Assembly: GCA_963556145.1 (NCBI GenBank)
Contig: OY744467.1
Span: forward strand, 5,022,001 to 5,086,000
Direction of reading: 5' to 3'
DNA from: Hygrocybe punicea
Taxonomy: Eukaryota; Basidiomycota; Agaricomycetes; Agaricales; Hygrophoraceae
Length of the DNA stretch: 64,000 nt
Within the stretch, counting starts at the first letter, position 1, and every line of letters starts with the position of its first letter. Shown here one piece after another: positions 1-64,000 of the stretch. The notes below the pieces were generated by a model. That model saw nothing but the letters and a program-made list of their open reading frames with translations, had not been told where the DNA came from and ran no database searches. The translations under genes and the position numbers were made by a program.

Positions 1-700
1 TCCCCCCTGTCTGAACCCTATTTCAGGTTCAGTTCAGTTCAGTTCAGGTCCGAACCTTGGTTCAGAACCAAACCTATCCATCACTAGCACAGCGAAGACA
101 ATGAAAGTGACGTCCATCGGCAAGGTGACTATTCAGGTACAGCAAGGTAACGTGGGGATGTGTCTATGGTTGGTCTGGATTGTTCTGGAAGAAAGGATGA
201 AAAGGAGACAAGAACAAGAATAAACAATGATGTCCAAAAGAAGACAAAAGGCAAAGGGGAACAAAAAAGGAAGGTGTGGTAATGTGGGATCGTCATGGTA
301 GATACCGGAGTAGGAATCAGAATTGCGGAGTTGTAAAATGTAACAATTGACTTCAATGCCAGATCACATGCAGTTGCGACATTTTGTCACAACCCCATTT
401 CTGAGGTCGCCAACAGTCACCAAGCCCCTTCACAGTCTCATTCCAACTCTCCATGGTCGCTGCCTGTTACCAATGACCTGAACAAGCCCTCATAGTAGTT
501 TACTAATGCCCTCTAGCTCATCTACTCTCCTTTTGCCATCCCATCTCCACCTATAGCCTCCCCACCAACTCCATCAGTAAATATTGACCCACCCACAGCT
601 TTGCCACTTCCTAAATCACCATTGCCATCACCTCACTGCCTCCCCACATGCTTTCCCTTCTCAAAATCATCGATAAATCACCAACCTTGTCTGCAACCCC
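1..700. other. No gene recognised
   Basis: I see no convincing coding region here. The first 60 bases hold a short tandem of a GGTTCAGTTCA-like unit. The rest is pyrimidine-rich on the + strand, with many CACC and CTCC runs, and leads into the transposase remnant downstream; it may be the decayed low-complexity 5' part of that same element. Confidence 0.4.
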
Positions 701-714
701 ATCAACTTCATCCA

Positions 715-1320
715 CCACAGCCTCTTTCACTGGACAGAGGACCCTGAGGTTATCAAGCTGTTTTGTTGTACTGCTCAGCTGCCTGTGTTACACCCACATG
801 GCAAGTCCTGGCTGGTCATCTACTTGATGACAATGATGAGCTGAACAAGAAAGTGGAGACTAACTTGCATGATGTACTAAATCAAAAGTATTGCACAGTG
901 CACACTCTCATAAGTGCCATAGTAATCGTAGTGCAACCAATGTAACACTTAGATGTAGATCAGACAGTTGGAGGACAATTCCAAAAACTCAATCACCAGT
1001 CTTAATAATTCTGTTAATTTCAAAGTAAGCTTCAAATTTGGTCATTCAGAGTCAAGACTACTATGTTTGAGGTGCAGTCATACTTCATTGATCTTACCAA
1101 TTCAAATAAAGACAAGAAGGATGGGGTATCAATGTGTGCTGCCTTCTCAGCCATGATTGACAAGGCCAAGGAAGTCTACAAATGCATTGTGGTATGCTTT
1201 TGCTGTGATAATGATGGAGGCAGCCAGAAGTGTCATAAACTGTTGGTTGTTGAATGACCATGGCTATTCAACACTCCTTTGCTGTGCACATCAAGTATGT
1301 ATTATATAGCAATGAGCACT
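715..1320 (+). pseudogene. hAT/DUF659-like transposase remnant
   Basis: Peptide blocks in different frames line up in order with Agaricomycete hAT-like (DUF659) transposases: a W/TEDPEVIKLF block, then LLDDNDELNKKVE, then DNSKNSIT, then KKDGVSMCAAFSAMIDK, and finally CFCCDNDGGSQK. The last block corresponds to the catalytic-domain stretch preceding the zone with sorted residues D-N-D-G. Stops and frame changes separate the blocks, so no full protein can be made. There is no recognisable N-terminal BED finger or C-terminal dimerisation domain here. A small inverted-repeat element follows immediately at about 1355. The family assignment rests on recalled similarity of these blocks and not on a search. 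Confidence 0.55.
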
Positions 1321-1354
1321 TGGACTAATCAAATATCTGTATCACAGTTCCAAC

Positions 1355-1633
1355 TAGGCAAATGCATGGATACTCCACAGATACATTTTTCTGTATCTGT
1401 ACTTGTACTCACCATAGATATGATACAAAATCCATGGATTCCAAGAACATCCATAATCAAATAAGTATGCTCAAAACAGTGTTTAGCCTCTATCTCAGTC
1501 AATTCTTGACCATTTTGGATGATCTTTGGCTTGTTTCAAAGCCCACAGATACAGGAGTTTGTATCCATACTCATATCCATGCAAGTATGGATATGCATGG
1601 ATCACGGATTATCCATATCCATGCTATAGCCTA
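1355..1633. mobile_element. Degenerate hAT-type MITE, palindromic
   Basis: The left end reads TAGGCAAATGCATGGATA and the right end, reverse-complemented, begins TAGGC and also contains CATGGATA. The interior has inverted ATCCATATCC/GGATATGGAT blocks and a TCTCAGTCAATTCTTGAC block that is also found in the better preserved element at 25800-26119. The flanking octamers agree at only about half of positions, so the target duplication has decayed. It belongs to the same TIR class as the elements at 25800 and 60324. Confidence 0.55.
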
Positions 1634-1876
1634 CTCTAAACTTGTCAAACAAAAACAACAACAAAAAACTGTCATGCTTTATGCAAATCAAAATATATTC
1701 CTACATTCCCGCTATCTTGAGGAAGTGGGTCTATACTGATCTAATATCAGAGCTTCCCTTTGTGTTTGCTTGCTCAGACCAAAGGTATGATATCATTACA
1801 AGAGCAAAAAAACAATTGGATACAAAACCAGTTCAAATGATTCCAATAAACAGAGAACATGGCTTCTCTTGACGAG

Positions 1877-4267
1877 TTATACTAGCATAGCACTAGAAAC
1901 ACATCATCAACTTGTTAAGACGGACTTAAATGAGATGCTTACGCAATTCCAGCGGTCTGGAGAGTAGAGATGAACCCACAGATCATGGCAGACGTAGCGA
2001 GACGAGCAATGACTCTGCCTCGGGAAGGAGCGAGGGCACTTAGCACACCAACCTGAATACCAAGCGCACCCAGATTCGCGAAACCACAAAGTGCGTAGGA
2101 TACAATGGTATGAGCACGCGGAGAAAAGGGTTGAGGGCTACTCATGATGGCTTGAAGATCTGTGGAGAATGAAGGCATCAATCAACGACATCCACCGGAT
2201 ATCTACGAATAGAGCCGCGAACCGAGATACGCGGCAAACTCGTTTGCTACAAGTTTTGTGGCAAGAAGTTGAGATACCCGGAAAATCTCAGGACGAGGTA
2301 CGCCTGCAGAAAATTGGTAACGTTCAACTTATCTGACCAATAACAGGGTATTTTTTTATCTCACCAAGGAAGAAGGTAATTGGGTAGAAAATGTACCCAA
2401 TGATTAGTTGGAGAGTAAGGTGGTGGATCCCGACGCCACGGCCGATCCAAGTGAGGAGACCGTTGATCGTCGCAACAAGCGACAAGATAGTAAGCACATT
2501 AGTACTGAAAGAAGCGTATGTCAGCTAAGAAAACAATCGAAAATACCCAAGCATCCTACAAAATCTGGCCTGCGACTGTTAGACCAAAAACTGCACCATG
2601 ACTAAATGCATGCAGCGCATTTGCTGGTCGATCTGATTCGTCCCCACGGTCGACGACGACATGTCCACGGGTGACAGGTTCCTCTGTCTCAGGCAAACGC
2701 ATCTTGCTGATAGCAATCGAGGCGGGAATACTCATGACGGAAGAAGTAATAAGGTTCTGAGCAGGGACACCCAGACTGATGTATGCGGTAAGGACAGAAC
2801 CTGCGATAGTGGAGAATCCTGAGACAAAAGTAAGCACCCCAAAAACCAGCAAATCGCCTGCATGGCACACCAGATGTCATTGCCAAGTGGAGCTCAGATT
2901 CGGTCATAAGGTCAACATAAGGGCGAACCAGACAGGCCGACTCTCCTTGTCCGATCCAAGGAGAAGCTGCAGCTACCACCGCCTCTGCACCAGATACGTT
3001 CATGATCTTGAAGAAGAACCAGGCGCTGGTTGTAAGATTAACTAGATGAGCTATGTGGATTCAACTCCGAACATACAAATTTTTGATGATCCATTGCATG
3101 ACTCCAAGCTTCCAGCACCATTAGACGGGCTATAGATTTTTGGACACGTATACACTCACATAATACATCATTTGCACAAAGGCAACGAAGAAAATGATTG
3201 TCGAGAGCTAGAAACAATGGACCGAATCAAAGATTAACTCGTCAAGCCCAACTACCGCCGACATACAACGTTCACGAAGAACCAATGCTTGCCAATCGTG
3301 TCCAGGTCAAAGAAGAATGCAGCTCCCACAAGAGCCTGGCTTAGAAAATCAGACGCAAGAGTGGCGATCCAATTGAAAATTGAAAATCCGGCGCCAGTTT
3401 TGAGTACGAAAAGAGCGATAGACTGTTGTAGAATCAGGCCAACAATGACGGTCGGCCTAATATATATGTCTCATCAGTGAAATTCCGACTGTCCGAAGAC
3501 GTAGCAGCTAACCAGGGAATTTGGGATCTATTCATTGATGTTGCCCAAAAGCCTGTCTGGAAGACCAAAAGTCCCAGTACTGAAATTGCACGGTCACCAT
3601 ATCTTGTGTTCTATGGGAGATAAACAATCCGTTACTGTCAGACTGATCCTCGAGAGCCGAACTCACGCCGCTGAGTGGAAAGCCGAAAGCTGAGCCGAAA
3701 ACTATCGCAAGAAGAGCAAGCCATCCAATTGATAATCGGACTCTTCGAGAAAGACGGTACCAGGGTGTTTGAACGAGTGGCTGCCAGACAGCACTTACAG
3801 GGCGACTGACGACGGAATTGGGGATGAAACGAAAAGCGATGACACTGGACAAACGAGAGGGAAATTAACGGTGACAGCCGGATTCTTGCGCTAACACACA
3901 CAGGATGAAGAACCAAGCAAAGAATGTTTGAACAATCCTACAGTTATGAAACCAGGCGTGAGTACTTGCAATTCATGGCTCAATCTTTTTAAATGTACCA
4001 TCGATGTCTTGTAGAAGGTATCACGATTGCCGAAATCCACCATGCTATGATGACGACTGCCAAAGCGCCCAGAATGAAAGGCTTGAATTTGGTGTAAAAT
4101 GCCGAGCGAGCATCCCCCTCTGCCTCTGTCTCCTTTACGAGGACAGCAGATTCGGGATCAGTAGAAGAAGGGATCCTTTTCTCATCCACCGACTCAGGAG
4201 ACCTGGATACTTTCCTTCGGATCGGCTCCTTAGCAGGCTCGCCGGTAAGGGAAGGCTGTGTGGACAT
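1877..4267 (-). CDS. Concentrative nucleoside transporter (CNT/SLC28 family)
   Basis: This is a plasma-membrane, cation-coupled nucleoside symporter of the CNT family. Splicing 13 exons gives 572 residues. Exons (descending): 4267-3999, 3937-3902, 3844-3667, 3610-3513, 3456-3267, 3207-3160, 3108-3077, 3025-2871, 2818-2560, 2504-2365, 2303-2223, 2159-1943 and 1892-1877. The first ~70 residues are a charged cytosolic tail with [12 protein letters not shown]. Recognisable CNT blocks follow: FGFPL, the [17 protein letters not shown] region, [81 protein letters not shown] and [14 protein letters not shown]. Introns are 50-63 bp and phases match throughout. The final exon is only 16 nt and replaces an immediate stop with AAMLV. 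The exon 11 donor (GTTCGC) is non-standard but gives the family peptide AYLDLQ. Start is the first ATG of the long first exon. Confidence 0.93.
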
Positions 4268-4544
4268 CGTCTCCAGTGTAGAACGTTGATTTCACTGAGG
4301 TGAGAAGCAAAGTGGACACGAGCTTCCTATCAGAAGGAAGCGGCAATACATGTGGGCCGGCATCGCTGTGCGATAAGGCAAAATCACAGTGGAGGAGACT
4401 GCCAGGTGTCCCATGTCAGGCTGATTTATGATGCAAAGTGATGACCGGTCACCAGAACAGATTTCCTCAAGAAATACATGGACACCAGTCACCCCCGATA
4501 AAGTCTGACAAGTAACCATGAACCTTGAAGCTTGAAGCTTGAAG
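4268..4544. promoter_or_regulatory. Upstream region of the nucleoside transporter
   Basis: This stretch of about 280 bases lies upstream of the transporter start and presumably holds its promoter. A short tandem of CTTGAAG units lies at about 4523-4552. I see no clear TATA box. Confidence 0.3.
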
Positions 4545-4810
4545 TTTGAAGCTTAATTGACTCGCCGGCCATGGCGAGCCTTAGCGTCACCGGGTGTCCT
4601 GCGTTCATCGTCAACCCATCGGCACCTGTGGTGACCATTGACCACGCCAAATTGGTAATCTAGTGGGCCCGAATCCCCAGGAGATAACCGGCGCGAAACA
4701 CAGCTGAACGGGACGGGAGGCAGCAGATCCAGTTATCCGAGGTGTACATCATAGCGGCGCCGGCGGAAGGAATTACGGTCGGTACACATTTGCGCAGGTG
4801 GACGTCGCAG
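4545..4810 (-). pseudogene. Decayed fragment of a DCAF7/WDR68-like C-terminus
   Basis: On the minus strand, 4660 down to 4545 translates to ITNLAWSMVTTGADGLTMN followed by AGHP and then AGESIKLQ. The intact WD40 gene at 7065-8506 ends ITNLAWSPQIAGLTMN, then TGHS and GKSIKALKV. The two are similar at the DNA level as well, for example CGTCAACCC and GGTAATCT blocks in matching positions. Upstream of ITNLAWS a stop interrupts, and an MMYTSD block recalls the MAYTAT of the intact gene, about 70 bases further away than expected. It looks like a decayed partial duplicate and not a working second gene. The outer boundary is approximate. Confidence 0.6.
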
Positions 4811-7064
4811 ACAATACCGTAGAATTGACCTCGGAGGTCACTCCTTTGTCCAAGCATGCGGAAGCCGACGTGGCAGGCATGCCCGAATTTCCAAGATAAT
4901 TTGGACTCATGAGAGCGTGCTGGGCGGCCTGCTGGCAAACTTCACTTATCGGCAGTCCGACCGATATCATACGCCCCGTCGACGCTACCAATCCACAACC
5001 TCCGGATACTCCTCGCCACATCTTTCGACGCTCCTCTCCCCTTGCACGTACTCGCTCTCCTCGATCTCATGTGAGAGTGCAGTGTATCTGGGTCGCTTTT
5101 TGCAGTCGTCGCCAAAAATTACAGTTCAGTGCCAGTCCGCCAAAAGCGACCACGGGTCGGGAAGATGTGCGCTGTGCTTCATAATACCATGGCAGGGCAC
5201 GCTGCTGGTGCAAATTGCACACCCAGTAGAATGGTGGTTGCTATTCCACTTGATGTTAGGAAATGTAAGGTGGAGGTATTTTGCTATGTTCGAGTTGTTA
5301 ACTTGTTATCAATGCACCTGGCCTATTGCATGTCCCGTAGTTGACGAGTCCATGATGAGAGAGATAAAAGAGATCATGGGGATGAAACCTACAACAATGG
5401 AGCACTGGAGCAGCCTGATTTTACCCACAGACTCCGCGACCTGGATGTCCGATGTGCATCAACAAAACCATCCTACTACTTTATCCATCACCATTGCCAG
5501 CGAGCTGATAGCCTGCCAATACTTTCCTGCGCCCACTCCAGAGCGTCGCAAAGCTATACTTGCACGTCTTCCGTCCGGTGTCCCCTATTCTGATATTCTC
5601 TCATCATTTTTCTTTTCTAGTTGCCACAAAACAAAGCAATGACTCGGATGACCCCATCCCTCCTATAAGGTCACACACATAACCGACCCCAAGCGGCTAC
5701 AGCTGCTATCGAGCATGAACGCCGTCGCAAGATGTACGCCATATGTTTCTTCCCCTTCGTCCTTCCGTCATGATCAGTTCCTACGATACAGAAGAAGGCG
5801 AAAAGCCGGATATACAACCTATCACGATGTATGTTGTTGGTGGGATAAGGGTGCTCAATGTTCCTCGACCAAAATTCAGCAAACCCTACTGACCGTCAAG
5901 TTCGGTCAATGTAGACGAGGTTCTCATACGCTGTGATAATGAATGTGTCACCTACTCAGGACTTTGACGAGTTGAGTCTGTCTCCAAGCTTGCAAGTTTC
6001 TGCCGTCTAATATACGTAGCGGCGTCAGAATCTCGCTGCCTGAACGTGCCCGGTTGGCGCACAATGAGTTGATGTAACTTTGTAAGTAATAAATCTGCAA
6101 AGTGCGAACATCCTCATTGTTGACAGTCTACCTCTTACCGACAGTCTACCTCTTACCACTCTCATGTTAAATACTGGCGAACCGCCTCTCTCGAAGCCAA
6201 CAGTCGAGCGAAAGGAGCGTGGCTGTTGCATACGCTGGCACTTCCGAGGGGTTGCTTTGGCATGCAGAAAGTCAACTGCACAATATCGAGATCAACAGAA
6301 CTCGTCGCCTTTGCTTTGTTTACTTTTGTGTTTCACAGAATGACCTCAGACTGTTCCAAAGCTTTCTCCGCAATACCCGCACGCGCAAAGTTCCTTCAAT
6401 GTTGTGCCTATATTTTGAAGATCTATGTGTAATAGCTACGCATCGCAAACCCTATGCTTTTCGCAACGCAATGTCAGAAGCGCTTGGATGCCAGGAGGAG
6501 TCCTTATGCCAATTCACTCGCCTGTTCGTGACCGTCACCCCCCAAAAATTGGCTCTCCTCGGCTCTCGCAACTCACGTGGCGTCATGTTTAAAGAAAAGT
6601 ACAGAAATGCGTTGGGGGGTAAATTCTCATAATCTGGCCTGCATTTGCCTGCATCAAATTTTCTGGTGATACGCTGTGGTCGCCTGATCACACTTTGGGA
6701 CATCAAGCGGCCAACCCATCGAAGAAGGGCTCACGGGTCCCCATGGAGCCGGTCAACCATGTCGTGTTTTCCCCAGACGGTTGCGTCGAGTTCGTCTGAT
6801 CACAAGTTGCAGCCTTTGGACGTCAAGAGGGAGAAGCAGAGAGATGCACCTGCATTGACGTTCAAGCTTGTATTTGCGGTTCGATCATCAATTTGCCGGC
6901 GAGTTATGGTCCCATTACGTGGTTTGATTGCTGGGCAGCCATCATCTATTGCTACAAGTTGTTCCCCTGTTTCCGCATAAAACGCCAATACTTAAGAGCT
7001 GCAGATATGTTTCTCATGAACATTTTACGTGCCAGATAAAGTCTGTTAAGTATAGACCATTAAT
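4811..7064. other. Long gene-poor interval
   Basis: I cannot support a gene here. Open frames up to about 240 codons exist at 4917-5642 (+), but their composition and lack of intron signals or family blocks make them look like chance. On the plus strand around 6650-6800 a short peptide containing PVNHVVFSPDG resembles one WD40 repeat, so a decayed WD40 fragment is possible. Confidence 0.4.
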
Positions 7065-8506
7065 TTACACCTTCAGAGCCTTGATCGACTTTCCTAAGGC
7101 AATGGCGACCCATTCACCTGGTGCAGTCGAATGCCCTGTGTTCATTGTCAACCCCGCTATCTGCGGCGACCATGCCAAGTTCGTAATCTCTCTGGTCGCC
7201 GTGTAAGCCATGACTGGATCATTAACTACGCGCTTTTTGACATCAGGCCGCGGTGAGTTTAGCCGAGAACCTGCACTCCGCGGCGACGCTGCTGCTTGCG
7301 TGTAACCGGCCAGATCCCAGAGTAGGAGTTGACAATCATCGCCTATACGGCAACCCAGTTCATCGTCGCTGAATTTGAGGGTGTGAAAACTTACCTGCAG
7401 TGGCCAGCAGAGGATTTTCCACCGAGCCCCATCCCAACGCGTTGATTTGCGCGTGGTGACCTCTGAGTTCAATGACGGGCTGACCTGGACTTCGCATGTC
7501 CAGGATCTGTATGTCTGCGCCGTCCATGTGGAAAGTAGACATGTAATTGGAGTCCGCGGGGTTGAAAGCGATGCGCAAAAGTGGTGACGTTGGTGGGCGG
7601 GCTGACCCTGTGGGTGAGGAGGAAGGGGCCGGTGCTACGTTCTTTGGCGCTGGGGTTTCATAAAGAATTGTGGAGTGCTCTAAACTGCGCAGATCGAAAG
7701 CTCGTAAGCTTCCGTCTGCTCCCACTGATACAAAAATGTCGGTGGATCCTGGAAGCCATGCAACGTCGTAGACCTCACGATCATGCGCGATGAGCTGCGT
7801 GATGGCGGTTGCAGTATCGATGTTCCATACGGTGCATGTCGTATCGATTGACGATGTCACCACCAGACTGGGTGCCTTCTCGTTCCACGAAAAGTTTGTC
7901 AAGGGAGCACCCGTAGAGTGATTTTGCACTTTTGATTGCTACAAAAAAAAGAGGCTGAGATTGTCACGAAGGCACAGTCGAGCACACAAGAACATACTCC
8001 AGACAGCGAAGTCTTCAGAGTCAGGCTATGTCCTCCGGAACTCGACTGCCGTCCAACATACCCGGAAATCGGAGATGGTGCATCACTAGAGTACTCCCAG
8101 ACCCTCAATGCACCCCCAGTCGTAGCGAGCAGCTCCGTTGCTGGAGATTTCTGCGACCACGCGTAAGTGGAGGCCGCGGCTGGCTGCCATTGCAGGCTCG
8201 TTGCAGGATATCCGTGTGGGGCTTCGCAGAGCTTCACGAAGTCGGGGTAATCGTGGTAATCATCCTCCACCAGAACACGCTCGTCTTGCAGTCCGACGAT
8301 GGCAATCTCATTTCGGAAGTCCTCAGTGAAGGATGCGATGCCTAGGCGAAAGGATGATCGTGGTCGTAATTGGTGGCCGGGAGCCGGGGTCTTGCACCAG
8401 TCAAGAGCATGGACAGGCCCTTCCGAATTGTCATTGGCGAATCCTGACGGGCGAATGATGCATACTCACATGGGGCTTCATATTGAAGCAGAGTCGTTTG
8501 GCTCAT
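7065..8506 (-). CDS. WD40 adaptor, DCAF7/WDR68 (TTG1-like)
   Basis: DCAF7/WDR68 is a conserved beta-propeller adaptor that binds DYRK kinases and CUL4-DDB1 ubiquitin ligase. Four exons (8506-8470, 8419-7998, 7938-7395, 7342-7065) encode 426 residues. The start is supported by MSQTTLLQYEAPWPVHALDW, matching the YEAPW..YA.NW opening of the family. Later family blocks are FRLGIASFTEDF, HGYPATSLQW, APLTNFSWNE, SSIDTTCTVWNIDT, TQLIAHDREVYDVAW, FVSVGADGSLRAFDLRSLEH, DSNYMSTFHMDG and RGHHAQINALGW. The C-terminus ITNLAWS...GKSIKALKV is also conserved. Introns are 50, 59 and 52 bp. It is transcribed in the same direction as the membrane-protein gene upstream of it. A decayed copy of its C-terminus lies 2.4 kb downstream. 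Confidence 0.92.
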
Positions 8507-8902
8507 GAGTAATAACGAATATCTGGCGCTTGGTTCGTATTAGGCACGGCTCGCAGCTGAATAAACCGATTGATGAACATTCGGCGTCAACGGGTCAACT
8601 CTAAGTTCAGACCACTTGCAGTGAGTAGTTTCAAGACAAAGTTGTGATTAAAGCAGTCTGTGTTGATACAAATGATGGGGAAAGAGAAGTAAAATACAGA
8701 TGTTGAGTGGTGGATTTCTCGCAGGAGATACTTCGAAGGCACAAATGTTTTTTTTATAATATTAAATGAGAGCATCGACGATACACACTCCGTGTGCACC
8801 AAGATCTCTGCAAGGCTACATCATGAGACTCGTGATAGTATGGCTGAGGCAGGTCAACTACTACGACGCCTTGTAACAAAACGTATGCACGTCGCTGGTT
8901 CG

Positions 8903-9674
8903 TTACATCCGAGCTTCGACATCGGTTCGCTTAGGCCATCGTCCCTCGGCTTTGGCTTCGGCTTCATCGTCTAGCTGACCGACGTAGTTATGGGCAATGA
9001 CACAGCCCCCTGCAAGTTCGGCGAACGTCAGTCGCGTTTATAAATACGAGGATGAATGAATAATGCGCACAGATTTCAAGCAACCAGACTAGGATGAAGA
9101 TACCAACGGCAATACCCCTGAAGACATCATAGGCCTGTTTACATTCGGCCAAGCTGGACCCGTCAGTGCCGGTGCCAGAGGCACCACTGACACATTGTTG
9201 TATAGCATCATCACTCGAGGCGTGGAAGATGTTATACAGAGCGAATGCGCCGGTGAAGATGCTGAATACGAGATGCCCGACCAACACCATGAAGAAGACG
9301 GAGACCATGGTGCGATTCTTGACGATTGCACCAATGAACCTGATGTACGAGGAACATTTAGCGGTGTGGGACTAGCTTAGGCGGAACGAGACATCCTACC
9401 CGAACACGGACAGAACGCCAAGGAGAGTATAAAGAGCTGATTGGATATACAGTGCAACCTCATTTTCCTTGGGCTGCAGTCCCTCTGCAAACCCAGCAAA
9501 AGTTAGAAAAGGGAAATGAAGCGGCACATAGGTTCACTAACGGAGTCTGACAGTCTGCATCCAACCGACCACGGCCAAAGTCGTGCCTCCAGCCATACCA
9601 AGAATTGTCATGACGAATACGCCAAATCTGACCGGCAGACAACAGAGAAAAGTGCGCGAGCGAATGGAAGGCAT
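8903..9674 (-). CDS. Four-helix membrane protein, function unknown
   Basis: Four exons (9674-9542, 9484-9400, 9339-9071, 9009-8903) give a 197-residue protein. The start is the ATG giving MPSIRSRTFLCCLPVRFGV, a short basic tail with a CC pair before the first membrane helix (FVMTILGMAGGTTLAVVG). Two further helices are VALYIQSALYTLLGVLSVFG and VSVFFMVLVGHLVFSIFTG. A loop carries two cysteines (QQCVSG and AECKQA), and a last helix is GIAVGIFILVWLLEIWGCVI. The C-terminus LDDEAEAKAEG is acidic. Introns are 57, 60 and 61 bp with matching phases. The topology resembles small tetraspan-type fungal membrane proteins. I cannot assign a role. Confidence 0.8.
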
Positions 9675-10183
9675 GATTAATGTTCAACTGCAGGTGAAGG
9701 GTACGTTCTCGTAAAAGATTTTTGAGAAAGATGTAGGAACAAATAATCGATGGAGGGATGCTCAAAGGTCCAGCCTGAGAGGTTTGGTGGGTGGTGTCCA
9801 GCTCTATATATATGTAGTTGAGGCATGCATAGGTTTCGGATGAAATTTGATGTGCATGATGGTGATGTGCGTTGTCTTGCACGGCCACAAGTGCTGTAAC
9901 ATCGTAACCATGATATTGATGGAAAGAAATTGAAAATGACCCCTGTGGAGTGTGCGCGTGCGTAAATGGCACTGCGTCCGTAATGTTGCGAGTCGGTCAC
10001 CAGTGTTTCCGTAATGTTGCGAGTCGGCAGTGTTTCAGCCTGACTCTAAGCAGTGGTGGCGTTTACGTTCAGGGACGACGCCACCCAATGGTCACGGGGT
10101 CACACACTAACCTGTCACGATCACGCTGGCAAACTTAACCAGCACTAAGGAGGAATCCTACGTATACAGCTAGTGGTGAAGAG
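9675..10183. promoter_or_regulatory. Divergent promoter region
   Basis: The membrane-protein gene (-) and the pyruvate carrier gene (+) start 509 bp apart, facing away from each other, so both promoters must lie here. A TATATATA stretch sits at about 9805-9815. A near-exact direct repeat, GTAATGTTGCGAGTCGG, occurs at about 9980 and again at about 10012. Confidence 0.45.
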
Positions 10184-10783
10184 ATGTCTGGAGCGGCAGC
10201 CTCAGCGGGAGCGTCCAAGTTTTCTGCCTTTCTTAACCACCCCGCAGGTGCTTTCCACGATCCTGGGCGTTTAGTTCGATAATTGAACTGACAAATATTC
10301 CTGAAGGGCCCAAAACGGTATTTTTCTGGGCGCCTATGATGAAATGGTGTCTTGTTGCTGCTGGAGTAAAAGACCTCAGTCGACCTGCGGATAAACTGAG
10401 CGTATCACAGAATCTTGGTGGGTATTTATTTTGAAGCTGAAGGATCATTGTAATTGACGAATTCGTGGCGACAATGATTTACCCTACGGGAATTATCTAT
10501 TTTCTAGCTTTGACTGCAACTGGGGTCATCTGGGTGCGGTATTCGATGGTGATCATCCCAATCAATTATAGTCTCGCAGGGGTATGTCTGTAAAGTGTCT
10601 TTCATAACGTATTAATAACCGCCGTTATACAGGTAAACTTCTTCGTAGGCCTGTCGGGCCTTACCCAGCTCGGACGTATTGCACAGTTTGTGGTTTGGCT
10701 GTCTACCTATCTTTTCTTGCTCATAATTGCCCAGCTATCGGTACACTCATCCAGAAGCGACGGAAAGTTCACCGACAACCTGA
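10184..10783 (+). CDS. Mitochondrial pyruvate carrier subunit
   Basis: Mitochondrial pyruvate carrier (MPC) subunits form a heterodimer in the inner mitochondrial membrane that imports pyruvate. Five exons (10184-10247, 10307-10417, 10508-10581, 10633-10685, 10735-10783) encode 116 residues. Diagnostic blocks are FLNHPAGPKTVFFWAPMMKW, GVKDLSRPADKLSVSQN, ATGVIWVRYSMVIIPINYSL and NFFVGLSGLTQLGRIA. These correspond to the MPC family's PKT.FFWAP.MKW, RP.E.IS..Q, GFIWVRYS..I.P.N and N.FV motifs. The WVRYS/IIP.NYSLA form fits the MPC2-like group. The last exon gives HYRYTHPEATESSPTT. Splice phases all close. The C-terminal exon is the least certain part. It converges on the Apq12-like gene, 167 bp away. 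Confidence 0.92.
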
Positions 10784-10950
10784 AGAGTGGTGGCAGCGAC
10801 ATATTTGGATCGTGCAACTTATCCACACCATTAATAACACCTGGAGTATTAATAAATAGCGCTACACGGTGTCTAGGAGAGATCCAATGGCAAATAGCAA
10901 TACAATGACTTATAGAATCCATCATACAGACGGTCGTCCAATGATAACTA

Positions 10951-11718
10951 TCATCTCGATCGTGAACTTTTCCCCCTCGTCACTGTTGTTTTTCCTTCTT
11001 GCGGTTTCTTCTTCATATCGTGAGCATTCAGGAGCCCAGACCCATCCACAAAGCTTTTCGTCGCTTCCCACCACCCAGACTCTCTCACAGCTCGTCCAGC
11101 TGCCCCAGCTATATTGGCAATAATTTTTTGCACGTCGTTGTCCCCGCCGCCGCCGCCGCCCGCCTCCCATTCTCGGTGCCGTTCAAACGATTCCCAAGGC
11201 TTTGGTCGAGGACCACTCCTTGCACGCGAAGCTTTTGCGCGGGCCTGTGATTTGCGCCGCGACCGCCCAGCCGCGTTCCGCCCCTGGCCTTTGATGGTGT
11301 CAAGTACCAGCCCACTCCAGTCGGAAATTAATCCCCCTGTGCCAAGAAGCCCTAACCCGTTGGTATTGCCCACGAGCCACCCGATTCCAGCGATGAGAAT
11401 ACCAAGGATAGTGCCCCATTTTACGAACCACACGCTAGTGCGTATCATCCAGGCGGTGGATCGGTAAAGAGAAACAAGGGCGAGATAGGCGGCAAGGAGG
11501 CTGATGAGGGGAGGCAACACGGTTTGGGCGTCCCATTCCCAAGGTTTTGTCGAGATAAGAGAGACGACGAGAGCAGACAAACTGGTGAGAAGCGCGAGAG
11601 CATTGGAGAGGAAGGTGAGAAAGACGGAATACAACGGTGGTGGGACCACGGAACGGATATACTTCAGGAGGGGGTCAAGAAATGCAGGAAGGGGGATATC
11701 TGCGGGAGTAAAGTCCAT
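10951..11718 (-). CDS. Apq12-like nuclear pore/envelope biogenesis protein
   Basis: The gene is a single exon of 255 residues from ATG at 11718 (MDFTPADIPLPAFLDP). Residues about 30-60 (PPPLYSVFLTFLSNALALLT) and 75-130 form membrane segments. The second pair (LISLLAAYLALVSLYRSTAW, then WGTILGILIAGIGWLVG) resembles the short Apq12 domain, in which two helices flank an aromatic, positively charged hairpin. Apq12 acts with Brr6/Brl1 in nuclear pore assembly and membrane fluidity in yeast. The remaining ~120 residues are basic and serine-, glycine- and arginine-rich, with a run of six glycines encoded by GCC repeats at 11140-11160. The family call rests on topology and hydrophobic pattern alone. 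Confidence 0.6.
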   Translation of the reverse strand: MDFTPADIPLPAFLDPLLKYIRSVVPPPLYSVFLTFLSNALALLTSLSALVVSLISTKPWEWDAQTVLPPLISLLAAYLALVSLYRSTAWMIRTSVWFVKWGTILGILIAGIGWLVGNTNGLGLLGTGGLISDWSGLVLDTIKGQGRNAAGRSRRKSQARAKASRARSGPRPKPWESFERHREWEAGGGGGGDNDVQKIIANIAGAAGRAVRESGWWEATKSFVDGSGLLNAHDMKKKPQEGKTTVTRGKSSRSR

Positions 11719-12116
11719 CTTCAAGTTCAGCGGACAAGTCAACGTGTACTTGCAGGTTGCCTATTTGGGAAAAGTGTGGCGCGGAATTGTGGTTTGCTTT
11801 CCCCCGACATTCGGGGTCCTAATTCCGGAGAATCCCGTCACCCTTATAATAATTACTCAACCTGTTATGGGAATTGGAATGTCCCTTCGGCCAATCGGCG
11901 GCCGTCGGCAAGGGCGCACGGAGATGGTCAAAAGCCCCGTTTGGCAATCGAATCCATGTTCAAACTCAGCGACGTATATCAATAGATGTAAATACCTGGT
12001 TCCTATAAGTTTCGAAAGGTGTTACCAGAGAAGCCAGACACTTCCTGTATCTTGACGCCCACAACATAGTCGCTGTCCCCCCCCTCCGTCCTGCCCTTCC
12101 TTGTTCTCTTGCTTGC
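11719..12116. promoter_or_regulatory. Divergent intergenic region
   Basis: About 400 bp separate the starts of the Apq12-like gene (-) and the next gene (+). The stretch just before 12117 is C/T-rich (CCCCCCCTCCGTCCTGCCC...), the kind of pyrimidine tract common before fungal start sites. Confidence 0.4.
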
Positions 12117-12838
12117 ATGGCCGTGAAAAGGAAATTCGATCTGGACTCGGATGACTATGCCCCCAATGTACGTCTGCTACGTCATCGTTTGCGTCGCGCT
12201 ATATTCAAGAATTTGGTGCAGAACGCGAAGCAGTTGAAACTCGTCCCCTTCCCCAACTACGAACCCGACTTCGATGTCATGATGTCCGACGTCGAATCCA
12301 CCGCGCCGTATCACATGCGTCTCGTCTCATCTGCCAGCTCATCCTCAACCTCGTCTGACTCTGAGTGTTGTACGTATCCCAAACACGCGTTTTTAAACCC
12401 CTCTTTTTACAGTGACTTCCTTGACTCTTTCGCAGCACTCTATCCCACATTCGACATTTACCCCAATCCATTTTTTACCTCCGACGGAACCGTGGACCCC
12501 AATTCTCACGTTTATTCCTATTACTCTGCGCAGTCCTCACCCTCCCAAGCTGTCCGTTTACTCCAGCCATCGAGCGACTTTTCACATCATGGGTAAGCCA
12601 GTTTTCAACATCTGCTGTGTTACAAGTTTTTCCCTTCCATGCCCTTTATAAACATTCGCTCATCACTCCATCCCCCCCTTTACAATTCCTGCTTCACTAT
12701 CTTTTTGATTCTAGCACCGGTTGCTCACAGATCCCCAAACTCCGCCTCTCCTGCTCAGCCAGTCCCGATGGCCGAAGGACAATGTGGAGCCATTGTGAAC
12801 AGTGCGGTGCCATCTCTATGGTCGACAACTTCGATTAG
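12117..12838 (+). CDS. Hypothetical protein, serine/proline-rich
   Basis: Three exons are predicted (12117-12369, 12436-12592, 12715-12838), giving about 177 residues. The N-terminus MAVKRKFDLDSDDYAPNVR is basic and acidic in blocks and is followed by LLRHRLRRAIFKNLVQNAK, a likely amphipathic helix. A serine run (SSASSSSTSSDSE) leads to a tyrosine- and proline-rich stretch (LYPTFDIYPNPFF). The C-terminus contains HCEQCGAISM, with a CEQC pair. Both introns (66 and 122 bp) have GT-AG ends and keep the frame open. I recognise no family. The lysine/arginine-rich start would suit a nuclear protein, but that is only inference. Confidence 0.6.
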
Positions 12839-13610
12839 TTTCCCCTCTCGATATGGACACTCTCCACCAAGCTCGAATGACCGTCATTACAGCAAACACT
12901 GACCCAACTCCGGCTGTCAATGCCTTGGTGTTGAATTTTTCTATGTTTCTTTTATTCGGCTGATTTTCTTTTCTTTCGTTGCTTACCCTCTTTTTGGTGC
13001 TTGCACTTCGGCGGCAAAAAAAAATCGAAACACGAATTTTCTATATTCGGTCCCAAAAGTCGACTAACGGCACCACATCCCTTATTTCAACGAAACCTAC
13101 AGTCGACTCGCTCCGAATTCTTGGCCGACACCAGCCCCTCTTCTCTATGACCGTCGACATCTCTCCACCACTTTACCAGTCTCAATACTCCTCTTTCTGC
13201 CTCTTCGACTTAACAGTGTCGGCTCATTCGCCCTCCTCCCTCCGAGCGCTCCTTCTCTCTCGTCTTGGTGCTCTCCATCACATGCTCCTTATACATACAA
13301 GTCAGAGTATATTAACATGCTGTTTGTCTACATTGGCTCCTTTGATGTTTGAATCATATCATTGAAATATGAGTTCGAAATGGTGGTTTGCTCACACCTC
13401 GACAACATGGACAGCCGTTCGCTGTCCCATGCCGGCGAAACCTCGTTATGAATATCTGATCATAGAATGAAGGGTGCAGCGTGTCTTGTTGATCAGCGCC
13501 CAAGAACGAATTCTTGGCATGAGGCATTGATAGTTACGAAAAGTTACGCCGATTGCGGTATAGTTTCCTTGAACCCCGAGCCCCCTTATCGATGGTGTAT
13601 CAGCCTCAGC
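12839..13610. other. Intergenic region, no gene seen
   Basis: The interval is pyrimidine-rich and probably contains the 3' untranslated region of the gene before it and the promoter of the CBM5/12-DM9 gene after it. A 128-codon open frame at 12979-13365 has low-complexity composition and no splice or family support. Confidence 0.4.
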
Positions 13611-13615
13611 TGACT

Positions 13616-13628
13616 TGTATATAAAAAA
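13616..13628 (+). promoter_or_regulatory. Candidate TATA box
   Basis: A GTATATAAAAAA stretch lies about 85-90 bases before the ATG of the CBM5/12-DM9 gene, a suitable distance for a strong fungal core promoter. A pyrimidine-rich tract (TTCTGCCCCAAACCCTCACC) follows, where transcription may start. Confidence 0.5.
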
Positions 13629-13708
13629 CCCTTGCGAGTCTTGGGTGTTCCGTGTTCTGCCCCAAACCCTCACCAGCATCCCCTTCAATACTCACATCTG
13701 CAAACACA

Positions 13709-15237
13709 ATGACTCGTGGCTGGGAACCTGGGACACAGTACGACTTAGAGGCAGTTGTCCAGTACCAAGGTACGTTGGAATTTCGTCACGGCTATCCTCG
13801 TGCTTCACGCGCATAGGCTAACTCAGCCTAACTGTCAACTAGGCCACAAATACAAGATCATTCAAGCGCATCGGTCCCAGGTGCGGTCCCAGATGCTTCG
13901 TAGACAACCGATCCCTCGTCTGATTTCCTTGATCTCAAGAGCGATTGGACCCCCGATGTAGTCCCAGCTCTGTGGGGTCGCATTCCTGACGGCGATTATT
14001 GCCAAGATAACAGATATCAGCCCGAGTACGTCGAGCCCAAGCCACACGGTAGGTCAACACTGTGTCGTCTCTTGAATAGCAAGGCAGCTCATGAACTTTA
14101 CCCCAGTACGTCACGAAGACGCTCCTCCGCCCCAACATGAGACGGAACCCGAAAAACCACAGCACTGGTGGGAATCTGAGCACCACAAGAAGCAACTCGA
14201 GGTCTGTTTTCGATCCGCCGTCGTTTATCGACGAACATATCTCTCACTGTATTAAACCTCCATATCCAGGTGGGAGGCGGTCTCCTGGCAGGAGCCGCAC
14301 TCCTCGGCGCTGGTTTTGCTGCATATAAGCATCACGAGAAGCACAAGGCTGAGGTACCTGCTCGCCTTGCCGTCTGGAAGCTGTCGTTTCTGACCCCCCT
14401 CCCCCCCTTTGAAGAAACAATTGGTGGGTCTGATTGTCGAAGATTGGCTCAGAGAAGCGAAAGCTCGTACTGAGGCGTACGCCCGGGGTGATTGCAACGC
14501 ACGGGTCGCCTGGATTTTGACCAGTGGACTCCACATTCCGCCGGGTGCCGTCGAGGGCGGCAGGGATAAACATGGGCATACTGTATACATTGCCCGTTCA
14601 TTCCATGAGGTAAGATCTTTTATTATAGACGAGTGTGATTGGCGTGTTGATTCTCTCTATCACTAGGGCGGTATCCGTGCGTCTATATGTCAAAGCTGTT
14701 ATCAGCTCAACTAAGTCTTTCTTGCCAATAGATCTCGGGAAAGTGTGCGCCTCTCACAAGAAAGGAGCCTTGATTAGTCATAACACCACCATAGTTGAGG
14801 TACTTGTCTCCGGTACATACCATTACTTCGCATCCTTGATGCCAATTTTTTACACAGGTGGAAACTTATGAGATCTTGGTGGGTGACGGATCTGCTGTCC
14901 TTTGGGTCGATTCCCGCGAACTCGGCCGTGCAGGAGCACCACACCCTGTGGAGGGCGGACATGAGGATTCCGGAAGCCTGCAGTACATCGCACAGGCAAG
15001 CTGCCATGGTGGTTATCACCCTGGTAGGGCGGGTGGACAATCTGCGGGTGAGTATCATGTCTTTTACGCATATTTGGAGCCTTATTGCTGATGTCTACCT
15101 TTTCAGGGGCATTCATCGTCTTTGAGGAAAGGGTCGTACAAGTCGAGGTAAGCGACAGAACTGTTCTGTCAGTTTTCTATGCTGACCGGGTTGCTAGAAA
15201 TATAGCGTCTTGTGCTACGCTTCTTGATGGATGGCCC
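13709..15237 (+). CDS. Carbohydrate-binding module 5/12-like plus DM9 repeat protein
   Basis: The N-terminus (MTRGWEPGTQYDLEAVVQY, then GHKYKIIQAHRSQSDWTPD and PALWGRIPDGDY) is a CBM5/12-type chitin-binding-like module: W, Y.GH.Y..I..H.SQ..W.P, and ALW..I. Next come a charged linker with EKPQHWWESEHHKKQLE, then a glycine/alanine-rich hydrophobic stretch (GGGLLAGAALLGAGFAAY). After that VAWILTSGLHIPPGAVEGGR, DKHGHTVYIARSFHEGG, YEILVGDGSAVLWVD, HPVEGGHEDSGSLQYIAQAS and GAFIVFEERVVQVEKYSVL fit two DM9 (DUF3421) repeats. About nine introns of 50-90 bp with clear GT-AG ends are needed. There is no N-terminal signal peptide. The last three codons before the stop are TAC GCT TCT. DM9 proteins in animals bind mannose-type glycans; in fungi the role is not established. 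Confidence 0.8.
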
Positions 15238-16193
15238 ATACCGGGACCATCCATACCTCTGGAATCGCCCTATCTCAAAACAATCTAGCTCCGTTGTTGT
15301 GTACTTCTCTTCAAGTTGAAATTGTAACATGTACTTTTGGAATCAAACATCAGATCTACGACGTCCCGTATCTTCGCTTGTGCATACGTTGTGAAATTTA
15401 TAAAGGAATACAATCATGGAAAGGAGGCGAAATGTTAAGATAGATGACTTTCTATGGAAAGCAGGACTGATTGAGCGTCGGCGGAATAGACCCTCGGCCG
15501 AACTTAGTTCGAAGCAATATGCCACCGTCAGACGACGACGAGAGCACATAGAGGTGAAACCAACATTGGTACAACTCATATGATATGCCAAACATGAATG
15601 TCTTGAGTTGGCGACAAAGGTGATTCCACTCTGCAGTCTTTCTCTTTTTGTTTCGTCTGCACTGTCACTAGAGCAGCCAGGCTCAACCTACGCCCGAAGA
15701 AGTCGAAACTGGGGAAAAGCAGTCATTCAAAGACGATTCCCGAGTATACTGCCCTTCTGAAAGGTAAAAGAGGAGTGGGACGAGGAGGTCGTGCTATGTC
15801 CTCTGCACCAGCTAACCAACCAGCAATTATCCACCCACCTTCTACAGAAATAGCCAGGATAAAGCGATGGTTTACGCATGAGTAAGAGCACCCGACGTAG
15901 GGGGTGTCAGTGGAGGAAGACAACACATCGAAGGAAACGGCGGGGAGTGACACTGCGAAGGAGCCACATCCGCCCCCACTGGTACGGCAGTACCGCTTGA
16001 CGAATGCGATGAAAATGATCGTGTCGAAGCTTGTTGCGCTGAGCAACGACAGGTTGGGTGCACCCCGCCAAAAAGAATAATGGAAATTTGCAAGTTGTTG
16101 ACGCGTATTTGTATAGTCACAACCATGCCACTTTTAGCCAGATATTGTTCCTGAGCACTGGCAGGTTTCTGGGTGCCTGCTCGCTGTGGAGAC
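15238..16193. other. Intergenic region with a possible small minus-strand gene
   Basis: About 950 bases separate two plus-strand genes. On the minus strand, 16046-15723 reads a peptide starting near LSATSFDTIIFIAFVKRYCR and ending PFRRAVYSGIVFE. It has hydrophobic stretches and two nearby glycine/cysteine patches, but its upstream start is unclear (no ATG at the frame's beginning) and I recognise no family. I do not call it as a gene. Confidence 0.3.
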
Positions 16194-18757
16194 ATGGAAA
16201 ATTCCTCCGCCCGACTCCCTCCTATACCCCGTCTCAAAGTTACACGACATGGCTCGAGTCCTCAGTTTGGAGATGTCGGCCATTCCAGTTTTCTACCGGC
16301 AGGACCGTCTCGTTTGCCCATTAGTTTGATTGACGAACTCGAGACATTTGACGACGACGACCCGGACGCCCAATCTACACCTAAAATGTCCTTTGTTCCT
16401 CCTGCTGGCTCACCCCACTCTCCAACAAAAATCGTCCTTGCAGACACTCCTGCCACTCGCTTGCGCGCTGTTCTATCTCGTGTACCCAACAATTCTGGAT
16501 CAACACCGTCTTCACAAATCAGGGCGCCCGCCTCGCCTTCTGAGGTCGAATCTGATTTTGATCCCCCCCGGTTCAGCCCCCAAACACCAAGCATTGCTCG
16601 GGAAAGTCTTAAGGATTTATTTTCAAGAGCCCTGCGGGAACCGGGAGACACACCGCAGAAAAGCCAGCAAAGGCGGAATAGCATTGATATAAGTGAGGTT
16701 GAAGCAAGTCCGCGGGTTGAACGAGAGCGGGCAAAGAACAAAGGGAAGCGGCGTAGCCTGAGCGATGAAGAAGCAGAGAAACCGTCTTCATGGCAATTAT
16801 CCAGACACAGTGGTGAGGACGTGCATGACAAGGCTTCTGCCACGCTAGATCGTGATCGTACCAATGATCTAGGAAGAGACGCCATCGTGGAGCGGGAGCG
16901 CGAATGGGGCCAACCTCACCCGGGACACTCACGCTCGTCATCCAGCATGAGTTTGCGTTCGCTTCCTGGACGCTCTCGTACTCACAGTCATCCCACACTT
17001 CCGGCCGTATCGCATACGCACTTGTCTCCTCGCCGCTCTCTTCAACGTCGAAGTGATTCATTTTCATCCTCCGGGACAACTTCTCCTGGAAGCTCGTTAG
17101 TGAGCCACGAGTCGGTACATGAACAGGAGCAGGAGGTACAGCATGAGATTGAACATGGCAGGGAACGCAATTGGAACGCGCCACATCCCAAATGGGATGT
17201 CAATGCTCGACCACACGGTCGGCCGGTGTCGCCAATGGCCCCATTGAGCAAATCACCACGGGCCCCTATAAGCCCCCAAGCACCAAGAAAAGACAAGTCC
17301 CCTAGATTCCATCGAACGACTAGCCTGTCTGCGATACCGAAGTCTCCTCAGAGGCTGCCTCCTCCACCAAGTGACCCCAAGACAAACAGCGGCTCCGAAA
17401 AACTCCAGTTTCCTTACAGCCCCACTCCCTTACCACCTCTCGAGTCGAACGACACGGATGGTGAGAACCCAAACAATGGCCTTGTTACTCCTGCGGCGGC
17501 TCAACGAGCAGCATCGCCAACCCCAGCCCCTCCTGGCGGTTGGATGGCGACCCCGAGCAGAAAAAACATATTGAAGGTTCGATTCGATGTTGAACCTCCT
17601 GAATCGGATGTTTCTGCGACAGCGAATAATAACGAGCCAATCAGGGGTGATTCGAGGTTGTCTCTCGGGCCTGTAAAAGAGGAGACGTCAGATGTGCCAC
17701 CGTCGACACCCCATGGTGAAACAGTTCCTATTTCCCCGCGTAGTCTCCGTAAATCTCCAAGCATTCGCCTCGTAGATGCTTTCGGCAGGGAAAGAATATG
17801 TGAAGAAGATGCAAAAGACAATCAGAAGAAGGCGGATGTTTCTGGTACCGTAGACATGTTTAGAAGTGGGGCAACTGTCAGGATTGTCGATGCCATGGGT
17901 CGTGAAGTGGAGGACATCGCCAATGGAGATGCGAGCAAGGTTGAAGATCTCCCTCTAAAACACAATGAAGCCTTAGCTCGTGTCCGACAAGGCCTCGCTG
18001 ATCTTGCCACCGTGTTCAACGAAGGAGACAGGTATACGTTCGACTTTGATCTACCAAATTTCGACACTGATGATTGTGGATTTACATACAGTGACGAGCC
18101 TCAACTCGACAGGCAACTTGTCATCAAACTAGAAGATGAATCCCGAGGGGCACGAGACATGAGGAAACAAATTTCGCAGACTCTACTAAGAGTTCAGAGT
18201 GCAGACGACGATCAGAGAGGCGAATCCAGACCATTGGAGGCGAAAATGAAGAGTAGCGGCACCCTAGCAAGTGGCCCTGTGTTGTCCCCGTTTTCAGGTC
18301 TGATTTCTTTTAGGCACATTTTGTCAACGATCGTCGTCTCCTATGGAATTATTTGAATGGATGGACATTTTGGGGTTTGGCCACCTTACAGATTCTTCTT
18401 GCTATCATCATGTATCGGTATGTATTTGTTATTTGCCCACATTTTTTCTGCCCACCAGTTTCCAGAATATCAACTGCAAGAGCAAGGGACATGTTTCTCA
18501 CGACGTATTATGACCCATTCTATGCCGATCTGCATCTGTATATTGCGAAACCTGATAACTTTCATTACTCGCTTTCTTCGCCCTACCTGTGGTCTATGTT
18601 CTCGATTCTGGATACCTTTCAACAGGAAGGATGGTTGGCTGCTGTTGCGAAGCTATGGAACAACATCTTGGCTTTGGTTTCTTTATGGAAGTCACATACT
18701 TGGGAAGCATGGGGTGCTGATAGTTACGGACGGAAGGTGTCATGGCCACCGACCTAA
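16194..18757 (+). CDS. Large low-complexity protein with C-terminal membrane segment
   Basis: The first exon encodes about 700 residues from MENSSARLPPIPRLKVTRHG. It is rich in S, P, R and E, with many SP sites (for example LPAGPSRLPIS and HSPTKIVLADTPATRL), as in heavily phosphorylated proteins. Two related blocks, SIRLVDAFGRERI and TVRIVDAMGREVED, occur about 40 residues apart. To join the last exons, a short intron ending TTTTAG (about 18296) must be removed: the downstream frame reads HFVNDRRLLWNYLNGW, then WGLATLQILLAIIMYR, a membrane helix. After a second intron (about 18419-18467) comes a tail with MFLTTYYDPFYADLHLY and the stop at 18755. Only 16-35 bp would be spliced at the first junction with the nearest donors, so the exact donor is uncertain. 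No family assigned. Confidence 0.7.
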
Positions 18758-19455
18758 TCCTGAGACTGTCAGGTGATTTCTTTTGTCTCTTGTCTTTCTA
18801 TCAATCACTGACCGTCATCCTTCACAGTGCCTCGACTAATTTGTTGATCTCATTTAGCATCTGGTCTAGGTGGATTTTGGTTTATTATAAACAGGGAACA
18901 GGGAATGTCTTATTCCAATCCATGGAGGTAGTTTGATTTACTTGGTCGCGACTTCTTGAACACCAAACAACCTCTAGTCAGAATTGTCATCGACACCAGT
19001 ATAGCATATGGCCGGACATGCCGACTGCACTGCGCAGGCTTTGTCTCTGGTATCTAATTGACTCTGCTTGAATTGCACGTGAGGGTTAGCCCTAGGAGTG
19101 AGTTCGTTGGGAAAAACAACTTGATGGCTAATTGACTCTGCTTATGCATGAGGAATAGCAAAAATTGGAGCTTGTCCCTTCCAGCTTGGAGTCTATCACT
19201 GTCTATGAGGACATGAGTTTAGGTACTACAGAATGAAAGATGGATGATCTCACCATTGTATAAAAGTAAGGTTATCCAAATGCAGTATTCACACCAAAGA
19301 TAGTGCAGCAAAATTTTAGATTATTTGGTCTCCAGGTATTCAGGCACAAAGCCACATGCCTGAATGTCTGGAGTATGGTTGCTGAAGACTGCCAGGTCCA
19401 ATTTGGTTGCAAATGGCTGGTGAAAGTCTCTCAAGGAGAAGACGGCAGGCAAGGG
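18758..19455. other. No gene seen
   Basis: The interval begins with a likely 3' untranslated region and then becomes AT-rich. The block TAATTGACTCTGCTT is repeated at about 19055 and 19127. No open frame has family support. It ends at the left end of the hAT transposon. Confidence 0.4.
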
Positions 19456-19773
19456 AGGGTGTCCAAGATTATAACTATATTTAAATATATTCAGATTATT
19501 TTGTAATATTATGATTACAATACTTCACTGGTGTACTCACACAATCAAGAATACGATTGATTATAATATGGTTATAATATGATTACATTATGATACAGGA
19601 GTCATATTTAATCATAATTATAATATTTTGAGGGCTAGGGGCTAGGGCCCAATTACTCTTTTTGGTCAATTTAAATGGACTTTATGCACTGAAATTCAAA
19701 TAACACATTGCAACGTCTCACTCGCAATATAAGCAAATGTCCCCTGAGTCTACACTTCGCAACCTGCCCCATC

Positions 19774-20148
19774 ATGGCTGAGGCAATGTCTCCCAAAGAT
19801 CAGCAGCAGCTCGATGAACTTGTTAAAAAACTTACCTCTCTGATAAAGAAACTCCCAACAACACTGCCTTGTGGATCAAAAGATGGTCCCCTCGCAACAT
19901 ATTTCTCTGACCTCACTCACAACACAACAGAAGGGCCCTATCACACATTCAACCAGTCATGGGAGCATGTTTTTCAGCGGCCAGATGATCAGAAAGAGCT
20001 TCTAGTTGTCCGAGGCAAATATGGCTTGGATATTGCACTAGCTTATATTGCACATTTTTCCAAGGCTTCTGGAATAGAGGACAATGGTGGACTTGGGCTG
20101 TTGGCGGGGCAAGTGGAGTCCCTTATTGCTTTGATTGAGACTGTGTAA
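19774..20148 (+). CDS. Accessory ORF of the hAT element
   Basis: An ATG-started open frame of 124 residues lies between the left terminal repeat and the transposase. It begins MAEAMSPKDQQQLDELVKKL, continues with a helical LTSLIKKLPTTLP segment, then GPYHTFNQSWEHVFQ, and ends GLLAGQVESLIALIETV. Predicted mostly alpha-helical with repeated leucines. I recognise no domain. It could be the first exon of the transposase or a separate small protein; the stop at 20146-20148 and a gap of low coding quality after it favour a separate product. Confidence 0.5.
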   Translation: MAEAMSPKDQQQLDELVKKLTSLIKKLPTTLPCGSKDGPLATYFSDLTHNTTEGPYHTFNQSWEHVFQRPDDQKELLVVRGKYGLDIALAYIAHFSKASGIEDNGGLGLLAGQVESLIALIETV

Positions 20149-20299
20149 ATTCTAGGTTACATTTCTGTGGTTATTTTTCTCATGAAGTCATCATAGGAAG
20201 AGTAAAATCGCACAAAAGATGACGACACGGCCTACCAATGTTGCCAGAAAATGGGGCCGAGGTTTTTTACTTCTAATATGCTGCATTTGGGCATCAGCT

Positions 20300-23200
20300 G
20301 ATCTCAGTCCCAGAATCAGATTCAGACAGAGATAATAATGACAAGACATACAAGCCCCACAATCTGCCTGTGTCTGAGAATGATTCCAGTCCATCTATAC
20401 CTGAATCTGAGCCTACGACTGCAAAGCCAACACAGAGCAAAAAACTGCAAAAGAAAAAGAGCAAGGTGTGTGAGCTTGTACAATGTTAGCGGATTCAGTG
20501 TACTTGCTGACAAGACCATCTAGACCATTATCAATGTCTCTGATGGCACTGACGTGACTGTTGAAGATGTCCAGGATACCAAAGCTGGGCATAATCCGGT
20601 CAGAGCTCAATGGGCCTTCTCACTTTGGACACCTCAACTGGCATTCAACAAGGGAAAGCCTGTTTGGAAGTGGTCATGTAACTTTTGTTCATGAGTAAAG
20701 CCACCATGCAAATTGAACCTTATCTTACCAAGTCTTTACTAGGAAATATCGATGCACTCCACGCACAGAGACTTGCAAGAAGTATGAGAATGAGACCCTC
20801 AAGCGCCCTGGATCCAGCAACTTCATATCACATTCCCAATTATGCAAGTATGTCCCAGTGCAATCTTCGTGGGCTTCATATGAGGCACGCAATGGTGCTG
20901 AGGTAGGTAATTGGCGAAGGAGACACTAGTCCAGGTGGAGTTACTGGTATTGAGGCCCAGCATGCTCTTATGGATGGTTTCAGTGCTTGGGGGCTGCAGA
21001 ATCCTGCAAAGACAGTTAATGGTAAAGGTTTTCGGGAACATTTGGTGAAGGGAATTATTGAAGATGACTTGCCATATTCACTTGGTGAGAAGGAAGGGAT
21101 GAAAAAGTTGTTTGATTATTTGCTACCTTGTGGCATATCCTGCCCTTCGCATCAAACAGTTCGTCGCGATCTCGATATACTTTATGAGAAGGTGAATGAA
21201 AAAGTCCATTGGGAGTTACAGGTGCATACATGCTGCAGTCAGTTCATGTTGATGTACAAGCTAAAATCTTGGTTTATTCTTCAGTCGAACAAGTCAAAAA
21301 TTGCAATCGCCAGTGACCTATGGACAAGCAAGAACTCTGTTTACGCATTTGCTGGCACCGTCACATTTTGGATCGACAACAATTGAGATCTAAATGGGTA
21401 TGTCATTGAGCTCCTGCCATTGAGTGGAGATCATTCTGGGAAATCGTCAGGAAAACTTATTTTCAAAGCCCTGCGCCAGCGAGGAATTGAAACAAAACTA
21501 AGTAAGTGGCAAAGCTTCGATCCCAATTTATTTAGTAGTTCATGTGTATACAGGTGCAAATGGTGCTGACAATGCATCTAGCAATGGACTGCTGAACCAA
21601 ACACTCAGCAAGTATCTCTGGGAGGCCAGCAACTTCCACATTGATCCCAAAAACATGCAGATTGGCTGTGGTGGCCATGTTTTGAATATATCCTGCCAGT
21701 AAGTGTGCTCCCAAATCAGAATTAAATACTACAGACTAAATGCAGTATCGATAATTAGAGCTATTTATCATGGGTTGGGCTGTGCTGATGACCCTGATGT
21801 CGACGACTACTACAATAGGGCCCGTGGATTTCCCCTCACTTATTCTCATGATGATGACCCAGAAGTAATTGACGAAATGAAGATTGCAGAGGCAGAGTTG
21901 AAATGCAGGGGAGGAAATGATGAGAACGAGGATGTTGGAGGTTCCGGCCAGGAGAGTACAAGCGAGGGTTCCACTGACAATGAGGCTGGCAGTGATGGTG
22001 GAGAAGACAACTGGGTGGATGAAGATGAAGAGATGGATGATGATGACGATGGTGCTGGTCTGTTGAAGAAGCCAAAATGGAAACGGAAGGTACTCTCATG
22101 TGTAGATAAGGTGTGTAATTGCAGACTACGACACCCCCTCAACCCTAACTGAATCATCTACTCTATGTAGCTCCATGTTATTGTTGTCGATGTCCTTCGG
22201 TCCGAAGTCAAATGCAAAAAAATGTGCCAGCTCATTCGCAAGGTCTGTGCACCAAGACATCGCCACCTCATCCCAATCCGTAGTATGAAGATTCACTGGA
22301 ACACCACCTATGCTGAAGCCCTGTGTGGGATTGATTTAAAGCCGGTATGTGGTTTGCATTGGCGTCCTTTACATCTGTTCATACCTCTAAACTGTAGGCC
22401 ATCAATCAATGGATTGATTCAATGGACCAGTCACTCACAAGAAAAGCCAGAGCAGTTGTACGGTGTCGGCAGAAGAAGTGGAGATTGAGTCCAGACGAGT
22501 GGGAAACATTAGCAAAGTTGTGCGGGGTTCTCAAGGTGAGTTGTGTGCTATTCCTATTGTATCATCTTGACAATGTTTTGAAGGTATTCCAGGATGTGAC
22601 GCTCGAATTCTCACAGACAAAGGTACCCACCATCACCAAGGTTCTTCCACTTGTCAAGATGGTACAGCAACATCTTGAGAAGGCCCTCAAAGATCCTGAC
22701 CTCATCAAGGACAAATCTGGTATGAAATACTGTGGCCTCAAAACTGGCCTGAAGTGTGGCCTCGAAAAGATCAATATTCACCTGGTGAAGGCTTTAGTTA
22801 GTGACTATCCCCTTCTTGGAGCTGGTGAGTGATCTAATATGATGTATTCTTAGTTATTGAATTTCAATCAGTGCTACACCCATCCCTCTGCCTTGCATAT
22901 TTCGAAGACACTTCGATATGGGATGAATCAATTCCTGCACATGCTCACATCCATCTCGAACATCTATACCATGTGTACAAAGAAGACACTCCAGCCTCGG
23001 AATTGTCTGTACCAAAGCTGCCCACAATGGCATCTGTTTTTTTAACCGCCATCCAAAACTTGTCACCCACACAGCAGAAGGCTGCCATATCGGAGCTCGA
23101 GGCATATTTTAGTGGCACTAACCCATGCCTCAATGGTGATGCCCTTAAGTGGTGGAAGGTAAATCGACCTCATTTAGCCTTCCTATTGGCCCACTCAAAA

Positions 23201-23440
23201 TACTAGGCACACGCTGTCAATTACCTGGTCCTGGTATGCATCGCTCGTGACATTTTGGCCATCCCTGGTGTCAGCATTTCTGTCAAATGGCTATTCTCTA
23301 GCAGCAAGCACACACTCTCAGACTCGCGCTCATCTATGACAGCAATGTCTGCCTTGAAGACAGTTGTAATGAAGGAGTGGTTGAAGAAAGGCTATGGGGC
23401 AGGTATCAACTATCTTGATGGTGTCCGTATTCTCTCATAA
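20300..23440 (+). pseudogene. hAT transposase with BED-like region, nonsense-interrupted
   Basis: In order: a charged S/K/P-rich N-terminus; a BED-finger-like zone (KPVWKWSCNFC followed by RPGSSNFISHSQL); then GIEAQHALMDGFSAWGLQNP and CPSHQTVRRDLD; the catalytic stretch IAIASDLWTSKNSVYAFAGT; then NGADNASSNGLLNQ and IGCGGHVLNISCQ (the CxxH region); a long acidic insert (EDNWVDEDEEMDDDDDG, about 21940-22050); IHWNTTYAEALCG; and the C-terminal dimerisation block CIARDILAIPGVSISV followed by LFSSSKHTLSDSRS. Introns are visible, for example 23160-23203, which removes an apparent stop. TGA at 21384-21386 stands where tryptophan is expected after IDNN, and TAG at 20521-20523 breaks the N-terminal part. 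The usual SVERLFS motif reads SVKWLFS. Probably inactive. Confidence 0.75.
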
Positions 23441-23664
23441 ATGAATAGACAGCTTCGAAAAAAAAAAAAAAATACTATGATTAAAATATGATTAATACAA
23501 GTATATACTGAATACAATATGTTACAATTTTGTCACCAATAGATATTGGTCTGCAATGAATGAATATGATATGATTATATTACATTATGGCTAAAAAAAT
23601 ATTATAATCATACTTGGACAGCCTTAGAGGGTATATTGGAAACACCAGATTCAGTGAGATATTA

Positions 23665-24149
23665 CCAAGGGGGTACCGGGATTGGAATCCTGCACCCGAG
23701 GTGGGGGGGGGGTCAGGAAGAGGACCAGAAAAGAAATTCAGACTTCTAAATTTATTATATTCCATTTGGAGATATGGTGGCCTCAGTGGCCTCAGTGGCA
23801 CCTTTGACAGATATATATACATGTTGTGAGACACAGTGGGTATGTATTCTCGGCATAATCTCTTTGCTCACCTGATTTTCACACACACACACATAGTTCC
23901 ACATGGAATGCCTTAATTTGACTTATGTGCCAAAGGGTTGGAGGTGCGAGAATTATGTACGGCCAGTCAAGAGGGCGAGGTGGGCCTGATGTGTCTTGAA
24001 TGTTTTTGAAAATGCCATTACCATAAATGGTATGTTTATGTAATATAATTACTATATATGGAAGGTATGGGGGGTGGGGGGTCTGCTCAGCTGGCTCAAA
24101 AAAATTTACCGACCCCTGTTCACTTTTTCCAATCCCGGTACCCCCTTGG
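23665..24149. mobile_element. Non-autonomous MITE with 23 bp terminal inverted repeats
   Basis: CCAAGGGGGTACCGGGATTG plus GAA at 23665-23687 is repeated exactly in reverse complement at 24127-24149. The flanks are ATATTA on both sides, directly abutting the repeats; depending on where the end is set, the shared flank can be read as up to 8-11 bases (GATATTACCAA). The 485 bp element has no coding capacity. Inside are a poly-G run (23704-23713), a CA microsatellite (23879-23894) and an ATATATAC stretch. Confidence 0.8.
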
Positions 24150-24214
24150 ATATTACCAACTCACTTGGTATCCCTGAAAATGAGATCTCCCAACTGACTT
24201 GGAGATAGCTGAAT

Positions 24215-24362
24215 CAGCCTGAGATATATCCTGGCCCAACTGGGATGGTTTAGGCTGATGTTCTCAGGATATATCCTGGGCTAACTGAGATGGTCTAGGC
24301 TGGTGCTGTCAGGATATATCCTGGCCCAACTGAGATGGTTCAGGCTTAATTTCTCAGGCCAA
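24215..24362. repeat. 45 bp tandem repeat, about 3.2 copies
   Basis: The block GATATATCCTGG recurs at 24223, 24268 and 24313, exactly 45 bases apart. Each unit continues with (C/G)C(C/T)AACTG(A/G)GATGGTT and TAGGCT. The copies differ at about one position in eight. No coding frame crosses it. Confidence 0.85.
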
Positions 24363-24779
24363 CAATTACAACTCAGACTGGTTGCACATTCAAACATGAC
24401 TCTCAAGTTCAGACCAATACTATACATCCTGTTTGTACTCCTGCTATAGATCATCCCCCAAAATTGACTAAAATAGAATATGTGCTTTTGACTCTAACCT
24501 TTCCCAGGTCTGAGCCTGCTTCAAAGCATAGCTTCTCAATCTCTGGTTGTACAGTGACTCATCCCCATTGATTTCTTGCTCCATTGCCCCCATTTGCTCA
24601 CTTCTTCTTGTGGAATTTAAAGTAATAGATTGTCCATTTCATTTCATGGTGAAGTTGCATATCCTGTTCATTCCACCAATGAAATCTTGCACTGCTTCAT
24701 AACCAATTGACCCTATAAACTATAGATACTATTTATATGAATTAAGTTAAACAATCAGATATGCACACACAGTCTTTCA
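24363..24779. other. No gene seen
   Basis: AT-rich sequence with no supported feature. It may be further decayed KDZ-type transposon, whose readable part starts next to it. Confidence 0.3.
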
Positions 24780-26345
24780 TGTATTCACTTGATTCATCAC
24801 CATCCTGATCTGCAATTCTCCAGAACCATTGTAACTTGTAAGATTTTTGCCCAATTCTATTTGCCTCAGTAATATCTGCAGGCATCTGAAGGTCCTTTTT
24901 TGTAATAGGATGATAACCAGAATCAGTGTAGCCCAGTTACTGTTGTGCTTCAAGAGCATGATTGTACCTGGCAGCAATTGTTGCAATTATTCCATCCAGT
25001 GTGTGAATCTGGCTCCAGAATTCTGTGGATTGTTGAGTGCCAAATCTACATGTCAAATAGTTAAGTTAATGTCTCAAAATTATGAAAATGATCCAGACCT
25101 TTTTGCACACAATGAGAGATTTCCACCCAATGCCACCTTCAACTGCTCCAATGCATCATTAATTTGTCCAATTCATAACTGGCCTCCTGCTTGCTTATGT
25201 CATTGAGTCCTGGCCAATGTTGACACTCTGCAGTAAGATTTGATGGAAGAAGAAGTATAACTTTTTCAGCTGTATGGTAGACATCTTCCTCATCATCTGA
25301 AAGATTCTCTTCTTCATCTTCATCCTCAGACATACCAATCCTCCTGAGATCTGCACTCTCTGTATTATTCATCATAGTGAGAGCAGATAGCTTCTTTTCA
25401 AAGCTGATCATATGAACTTGGAGTTTCTTGAGAGGCCAATGATGGTCAGTGCAGTGTTTGTATGTGCTGACAAAGAGCCATTCTATGTTAGAATGAGTGA
25501 GAAATTACTTGAGCTTTGGTCAATCAATAAATACATACTGTTCCTCCTCCACATTCAATCCTATTGAAAAAACATTGGAATGTCCCATCTTATCACCAGA
25601 CTTATTTTCTATTTCAGCCAGTTCCAACTACACATCTGCAAGACTGCAAGCTATATTGACATATAAATATACTGTATGGAAGCAACATAAATTGAAGCTT
25701 ACAATGGGTTTCAGCAACATCATACACCTTTAGCATGTCACCATGTTCATTCATGGCCAGTTCACCTGTCATGAACTGATGCCCATCACTCAACCCAACT
25801 AGGGAAATGCAGGGATAAGGGTAATCCCTGATCCGCAGGTATTCGTACTCTTAAGAGTACAAGTACGGATACAGATTCTCGTATCCGTGGGCTTCAAAAT
25901 GAGCCGGAGATCATCCAAAACGGTCAAGAATTGACTGAGATAGAGACTAAACATTGATTGGACTCTATCTCAGTCAATTCTTGACTGTTTCAGGTGATCT
26001 CCAGCTCATTTTGATCAGGAATCCGTGGGTAAAATCCGCGGATATGGTATCCGTATCTGTGGCAAGTACGAGTATGGATACAGACAAATGTATCCTGGGA
26101 TTACCCCTGCATTTCCCTAAACCCAACATCCTTTTCAGGACAATTTTTGGATAATATATCCATCTATTCCACATTATGTTCTTCAACCAGCAAGTTACCA
26201 ATAACAAACTCCTCATCAACACCCTCAATGAACACCTTGAGAGGCAACTTTGGCAGGAATGGGGCAGCAATGCGGAGCTAAAAGTCAAGTAGTGTGAACC
26301 CAACAATCCAGTCAAATATATTGATATACAACAATATAGTTTCAA
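24780..26345 (-). pseudogene. Decayed KDZ/CxC-type transposon ORF
   Basis: Read on the minus strand from 26345 downwards, scattered frames give VEEFVIGNLLVEEHN-like and LPKLPLKVFIEGVDEE blocks, then GLSDGHQFMTGELAM, then an acidic part (GMSEDEDEEENLSDDEEDVY), LPSNLTAECQHWPGLNDISK, QEASYELDKLMMHWSSW, and finally ANRIGQKSYKLQWFWRIADQ. The order (LPS.L....C......L...E..LR.......L..IR followed by A...RW and a terminal G.....SWIW) matches the C-terminal part of fungal KDZ-transposase-associated proteins. Multiple stops and frame changes show it is dead. A palindromic MITE at 25800-26119 sits inside it. The family call comes from recalled sequence pattern and is moderate. Confidence 0.45.
25800..26119. 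mobile_element. hAT-type palindromic MITE with perfect 8 bp target duplication
   Basis: The element starts TAGGGAAATGCAGGGATAAG and ends with the reverse complement (CCTGCATTTCCCTA). AACCCAAC flanks it on both sides (25792-25799 and 26120-26127), a perfect 8 bp target-site duplication typical of hAT. The whole 320 bp is nearly palindromic: ATACGGATAC/GTATCCGTAT arms and AGTCAATTCTTGAC/GTCAAGAATTGACT arms around 25930-25990. It interrupts a decayed KDZ-type ORF, so it inserted after or during that element's life. Confidence 0.9.
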
Positions 26346-26528
26346 GTAATTAATTTAATAGAAAACTCACTGCTCAGCAAGTGTCTTGAGTATAGCATGA
26401 GAGCTATCATGTGCAAAAATGTCAGAAGATAGAGGTGGGTTGTTGCTTAGAAAAATAGCTGCCCCCAATCTAGGGGAAAATAAAACAAACAATAGCTATT
26501 ATGAGACAACTTGTTAGTATTCATGATA

Positions 26529-27252
26529 ATTATTGCCGTTTTCAAAAGTCATGACCTTTTGAAAAATAAATCTTTTAAAGAGGAAGACCCTAGTGAAATT
26601 GATAACTCATGAAATACTTGACTAAATTGCATAGTTTGACAGGGAGAGTTTGTCTATGTTCTAAGGGCTATCTTTCTCTGTATTTACATTTTTAAAATAT
26701 ATGGTATGTAGAGAGTTATAGGTGAATTGTTGATTTCAGTCATCTCAACTTGTACAATGAATATCTCTGCAGGAAATGCTTGGATTGACATGGTTGTGGA
26801 GAGAAATTTATCCTATTTTTCAAGGGCTACAAGGGCCCATACCGTGTTTTTCCATATTTTGGATTATTGTAATGTTATTTATACAGAGGACATTTTTGTG
26901 TAATTCTCCTTCAAACTTTCAAAATATGGAAAAACACAGCATAGGCCCTTGTAGCCCTTGAAAAATAGAACAAATTTCTCTCCACAACCATGTCAATCCA
27001 AGCATTTCCTGCAGAGATATTCATTGTACAAGTTGAGATGACTGAAATCAACAATTCACCTATAACTCTCTAGATACCATATATTTTAAAAATGTAAATA
27101 CAGAGAAGGATAGCCCTTAGAACATAGACAAACTCTTCCTGTCAAACTATGCAATTTAGTCAAGTATTTCATGAGTTATCAATTTCACTAGGGTCTTCCT
27201 CTTTAAAAGATTTATTTTTCAAAAGGTCATCACTTTTAAAAACAGCAATAAT
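26529..27252. mobile_element. Foldback element A (about 330 bp arms)
   Basis: From ATTATTGC at 26529 to GCAATAAT at 27252 the sequence folds back on itself: for instance GGCTACAAGGGCCCATACCG near 26825 is mirrored by the complement around 26937-26960, and CTCATGAAATACTTGACTAA near 26610 is mirrored near 27160. The unpaired centre is only about 60 bp. Arms match at roughly nine in ten positions by eye. There is no coding capacity. A target duplication is not evident. Confidence 0.85.
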
Positions 27253-27541
27253 ATGGAAGAAACCCACCTGAGGAATTGTCAGTGATGCTCCATGATCCAC
27301 TTGGCAGTGTTGCAGTCCAGTGCCTGGATCAGAGTGAGTGTGAAGACACACAGTAATACATTTGACATCATGCCTTATTCATGTTAGTATCAGAAAAGCT
27401 GGCAAAGCTGATTTTAAAACTTACTTGAGTTTGCAATGAGGTGGCCTCCTCCTGAATTTCAACAACTTCGATTCTCATTCATTCTCATTCACCTCCACTT
27501 TTCTAGTCATAAGTCATCATTTTATTACATCCTTTTCTGCA
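27253..27541. other. Spacer between foldback elements
   Basis: About 290 bases hold nothing I can identify beyond a duplicated ATTCTCATTC unit near 27475-27490. Confidence 0.3.
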
Positions 27542-28261
27542 ATTTGCAAAACTAATGATATTTAGTAAACAAATCTATCTAAACAAATGAGGGTCAACTT
27601 TGTCAAGATTTAAGTATATCTCAGGAACTACTGGGTGGATTAGGATGGTTTTAAAAGCAAACTTTATCTATTTTCTGAGGGCTATACAATCATAGCATCA
27701 CAGCTAAGACAAGTAGGATGTGTGCAGAGTTATATGCAAAAAAAGCGACTGAGACTTGTATGGTGCATAGCTCAGTGAATACAGCTTGAATTAGCATGAT
27801 TGTAAGGAGTAAGATGTTTCTCACTTCAGGGGGAATAAGCATAGATACCAGCATTTTTGATAATTGCAGATCCTAAATCAATAATCATGTATTTGTGTAA
27901 AGATTATATCTCACACATTTATTTACCAATAAACTATGGTGGCAAGAATGCCAGTATGCAAACCTGTTCTTCTTGTAGTAACAAACATTTACTCCCTACA
28001 ATCATGTCAATCTGACCAGTATTCACTGAGCTATGCACTGTGCAAGTGTAAGCTACTATTTTGCATATAACTCTGCACATAACCCAATTTCCTCAGATGT
28101 AATAGCATGGTTGTATAGCCCTCAGAGAATAGAAAAGGTTTGCCTCTAAAATCCTCCTAATCCACCCAGTAGTTCCTGAGAAGTACTCAAATCTTGACTG
28201 TCAAGAAAAGTTGACCCTCATTTGTTTAGATAGATTTGTAAATGTCATTAGTTTTGCAAAT
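27542..28261. mobile_element. Foldback element B (same family as A)
   Basis: ATTTGCAAAACTAATGA at 27542 is mirrored by TCATTAGTTTTGCAAAT ending at 28261. CTAAACAAATGAGGGTCAAC near 27579 is mirrored near 28211-28233, and CAGGAACTACTGGGTGGATT near 27621 near 28153-28172. Length (720 bp) is close to element A (724 bp). Both share the internal order (A/G)AGGGCTAT, then a GAGTTATA(T/G)G block, then ATGAATA or GTGAATAC, then TTGGATTGACATGG or TTGAATTAGCATGA. They appear to be diverged copies of one family. Confidence 0.8.
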
Positions 28262-28336
28262 GGCGGCCAAACAGAATATTAATGTGACTGAGCCGCAACA
28301 AGGTACAAATTGGGTTTTGTGCTAACTCTCACCCAG

Positions 28337-29340
28337 TTCTGATGCGACAACGACCAACGATGACCCCAACGGCCTCACCCATGCCCAAAACCACAACAGG
28401 GCCGCTGGACCGAGGACAACGGCCCCACCAATGCCCAAAAGCATGCCCAACAACAACGACAGCCCACCACGGCCAATGCACAACAACTACGACAACGGCC
28501 CCAGCAACGCCAAACAGGGCCGCCAACGACCAGGGCAAGCCCACTAACGCCCAAGCCCACACCAACAGGGCTGCCAATGACGACGGCCACCCCACCAATG
28601 CCCAACACTGCATCCAACGCCGCCAATGCCCAACAAAGATGACAATGGCCTCACCAATGCCAACAGGGCCGCCAACGATGATGACGGCCCCACCATGCCC
28701 AACAGGGCCACCAATGACGACAGCTGCCCCACCAATGCCTCCTGCTGCATCCAATAGGGCTGCCAATGCCCAACGATGACGACGACGGCCCCACCAACAC
28801 CCAACAACAGACAACGACGGTGACGGCCCCACCACAGGGTCGCCAACAATGATGGCCACCCCACCAACGCCTACTGCTGCATCCAATAGGGCCACCAATG
28901 CCCAACAACGATGGTGACAGCCTCACCAACGCCCTAAAAGGCCCCCAACGATGACAGCAGCCCCAACAACACTTAAGCCACACTCAACAGGGCTGCCAAC
29001 ACCCCAAAGGGCCGCCAACGCCCAACAACAATGGTGACGGCCCCACCAACGCCCAACAGGGCCCCCAACAACAATGATGGCCCCAACAATGCCCAGAGCC
29101 ACACCCAATAGGGCCACCAACACCCAATGACGACGGCGATGCCCCACAAACGCCCTAAAGCACCCCCAGCCAACACCCAATGATGACGACAGCCCCACCA
29201 ATGCCCAACCATGACAGCGATGGCCCCACCAATGCCCTAAAGGGCCCCTGACGGCCCCACCACATCCTCATGGCTCCAACAACAAGAACGGCCCCACCAG
29301 TAGTGCACCAACACCTCGCGAAACACGCCACCGCACCAAT
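28337..29340. repeat. GC-rich minisatellite
   Basis: About 1 kb is built from degenerate units of 35-45 bases whose core is CCCCACCAATGCCCAACAGG followed by GCCGCCAACGATGACGACGG. Unit boundaries are irregular. Long stretches are free of stops on both strands (for example 28342-28779 on plus and 28329-28898 on minus). This follows from the repeat composition, and there are no splice signals or family blocks, so I do not call a gene. Confidence 0.75.
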
Positions 29341-30742
29341 TGATGCATGTGCCGGCTTCATGAGGTATGTAGCCATCTTACTGGGTGTGGGACTAATGCC
29401 ACCAACATCAAAAATGAACTGAATGTTCCCTTATAATAAGCTTAAATATATAAGCTCCTCAAAAATGATTGCTTAGAATAAAATTAAAACTACATGACTA
29501 TGTATACTAGGACCTTTAAAGTCACCAACACCAGACCCATGCCCAAGGAATAGTGAAGAGGCCACCCTCCCCACTGGTGACAGTCAAGGCCAGAATTGAA
29601 TGCTCACAACTATCCAGAGGCTGCACCCAAACCAGGACTTCGGTGCCCTGGCATCAAGCAGAGAAATTTGGCTCTCTCTGCTGGGGTGAGTGGACTGGAA
29701 GTGGAAGAGCACTGGGGCCAAACACGAAGGTTTCGGGGTTTTTAAATAAAACTGAACAATCACGTGATCTTAAAACATGTGATTTTTTATGTGGCTGATT
29801 CCCAATCACATGATCTTAAACATCAGACAGTCCTACGAGTTGAAGTTACTACACTAGCAATCTGGCACAAATCTTGCACAAACTCTGTTTCAACTTTCTC
29901 AATTTCATTCAAGCCTCTCTGATCTCTCTGATCTCTCTTACCCACTCTCTAATCTACCACATACTGAACAATTGCCTGGGCTACTGAGGAAATTCAGACA
30001 ATTCTCAAGGCCATTACAAGAAATATGTCTTACACTAGGCGCAAAAAGGCCTTTGGGGGTTACACAAATAAATTACCCATACAAAACAAAAGACTAAATT
30101 TAGGACTTGTAAAATATATATCTAAATACATTACTGAAGTTCATATTTCTCCACACCTTTTGAGAATTAGAAATAACTATCAAAAGGTCATATGTAGATC
30201 CAAAAAATTCCAAATTTTTCATATCTTGTGAAGAATCTGGAATCATATAGCAAATATCAATTTCTCAAATACTCTCATTTGGCATTTGGTATCATATTGA
30301 AGAATCTCCTAATCTTAATTTCTAAGCTTTTCAAAAATCTACTCCATTTGATTCTTTCAAGTCTCTCAAAGTCAATAAAATGTTTGAAATTTGAATTTGA
30401 ATTCAGGAAACTCGAAAGGCAATCACACATTTAGTATTTGTAGAGTCCCAAATACATTAACCAGTAGTTGTCCAGTACTTGACTAGTACTTGACTAGTAC
30501 TTGACTGGTACTGGCCCAGGACTTGACCAGGGACAAAACAAATCCCGAGTAATCCGTCATAATGACATGATCGCTCGAACTGCTGTCAGTCCCTCGAGCT
30601 ACGTTATCCGCTGGATCGAGTACACACAGGATGAAGGCGAAGTGAGACTACTTTGGCGCGCATGACAAGGATGGCGAGTTAACGAAAAAAAGAACCCAGC
30701 CAACGACCATCACCTCGACGCATACAAGACGACCTCGGCACA
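29341..30742. other. AT-rich interval with short tandem repeats
   Basis: No gene is supported. CACGTGATCTTAAAAC and its variant CACATGATCTTAAAC lie at about 29761 and 29806. TGATCTCTC is repeated three times near 29920-29940. A tandem ACTTGACTAGT-like unit, about five copies, spans 30473-30530. From about 30774 the sequence becomes homologous to the gene at 49.1-50.5 kb. Confidence 0.5.
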
Positions 30743-33034
30743 ATGCGCATCGAGCTTCTCAACAAGCTCGCTCTATATTCTCTAACACATACTATTAGAA
30801 GCACGTTCGTTGATTTCTGCAAGAATCATTCTGGTGCCTGCATCTATCAAGAACAAGAAAACTGGTTGGACCAAATCTCTCGAATCCAAAAAATCTCTGC
30901 CAAGTATGTCCCCTGCGGATCCTGCGACCCTGAGCGCGTATATTCAGAGGCTTCATCCTGGGCCAACAACGGACTATATGCCGATCAGCTGCTGCTCCGC
31001 ATGTATGGTGCGCAGAGCGGCACTCCGCAGCTGGATAACCAGGATGTGGTGTACCTGGACGATGCGTGGATACGGGAGCATGTGGCGTGTGTGTCACAGG
31101 AGTGCATACTGTTTGATATGAGTGTGCGTGGGGGTGGGAGGCCGTCAAAAGATGTGACGCATGAAGAGGTTGTGGAGGCGTGTAGGGCGGCGTTGATGCA
31201 TGATTTTTTTAGGGACCTTCCGGAAGGTTACCTCACTCGGTTGGGTAATGGTGGCGATAGCCTGTCTGGTGGACAGATGCAGCGCTTGGCTATCGCTCGT
31301 GCTAAATTGCCCGATCCTACTGTTCTTATTCTAGGTGAGTTTTTTTTTTTCCTTTTCTTTTCTCATCAATTTTGCTCGAGACTTTTTATTGGTTAGATGA
31401 AGCGACGTCTGCGCTGGACGCAACGTCGCGCGTGCTGGTCTTTGAGGCTATCAAATGCTGGCAAGCCAACAAGACCACTATCGTTTTCACGCACAACCTT
31501 TCGCAGCACGACTCACAACTTTGTCTACGTCCTCAAGATCGGGAGCGTCGTGGATGGTGCGTTTCGGGCGATGATGCTGGCGCAGGCGACCACTCCGGGG
31601 CGACTGACATACCCACCATCAATGCGTTTGGTGGGATCGCCTTGAGCGTCGCAGCGCTGGACGGGGTCTTTTTGGGGGTCAAACACTTTGTGTTGGAGAT
31701 GGCTGCTATGAGCTGGGTGATGCATATCCGGAAGGTGTGTTACCAGCGCGTGCTGGCGCAGGATAAGCGGTGGTTCGACAAGAGCGAGAACAGCGCTATG
31801 CGTCCAGTGCAGGTGCTCGTGACGGACGGGGACGACGCTGGGTACTTGATTGCGGTTGTGCTGGGGCAGTGTTGCGTTGTGGGTGCGATGTTGGACGTGC
31901 TGCTTTGGGCACTTGTGAAGGGGTGGCAGTTGACGTTGGTTGCATTTGCGTTTGTGGTGTTTGCTGCTGCGATGGCGTTCCAGACGAGGTTGGTGGCGAG
32001 GTGTGAGTTGAGGAGGGGAACATGGGTAGGTCCTGCATTGTTGTTGTTAATGAAGGCGCTTTCTGATATTCGGGCTATTCGTTCCATGGCTTTTGAAAGC
32101 GTTTTTCGGAGTCAGTTTAATTTGGCTGCTAAGCGGGCGTTGGCGATGGGTGTACGAGGAGCCTTGGTTGAAGGGTCGACGCATGGTGTGGCGAGCGCTT
32201 TGATCTATGTTGCGGAAGCGATGTTGTTTTACGTTGGTGCGACGCATGTTGCCCGGGGCACGTATACTTATCTGCAGATGGTGGAGGTGTTGAATTTGGA
32301 GGTGTTCACTGTTACTATTGGGTCCCAGTTGTTGTCTTGCGGTATGTCTTTTTCCCCCCTGCTCTTTTTTTTTCCGAACCTGTTTTTGATTTTTTTTTGG
32401 TCAAGCTCAAAGATTGCTAAATCGGTTCAAGCCACGTGGGATTTCAACGGTTTTTTGATGCTCTCTGGAGACTGATGAATCCAAGAGGACTCTTCGACCT
32501 CCACCGACTGGCGCTGTCACTTTCAGTGAAGTCTCCTCGTATCCCGAGTGGCCTGATGCCCCCATTTTGAAGAACCTCTCCATGCACATGGCCAACGGCG
32601 AATGTGTTGCTATCGTGGGTTCGTCCGAGTCTGGAAAATCCACTGTGGCGGCGTTGTTGCAGCGATTGTATGAGCCAGACTCGGGTGGCATCTTCATTGG
32701 ACAATCGGAGCTCCGTCCGACGCAGGTGGATCGTCTGCGAGAACATGTGGCGGTTGTCAGCCAGCACCCGAATCTATTCGATGCGAGCATCTTGGAAGGC
32801 ATCGCCTACAGGAGCAAGGGTCTCTCCGAGCAGGATATCCGCCGGGCTGCCAAGGCTGTGAATGTTGATGAGTTTATCGAGGCTCTGCCGGAGGGATACG
32901 ATATGAAGGTCGGGGAGAATGCGTCGCTGATATCGGGTGGAGAGGCCCAGCGGATGCAGATTGCGCGAGCGCTGGCGATATCCGCGACCGTATCAGCGTT
33001 CCTATGGGAGCATTATATCTATCCCAGATCATGA
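30743..33034 (+). pseudogene. Truncated Ste6-like ABC transporter chimera
   Basis: About 30774-30985 is a copy of an exon of the unrelated gene at 49.1-50.5 kb (minus); the ABC part starts at LLLRMYGAQSG. It keeps the end of a first nucleotide-binding domain (signature LSGGQMQRLAIARA, Walker B/D-loop ILG|DEATSALDA split by the intron at 31335-31395), a membrane domain with the LAQDKRWFDKSENS and FQTRLVARCELR blocks, and a second nucleotide-binding domain (Walker A GSSESGKST, Q-loop VSQHPNLF, signature ISGGEAQRM). The first membrane domain, first Walker A and second Walker B are absent. Frames shift near 31510 and near 32475. The second Walker A has E in place of the usual second G. Full-length relatives would export lipopeptide pheromone or drugs. 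Not functional. Confidence 0.8.
30774..30985 (+). repeat. Duplicated segment A of the 49.1-50.5 kb gene
   Basis: This stretch, from ATATTCTCTAACACATACTA to the GATCAG just before the ABC part, matches the reverse complement of about 50135-50348 with roughly 85-90% identity. It includes the 3' end of an intron (CTATTAG) and the exon coding for the ASIKNKK/SAYIQRLHPGPT region. Small indels disturb its frame here. Confidence 0.85.
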
Positions 33035-33360
33035 ATTACATTGACCGGCAGTACAGCGACCGGATGGCGGACGCCTGGTGGCACGTTGAAAAGGGGCAGC
33101 ACACCCCTCCAGCGACATTGGGAATCGAGAAAAGTCAACGTCAACCAAGCTCCAAAGCCTGAACTACCGATGAATGTATATTCCCCTGAACTCGCGCAGG
33201 AAGTTTTCACATCACTCAGTGCGAAAGAAGCGATGATGCTGCCCAACGTTGGTGGATCAATTCAGACTTTTCGTTTGATTATGCTAAAGCACTTGACAGA
33301 TACCAGACTATTGCCTTCTAACAACCCTCGTCAAACGATGCTTCATTTTGTATGTACATG
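33001..33360 (+). repeat. Duplicated segment B of the 49.1-50.5 kb gene
   Basis: From TCCTATGGGAGCATT to about 33355 this matches the reverse complement of about 49185-49555 at about 93-95% identity. It encodes most of RQYSDR, LQRHWE, NVNQAPKPELPMNVYSPE and LAQEVFTSLSAKEAMMLPNV. Short indels (a GATGGCGGAC insertion near 33062 and a missing CTAAGGCTATT-like block near 33305) disrupt the frame relative to the other copy. Confidence 0.85.
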
Positions 33361-34475
33361 CGGTACCAGGCGCACTCTTGTTAATTGAAAACTCACAGGA
33401 AATGGTGTTTATTTGGCCCAATCTACGAGATCATCATCTGTCCTCTACAATTAGGATAGCAAATCCAGTAGCACCAGTAGGGTGGCTTACTCCATGTATT
33501 GCCCGCCACTTGACATTCCCCTAGATCAAGATATTGATGTTGACGAGCTCTCCTGTTGACGAACAGATCTCCACTGCCAAACGACCAAGGGAATATTAAT
33601 ATTATGAATTACCCGACATCGTGTACCGTTCAATTACCCGAACGGTTTTCCCTGTGCCCCTGTAGTTGTCCAGGTCCGCAAGACAACAGAGATGGTGAGC
33701 GGTTTCATCTTCCACACTAGTCCCCAAAAAAGTAGACGACCAGAGATGACGCGATTCCCGTGGTCAAGCGGGATGCTTGAGTCATGGAGGATTCAGCTTA
33801 AACTTTTAGCAGTTCTCGATGATTGAAATCCAGATGTCTATTTGAAACTATGTACTACGTTGACTCGTACCACCGATCCCTCATACCTCGCAGTCAACAT
33901 CGCCATCCGCTACTAAGGAAATTGGTAGTGGGGGGTGTATTAGAAGCTGGAGCAGGAGCATGTGCAATCATTCTGATCAAGGTGGTTTACATTTGTCTGG
34001 TAGCATCGAAGACAAGAATGGGGATTGGATATGGTCGGTAGCGATGCAGAACTTGACTCCTCTCTGTCCAACAAGGCCCGAGCAGTTCATGAGATGACAT
34101 TGCTAGCAGTGTCATCGTTCCTAGACCTTCCAGACACACTTCGTCGTTGCGGATGGGGTGTTCACATCACAATTTGGAGAGATCTGCTTGTGCCATAATT
34201 GCTATCATTCTACACATGACACCTATTCATAAGTAATCGTAATAACCGCCTCTGTCATCCAGCTCAGGCTCATCTACTGGCACCACATGATGGGTAATAG
34301 CTTCAAACGATGACCAACGAATGTTATTTTGTGTTCTTGCAAGGTCCAAAATGAATGGTTGGATGGAAGAACACAACAAGTAGATAAGGATCCCAAAGGA
34401 TAGCTGATAGACAAGAAATCGAGAGCAGAAAGAAGTGGACTGAGTAGAATTCTTGGTATTATCAAGGCGATGAAC
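33361..34475. other. Mostly non-coding; contains a third duplicated segment
   Basis: About 33630-33850 matches the reverse complement of about 46500-46765 (shared blocks AATTACCCGAACGGTTTTCC, GGTCCGCAAGA, GGGATGCTTGAGTC). The match shows that the duplication covering the ABC-disrupted locus extended to here. An open frame at 33823-34041 has no support. 34274-34465 could be an alternative last exon of the WD40 gene on the minus strand. Confidence 0.5.
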
Positions 34476-36039
34476 CTATCGCAGGAGGAAAGACGTGAAC
34501 AGTGTCAGGATATATACCAAGGCACAGATACGTACGTAATTGCGCCAGACGACAATTCTCGTGTCTGATCCTTTTCCAACGAATGCTCCAACAATGTAGT
34601 CAACCTTTCGGTTGGGAATGCTCACAGCCTGTAGCAAAGCAGAAGGTAACCCCGTCGATATTCCAAGCAAAATCACCAGCCAACTTACGTCAACAGCCCC
34701 AACTAAGCTATTTGATGCTTTGGGATAGAATGTAAGCCGTTGAGAAAGAAGAGAGGAGGAAAATCGCACAGGGATTCTGAAGAGTGGCAATGATGGTAGT
34801 ATTGTGTGCATCCAGAACAAGAATTCTCCCATCCCCCGTGGGTGAAATTAAGTGAGTCCCTGACTTGAACTGTGCAAGGCCTTGACTTGCGCGTGTGTTA
34901 GTGTCATACCATGCAGCGTGCGTCCAGGTGAGATCTGGAAGGCTGTACACATCGAGGCCGCTCTGCAAGTTGAATACGGCCAGCTGTTTACTGCGCGCCA
35001 ACACCAAAGCATTACCTCTATTCACGCATAAGCTGTCAGTGTAACAAGGTAGCGGTAATCAATTGATCTGACATGAAGTGGCAGCCAAGGCTGTCGCCGT
35101 TGGCAGGGTCGGGACCTTCTTCTTGACTCAAAACCTTTCTAATTAGTAGTTTCCAGGGTTGAATCGAAAAATGTTTCCTAACAAGGACGCGAATTACAAT
35201 CGAAGTAGTCATAGCAACGTACACAGACTTACACGATCACTTTCTCAAGGTATGTGATGATAAGCTCGGTGCCATCATTCGTGAACCCAACGAAACGCGG
35301 CACAGAATATTCAGATGTTTGGTCTCCCACCGGGTGTTGATGAAGCTCACCTGAAGATGAATCAGCGTGAACCATGCATCACCTGCCCGAAATCTTACCA
35401 TTTGGATCGATGTTCCATAACCTGATGCCATGTTTCCCCTCACCCACAGATGCAAGACAGCATGTAACCGGGCCAAAATCCATAGATTCAACAGGAATTT
35501 GCAAGATGCCGTCCCCGTGAGCTTCAACATCGCAAACATGAGAAATTCGTCTCTGTTGAAGAAGTTGAGCATATACAACAAGAGTTTCGAGAGGCCAGAC
35601 CCACCGTTTCGTTGTGAACGGAATAAACAACAATCTTGCCTCGCGTCGTACCCAAGGCAATAATGTTATCGGCGATCCAGCAGAGTTCGGATATGCTGCC
35701 ATGTTCGTTAAGGAGACGTGGGGATTGCTGGGGAAAAATGGAAGAAGACAACAGATCAAAAAGCAGGAGACAACCGGATTCATCTGAACATGCAGTGAGT
35801 CGCAATACACAATACACAATCAGACAGATAGCATACCTGCCGCAGCTAGCAAATCACCAGATGGCTGTATCTTCAGAGACATTACAGTGTTTTGGTGATT
35901 GGTTCGTAGAACCTTGTGGAGTACAAAGCTGGGATGGTTATCCTGATTGAATGTGACCGGAACGTGAGTGGCCGGGGCTATGGAGAACAATCCTCACCGT
36001 CGTTCCTCTACGGAGTTTTCTCAATAAAAATTGTCTCAT
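34476..36039 (-). CDS. WD40 repeat protein with C-terminal membrane anchor (copy 1)
   Basis: Reading exons downward from ATG 36039 gives MRQFLLRKLRRGTT, then DNHPSFVLHKVLRTNHQNTV and MSLKIQPSGDLLAAADESGC (first WD repeat); next NEHGSISELCWIADNIIALG, TTRGKIVVYSVHNE, FGPVTCCLASVGEGKHGIRL, WNIDPNG and VPRFVGFTNDGTELIITYLE. Later exons give NRGNALVLARSKQLAVFNLQ, SGLDVYSLPDL, SGTHLISPTGDGRILVLD and DYIVGAFVGKGSDTRIVVWR. The final stretch, ICALVYILTLFTSFLLR, is a single hydrophobic helix at the very end, like a tail anchor. About eight short introns are needed and some boundaries are provisional. It belongs to the same expanded family as the gene at 58066-59616. Function unknown. Confidence 0.65.
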
Positions 36040-36626
36040 CGCGAATTCGGGTTCTGTGTTTGCAGCTTGGAAGCGAAGATGTTATGTGTCGAGATCAAGA
36101 TCATTTTGTCCCCACTTGCTTTGTTATAATAAATCTTGCTTTGTTCGGGATCTGTATCCGAGCAAATCGCTCTGGCACAGACTTGATAGCCATGAGGCGG
36201 TGTCTGCCGTCGACGATGGAACAAAGAAGAGGTCCGAGGCTTTGGCGCCTTGAGGATCAATATCCTTCCCTGTATTCGACATGTGGATCCGGATCCGGAT
36301 GCGCAAGCGAAAGCTGCGCGCTGAAAGCTGACCAAGGCCGTAATTTATGTGAGCTATGATGGATGTACAATGACAATGTACAATTAGGATTTTGGATAGG
36401 TCGCATTACTCAAAAAAGTAGCTATCATATCCCGGGACGGCCAATCGTTCTCATATCTTGTTAGGATGGGAAATTTCTCTCTAGCCTGATCACCAAGTTA
36501 CGTCGAAACGTCCAACTAAGGAATCTCGGCTCACTCACTTCAATTTTTATTTTGTCAATGGTTGACAGTGGTTGTTTTGAAATAGGAGAACCACGTATTA
36601 GGGATCGGTTGTCAACGTAGTAGCGA
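36040..36626. other. Left flank of the LTR retrotransposon
   Basis: The interval upstream of the WD40 gene up to the 5' LTR holds no gene I can support. Long open frames at 36036-36335 (-) and 35916-36359 (+) overlap the WD40 promoter side and look like chance. The last four bases (GCGA, 36623-36626) are repeated just after the 3' LTR. Confidence 0.4.
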
Positions 36627-37420
36627 TGTAGAGGGTCCTCGACCCTCTGAGGCCGTAACATCGATATCTAGCGAATCTGCTCAAACCCAATGTCTCTAGC
36701 AATCTACGCTCGAACCCGACGTAACCCGATGCAACCCGATACATACCGACTAGCACGGCCGCTCATGTACCTGGTCGGTCTATCTCGTAAACTCACGGAA
36801 CTTCAAATATCAAAGATAGATCTCATCGGACTGGGATCCCGACATCGGACTTGCCTTATTCACGCCTAGCGTCTCCCTTATGGGGATATAGTAAAGTATA
36901 TTGCATCTTTTACGGTTTTTTATATCTTCCACCCATTTTCCCTGTCATCGTCGCCTCGCAACGCTCTTCCTACTTCCCCATTTTTATTCTCCTTTGTTTC
37001 CTCTCATCGGCCGAGGACTCTCGTCCGAATCTAGGTACAGAAATTTGTAGTATAAAAACGGTGCCCAAGTGCCGTCTCAAAATAAGAAACCAGTTCCCCC
37101 ATTTCCTCTCTCTGAGAATTAGTCTCTCAGTAAAATCCATCGCACACATTGCTCGTCGGATTCCTCGACGCTCTCCCCGTCGTTCTACCGCCTTTATCTC
37201 TATGTCCCTCGTGACCCGACACCCGACCCGCCGTACCCGACATCGTGGGCTTCGTTGGCTTCGACCGATCTCGATAGATTTCAGTAGTTTACTCGGCGGC
37301 TTCTTACCATTTATATCCTATCATTTTACTGAAGCTTGTTAGACTATTCCTAGTCACTTCTACGCTGACCCCACAGGCTTAGGATTATTATTCCGCAGCC
37401 ACCCCGACCTCGCCTTTACA
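36627..37420 (+). repeat. 5' LTR
   Basis: 794 bp, TG...CA ends. A TATAAAAA box lies at 37051-37058, about 370 bases before the LTR end, so the U3/R boundary is probably about 30 bases after it. The 5' part carries short repeats of an AACCCGA(C/T) unit near 36711-36745. An open frame inside the LTR (36851-37342) recurs in the 3' LTR and is not supported as a gene. Confidence 0.95.
37051..37058 (+). promoter_or_regulatory. TATA box of the LTR promoter
   Basis: TATAAAAA within the 5' LTR, repeated at about 46075 in the 3' LTR. It is the likely core promoter for the genomic transcript of the retrotransposon. Confidence 0.55.
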
Positions 37421-37421
37421 T

Positions 37422-37439
37422 CTGGAGCCCACCGCGAGG
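37422..37439 (+). other. Candidate primer-binding site
   Basis: TGGAGCCCACCGCGAGGA starts one to two bases after the 5' LTR. It begins with TGG, as expected for pairing with the CCA end of a tRNA. The complementary tRNA 3' end would read CCTCGCGGTGGGCTCCA. I cannot tell which tRNA that is. Confidence 0.55.
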
Positions 37440-37783
37440 AATAGTCTAGCACCACCATAGCTTCCTCTTCCCGTATCCCTCCCTCTGACCGTCGTCTTCG
37501 AGATCTTCCTTGAAGAACTCTTCAACAAGAACTCTCTTTAGCCACCTTCGACCCAACAATCGACGACGACTTCTTTCAGCTAGTACCCGACCACCTTGCT
37601 CGACATAACAATCTCCCGCTCGTCTCAGGGTCAAACACCCCCCTATATCTTTCATCCGACAGTCTCGAATCGGTCGATATACCGATAATTACCATTACAC
37701 CCGACTCATCCGATCTCAGTTCGACACCCGCATCGCCTACGTCCCCGACTTCGACCTCGTTAGAACCCCCATCCACGTCTTCG

Positions 37784-37880
37784 CTCTCGACATCGAAAAC
37801 TCCGTCATCGTCATCGTCTCCGTCTTCGCTCTCGACATCGAAAACTCCGTCATCGTCATCGTCCCCGTCTTCGTCTTCGT
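37784..37880. repeat. 45 bp direct repeat in the leader
   Basis: CTCTCGACATCGAAAACTCC begins at 37784 and again at 37829, each followed by GTCATCGTCATCGTC. The repeat lies before the first gag ATG but in a frame that is open into gag (reading serine-rich SKTPSSSSSP), so it may once have been coding. Confidence 0.7.
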
Positions 37881-37966
37881 CCACGCCGTCATCGTCCACG
37901 TTACCCGACCCGCTCATCGTACACCCAACAACCGCTTCATCGACATCTCAGCTCCTTCCACTCACA

Positions 37967-40225
37967 ATGACTTCGACCTCTGGATCTTCGACCGCTCCCC
38001 ACGTTACCGCTCCCCATGTTACTCCACGACAAATGCCTGCTCGCAGTCACTCCATGGCCCCGACCTTCAATGGGAACCCGCTCAATTTAAACCGCTTCTT
38101 CGAAGAAGTCGAGATACTTGCTGCCGATGCCGCTCTCGACGACGCAGGATGCATTAAGCATAGTCTGTGCTACGCGTCGCTTAGCGACTACGAGCTATGG
38201 GCCAGTTTACCTAGTGCGACCGGCGTCGATTATGCCGCATTCAAAAGGAGCGTACTCGTGCTATACCCGGGCACGGAAGACGATCACCGGTACACTATGG
38301 CAGATCTCGACCGTCTTACGCACACCCAAACCGCTTACGGTATCCGTACCCGCGCTGAACTTGGTGAATATTACCGCGAGTTCATCCGGATCTCAGGGTT
38401 TCTTCTAGACAAGGGTCGGATCTCTCCCCGAGAACGCAACATCACGTACGAGAACGGCTTCCATGTCGAGCTTAAAAAGGACATCAAAACCCGTCTGCAG
38501 TACCAAAAACCGAACCATTTCCATAGCGACCCTTACGACTTCCAGGACTTCCACAATTGCGCCCACTTCCTACTGGCCGGAACCGCGGCCGAACCGTCCA
38601 CCGTCTCTCGTCTATCGTCAACGTCGCCTGCCGCCATCCGGTACTCGACTCCAATAGAACCCGCCACCCGCTACCCGCCACCCGCTCGCTATGACCCGGT
38701 CATTCCTAAAGCGGAACCGGTCGAACCTAACGTATCCGACCTATTTCATCTCGTTTCGCAACAACTCGCTGTCCTCACGCAAGCCCTCACCGAACGCAAC
38801 AACCCCCCAAAGCCGTGTGCAAATAGGGCTGAGCCAACCACCACGGGACAGGGTTTCACCAATTTCAACTGCCTCTTTTGCGATGACCCGTTCCATCGTA
38901 TACGCGATTGTCCTATTTGTGAGCAGTACACTCGAGACGGGATATGCCGCAAGAATGAGCACGGCCACATCATATTGCCTAATGGAATGTATCTTCCAAA
39001 GGCTATCGTCGGCAAAAATATGAGGGAACGCTTCGACGCGTGGCACGCACAGAACCCCGGCAACTGCGCTCCTCCTGCCCGCAACCCCACAGAACCGTTC
39101 CAACGTGACCCGCCGCCTCATGTCAAAGCTAACTTCGTCTCCGCCGTCGAAGTACCCACCTACGAACCAGAGGTCACCACCGAGTACGCCGACATCTTTC
39201 AGTCCACGACGTCCGACATTGACGACGACAATGAACAAATCAAGGTTCTGGAAGCCGAAGTGCAGCGGCTTCGTAAACGGGTTAGATTTGACGGCGTAGA
39301 GATCCCCTCTAAAGCGAAAGGCAAGTCTAGAGAGACATATCCCAATCCGCCCGCCACTTCCACGTCCGTCCCCGCCGCGAAACCCGCCGAGAAAACGTCT
39401 ACCAGACCTGTCAACGAGCACCCGATCACCATTGTTCCACCTTCGAACACACGGCCGACCGAGCCGACCGCCTTCGTGCCGCGCACTCCCCAGAACCTTC
39501 CCGCATCGCACCCCCAGTACCGCTACCAAGCCCCCATTGAAGATCCCGGTATCGCCAAATCCGTCATCGACCGCGCGCTCGATTCTCAAGTCTGCATTTC
39601 GCAACGAGAACTTTTAGCCATGTCGTCTGACGCCCGCCGTCACATGAAGGACCTCACTACGTCGAAAAAGGTCACCGCCGAGAGTAACAACGTCGAGGTC
39701 TTCCATTTTCACGCACCCGAAATCCCCACTCGCGGCTGTCAACACTGTCAGGAAAACGTCCCGCTCGTCGTCGGCCGCGACTCAGTCCCTCTCCGTGCGG
39801 TCTACCCGCTCATCAACGGAAAATTCGTATTCGAGTGCGTCCTCGACAACGGTTCCATGATCATCGGCATGCGACGCGATATTTGGGAGAAACTCAGTTA
39901 CGGCCTCCAAAATATGAAGATGCGGATGCAGTCGGCAAATAAAAGCGACAACGACACCCTCGGCCGGATCGCCAACCTAAAATTCACTTTTGGCGACGTC
40001 GATCTTTTCCTCCAAGTCCAAGTCGTCGATGATGCCCCCTACGAGATCCTCATCGGCCGCCCGTTCTTCACGCTTTCCGAAGCCCTTACGAAGGATTATA
40101 AAAACGGAGAACAACAAGTCACGATCACGGACCCAAACACTGGTGCCGTCGTCACCTTGCCCACCATCGAGCACAACCAAAAGAACCGACGAGAGCGGTC
40201 CGACACCGGAAAACCGGATTTTTAG
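37967..40225 (+). CDS. Gag-protease polyprotein of the retrotransposon
   Basis: The 752-residue frame starts MTSTSGSSTAPHV. The gag core includes PTFNGNPLNLNRFFEEVEIL and FLLDKGRISPRER. A CCHC zinc knuckle, CLFCDDPFHRIRDC (C-X2-C-X4-H-X4-C), sits at residues 302-315. A coiled-coil-like stretch (NEQIKVLEAEVQRLRKRVRF) follows at about 420-440. The aspartic protease comes last: ECVLDNGSMI (residues about 623-632), then the hydrophobic FLQVQVVDDAPYEILIGRPF block, the family's ILGRPF-type motif. The catalytic motif is D-N-G-S in place of the usual D-S/T-G-S. The frame is open upstream of the ATG. It ends at TAG in GATTTTTAG, which overlaps the start of the pol frame. Confidence 0.9.
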   Translation: MTSTSGSSTAPHVTAPHVTPRQMPARSHSMAPTFNGNPLNLNRFFEEVEILAADAALDDAGCIKHSLCYASLSDYELWASLPSATGVDYAAFKRSVLVLYPGTEDDHRYTMADLDRLTHTQTAYGIRTRAELGEYYREFIRISGFLLDKGRISPRERNITYENGFHVELKKDIKTRLQYQKPNHFHSDPYDFQDFHNCAHFLLAGTAAEPSTVSRLSSTSPAAIRYSTPIEPATRYPPPARYDPVIPKAEPVEPNVSDLFHLVSQQLAVLTQALTERNNPPKPCANRAEPTTTGQGFTNFNCLFCDDPFHRIRDCPICEQYTRDGICRKNEHGHIILPNGMYLPKAIVGKNMRERFDAWHAQNPGNCAPPARNPTEPFQRDPPPHVKANFVSAVEVPTYEPEVTTEYADIFQSTTSDIDDDNEQIKVLEAEVQRLRKRVRFDGVEIPSKAKGKSRETYPNPPATSTSVPAAKPAEKTSTRPVNEHPITIVPPSNTRPTEPTAFVPRTPQNLPASHPQYRYQAPIEDPGIAKSVIDRALDSQVCISQRELLAMSSDARRHMKDLTTSKKVTAESNNVEVFHFHAPEIPTRGCQHCQENVPLVVGRDSVPLRAVYPLINGKFVFECVLDNGSMIIGMRRDIWEKLSYGLQNMKMRMQSANKSDNDTLGRIANLKFTFGDVDLFLQVQVVDDAPYEILIGRPFFTLSEALTKDYKNGEQQVTITDPNTGAVVTLPTIEHNQKNRRERSDTGKPDF
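40215..40225 (+). promoter_or_regulatory. Candidate -1 frameshift site between gag and pol
   Basis: The end of gag reads GAT TTT TAG. A slip of one base back at the five-T run gives GGA TTT TTA GAA, which is the pol frame and stays open for over 1,200 bases. The pol frame has no ATG until well inside, so pol must be made as a gag fusion by slippage or stop bypass. The A-site TTT can re-pair perfectly after the slip. I did not find an obvious downstream stem by eye. Confidence 0.5.
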
Positions 40226-43200
40226 AAGTCGAGGACCCAGAGATACCTCTCGGGAAGGACGCACCGGGAGATGAGAAGCCGCCACTCGAAAGCGACCACA
40301 CCTATACCACGAACTATGCTTCCCTTTTGCCGTTTCCCCTAGAAGAGGACTTATGTTTTTCTATCGATTTAGATTTCTCTTCGTCTCAGCCTCAGACTGC
40401 CGCCCAGTACATTTCATTGTTGACCGATGTACAAAATCAGCTACATACTACCGATACCCTTCCTTCGTCTTGTTCCGTCTCCGCTCCTGCGTCACCTATT
40501 TCTTCTTCGAATATTTGTAACAAAGCCTCTACTGAACACGCTACTTATATCTCGTATACCACCCCCCCTACCAGGGACCTAAAAGGAGTCGTTACCAAGA
40601 AAAAGTATAAGAAGGTAGCCGATCGTATCCGCCCAATTTCTACCACTCTCCCCGACGAATACCATATCATACGCGAGATCACCGGCGACCTGCTAGCCGA
40701 TTTACCCACGCTCCCGACTCACCCGCCTGACTTTACACCTGGCACCCGCTATACCCAGGAACGACACGACGCGATGCCAATGAACCCGGATGGATTCCTT
40801 TGGCCTGAGGAAGAAAAACTTGGCCACCATATCATCAAAACGCAAGAAGCCGCCTTCGCCTGGAACGAATCCGAGAAAGGCCAGTTCAATACGGACTACT
40901 TCCCGCCGATCCACATTCCCACCATACCGCACGACCCGTGGGTCCATCGCAATATCCCAATTCCACCCGGCATCCTTAACGAAGTCATCGGCATCATCAA
41001 AGACAAAATTAACGCCGGTACCTATGAACCCTCGAATTCGTCATACCGCTCCCGCTGGTTCTGCGTTTTGAAAAAGGATGGGAAGTCTCTTCGAATCGTC
41101 CACGATCTACAGCCGCTTAACGCCGTCACTATCCGCGATCCCGCCGTACCGCCCATGACCGAGCACTTGGCCGAGGCCTTTGGCGGCCACTCTTGCTACG
41201 CTTCCTTTGACCTCTTCGTCTCTTTCGACCAACGCCTCGTCCACCCCTCGTCTCGGGACTATATGACCTTTCAGTCTCCACTCGGAATGCTTCGACTTAC
41301 GTGGATTGCTATGGGATACACAAATTCCCCGCAGATCCTACACGGTGACTCCACGTACATCCTCCGTGACGAAATCCCTCATCTTGCCGTTCCGTATATG
41401 GACGATATTCCCGTCAAAGGGCCTCCAACCCGCTACGAGCAACCCGACGGTACCTACGAGACTATACCCGAGAACCCGGCAATTTGACGTTTCATTTGGG
41501 AGCACTTCCAAGGTGTCAACCGCGTCATTCAGCGTTTCCGCTATGTCGGCGGTACCTTCAACGGCAAAAAACTCGAGTTGTGTCGACCCTCAGTCATCGT
41601 TGTTGGCCACCGATGCACATACGAAGGAAGAGTAGCCGACGACTCCAAAGTACAGAAGATTCGCGATTGGCCACTGCCGACCAACCTCACTGAAGTTCGC
41701 GCCTTTCTCGGTATCTGCGGCGTCTTGCATATTGTTATCAAGGACTTCTCGCTCCACTCCCGACCCCTCGTCCATCTTACCCGCAAAGGTATACCCTTCG
41801 AATTTGGTGAAGAAGAAGAGACCGCCGTCGACTACCTCAAAAACGCCGTCATTACGTCGCCAGCGCTGCGCGCTATCGACTACACGTGTGAATGGGAAGT
41901 GATTCTCGCCGTCGATTCATCCGTTCTTGGAGTTGGCTTCGTTCTTATGCAAATCCGCGCCGACGGAAAGCGCTATCTGAATCGTTTTGGTTCAATATCG
42001 TGGAACGAACGCGAAGCCCGATACACTCAGTCCAAGCTCGAGCTTTACGGTCTCTTCAGGGCCCTCCGTGCCTATCGGATTTTCATTATCGGCGTCTGCA
42101 ACCTCACCGTTGAAGTCGACGCGAAGTACATAAAAGGGATGCTCAACAACCCTGACATTCAGCCCAATGCTACGATTAACCGATGGATAGCCGGCGTGCT
42201 CTTATTTGACTTTAGACTCGTTCACGTACCCGCTTCCGCACACGGTGCACCCGACAGACTCTCCCGACGTCCCCGCGCTGCAGAAGACCCCGAGGAGATC
42301 AACGACTCCGACGATTGGCTCGACCACTCCTACGGTTTCTTTATGGAAGTCATCAACTACCGACCCGTCCCCATACCGTCTAAGCCGATTGCCGTATGCG
42401 GCCGCTGCCGTGCCACAGCCGACCGACTCCAAGAATTACCGGCCGTCCTCGTCTACACAAATCAGGAAGCCGTTTCTGACATACCGCGATCCGATAAAGC
42501 CCACACGGCCGACGCTCGTCTTGCCCTCGTCGAGATCTGGTTACCAGATCTAACCCGACCCGCGAACTTCATGGACGAAGAATACCGTCTGTTCTTACGA
42601 TACGCCCTTGAATTCTTCGTCACCGATAACAAGCTTTGGCGCAAAGACCGTCACGGAAAACACAAACTTGTCATACCGCCCGACCGCCGGCTTCAGTTAC
42701 TCAAAGACGCTCACGACTCTCTTGGCCACAAAGGTATATTCTCCGTCCGCGCTCGGCTACTCGATCGTTTCTGGTGGCCGCACCTCGACCACGACGTTAA
42801 GTGGTACGTCCAGTCTTGCCATCAGTGCCAAGTACGGCGAATGCGTTATCATCACATTCCGCCCACCGTCGCTACACCAGCCTCACTATTTCGTAAAGCG
42901 TATGTCGACACAATGTTTATGCCACGATCCGGCGGCTATCGATACATCGTCCAAGCCCGTTGCTCCCTGTCCGCCTACCCTGAGTTCCGCATGTTACGCC
43001 GCGAGACCGGCTCCACCATCGGCACGTTCTTGTTCGAAGACATCTTATGCCGTTGGGGCGCTCTCGAAGAAATCATCACCGACAACGGCAAGCCATTCGT
43101 AGAAGCGCTCGACTATCTCGCCTCCCGCTACGGTATCCGGCACATCCGCATTTCGCCCTATAACTCACAAGCGAACGGACCCGTTGAGCGTCGCCACCTA

Positions 43201-43875
43201 GATGTCCGGGAGGCCATTATGAAAAGTTGTGACGGAGATGAAAAGAAATGGCACACCGTAACCCACTCCGTATTTTGGGCCGAACGGGTCACGACACACA
43301 AAAGCCTCGGATACTCGTCCTACTACATCGCACACGGAGTAGAACCGCTTTTTCCATTCGATTTTGCCGAAGCTACGTACATGGTTCCGATGCAAGATAC
43401 GATGTCTACGACCGACCTCATAGTCATCCGCGCCCGACAACTTCGTAAACGAGAAGCCGACCTCGATCGGGTCAAAGAAAAGCTTACCAAATCTCGGCTC
43501 GTGTCCGCCCGGCAATTCGAGCAGAAATACACCAACACGATCAAAGTTTACGACTTCGAACCCGGTAACCTCGTTCTCGTCCGAAATTCACGTATCGAAA
43601 TGTCTCTCGATCGTAAAGCAAAACCGCGGTACTTTGGACCCATGGTTGTCGTCAGGAAAACAGAAGGCGGATCCTACATACTCGCCGAACTCAATGGTGC
43701 GGTTTCTAAATCTCGATTTGCCGCTTTCTGAGTCGTACCCTACCACGCCCGCTCAAAAATATCGATACCGTTGGACGACTTCTTACAATACCCCGATGCC
43801 GACGATACCGATTCAAACGATCTTGATGATCCGACGTACCCGCCCTCTATAGACTCCTCACCCGACGACGATTAA
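40220..43875 (+). pseudogene. Pol (RT-RNase H-integrase), two nonsense codons
   Basis: Reverse transcriptase shows KKDGKSLRIVHDLQPLNAVT, SCYASFDLFVSFDQR and the catalytic VPYMDDIPVKGP. RNase H shows AVDSSVLGVGFVL, TQSKLELYGLFRALRAY and VEVDAKYIKGMLNNP. Integrase shows the HHCC finger (HDSLGHKG...CHQCQ) and catalytic D (YVDTMFM), D (IITDNGKPF) and E (GPVERRH). The C-terminus NLVLVRNSR...PRYFGPMVVVR fits a GPY/F module. TGA at 41485-41487 interrupts after PAI where R precedes FIWEHFQG. TGA at 43729-43731 interrupts after RFAAF where R precedes VVPYHARSK. With both as CGA the frame would run to TAA at 43873-43875. All catalytic residues are present. Confidence 0.92.
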
Positions 43876-44080
43876 GCATTTCGTTTATATTCTGTCCACG
43901 TTATACCCCCATTTTATTTAGTTCCTCTTAGTTTTCTAACGATATGACGAATGATGCGAATAGTCCTATGTCTTCGGGAGCCGATCGGCTTTCCTTAGCT
44001 GGGTGAACAAGCTGACACGTCTTTTATGTACACGATATTTTTTATATATATACACAACGGGCTTGTTATTTTTGTCTATC

Positions 44081-45487
44081 TTAGAGGCGGCCGGTCTCGT
44101 AATCCCGCTTCAACATCGCCAACCTTGAGGTCGACCGTTCGAGATCGACGCGAAGCCGCTGGAACTCTTGACCGAAGTGGACGAGGTGACGGTTGACGTT
44201 GGTGCCCAGGGCTCCCAGCTCCTCCGTAAGGACCGCTAGCCGCGCCGACACTTGCTCGTAATTCTCCATCGTCAAAAAGAACGGGTTTGCTGCCGAGGCC
44301 GCCCTAAGCCTTTTCGTCGGCCGCTCTTCCTCCGACTCCTCCTCGTCTTCGTCATCGTCCTCGACCGACTCCACGTCCTCGACCCGCGGTTTGCTCGTTG
44401 AGGCCCGGGCAGGCCTACTGCGGATGGGCTTTGTCGTGAACGACAACGGCTTTCTCGTGCCGACCGCGACCTCTTTGCCCTTTCCGGTATCCACCTTACG
44501 CCGACCCCCGCCCGTCCGGTGTGTAGCGTTAGTACATCTTTTCTTCAGCCTCCGGCATTGTTCGCACACGTAGCCCGTGACACCTCGACACGCCTCTTGA
44601 GCCTTGACGCAGTTGGTGCAGGGTTGTAGGGGAAACGGCCCGGTGAACTGTTACCAGGATCAGTGACTAAAGAACAAATGAACCGACACAAGAACTCACC
44701 GTCGTACCAGCCAGGTCTCTGGTCTCTACGCCCGGCGTATCTATGTCTTCTACATCGGCCGGTGTCTCTGGTGCCGGGTCGACGGGGCCTTCCTCTGGCT
44801 CAACTGCAGCTTCGCCTTCCGGAATCGACTCAGTCCTTGGTTCACCCGCGACCGATGCGTTTGCTTCAGCTCGCCGTTCTTCGCTGAGCCACTGCCGATA
44901 CGCGGCTCCATCCCTTTCAACCCGGTCCGCTTCTTGATTCCAGTGCTGCTCGTGTTGTTCTATTCTAAGCCGCTCCCGCCTTTCCTCTGCTGCCTTTCGC
45001 CTTTTCTCCGCCTCCGCTCGTGCATTTGCCTCTGCCATCTGTCTGGCCTCCTCTTCCCGCGTAGCCGCTTCTTCATCCGCCCGCCGTCTGACTTCTTCCT
45101 TTTCATGCCTCTCTCGGTCCGCCGCTTCTTTCAGCCACTCTTCGACATCGTTGGTGTACGATTGGCGGTCGGCCCATAACAGTGGCATTACTGGCCTTGT
45201 ACCACCAGCTCAGAGTTCCGCGACGATTCCATTATAAGCACGCTGGCAGGACGACATGAGCTATCTTAGGACACGCGTAGTCAATCGAGAAAACTCACCA
45301 GCGCTTTCTTGCGGCCGCTCAACCATTGTTGGGCCATCCCCTTGTTGCCGTCCACCATCGTTACGAGATCGTCGCTATGAAACACGGTGACCGCGTTGAC
45401 GGCCTCTTCGTAGTCCGCCCGGACATCGGGTTCGATGCTTTCGACGAAGGCGAGGAAATTGTTGTAGACTTGGGACATTGTGAACAT
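44081..45487 (-). CDS. Antisense Zn(II)2Cys6 coiled-coil protein gene inside the retrotransposon
   Basis: The gene lies entirely between pol and the 3' LTR, on the opposite strand. Exons are 45487-45299, 45242-44700 and 44647-44081; introns of 56 and 52 bp have GTGAGT donors and CAG acceptors, and all phases are zero. The product is 432 residues. Residues 1-63 (MFTMSQVYNNFLAFVESIEP...) are acidic. Residues about 99-175 are a long E/R/A-rich coiled coil (RRRADEEAATREEEARQMAE). Residues 254-282 read CTNC, six residues, C, seven residues, CEQC, six residues, C: the pattern C-X2-C-X6-C-X7-C-X2-C-X6-C of fungal zinc-cluster DNA-binding domains, with basic RRLKKR. An acidic run (EDVESVEDDDEDEEESEEE) and a second helical region (YEQVSARLAVLTEELGAL) follow. 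Codon 74 is TGA (45210-45212) where CGA fits. A DNA-binding or regulatory role is inferred. Confidence 0.75.
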
Positions 45488-45650
45488 GTGATGGTGTAGA
45501 GGAAAGGTCGGATCAACAAACGAGATTTATTTTTATTTTTTTTACTTTGCCGTTGTTTGGCCGCTCACGTGATTGGCCACATTCGCGACCCGCATTTGGA
45601 GACCCCATATTCTCGACCACGGATGGTCTCTATTAGAAGACCCAAGGAGA

Positions 45651-46444
45651 TGTAGAGGGTCCTCGACCCTCTGAGGCCGTAACATCGATATCTAGCGAAT
45701 CCGCTCGAACCCGACGTCTCTAGCAATCTATGCTCGAACCCGACGTAACCCGACGCAACCCGATGCATACCGACTAGCACGGCCGCTCACGTACCTGGTC
45801 GGTCTATCTCGTAAACTCACGGAACTTCAAATATCAAAGATAGATCTCATCGGACTGGGATCCCGACATTGGACTTGCCTTATTCACGCCTAGCGTCTCC
45901 CTTATGGGGATATAGTAAAGTATATTGCATCTTTTACGGTTTTTTATATCTTCCACCCATTTTCCCTGTCATCGTCGCCTCGCAACGCTCTTCCTACTTC
46001 CCCATTTTTATTCTCCTTTGTTTCCTCTCATCGGCCGAGGACTCTCGTCCGAATCTAGGTACAGAAATTTGTAGTATAAAAACGGTGCCCAAGGGCCGTC
46101 TCAAAATAAGAAACCAGTTCCCCCATTTCCTCTCTCTGAGAATTAGTCTCTCAGTAAAATCCATCGCACACATTGCTCGTCGGATTCCTCGACGCTCTCC
46201 CCGTCGTTCTACCGCCTTTATCTCTATGTCCCTCGTGACCCGACACCCGACCCGCCGTACCCGACATCGTGGGCTTCGTTGGCTTCGACCGATCTCGATA
46301 GATTTCAGTAGTTTACTCGGCGGCTTCTTACCATTTATATCCTATCATTTTACTGAAGCTTGTTAGACTATTCCTAGTCACTTCTACGCTGACCCCACAG
46401 GCTTAGGATTATTATTCTGCAGCCACCCCGACCTCGCCTTTACA
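45651..46444 (+). repeat. 3' LTR
   Basis: 794 bp, same length as the 5' LTR. I count about 11 differences: nine are C/T or G/A changes at CpG sites, one is a non-CpG transition (GATAC/GATGC) and one is a transversion (AAGTGCC/AAGGGCC). Confidence 0.95.
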
Positions 46445-46946
46445 GCGAATTCGAGCTTGGATAAATTTCTGTTATCGTGAAGTTGATGGCGGCTTCCGAA
46501 ACCTGGGTACATCACCTGTAGACTCAAATAGACGTCTGGATTCCAATCGTTGAGAACTGCTTTTAAGCTGTAGCCTCCACGACTCAAGCATCCCACTTGC
46601 CCACGGGGCTTGGGAATGATTTTTCTAATCACGTCATCTCTGCGGTCGTCTATTTTTCGGGCACCAGTAGAAAGATGATCTCGCGATTTAGACCAACCGC
46701 TCACCATCACTGTTATCTTGCGGACCTGTGCAACTAAAGGACACAGGGAAAACCGTTCGGGTAATGACTGGGGTGCGATCCAGGCTCATAGGATATACAG
46801 TTCTCAGGGAGTGCATTCGAGCGAGATTCATTTACAGTCCGTCGAAATTGGACTAGTTTGTGTGGGATTTAGACCGAGATGTGACAATAGGTAATGCAAG
46901 AACTCACCCTGAAAATACAGGTTGAAAGAAACAAAGGTTCAAGTCA
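46445..46946. other. Third duplicated segment, right flank of the retrotransposon
   Basis: About 46500-46765 is homologous, in reverse complement, to 33630-33850. On the minus strand it reads GVREVGCLSRGGYSLKAVLN-like peptide and DWNPDVYLSLQVMY. It is presumably coding or formerly coding sequence of a duplicated neighbour gene. I see no complete gene. Confidence 0.5.
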
Positions 46947-47722
46947 GTGGCGCTGTGGATTTATTATGGTGCGGCTCTGCCAGTGGCACTCACCAGTACT
47001 CATATTCTTCCGTTGTTGCATAATGCCGAGAATCCCGCTTCTCAGAAGACACAGTCGAGGGACGGCCTTGCACCAGAGGGTCGCAAAGTCAATCCAGTTA
47101 CATTACCCCCAGCCAAGCACGCATGGTCCCCACGTTCGATCTTTGGGCTGGAACCACCATAGCTGACTTTACCGTTGCTAGAACTATTGCCAACAAACTG
47201 CCCAGACCAAGGTCAAACACAGAGTAACATAAAAAGTGCGGAGAATCCATTTCCGCTCGTTCCCTCCCATGCAGGTTCTTCTCAGAACCCAGAGCAGACG
47301 GGTATCAGAAAACCAGGGGAATCTGGAAGCGCGTCCTCTATCCGACTCCAGTCCTGGCTCGATTGGCGTCCTGAAGATTATGCAGCCATCCGGGTTCGTC
47401 CCACTTTCTTACCCTTCGTTGAGTGGCTAATCGTCTTCTGAATCAGACTTACATCAATCAGCTATCCAATGAGCACTTAGATACGGACCTACCTTTCCAC
47501 AGACAGCCCGATCTAGGTAAAATCGATGTGGTTTCGACGTTGGTAAGATATCACAAGTTGCATTATTGAATTTCTTCTAATCCACCCATGTGAGTCCAGG
47601 CCTCCGAGAGATACCCCATTTTGCTGTCGTATCACGAGGATTGGCTCCTTCGAGAATTTGTAAGACGGTGCTTGAAAAATACTTCGGCGAAAAGGAGTCG
47701 CAAGAGGGCTCGGGGATCGTAG
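46947..47722 (+). CDS. Hypothetical protein of an Agaricomycete family (partial model)
   Basis: Plus-strand exons give AENPFPLVPSHAGSSQNPEQ, SIRLQSWLDWRPEDYAAIR, then after an intron ending GAATCAG (about 47446) TYINQLSNEHLDTDLPFHRQ and GKIDVVSTL, and after a second intron ending GTCCAG (about 47599) ASERYPILLSYHEDWLLREF, VRRCLKNTSAKRSRKRARGS and a stop at 47720-47722. The ending (YP.L..Y..DW..R..V...LKNTS followed by K/R repeats) is typical of a proliferating family in mushroom genomes whose role is unknown. The true start is not clear, and a stop separates the piece at 46947-47162 from the rest. Confidence 0.5.
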
Positions 47723-48493
47723 TAGAACTTTACCTTACTGTAGTTGTAATCGTTTCGTGCAGGGTCTCTTGATACAGGAATCCGCCATCCGCCATAGCGC
47801 AAATATTGTTATGATGGGATCATTTGACCCTACGATATCCTACCACTCTCTATGAAATGATGAAAGGTAAATGTTAAATATGTGCAGGAAGAAGGGTCTT
47901 GGGATCGTAGCGCACCGAGCCAGATGAGATGGGATCCATTAGAGGATGTCGTAGATCGGTCGCGTCACTATTTTCAATACGTGATACAAGGGCGGGCGCT
48001 AACGGTGGGAAAAACATCAATTTGAAGCTGGTAGCGTGCGGAGGCCGAGAACTAAGAGAATCGATCGATGTAAGCAGGTCGGTGGAAGATTTTGGGAGAT
48101 TTCGAACGTAGGTGCAAACACCACTCTGCTCTTGGTCAAAGTGCAAAGCTCAGTCCCGGGGGACTTCTTTACCTTAGTAAATTAGCATTCTCTGATCAGC
48201 TGAATTTCCAGCCCACCTTTCCAAAGACACTCCAGTGATGAGCGCTTAATGAGCCCCGAAGCCGTGTGCTGGTCGGATCCACCAGAGTGAACTCATCGCA
48301 TTCTAATAGCAGCCATCACTTGACCTAGATTCAAGAATCTATTTGAAACGTCAACGGAGTCCCTCTATGGAGAGGATATGTGCTTTGTGCGAGGTTTGGC
48401 TTTGTACCTGTGCGAGAAAGGACGGGCTTCGGAGTTTGTATGTGGTCCAAGTCTGTGTCGATCCCCTCAAAGTCACCACAATCGTTCACATCA
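47723..48493. other. No gene recognised
   Basis: The only notable open frames (47874-48146 minus, 47929-48111 plus) are short and unsupported. Confidence 0.3.
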
Positions 48494-49014
48494 TGTCTCA
48501 GTCAACAGCGGACAAATTACGAGCCATTAGGGAAAAGCAGAATGCGAGTAGGTGACATATCTAATTTGCGGCACTTTGAATCCTAGAACCGCACATTGTT
48601 ATAGACGCCAAGAATAAAGACGCACCGACATTGTCTACTCCTGCAAAGATACGTGCATCCCGCGACAAAAGAGATGCAAAACTACTTGGAGACTCGGCCC
48701 CTGCAGAATCTTCGCAGAACGATCATATTCCATCAGTAACTCCCTCACTTGAGGATCCATTAACCGACAATATACAGGCGTCGAAAATCTCTAATCCAGT
48801 CCAAGGAACTGACCCAGGGCCCAATCTCGGTTTATCGCCAAAGCCATACGATTGTTGTGAGTATTTATTTATTTATGTCGTTCGAGCTGTGCTTTATATA
48901 TTCGCCCACCCATCATTTGTGCTGCACCTGAATTATGGCTCTTGGAGAAGGATATTTACATTATGCGGGTTATACCAGGTCCACAGGAACCGACTGCATT
49001 CCATAACTTCTTAA
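48494..49014 (+). CDS. Small hypothetical protein
   Basis: ATG at 48494 opens MSQSTADKLRAIREKQNA; an intron (about 48549-48602, GTAGGT to TATAG) leads to NAKNKDAPTLSTPAKIRASR, DKRDAKLLGDSAPAESSQND and a proline/serine-rich end (PVQGTDPGPNLGLSPKPYDC). A GTGAGT donor at about 48857 suggests a further exon, which I cannot place. The composition (charged helix followed by low complexity) resembles the disordered N-terminal parts of the families duplicated around it. It may be the broken 5' part of a larger gene. Confidence 0.45.
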
Positions 49015-49129
49015 ATGTGGTTGACTACTAGCAGTAGCTCACATTAAGGCAGGGTATCTATTAATGTGCCATCAAACTTTCGAATTCTTAACATGATGTG
49101 CATCCAATTCGCGTCGGCACTACAGCATG

Positions 49130-50550
49130 TGAAGAAAATAAATACAACAAACACAGTTTCCGACAGCCAACCAACTTGACACCACAGACAAAATTAAGCA
49201 TCGTTTGACGAGGGATGTCAGAAGGCAATAATAGCCTTAGAAGTCGGGTATCTGTCAAGTGTTTTAGCACAATCGAACGAAAAGTCTGAATTGATCCACC
49301 AACGTTGGGCAGCATCATCGCTTCTTTCGCACTGAGTGATGTGAAAACTTCCTGCGCCAGTTCAGGGGAATATACATTCATCGGTAGTTCAGGCTTTGGA
49401 GCTTGGTTGACGTTGACTTTCCTACATTCCCAATGGCGCTGGAGGGGTGCGCTGCCCCTTTTCAACGTGCCACTAGGCGTCCGGTCGCTGTACTGCCGGT
49501 CAATGTAATTCATGATCTGGGATAGATATCAGATATCCAATGCTCCCATAGGAGCGCGCAGATATCATACCTTTGAGATGCGATTATCAATCCAGAACTT
49601 CCGAATTCTATGAGTCACTTTACTAGCACCAAATAAAGCTTCCGTTTCAGTTTCATCAGAGGACATGTCTTTTTCGTCTAATAATGAAAAGATAGCTTGA
49701 ATCTCCTCCCATAGTTCACGATTTTTCGTCAACAGCGAGTCTAGTGCACATTCGATGGTTTCGAAACGCCTGGCAAAAAGCTACTTGGCCTTTGAAAGAC
49801 GGATCCGAAATGTGAAGCAAAACAGCTCACGTTCCTTCGCCTCTCGTTCCTTCGTGATTTGCACCGCGCCTCGTCCCTCTCCTTGACGAAGACTTCGGAC
49901 ATCTCGTTAGCTGATAAATGCCCTGCTTCTTTCATTTTTCACATGGAAGTATTCAACATAGTCTGATGACGGGAAAGTTTGGATTGGATTGCAGTGACGG
50001 CGAAATCTTTGTCGGGTAATGAAGTCATTAGTTGATAATGGCAATCTTTCACCTTCTTGGTAAATTCTGTTGCGAGCATCTGGATAACCTTCTGGTTCCA
50101 AGGATGTCCCATCGTGTCTCTCCAACTGATCAGCATATAGTCCATTGTTGGCCCAGGATGAAGCCTTTGAATATACGCACTCAGGGTCGCAGGATCCACC
50201 GCAGGGGGCATACTCGGAAGAGGGTTATTGGGTTCGAGAGATTTCGTCCAACCATTTTTCTTATTCTTGATAGATGCAGGCACCGGAATGAGACCCTTTT
50301 CTTGCAGAAATCGACGAACGTGCTTCTAATAGTATGTGTTAGAGAATATTTGCCATCAAAACGTCGTTCAAGAACAACGTACATGTGCCATGTTTCCTTC
50401 CCGCGTCTTTTTAGACGAGGCCCTCTGGCTTCTGACGTTTCTTGGATCTGTGGGTTCGCCATCCGATTCACCGATGTCGGCATCATTAGCATCCCTGATG
50501 AGAATGAAAAGATGCTTTAGTTTTAGGGAAGTTGAAGTATAAGTGTCCAT
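49130..50550 (-). CDS. Hypothetical Agaricomycete family protein (source copy of the duplication)
   Basis: Exons on the minus strand give an acidic start (DANDADIGESDGEPTDPRNV), then, after an intron ending CTATTAG, KHVRRFLQEKGLIPVPASIK, SAYIQRLHPGPTMDYMLISW and GHPWNQKVIQMLATEFTKKV. Next come a coiled, charged region (ERDEARCKSRRNERRRN), FETIECALDSLLTKNRELWE, DMSSDETETEALFGASK and NVNQAPKPELPMNVYSPE. The order, a GPT.D motif, a PWN.. motif, a charged coil, MSSDE and a P-NVY-P motif, is shared by a large Agaricomycete family of unknown function often found near repeats. Two pieces of this gene are duplicated, inverted, at 30774 and 33001. The start and last exon are not certain. Confidence 0.55.
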
Positions 50551-51774
50551 TGTTACTTAGCCTGCGCTTTCGAGCAACCAGCCTTTTGTTCCTGGACAGC
50601 AAAATGCGGTTAATGCGAAGGGATTGTCAAAGTTTCGCTTCACATACGTTGCCCGATGGACCTGATTCCGGCGGGCGCGAATCACGGTTAGCATTCGATT
50701 CAGGTGCACTTCCGTGATTTCCACCGATGCCGTCTGAAACGATTTCCGGATAGGGGAATGATGGGAAGGACTACCAAACCGTATCAGCACCATTTTTGTC
50801 AAGTCAGAGAATGGTATTTTAGCTCACCCACTCAGAAGGCATAAGGAATGACGTGAGAGCGAAATGATTGGGGTTTTGTGCATACTTGATGGTAGATAAA
50901 TATATTCGGCTGTAGAAACCTTTGTTTCTTTCGCAGGCAGAATTTCAATACTGTAAGTACATTGGTCCAATCTATTTTCACCCTCCAATCATTTTATCTT
51001 CAGATGTATCAAGTTCGGCTCATAGGCGGTCACCAGAGGGATACTCGAGTCGACACTTGGCTCCTTAAGCTTTGTTGCCCGCTAAGAATCCATCCTTTGA
51101 TCTACGAAGATTCTCGGCCGAGTCAAGCGTTGCACGTTCCGTCTTTGTGCGAAAGTCGGTCTGGTCTGCTAGGAAATTCATCCCATATCCTTTGTAACAT
51201 GAGAAAGAATTTGGGTGCACTCGAAATCCTTTGCTCCCAAGGTACTAATGGCAACACTCTTCTGCGTCATATCCCATCTTCCGCCGTTGGAATGTAAACG
51301 TCGCACACATTACAGGTGTGGAGCTACCAATCTGGAATATCGTCGGTGTGGAGCTATCAATCTCTGGAATATCGTCAATGCATGTGAGAGGGAAATACGA
51401 TCCGTTGCCTTCGTTCACTGATCAAATATCTAGATCTGACTTGAGGGTGCAATTGCGTTGCCTTCTCGCTAAGTGCACATTTCAATGTACGAAAGCTCCA
51501 TTTGGTCAAACAAGCGTTGTGAGGAAAACTGTGGTTATCCATCTAGTTGCCGATCCTGCCACTCATGCGATAGATATACACCTTTGTGTTTTTCGTACTG
51601 CTCAAGTTACCGCTGTACCACCATGCCAACGCAGACTTGAGCATGAATGGTGCGTCGATTCTACTTTATGCTTCATAAATAAATTCATGTTGTATATATT
51701 TGATGCAGGCTGCTTTTCTTGAGCAACGCCGGGTACGTATGAGGTCAAGCAGATAATGACCCACTCTCATTCTC
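50551..51774. other. Possible exons, no confident gene
   Basis: Around 50557-50802 (minus) HHSPIRKSFQTASVEITEVH and RMLTVIRARRNQVHR look protein-like and may be an upstream exon of the gene at 49.1-50.5 kb. At 51300-51700 (plus) GGAGCTA(C/T)CAATCT is duplicated about 40 bases apart. I cannot assemble a gene. Confidence 0.35.
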
Positions 51775-52742
51775 ATGTTCGTGCAGGAAATGCTTTGCAT
51801 CACTACTCCCTATCGGTACCTTGTGGTTGTAACCCACAACAAAGCTTTTGCTCGCAGCATCAAGTCCCTCGAAATCCGACTTAAGATTACCCCATCTGTT
51901 TCTACCATCCATCCTTTCCTTTCCCGTGTATCTCAGGTTGATATGTTAATAGTTGATCTTCCGCCCATTTCAGCATTCAACTGTTCTCGTATCTTCGATG
52001 GATTACAATTTTCCCATTTGACATCGTTCTACACAAAGACGCTCCCCCACAAAGGTCTATCCAATTTCCTGCAGCGACATCCAGTAATCAACTCTTTCGT
52101 GCTTGGAAAATGCGGATCCAAGTTGTGCCCTATTACGCCACCCGCAGCCTTGACGGAGATAGATGGCCACATGGATTGCGTAGCTTCGCTCATCCGTCAC
52201 AACCCTGTATCATTCGTTACCGCCAGGTATCAACAATCGCAGGATTCCTTGCCTCGATTACTCCTATCATTTTTTCTGGCGACATCGAACATCACGTTGC
52301 TAGATATCACTTTCTCCCAAAATGACCTGGACATTTTGGACTTATTAGCCATCGCTGCGCCTCAAGTTTCTACCTTGAGATTAAGTGAAATGCGTACTAA
52401 GCATACGGTCAGTCTTTTTGTGCCGTTAATAAGCAAGCACTTTGAAGTAATCTACCGCAGAATAGTCTCGGCGTGCCCCATCCTTGGTCTGAAGTTGAGC
52501 GATGGGCAGCTGGCCTCCGGGGACTAAAGCAGCTTAAGCGATTTGAATTCAATACTTTTGGGGACCTCGTCCAGCTGCCTGGCAGTGAGATTCAGGAGTA
52601 TCTACTGATTGGGGCTTGGACTGGAACTGGGAAATACCTGTTGCATTCAATTACGATTTCGTACCCATCAGCCAAGAACCATATTCAGGAAAGCTGGTGG
52701 GAACGGCGGGCAGGGAAATGGATCAGGGAATTTGCTGGTTGA
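51775..52742 (+). CDS. F-box/LRR-like hypothetical protein (C-terminal part)
   Basis: A 51775-52400 open frame reads YLVVVTHNKAFARSIKSLEI, FDGLQFSHLTSFYTKTLPHK, FLQRHPVINSFVLGKCG, NITLLDITFSQNDLDILDLL and VSTLRLSEM. This leucine spacing is like the degenerate leucine-rich repeats of mushroom F-box proteins. Removing an intron (GTCAGT at about 52408 to CCGCAG at about 52461) joins to HPWSEVERWAAGLRGLKQLK and ends SWWERRAGKWIREFAG, stop at 52740-52742. I do not see the F-box itself; it may lie in exons before 51775. Assignment is by pattern only. Confidence 0.5.
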
Positions 52743-52835
52743 CATTATGGTGTAGGATACAGACTGTATACGATAACGAGTTCTGTGATAAGAAGGGATT
52801 GGCGACAATGAATTGAAGCTGCAACGACTATTAAC

Positions 52836-53217
52836 CTAACGAGTTATTTCTTGCTTCGGATGCTGCCTATTCTTCTCCTCACGCCGGCAGTCATATTCCT
52901 CGCACAAGAACCATGCCTTTTCCTCTAGATACGCAGGGTGAGCGGGATCTAGTCCTCTTCGCCTTCCGCAAAGTGGATACTTTATAGCACTCGTTGGTGG
53001 TGAGTCCGGTACTGGCACTGTTGTTGGTGTGAAGGGCTGGTGGTGGATTGCGCTGCATGCCGGGGGGGGAGATGGAAGGGCTCTGTATAGCAATGACGCT
53101 TGTCGTGTCAGCACCGTGATCGGGGAGAAAGTATAGACTCACCAGATAGTGAAGAAGAGAAGGACAGGGAGGAATGTTCGGACTCCTCCCTTTGAGCACA
53201 GGCTGAAAATGTATCAA
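52836..53217 (-). CDS. Small hypothetical ORF, doubtful
   Basis: Two overlapping minus-strand frames start MIHFQPVLKGRSPNIPPCPS and continue with proline- and serine-rich text, one ending LEEKAWFLCEEYDCRREEKN. There is a possible intron near 53120-53145. No family is recognised. The rich content of charged residues at the C-terminus is the only sign of selection, so I rate it low. Confidence 0.3.
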
Positions 53218-53367
53218 CTCTAGTGTATGGCCTTGGGGTTGAGGCCTACGATATTTTCAAGAGCCTCTGAGAATTCGGGTCCAGCTTTGCAAATCTGGGT
53301 TCGGTGATACGTGTGTTCAAGTTTATAAGCAAAGTGTACGTTTACATGTGCGGTAGCATACTTGGGA

Positions 53368-54262
53368 TTATAATGTAAGCTTGGTAAGTGTTGTTGTTTC
53401 GTCCTTCGTCACGCAATCTTCAAAGGAAGCTGCCCAGGAACGAACAAAGGTGAGAGGTATGAGAACGTTCTTTTGAGCCACCGCCAGCTTATTGACTCTG
53501 TCCAGTGTCTCCACCAAATCTCGGATGATATTGACAATGAGCGCGGTAGGATCGAAGATGTAATTTGTAGAGGACGCTTCCCTGAGCTCCTGGAACTTCG
53601 CTTTGTGCCACCCCGAGAGAGTCTGGGAATGTGCTGCGTCTCCTGGCACTATCGATGATTCGAAGAATCGCAAAAGACTATTGACGTTTTGCAGAGATTG
53701 CGTGTGCAAAGAGAGACTCTCGGCTTCTTGTATGACATGTTCATGACCTACGCCCCATTCAATGAACAGTATACATGGTTTCTTGTTGATTTGAAGTAGA
53801 TCACGAGCAATGGCAGTTGGTGGTTCAGTTGCCATTAGTTCCGTTCGCGCAAGTTCCACAACTTGCGAAGATTGTTTCGCATTGAGCCTGGTAAAGAAAT
53901 ATTCAAACGGCAAAGAAATTAGATAAGAATGGATGTGCATATGCTTTGCCAAGAGTGAGCATGCCGTTCAATCTACCTGGGTCAATGAGGAAGGCCTGGA
54001 CCTCCACACTCCCGGGATCTTGCCAAAAGAGCGAAACAATGATAAATTAGAGACAAGGAGATCAAGCGTAAATGAAAATACCGGGCCCCAACCACAAACA
54101 GATTGTGATCTTTTCGAGAGTCTGATCTTGGACATGGAGATGTGTTTCCGGTAGATAACTGACTGTGTGATGCTTCCCGAGAGATTTGAAGGTTGCTGTG
54201 TGCGGATGTGGTATGATGAGATATCCGATGCCTGGCACAGATGGGCAAAGTAGAGAAGACAT
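53368..54262 (-). CDS. Hypothetical fungal protein
   Basis: Exon 1 from ATG 54262 reads MSSLLCPSVPGIGYLIIPHP, HTATFKSLGKHHTVSYLPET and HLHVQDQTLEKITICLWLGP. After an intron (GTATTT to GGCAAG) comes DPGSVEVQAFLIDP. A last exon gives RLNAKQSSQVVELARTELMA, EPPTAIARDLLQINKKPCIL, FIEWGVGHEHVIQEAE, STNYIFDPTALIVNIIRDLV and VRSWAASFEDCVTKDE. The exon 2 to exon 3 phases do not close with the obvious donor and acceptor (GTAGAT / TTACCAG), so either a splice site is different or a small indel is present. The repeated hydrophobic/charged alternation suggests a soluble folded protein. I recognise no enzyme motif. Confidence 0.55.
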
Positions 54263-56330
54263 TTAAGGCGAACTTGAAAACGTATGCCGAGAAGTGTAGT
54301 GGTGAAAGGTAAGTAATACGCCGTGTACTGCGGTCAAAGGTTTAAAGTATTAGTTCTGGACAAAGGTGGCTTCATCACGCGAAGAAAATTCCGCGAGCCG
54401 GTATCAAAAATACCGTACAGAGATTTTGATCGTGGACGAACTAGTGCGAAAAGTGACGTGTTGAGTCGATTAACCTCAAGCATAATCGCTGGACGAAGAT
54501 ATTATAGCACTTTCTCAGGTCGGCGGCGGCGGCGGCAGCCTGAGTACTATATATCCAACCCTTTTTGGCTCTGTGATGTAAATAAATCGCGGAGGCTTGG
54601 TGTCTCCACGTTCTTAGGAGGTTGTATTATCTACGCTAATGGCAATGCACTAAATACTTAGAATATCATCGAAGAACGCAATATTGTGTGAGACGGTGAA
54701 GACTAAGATTAAAGTCAGTCCTTGCTTGCATATGAAAGCAACTGTAGAAGCTGGAGCAGGCATTTTAAAAGCAAGAAAGCAATGCACCTTTTAACAAAAT
54801 TTCAGTATCAGATTTCATAGTGCAGCCTCGGGCCTTGGTTACTCATGCGAGAGAGTGAATTGAGATTGTCCATAAAAGTATACAGTTACCCAGGACTGGC
54901 GGAGCTGCGGGTGCGACAACATGCATGACTGTGGCAGTGATCCGCTACAGTTTCGGGGATAGTTGGGATGATCTAAATGTCGGAGAAGTTGGATTTGAAG
55001 GTATCTGGAAAAGACTATATATAACTGCCTGACTGAATGGTAACCTGACTGGAACTTGAAGAATAAGACTGAGAACCGGGAGTGAGATTTAAAGTCACCT
55101 GTCTGCAGACGATCAAGCCGTCGGCCGGTTTAGAATCGCTCCTGCTCCCAGCATCACTTTTTGTCTAATTTCACTCGATAGAGAGGATCTCCGAGATGCG
55201 TCGAATGGTGACGGTCCTTAGCAGAAGGTGGCATCCACAAACCTCGAGGGTGGACGACTGGAATACAGGGCACATTAGAAGCATAGCATATTAGAAGTGA
55301 CTCATTGCTGGATGATACTAATATCAAAGCCGGCGGTCGGTGAAGGAAAGTGGGAGACTTGAGTGGGAACGGTCTTGAGGGTAGTCGGTGGCCTACAAGA
55401 CTGTTATGTTTGCTAAATAAGCAGTAGACGCCAACAAAAACAGAAATGAAGGTTTTGACTAGCTTCCCAGACTCAACCAAAAAGCAGACCACGGTATATC
55501 TCACGTGTGCCAATTTTCAGACAGTGACCAGACGGAGTCCACTCGACTATTATTCAACTACGGTCCGACAGACAATGATGCGGTCGAAATGGTGACTATC
55601 AATGGACATTAGTGAACATTTAGCTGACTTTGTTCGACTTTGTTCGAATTTCCGTTTTTACCTGACATTACTGCCAGTTTTCCGCCCAAGGCCTCAAGCC
55701 TCAAGGCCTGTGCTCGGTGATCATGACTTCCTAACCTTTCCAGCCAAGGTGCCTCCATTTGTAGGATTGGCTTCGATATTACCGCATCGGACTCGCTAGA
55801 AGATCTTGATAACCCAGCATGATCATCGAAATGTGACTCGTCGAGTCTTTAAGCATCCACCCATTCGCCTCGATTGGTCGACACTGACCAGAACGACCCT
55901 GAAAGTCGACACCTTGCCAGCGTTTCATTTTGCAATCGCGAATCCCTGCTGGTGCCATCGTGAAGATTTATGATGGCCAGTTGCTGATCTCCGAGCATAA
56001 CTTTCCACCCTGGAGTAGCTTGTGCTTCAATCCATGTGGACCTACCGCTCTGCGTGAAATGGCTTATTAATAAAGGCCTTGATTTTCCGTCTCCAACCAC
56101 CCAACATGCCTGTCGATTCCGGTTTTCAATACCTCTGCTATTCATCCCTCCTTGATTCGTCATGCCGGCTTCAGCAACCTCACGCTTCTCCCCTCCTGCA
56201 AATTTGCCAACCGTTACTTCGTTGTTCTCCCTTGCAATCCCCAATTTTCGTTCACGGTTCACTTCCTTCGGTCTGTCATTCAACATTACTTACTTGTTAG
56301 GCCTGAACATCTATACTGACACTTCGTAAC
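54263..56330. other. Long interval without a confident gene
   Basis: A CGG/GGC repeat encoding nothing lies at about 54523-54538. A 145-codon minus frame at 55849-56286 (containing RPLLISHFTQSGRSTWIEAQ and TPGWKVMLGDQQLAIINLHD) is protein-like, but I recognise no family and see no introns. 55154-55513 (minus) is unsupported. The rest looks non-coding. Confidence 0.35.
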
Positions 56331-57750
56331 CCGCAAGCCCATAATTTCCGTTCTTGCTCAAGCACTGATCACCAGAGGTCAACTTACAATTCAAGACTCT
56401 GAAGGGACATATCGTTACAGTCGTTCACACAGTAGCCACAATGACGTACATCTCGATGTCGTTAACAACAATTTTTGGACTCGGGTTCTCCTATCTAGAG
56501 ACTTTGGCTGTAACCACCTCCTTCATTGGCCAAACGTGAATTTTTTTAATGTGCATTTTTTAGTCAGTGAAGCGTATATGGTTGGCGATGTCCAAGTCGA
56601 GGACCTGAAGGGCGCCATGCATGTAGGCTTCTTCATTCCGTTGTATGGCTTAATCAAAACAATAATCGTACCATCACAGTTGTGGCTCGATAACCAGTCT
56701 GGAATGGAGGGCTTATCGACAATAAGTCATGTCTCTTCGGTTATTTTACTGATTCCAACTACCAGTCTGCAAGGCCTTTCTAAGCAAAGAGATGATGTAC
56801 TCGTGCGCTTTTTGGGATTGCGCAGAGGGCGGCATCCGTGGAGACCTCGAGTGTGGTCCGAGTCCTGGTGACCTGGAGGCGGCACAGCGGCGAAAATTTT
56901 ACCACATCCTACGAAAAGCTCGGGTCAAACCCGGTCACCGAATTCTAGAGTGGATGGGGCGGCCTCGCCATCGAGGTGAAAGATTTCTCTCTTTCTAATA
57001 CCTGAAAATCTTACTGTGATTTCTTTCTTAGGCTGCGCGGTCATTCGGTTGTGAAGTTGATACACTGACTCTTTCCGTGGAGCAAAAGGCTTTAGCGGAG
57101 GAGAGGCAAGGAGGCAGGTCTTGAAGGTCGAGTTCGTATTCACCTTCTCAATTATCGGGATCTCCCTGCAGAGTTCGAAAAGGCTTTCGACGCGTTTATC
57201 AGTATTGAAATGCTGGAAGTAAGTTTCCTCCTGCTTTCCCCTACATCTTCCCTCGGCTCATTTCATAACCTGCTAGCACGTTGGCTCCAAGTTCTATACT
57301 CGGTACTTCAAACGGGTTAACTGGGCTCTTAAGTCAGGAGATGCTACGGATGTCGTCATCTTCTACTTTCCCTGAATCTCAATATACTAGTTACCAGTGC
57401 GACCACTCCCTCTCCTCTCCAATTTTCTCTGATCCTAAATGTAACTTTAGCGTGAAGATTTTATGCACCGTTACATGTGGCCAAATTCATGCCTGCCCAG
57501 CGCAACAGCGCTAATCACCGCCGCGCACACGTCTTCGCAGGGTAGATTCACTCTCGAGGGCGTCGAGAACCACTCTGCACGTGTGTACATTTCTCCCAAG
57601 CTTTTGTTCCCATGTGCTGAACTCCACTGTTTTCAGATTATTCACACACTCTTCACGAATGGGGACGGCGGTTAGAGGCCAACTTGACTCAGGATATGAT
57701 CTCGAAAGAGCACCCACGTCTACGGGAGCGAGCCGAATCGAGATGTTCAC
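56331..57750 (+). pseudogene. Cyclopropane-fatty-acyl-phospholipid synthase-like pseudogene
   Basis: Family blocks appear in order across several frames: ALITRGQLTIQDSEGTYRYS, NDVHLDVVNNNFWTRVLLSR, EAYMVGDVQVEDLKGAM, LWLDNQSGMEGLSTI, GGIRGDLECGPSPGDLEAAQ, RRKFYHILRKARVKPGHRIL, EVDTLTLSVEQKALAEER, EFEKAFDAFISIEMLE, SKFYTRYFKRVNWALKSGDA, STFPESQYTSYQ, MWPNSCLPSATALITAAHTS and HEWGRRLEANLTQDMISKEH. Introns lie between them. The SAM-binding loop expected as RILEIGSGWGGLAIE reads RILE then WMGRP: about eight bases are missing, removing the glycine-rich motif and shifting the frame. Further frame changes occur near 57100 and 57330. Intact relatives methylate or cyclopropanate membrane fatty acids using SAM. 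The gene is dead. Confidence 0.8.
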
Positions 57751-58065
57751 AAGGAAGTAGCAGTATCTCATTGCATATGCTGCCTATATCACTTGCCATT
57801 TGTTCGGGGGGTATTTTTGGGACATTGTTTACTAAAAATGCCACAGAGCGACTGTCCTGAACCTTGTGATTGAATCGGATTGGCTTTCCAGAACTTAACC
57901 GAAGTTGATTTTCGGTTTTTGACTGCTTTTTATCATTATTACCCGAATGAATGTTTGATTTGGCCGCACAACTGAAACTCGTAGCGGGTCGAGAGTAGAT
58001 GCGAAAGTGATATTAAAAAATAAAAAACACCTGTGGACCAGAAGTCCTATACTACCTTATACTAC
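57751..58065. promoter_or_regulatory. Upstream region of the second WD40 gene
   Basis: This interval of about 315 bases contains no gene I can see. An AT-rich AAAAATAAAAAACAC stretch lies 40-55 bases before the ATG. Confidence 0.3.
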
Positions 58066-59616
58066 ATGTATTCCGTCAGCGGAGAATCGAGATCTCACGT
58101 GGATGAGGAGCCTGAGAAAGGACTCGGATACACAGTAACTTGGGCTCCAGCTTCCATGAAACCGAAGAATCTCACTTTCCGCTTGAAGCAACTGTCTCCT
58201 GCTGGAAAGAAACCTATTAATGCAGTTTGCTTATCGCCAGATGGAGCTTTACTTCTGAGTGGCGGTACGTTGTGATACCTCTCTTGGCATTGGCGTATCA
58301 TTTGATCACACCACCAAGGTGACGATGGTTTTGTCAGGGTCTGGTATGTCTCGTCTGGGAATCTAAGCCAGTCCATCCGACTAGGAGGGGAAGTGCTTGC
58401 TATTCAATGGACGAATTTATGTGACAATCTCCCAACTGTCCTGGTGGGAGTGTCGGGTGGTTCATTTTCATTGCTTTGTTTCAAAATGGTAGTGTTTCCC
58501 CACCTAATATTTTATCGTGACATTTACAATGTTGAAGGGAAGGTTTGACCTTGCTCTCGAGACTTATGTGTCCGGCGGGGCAAATTACATCCATATGGAC
58601 TTTTCCGACGGCAGGGTTGCCGTGATTAGTGGTAATGTTACACGTATATGGGCGATACAGGTCTTGGGGCATGCTAGCCAAGCTGTGTTTTCAACATCCG
58701 AGATCCCCATTCCGCCAGGGCTGCTTGCTACAACCAACACATCAATTGACTTCAAGCATCCGAGAACAATCCACTTTCTCCCGCAGATCATGTCCATCAT
58801 TGTATCGTATGTCGGAAATGATATAACTGATTCAGTAAGCCAGCTGTAACTATTTTTCCTTATGAACATCCGGCTCTCTTTGACTTGCTCCAAGAGCTAC
58901 GTTCCAGATACAACCATGGCAATTGACAAAAGTGGTGGAAATTAACCGTCGTATGTGAGCAAGTTCATGTCTGTTTCATCAAATCTTAAGCTAAGAATGT
59001 ACATAGTGGTTTGTCTACTTTGAGTGACGATCGCGGCATATATGCTTTTACAAATCTGTGTGATGGTATAGAGACGTATTCGGCAACAACCCTTGAGCAC
59101 CAGCGTTCGATACCCCATGCCGCAGATCCTACCTATAATCTCGCCCTTGGTCTTATGGTTACCAATAGATTTGTGATTTCTGGAGGCACTGGTTGTGGGT
59201 TAATTTGTGTGTATGATCAGGAAACTGGTCAGCTTGTTCTTCGGCTCCACAATCCAGCATCAATGGGTATTATCCAACATGTTCGGGTTACTTTCATAAG
59301 CTTAATGTCTGTTGTTTAGAAACCATTCAAACAGTGACAGTGAGTCATTGCATTTTTAGGGTAAATCAGAAGGCTAAATGAAATACAGTCTTATTCTGGG
59401 TGTCAGCAATCACTTATAATCGGAGGATCAATGGATGGTAAGATATGTATTTGGGAAGGGAAAACAGTATGTCGTGTCATTACACATCTCCTTCAAGTTC
59501 CAGAATCATATTTTTTGTAGGTGCAGCAACATCAAGCAGTTTCATCTTTGCATATGTTAATTTTCACAATTGCTTTGATATTATTAGGTTCATATGTACT
59601 ACTCTATGTCTGGTAG
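58066..59616 (+). CDS. WD40 repeat protein with C-terminal membrane anchor (copy 2)
   Basis: From ATG 58066: MYSVSGESRSHVDEEPEKGL, then SPAGKKPINAVCLSPDGALL and, across an intron (58266-58319), SGGDDGFVRVWYVSSGNLSQ, EVLAIQWTNLCDNLPTVLVG, ANYIHMDFSDGRVAVISGNV, HFLPQIMSIIVSYVGND, GLSTLSDDRGIYAFTNLCDG, NRFVISGGTGCGLICVYDQE and SLIIGGSMDGKICIWEG. The last exon (after TTTTTTGTAG) gives VQQHQAVSSLHMLIFTIALI, LLGSYVLLYVW, a terminal hydrophobic helix, and TAG at 59614-59616. About seven introns of 48-70 bp. Same architecture and length as the gene at 34476-36039 although the sequences are well diverged. The beta-propeller plus tail anchor suggests a membrane-bound scaffold; role unknown. Confidence 0.75.
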
Positions 59617-60323
59617 TTATTATTTGGTATGTTTGTACTGGAAGCAAATCCACTGCACAGAATCATATTTCTAAATGTAAATTTTAAACATAAACCTATA
59701 AGCTGAGGTGCCGAGCCAATGTACTGGGGCATCAAGGTCTTTGATAGTCTCGCAAGCTGACTATGAGGTCGGACGGAGATGTCCGCGTCGGAGTGTCAAA
59801 CTTACTTGCAGTGCTCCTCCCTCAATACCTATAAGCCAAGGTGCCGAGCCAATGTGCCGGGGCATCAAGGGTCTTTGAGTGATCGGAAGTCTGGTTTCAA
59901 ACCTTATTCTGGAAGGGGGGTACCACCCCCCCTTCCAGACCAAAAGACCGTTCTAAACCTGATTTTAAGCTCCGTGAGGCAATTTGAAGCTCAGATATGT
60001 CCAAATTTGGTATACCTGCGCGTAGGGCTTTCTGCTCATTGTCGAAGGTATCCTGCTCAAGCTCCTGACATCAACCCGCCACATTGATCAAACAGGTATG
60101 CCGCATAACCGCTTAGGTATATGAGTACTCTGATATATCACACTGCTGTTATTAGCACCCCCAGCATGTATAAAAAGGATGAAGATACACATCCCCCAGC
60201 CAGCACACATGCTCTTGCGCTCTCTCTCTCTTGCTCCCTACCACTCTCTTGCTCTTGCTCACTCTCACTCTCACTCACACTCACACTTGCTCAATCTCAC
60301 TCTCCCACCACTCTCACTGTCAT
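59617..60323. other. Repeat-bearing interval before a MITE-like element
   Basis: A direct repeat of about 50 bases (AGGTGCCGAGCCAATGT, then GGGGCATCAAGG) occurs at 59703-59742 and 59835-59876. CTGGAAGGGGGGTACC and its complement GGTACCACCCCCCTTCCAG-type arms form a tight hairpin at about 59907-59938. A run of CTCTCTCTTGCTC and ACTCTCACTCTCAC units fills 60215-60312. No gene is supported. Confidence 0.5.
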
Positions 60324-62084
60324 TAGGCAATGACATGGGTATACCCGCAGGTGTCCCGAGGCCAACCCGTACCCAGACCTGCTCCAACCCGTACCCATCT
60401 ACCCATGGGTCTTTTTTCAGCAGGTAGATGGCGGGTAGCGGTGGGTCAGGTACGGGTATTGACCTGCACAGGAAACCTGGCAGGTTCCAGCCCAAATCTA
60501 CCTCGCGTTGCTGACACGCACGTCAATTGACATGGCGCTGTGCAAACGCGAGGAGTGGGGGGCTGGGAACCAGGCGACGGGTGGTTCTCGTGGGTGAGAG
60601 ACTCTCGCCCATTGTATCCATCTCCTCATTCCCCACACCATCTCCCATTCTCCCCTTCCTCTCATCCTCCTTCGTTGTCTCGAACCTTGCGTACACGTGA
60701 GCCCATGTTTTGATGCTGTTGAGCCTTGGCATTCGCAGTTGCGGTGTCTGGATGGCGGTGTCGTGATTCTGGGCTGATGTGGGCGTGTGTGGGCATGTAA
60801 TTGGGGGGAATGGGTCTGGGGCGTGTTTGGGCACGATGTGGGCACGTGTGGGCACGTGTGGGCATGTAATTGGGGGTAACGGGGACTGGGGTGCATTTGG
60901 GCACGTTCTGTTGCATGGGCACGGGCTTTGGGGCCTGTGTGGGCATCAAATGGTTGGGTGTTGTGGGACCACGGTCTGGGACACATTTGAACGTGTTTTC
61001 TTGGCATGGGCACAGGGTTTGGGGCCGGGGTGGGACTTGAGACGTGTTTGGACGCGTTTTGCAGCAGGGATGGTGTGTTTGGGGCTGACGTGGGCGCATG
61101 ATGCGTCTCCCGTTGAGTTTTTGGCACGGGGGTTCGCGTTTGGGCACTATTTGACGATGGAGCGTCGTGCAACATATTATAATAAAACAGGGTTTCACAT
61201 GAGAATGGGGCCATTTGGGTCAACATAAAAATGCCATTGGTGAGATGTTTGTGTTGAGGCGGAGGCAGTGGGCACTTGAAAATGTGTTGGTAAGCGGTTG
61301 CAGCTGGGTTGTTGCGTCTGTTTGTGTTTAGGCTGATATGTGGGTATGCCAAGACCCGCGGTCATGGGTACGGGTTTTGCCTGGGTCCAAAAAAGGTAAC
61401 CCATACCCGTACCTGGCAGTACCCATACCTGCAACCCATGCAGTGTGACGGCGAGTTCTTGTGTAGATCCGGAATGGGAATCTACTAGAATAGGTGATCT
61501 GCTAGAAAGAGATCAAAGGAGTAAAGCTTTCTTTGTGTCTAGTCAATCCAACCCGAATCCGGGGTTTCGGATCAGAGGGGAAGTGTGGGGGAAGGGAGTA
61601 CGAAGACTGAATATGAAGACAATATGAAGCGAGGACTAAGATATAGAACTGAAGGGGAGTAATAAGATGTAATATGATGGGGAGTAATAATCTATGGTTG
61701 TAGTATAATGGTACATCTTTTATACTACTGGGAGAGATTGTGTGCTATAGTAACTATGTACTACAAGCGAAGGCTGTAAAGTGATAGGAGTGGAGTGGAG
61801 TGGAGAACAGGAGGAGTGGGGCTATATACTAAGAGACAGGAAATGAAGATATATGATATGTAACTATATACGTAGAGATTCCGGGTCGTTAGGAACATCG
61901 CATCTTGAGTATGAATGATTCCGGAGGGGGATCCGGAGTGGAATCGACGGAATCGACTGGAATCAGGTGGAATTGACGATATATGAAAGGGAATGGATGG
62001 GGATGATGTGGGATATGAAGAGGATCCAGGTCCAGATGGCCTGGAGCCTCTACAGCGGGTTACCCATACCCGTGTCATTGCCTA
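60324..62084. mobile_element. Non-autonomous hAT-like element with perfect 8 bp target duplication
   Basis: The element begins TAGGCAATGACATGGGTATA and ends with TACCCATACCCGTGTCATTG followed by CCTA: terminal inverted repeats of about 20 bp with one mismatch. ACTGTCAT flanks both sides exactly (60316-60323, 62085-62092). At 1,761 bp it is too short and too stop-rich for a transposase. Near each end are many inverted copies of GGGTACGGGT/ACCCGTACCC (60346-60460 and 61365-61435), so it looks as though a smaller palindromic MITE was expanded by a middle insertion. Its TIR start (TAGGCAATGA) resembles the elements at 1355 and 25800 (TAGG(C/G)AAATG). Confidence 0.88.
60498..61352 (-). other. Repetitive open frame inside the element
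   Basis: A 284-codon minus-strand frame consists mainly of T, P, H, A, C and R from GGGCATG/GGGCACGTGTG-type repeats (for example peptides HAHTCPHVPTSCPN and PHQPRITTPPS). The periodic DNA (TGTGGGCA(T/C)G units near 60780-60870) explains its openness. I do not regard it as a gene. Confidence 0.4.
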
Positions 62085-62108
62085 ACTGTCATACACACTA
62101 CTCACTCT

Positions 62109-63604
62109 ATGGAATCTCCATCTCAAAGTGTTCCCCCGTACTTTACTGATAGCACTGGCAATACTTTCCACCAGGTTGGGTCCAATTCAGCCTGGGCTCC
62201 TATGTCCCCCAGGTTACTGCCCACTGTAAGTCTTCGCTACATAATCTTATTCATTTGCACGTAGCTAATATTTCTACCTCCAGTTCAACTTACCCCCTCG
62301 TCGTGATGTGTGCCGTTCGAGCACTGGGTTAAAGGAACAAGAGTACCACTTCGTAAGTGGTATTTATGTGTCAGGTTAGTTGATGCTGATCATGATCCAC
62401 AGCTGCCAACTCTTCATGCCGACCCCCCTTATTACCCACGCCCACAGCAGATTCTCCCTGGGCCTCCTGTCCCTGCACCTCCCATTTCTGCATTACCTGA
62501 CACTTCGTCCACCCCCCTTTCGGATGCCACTATTGGTGAAAATGTCCCGGTCTCTCTTCGAAGGAAAAGCACCCAACCTGTTGCCAAAGTCGCAGGTGCT
62601 CGGCGTGTCGTTGCTGCTGGTGGGAAAGGCAAAGCGAAGCAAGTCCCCGATGCACCGATTAAGACCTGTGGCCTCAAGCGGCATGCTGCTGTGGAAAACC
62701 TCGCAGCCTCCCCCCTGTGAAGAAAGCCCGTGGCGGTCATGGCGGTCATAGTCGTGGTTCCTCCAACTACTCGAACGAGGATATTGAAGTGTTGATGGAT
62801 ATCTTGGAGGAAGAATTACCAACTGGGGCAATGACTTGGAACGCTGTTGCCATGCAATACAAGGAATGGGCATGATCGAATAACTGGCCGGAGCATAATG
62901 CAGACTCCCTTGAGTGCAAATTCAAGGAGATTGTTCGCAGGCCAAAGCCCACAGGACATGCTGACTGCCCTGCATATGTAGATTGTGCCCATGTGATCTA
63001 TGATCTCATGGATGAAAAATTCTGTACATGGGGCCCCGATGACGACGATGACAATGGGGAGTATATTGAGGTCTCTGATGACAGCAACGATGCATCCACA
63101 TATGATAAAGTTTTCAACAAAAAGGTCGTGAAGCGAGTGCCTGTTGTTAAGCAGGAGCCTGGTGTCACAGTGTCTCGTTGTTCACAAACCGCTACGCTTG
63201 TGCACCCCGAAAAAAATGCAGGGAATGAATTCCTGTGAATGATCTCTATGGCTTTAGATCCCCAGGCCCAGGCTGTGATAACCGAAGAGAGGAGCACATG
63301 TTCTATGCAAACCACACAGATTCTTAGTCTCACAAGCCAGGTATGCGATGCCCAGTCCACCATTGAGGTCCTCCACATGCGTATTTCTGATCTTGAGCGC
63401 GAACGCAACGAAATTGCGCGAAAGCTTGACAAGGCTGAAATAATGGCTTACATCAATGATTCCCATGCGACCAAACCAGTTCGTCCTGCCACTGAGCGCA
63501 CACTCCGCCGCCAAGAAATTCAATACAAGGATGGTGGCCGTGCCACGATATGGGTTGGGAGCGATGAGTCGGATCACGCAGGTGACTCACCAGGCACCTT
63601 GTGA
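62109..63604 (+). pseudogene. DUF6818-like gene, interrupted
   Basis: ATG 62109 gives MESPSQSVPPYFTDSTGNTF, spliced (introns about 62225-62282 and 62349-62400) to a proline/serine-rich part with PPYYPRPQQILPGPPVPAPP. A C-run at 62708-62715 seems to have lost one base, shifting the frame before KKARGGHGGHSRGS. Then SNYSNEDIEVLMDILEEELP, TGAMTWNAVAMQYKEWA, a TGA at 62873-62875 where CGA fits, NADSLECKFKEIVRRPKPTG and HADCPAYVDCAHVIYDLMDE. An acidic stretch follows, a further TGA at about 63236, and a coiled-coil end (ISDLERERNEIARKLDKAEI). The SNYS.EDI...MDILEE.LP, WN.VA and SLE.KFK...R..KPTG blocks match the domain I know as DUF6818, a repeat-associated family of mushrooms with no known role. 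Confidence 0.65.
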
Positions 63605-64000
63605 TTCATATGAGAGTCTAGCGCAGAGGTGAAGGAGAAAATAGCCTTGGAGTAAATGTGCATGTCCTCGTGAATCCAGAGATGTCTAGAGATATACCCA
63701 GAAGAAATGGACTCCCTGCTCTCTCCTTACTTTGTGGACTTTTAAGCAGTAATAAAAATGTTTGCTAAAAAAAACTATGAAGATGAGGCAACTGCCTCAT
63801 AACAAGTTACTTGAGTGTTCCTATCTGAAGAAATATTCTACTCTCAAGGCCATCCCAGATGGCATCCAACCCTGTCAGTTTCCACAGTGGCATGTAAACA
63901 GTTCGAATTTCATTCAGCCCAATCAGGTGGGTGCGAAGATTGTGCAGCCATACACAATTTTCCAATAGCTCCACTCTCCTGGAGTGATCCCAAGCAGGCA
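63605..64000. other. No gene recognised to the window edge
   Basis: AT-rich sequence. A 68-codon plus frame (63762-63968) ending QPNQVGAKIVQPYTIFQ is unsupported and may belong to a feature that continues past the window. Confidence 0.3.

Follow-up and report, generated by a model that had tools for sequence, protein, structure and literature searches.

The locus considered here raises two questions, namely how a gene with introns can be carried by an LTR retrotransposon on the strand opposite to gag-pol, and what such a gene might do for the element that carries it. It lies in a stretch of 64,000 nt of the Hygrocybe punicea genome (contig OY744467.1, positions 5,022,001 to 5,086,000; hereafter the window), the surrounding genome comprising 92.2 Mb in 42 contigs. 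The element is likely a fungal retrotransposon of the Ty3/Gypsy type, having two TG...CA LTRs (with 11 differences between them, nine at CpG), a target-site duplication, and a last pol ORF in which RNase H (77–205 in the Pfam scan) precedes the integrase, represented by H2C2 (366–421) and rve (442–530, below cut-off). No chromodomain was listed in the same scan. A gene with three exons and a pair of short introns occupies the minus strand in the interval from pol to the 3' LTR (Table 1). Elsewhere in the window, at 30743–32475, two plus-strand ORFs carry ABC transporter domains (ATPase and membrane), of which the ATPase ORF comes first.

Table 1. Features of the retrotransposon and its antisense gene, in window coordinates.
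Feature	Position	Strand	Remarks
Element	36627–46444	gag-pol on +	Ty3/Gypsy-type LTR retrotransposon
Target-site duplication GCGA	left 36623–36626, right 46445–46448		flanks of both LTRs
5' LTR	36627–37420	+	794 nt, TG...CA
gag-like ORF with DUF4100	37967–40225	+	36.2 bits (cut-off 27.9)
pol	40327–43731	+	two ORFs in the window copy: 40327–41487, 41578–43731
Exon 3	44081–44647	-	zinc cluster (predicted), acidic linker, C-terminal helix, stop
C-terminal long helix	44093–44269	-	exon 3 residues 127–185, AlphaFold2 high confidence
Six-cysteine zinc-cluster-like domain	44534–44620	-	halves in swapped order
Intron 2	44648–44699	-	GT-AG, phase 0, 52 nt
Exon 2	44700–45242	-	segment rich in Glu, Arg and Ala; the window copy has a stop at codon 74
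Intron 1	45243–45298	-	GT-AG, phase 0, 56 nt in the window copy and 55 nt in many others
Exon 1	45299–45478	-	from the conserved start codon; ATG in 40/40 copies
Antisense promoter-like CCAAT + CACGTG	45566–45576	-	98 nt (CCAAT) and 93 nt (CACGTG) before the start codon
3' LTR	45651–46444	+	794 nt, TG...CA
CCCGA/CCGAC array with 10-bp tandem unit	45708–45774	+	candidate binding sites
Second CCCGAC cluster in LTR	46239–46266	+	candidate

The initial annotation placed the exons at 45487–45299, 45242–44700 and 44647–44081 on the minus strand, with two GT-AG introns, and regarded the frame as intact apart from one stop; both points were borne out, the window copy having a single in-frame stop at codon 74. 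Its protein of 432 residues has to be revised, as the first ATG is found in one of 40 copies (that of the window), the others having ACG (38) or ACA (one). Since the ATG at codon 4 (45478–45476) is kept in all 40, the protein is 429 residues long. The copies compared were not random samples: the 40 close copies are those that match the window best in DNA sequence, and eight further copies come from the low end of the list of exon 3 matches. Exon sequence amounts to exactly 1299 nt in 39 of the 40 (L022 is shorter by 11 nt), intron 1 differs in length among them, and GT-AG occurs at both introns in 48/48 copies. From the conserved start the frame is open in 30 of the 48, with 429 codons in 29 and 384 in one. 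Mean pairwise divergence among the 40 is 0.054 and 0.053 for the introns and 0.036, 0.028 and 0.029 for the exons. This is not the pattern of chance, because the exons total 1299 nt in 39/40, GT-AG is present in 40/40, and the introns diverge about 1.5–1.9 times as much as the exons. A chance ORF was ruled out on this conservation of exons and introns, together with the in-frame omega and the retained cysteines described below. Some caution is needed against the divergence measure alone, since the spacer after pol (0.024) diverges no faster than the exons; the corresponding values for the spacer before the LTR and the end of pol are 0.033 and 0.027.

The gene is also found in more distant relatives. 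Seven diverged loci, L063–L069, were found through another diverged locus, L059, and are 67–78% identical in DNA to the window gene in the parts that align. By eye, the borders of intron 1 are legible in all eight diverged loci, with a branch-like CTAAC or CTAAT near the acceptor, and the donor GT of intron 2 is present in the seven that cover it, L066 having a long insertion. From these sequence features the gene is predicted to be spliced. The antisense location would then account for the survival of both introns: in the known replication cycle of LTR elements the template for reverse transcription is the sense genomic RNA, which would hold only their complements and so would not be spliced at these sites; the retention of the introns in the diverged subfamilies strengthens the fit. 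Antisense mRNA would be driven by a promoter in the approximately 170 nt between the start codon and the LTR. In this stretch CCAAT is present in 40/40 copies and CACGTG and a pyrimidine-rich leader each in 36/40, while an A/T-rich promoter-like stretch lying between them is variable and exact in 4/40. CACGTG recurs 106–108 nt upstream of the start in four of six diverged loci (93 nt in the window), and CCAAT was found upstream of the start in none of the six.

The initial annotation suggested asking whether homologues lie antisense between pol and the LTR in other copies, and such homologues were found. Exon 3 has at least 150 matches in the genome at 92–100% identity (150 were scored of 484 candidates). 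An LTR, or at least a portion of one, adjoins the gene in 39/39 copies examined, less completely in L011, L019 and L039, and 35 of the 39 include the full-length LTR in one alignment. Loci encoding DUF4100 were split at 34 bits, a cut of our own, into a higher-scoring group 1, which includes the window family, and a lower-scoring group 2. Among the matches listed, at least 55 of the 57 group-1 loci are followed on the other strand by the antisense exon, and for the two others the exon may simply be missing from those matches. The distance to the exon is 4.97–5.12 kb at 49 loci, 6.2–7.0 kb at four, and 11.6–12.1 kb at two where the exon of a neighbouring element may have been counted. Group 2 (L050 and 41 other loci), a related Gypsy group with several very long ORFs, has the exon downstream at 0/42 loci among the matches listed, and in one of its elements, L050, no antisense ORF reaches 80 aa in the 882 bp after pol. 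Gain or loss of the gene in the lineage could therefore be dated. In six of the eight diverged loci the gene adjoins sequence related to the spacer and LTR (78–87% identity), which extends into the LTR in five and is limited to the spacer in L064; the L059 piece is too short to judge. Three of four flanks of diverged loci, one of them rearranged, have pol on the opposite strand. The gene occupies the strand opposite to pol, in the gap that separates pol from the 3' LTR, and most copies of the family carry it. L059 itself (C39:5378960-5380480) is a mosaic, exon 1 being close to L063 and exon 3 to the window family, as is to be expected if lineages of the element have recombined.

The introns point to an origin in genomic DNA at some stage, and it could be supposed that a fragment of a host gene was recently captured by a few copies. 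This is scarcely credible in view of the diverged subfamilies, which differ at 0.41–0.59 of non-CpG synonymous sites, and of the presence of the exon at 55/57 group-1 loci among the matches listed; a recent capture confined to few copies is refuted by both. An ancient capture may have taken place. A protein search for homologues outside this genome scored 7,994 candidates, none with an E value of 0.01 or better, in a collection that may be poor in fungi, and none of 382 pattern matches in IMG/VR was confirmed.

The pattern of substitutions agrees with a coding sequence, and a comparison of dN/dS among copies, suggested at the outset, gave values of omega well below 1 between subfamilies. With CpG sites excluded, omega was 0.35–0.37 when L059 was compared with four copies (p 2e-8 to 2e-7) and 0.15–0.42 over all eight pairs (each p < 1e-3), and in eight deeper pairs it was 0.34–0.50 as ratios of proportions (p 8e-6 to 8e-15); these binomial p values take sites as independent, and the pairs have shared history. 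For the pair L059/L012 only, omega was 2.30 and 2.34 in the two wrong forward frames and 1.68 in a reverse frame. Plain omega, with CpG sites kept, was 0.24–0.28 for L059 against seven copies and 0.15–0.25 for the window against L063–L069, where synonymous sites are near saturation. Among close copies (39 used, L022 being left out) the ratio of nonsynonymous to synonymous changes was 0.71 of a CpG-aware expectation for singletons, 0.79 for changes in two to three copies, and 0.60 for those in four or more, so that selection is visible mainly between subfamilies: the close-copy signal is weak, CpG transitions swamping the data, and the signal between subfamilies is clear. It could be argued that the antisense RNA alone acts, by siRNA or interference, with an incidental open frame, as such an RNA would pair with the genomic RNA. 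We regard this as highly unlikely and rejected it, as omega is 0.15–0.42 in frame against 2.3 in wrong frames, and the cysteine codons and intron borders are kept. The exon–intron structure across subfamilies and the selection on the frame argue, by sequence evolution, for a protein-coding gene of the element family. The view that it is a genuine passenger gene replicated with the element is supported by the homologues in other copies and by omega below 1 between subfamilies.

The predicted protein was at first said to carry a perfect zinc cluster. The spacing C-X2-C-X6-C-X7-C-X2-C-X6-C is indeed present; the Pfam score is below cut-off and the two halves are swapped. As in the fungal Zn2Cys6 family (PF00172), there are six cysteines in two C-X2-C-X6-C units with a basic stretch in one, but the family has the basic Cys3 half first, and the first half of the Pfam Zn_clus model aligns to the second Cys3 unit of the antisense protein. 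Exon 3 scores 15.2 bits and a segment of 48 residues 20.7, against a cut-off of 21, because the usual first half stands second. When the halves were swapped back, with linkers shortened by hand, the segment scored 27.5 bits against 20.7 as found, and a canonical cluster from the same genome fell from 22.2 to 14.3 bits once its own halves were swapped. Four hand-made shuffles gave no Zn_clus match, and six scripted ones gave one match of 12 bits and five none. The swap scores and controls together mark the domain as zinc-cluster-like with halves swapped, outside the formal family test. All six cysteines are intact in 46/48 copies and are also present in the diverged L063, L064, L065 and L068, with stops inside the segment in L065 and L068; L066 lacks one of the four cysteines covered, and L067 has lost the second half. 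Together the two Cys3 units are predicted to make up a Zn2Cys6-type zinc cluster whose halves have changed places. AlphaFold2, given exon 3 alone, placed a short helix over each of the two Cys3 units with low confidence; a structure search with this segment returned no Zn2Cys6 match, which for a model of low confidence is silent on the fold. A separate repeated gene with a Zn_clus domain in canonical order was seen in L048 and L049 (at about 2008 and 1421, plus strand); three loci have 285-aa ORFs with nearly equal scores, and it may be another mobile or duplicated gene. It was set aside, its halves being in the normal order. Genes in L060–L062 also resemble the canonical type and, by eye, have an intron between the halves.

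Two coiled coils had been proposed for the protein. The C-terminal one is supported by a long predicted helix, with pLDDT values of 89–98 per ten residues from residue 131 (64 in the preceding block), and the one in exon 2 is represented by weak coiled-coil matches below the Pfam cut-off. The model suggests that the C-terminal helix is a dimerisation coiled coil. A PDB sequence search with exon 3 gave three matches, none of them a zinc-cluster chain, the best being an ATPase inhibitor matched through the C-terminal helix (E 0.0087).

If the protein binds DNA, the LTR offers candidate sites. Zn2Cys6 proteins favour CGG/CCG triplets, and CCCGAC occurs eight times in the 794-nt LTR, in a single orientation and in part within a 10-bp tandem array, a count reached in 0/2000 first-order Markov simulations. 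CCGAC is abundant in the element interior as well, its density per kb being 13.9 in the LTR, 6.1 in the interior and 1.4 elsewhere in the window. In 37 LTRs the stretch with the 10-bp unit (45695–45789 in the window) has a length of 85 nt in six, 95 nt in 30 and 105 nt in one, and the unit is recognisable in the LTR of the diverged L065. CCCGAC is thus put forward, from its sequence context, as a candidate binding site. The fraction of CpGs intact is 0.904 inside CCGA motifs against 0.899 for other LTR CpGs, so the motif CpGs decay like the others and there is no sign of selection on the motif by this test. CpG transitions make up 172/316 singleton changes and 183/211 changes common to two or three copies (39 copies, 43100–45650), and as the variation consists mostly of such transitions, the family is probably DNA-methylated.

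Altogether, we favour, with a probability of roughly 0.6, the reading that the locus holds a protein-coding gene belonging to a Ty3/Gypsy-type family, antisense between pol and the 3' LTR and predicted to be spliced, which likely encodes a dimeric DNA-binding regulator of the element's own LTR. The C-terminal helix would pair two subunits, and the protein would enter the nucleus and bind the CCCGAC array, where it would tune sense transcription or counter silencing; it may activate, repress or protect. The regulatory role is an inference. A fuller version, in which the element has its own spliced antisense transcription factor whose permuted zinc cluster recognises the 10-bp CCCGAC array and which drives the element or protects it against host CpG methylation, a kind not described for fungi, is tentative, its chances being well short of even.

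Three more specific roles can be weighed against the same evidence. Binding of the protein to the CpG-containing LTR repeats could remove or block DNA methylation, as the VANC proteins of Arabidopsis, termed sequence-specific anti-silencing proteins, are reported to counteract silencing of VANDAL elements (PMC5735166, PMC10398659). The CpG-dominated variation of a probably methylated family agrees with this, as does a candidate site that contains a CpG and sits in a tandem array; the idea is rather doubtful. VANDAL is another kind of element, and the likeness, that of a protein which an element encodes and which acts sequence-specifically on that element, is hypothetical. Similarly doubtful is a brake on sense transcription that limits copy number or host damage, modelled on HBZ of HTLV-1, a bZIP factor whose antisense transcript starts in the 3' LTR and which antagonises sense activation (PMC3736048, PMC3185765, PMC5797633). 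Both would be retroelement factors encoded in antisense from the 3' end, of DNA-binding type and with a coiled coil; HBZ is a bZIP protein of a retrovirus, so this is an analogy only, and a self-limiting factor would be harder to select for in a multicopy element with at least 150 copies. The third role, that of a helper that guides the pre-integration complex or binds nucleic acid for packaging, with no part in transcription, would suit the linkage of the gene to one gag group and a last pol ORF with no chromodomain listed, but nothing positive was found for it and the LTR motifs would need another reason, which makes it quite unlikely.

Among known systems the closest in layout are the antisense extra ORFs of plant LTR elements, which lie between pol and the 3' LTR and whose functions are termed unknown (PMC7264820). 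Grande gene23, RIRE2 and Retand TRP28 share the position, orientation and presence in most copies, and for some plant antisense ORFs a nuclear location or DNA binding has been reported or predicted (PMC7264820, PMC11963269), TRP28 being thought to bind DNA (PMC11963269). They differ in having another domain, and the word intron does not appear in the main texts of these two papers. The initial annotation knew of no fungal counterpart with a zinc cluster. An antisense extra gene as such had been recorded in a fungus: the Gypsy element Boty of Botrytis and Sclerotinia is described as having an antisense extra gene, brtn (PMC7264820, PMC8365987, PMC5987419, PMC4227169), which by description is alike in being the antisense extra gene of a fungal Gypsy element, whereas the pol of Boty has a chromodomain (PMC4227169); among the titles and abstract beginnings of the open-licence literature searched, none was found to describe an antisense gene with a zinc cluster or with introns in a fungal LTR element. 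Among antisense extra genes, what seems new here is the pair of introns and the zinc cluster with swapped halves. The gene illustrates a clean route by which a retroelement can retain introns, and a cluster arranged in this way would bear on the evolution of that domain. With a domain of DNA-binding type, a candidate LTR array that varies in length, 30/48 open copies and diverged subfamilies at hand, it makes the function of antisense extra genes directly testable.
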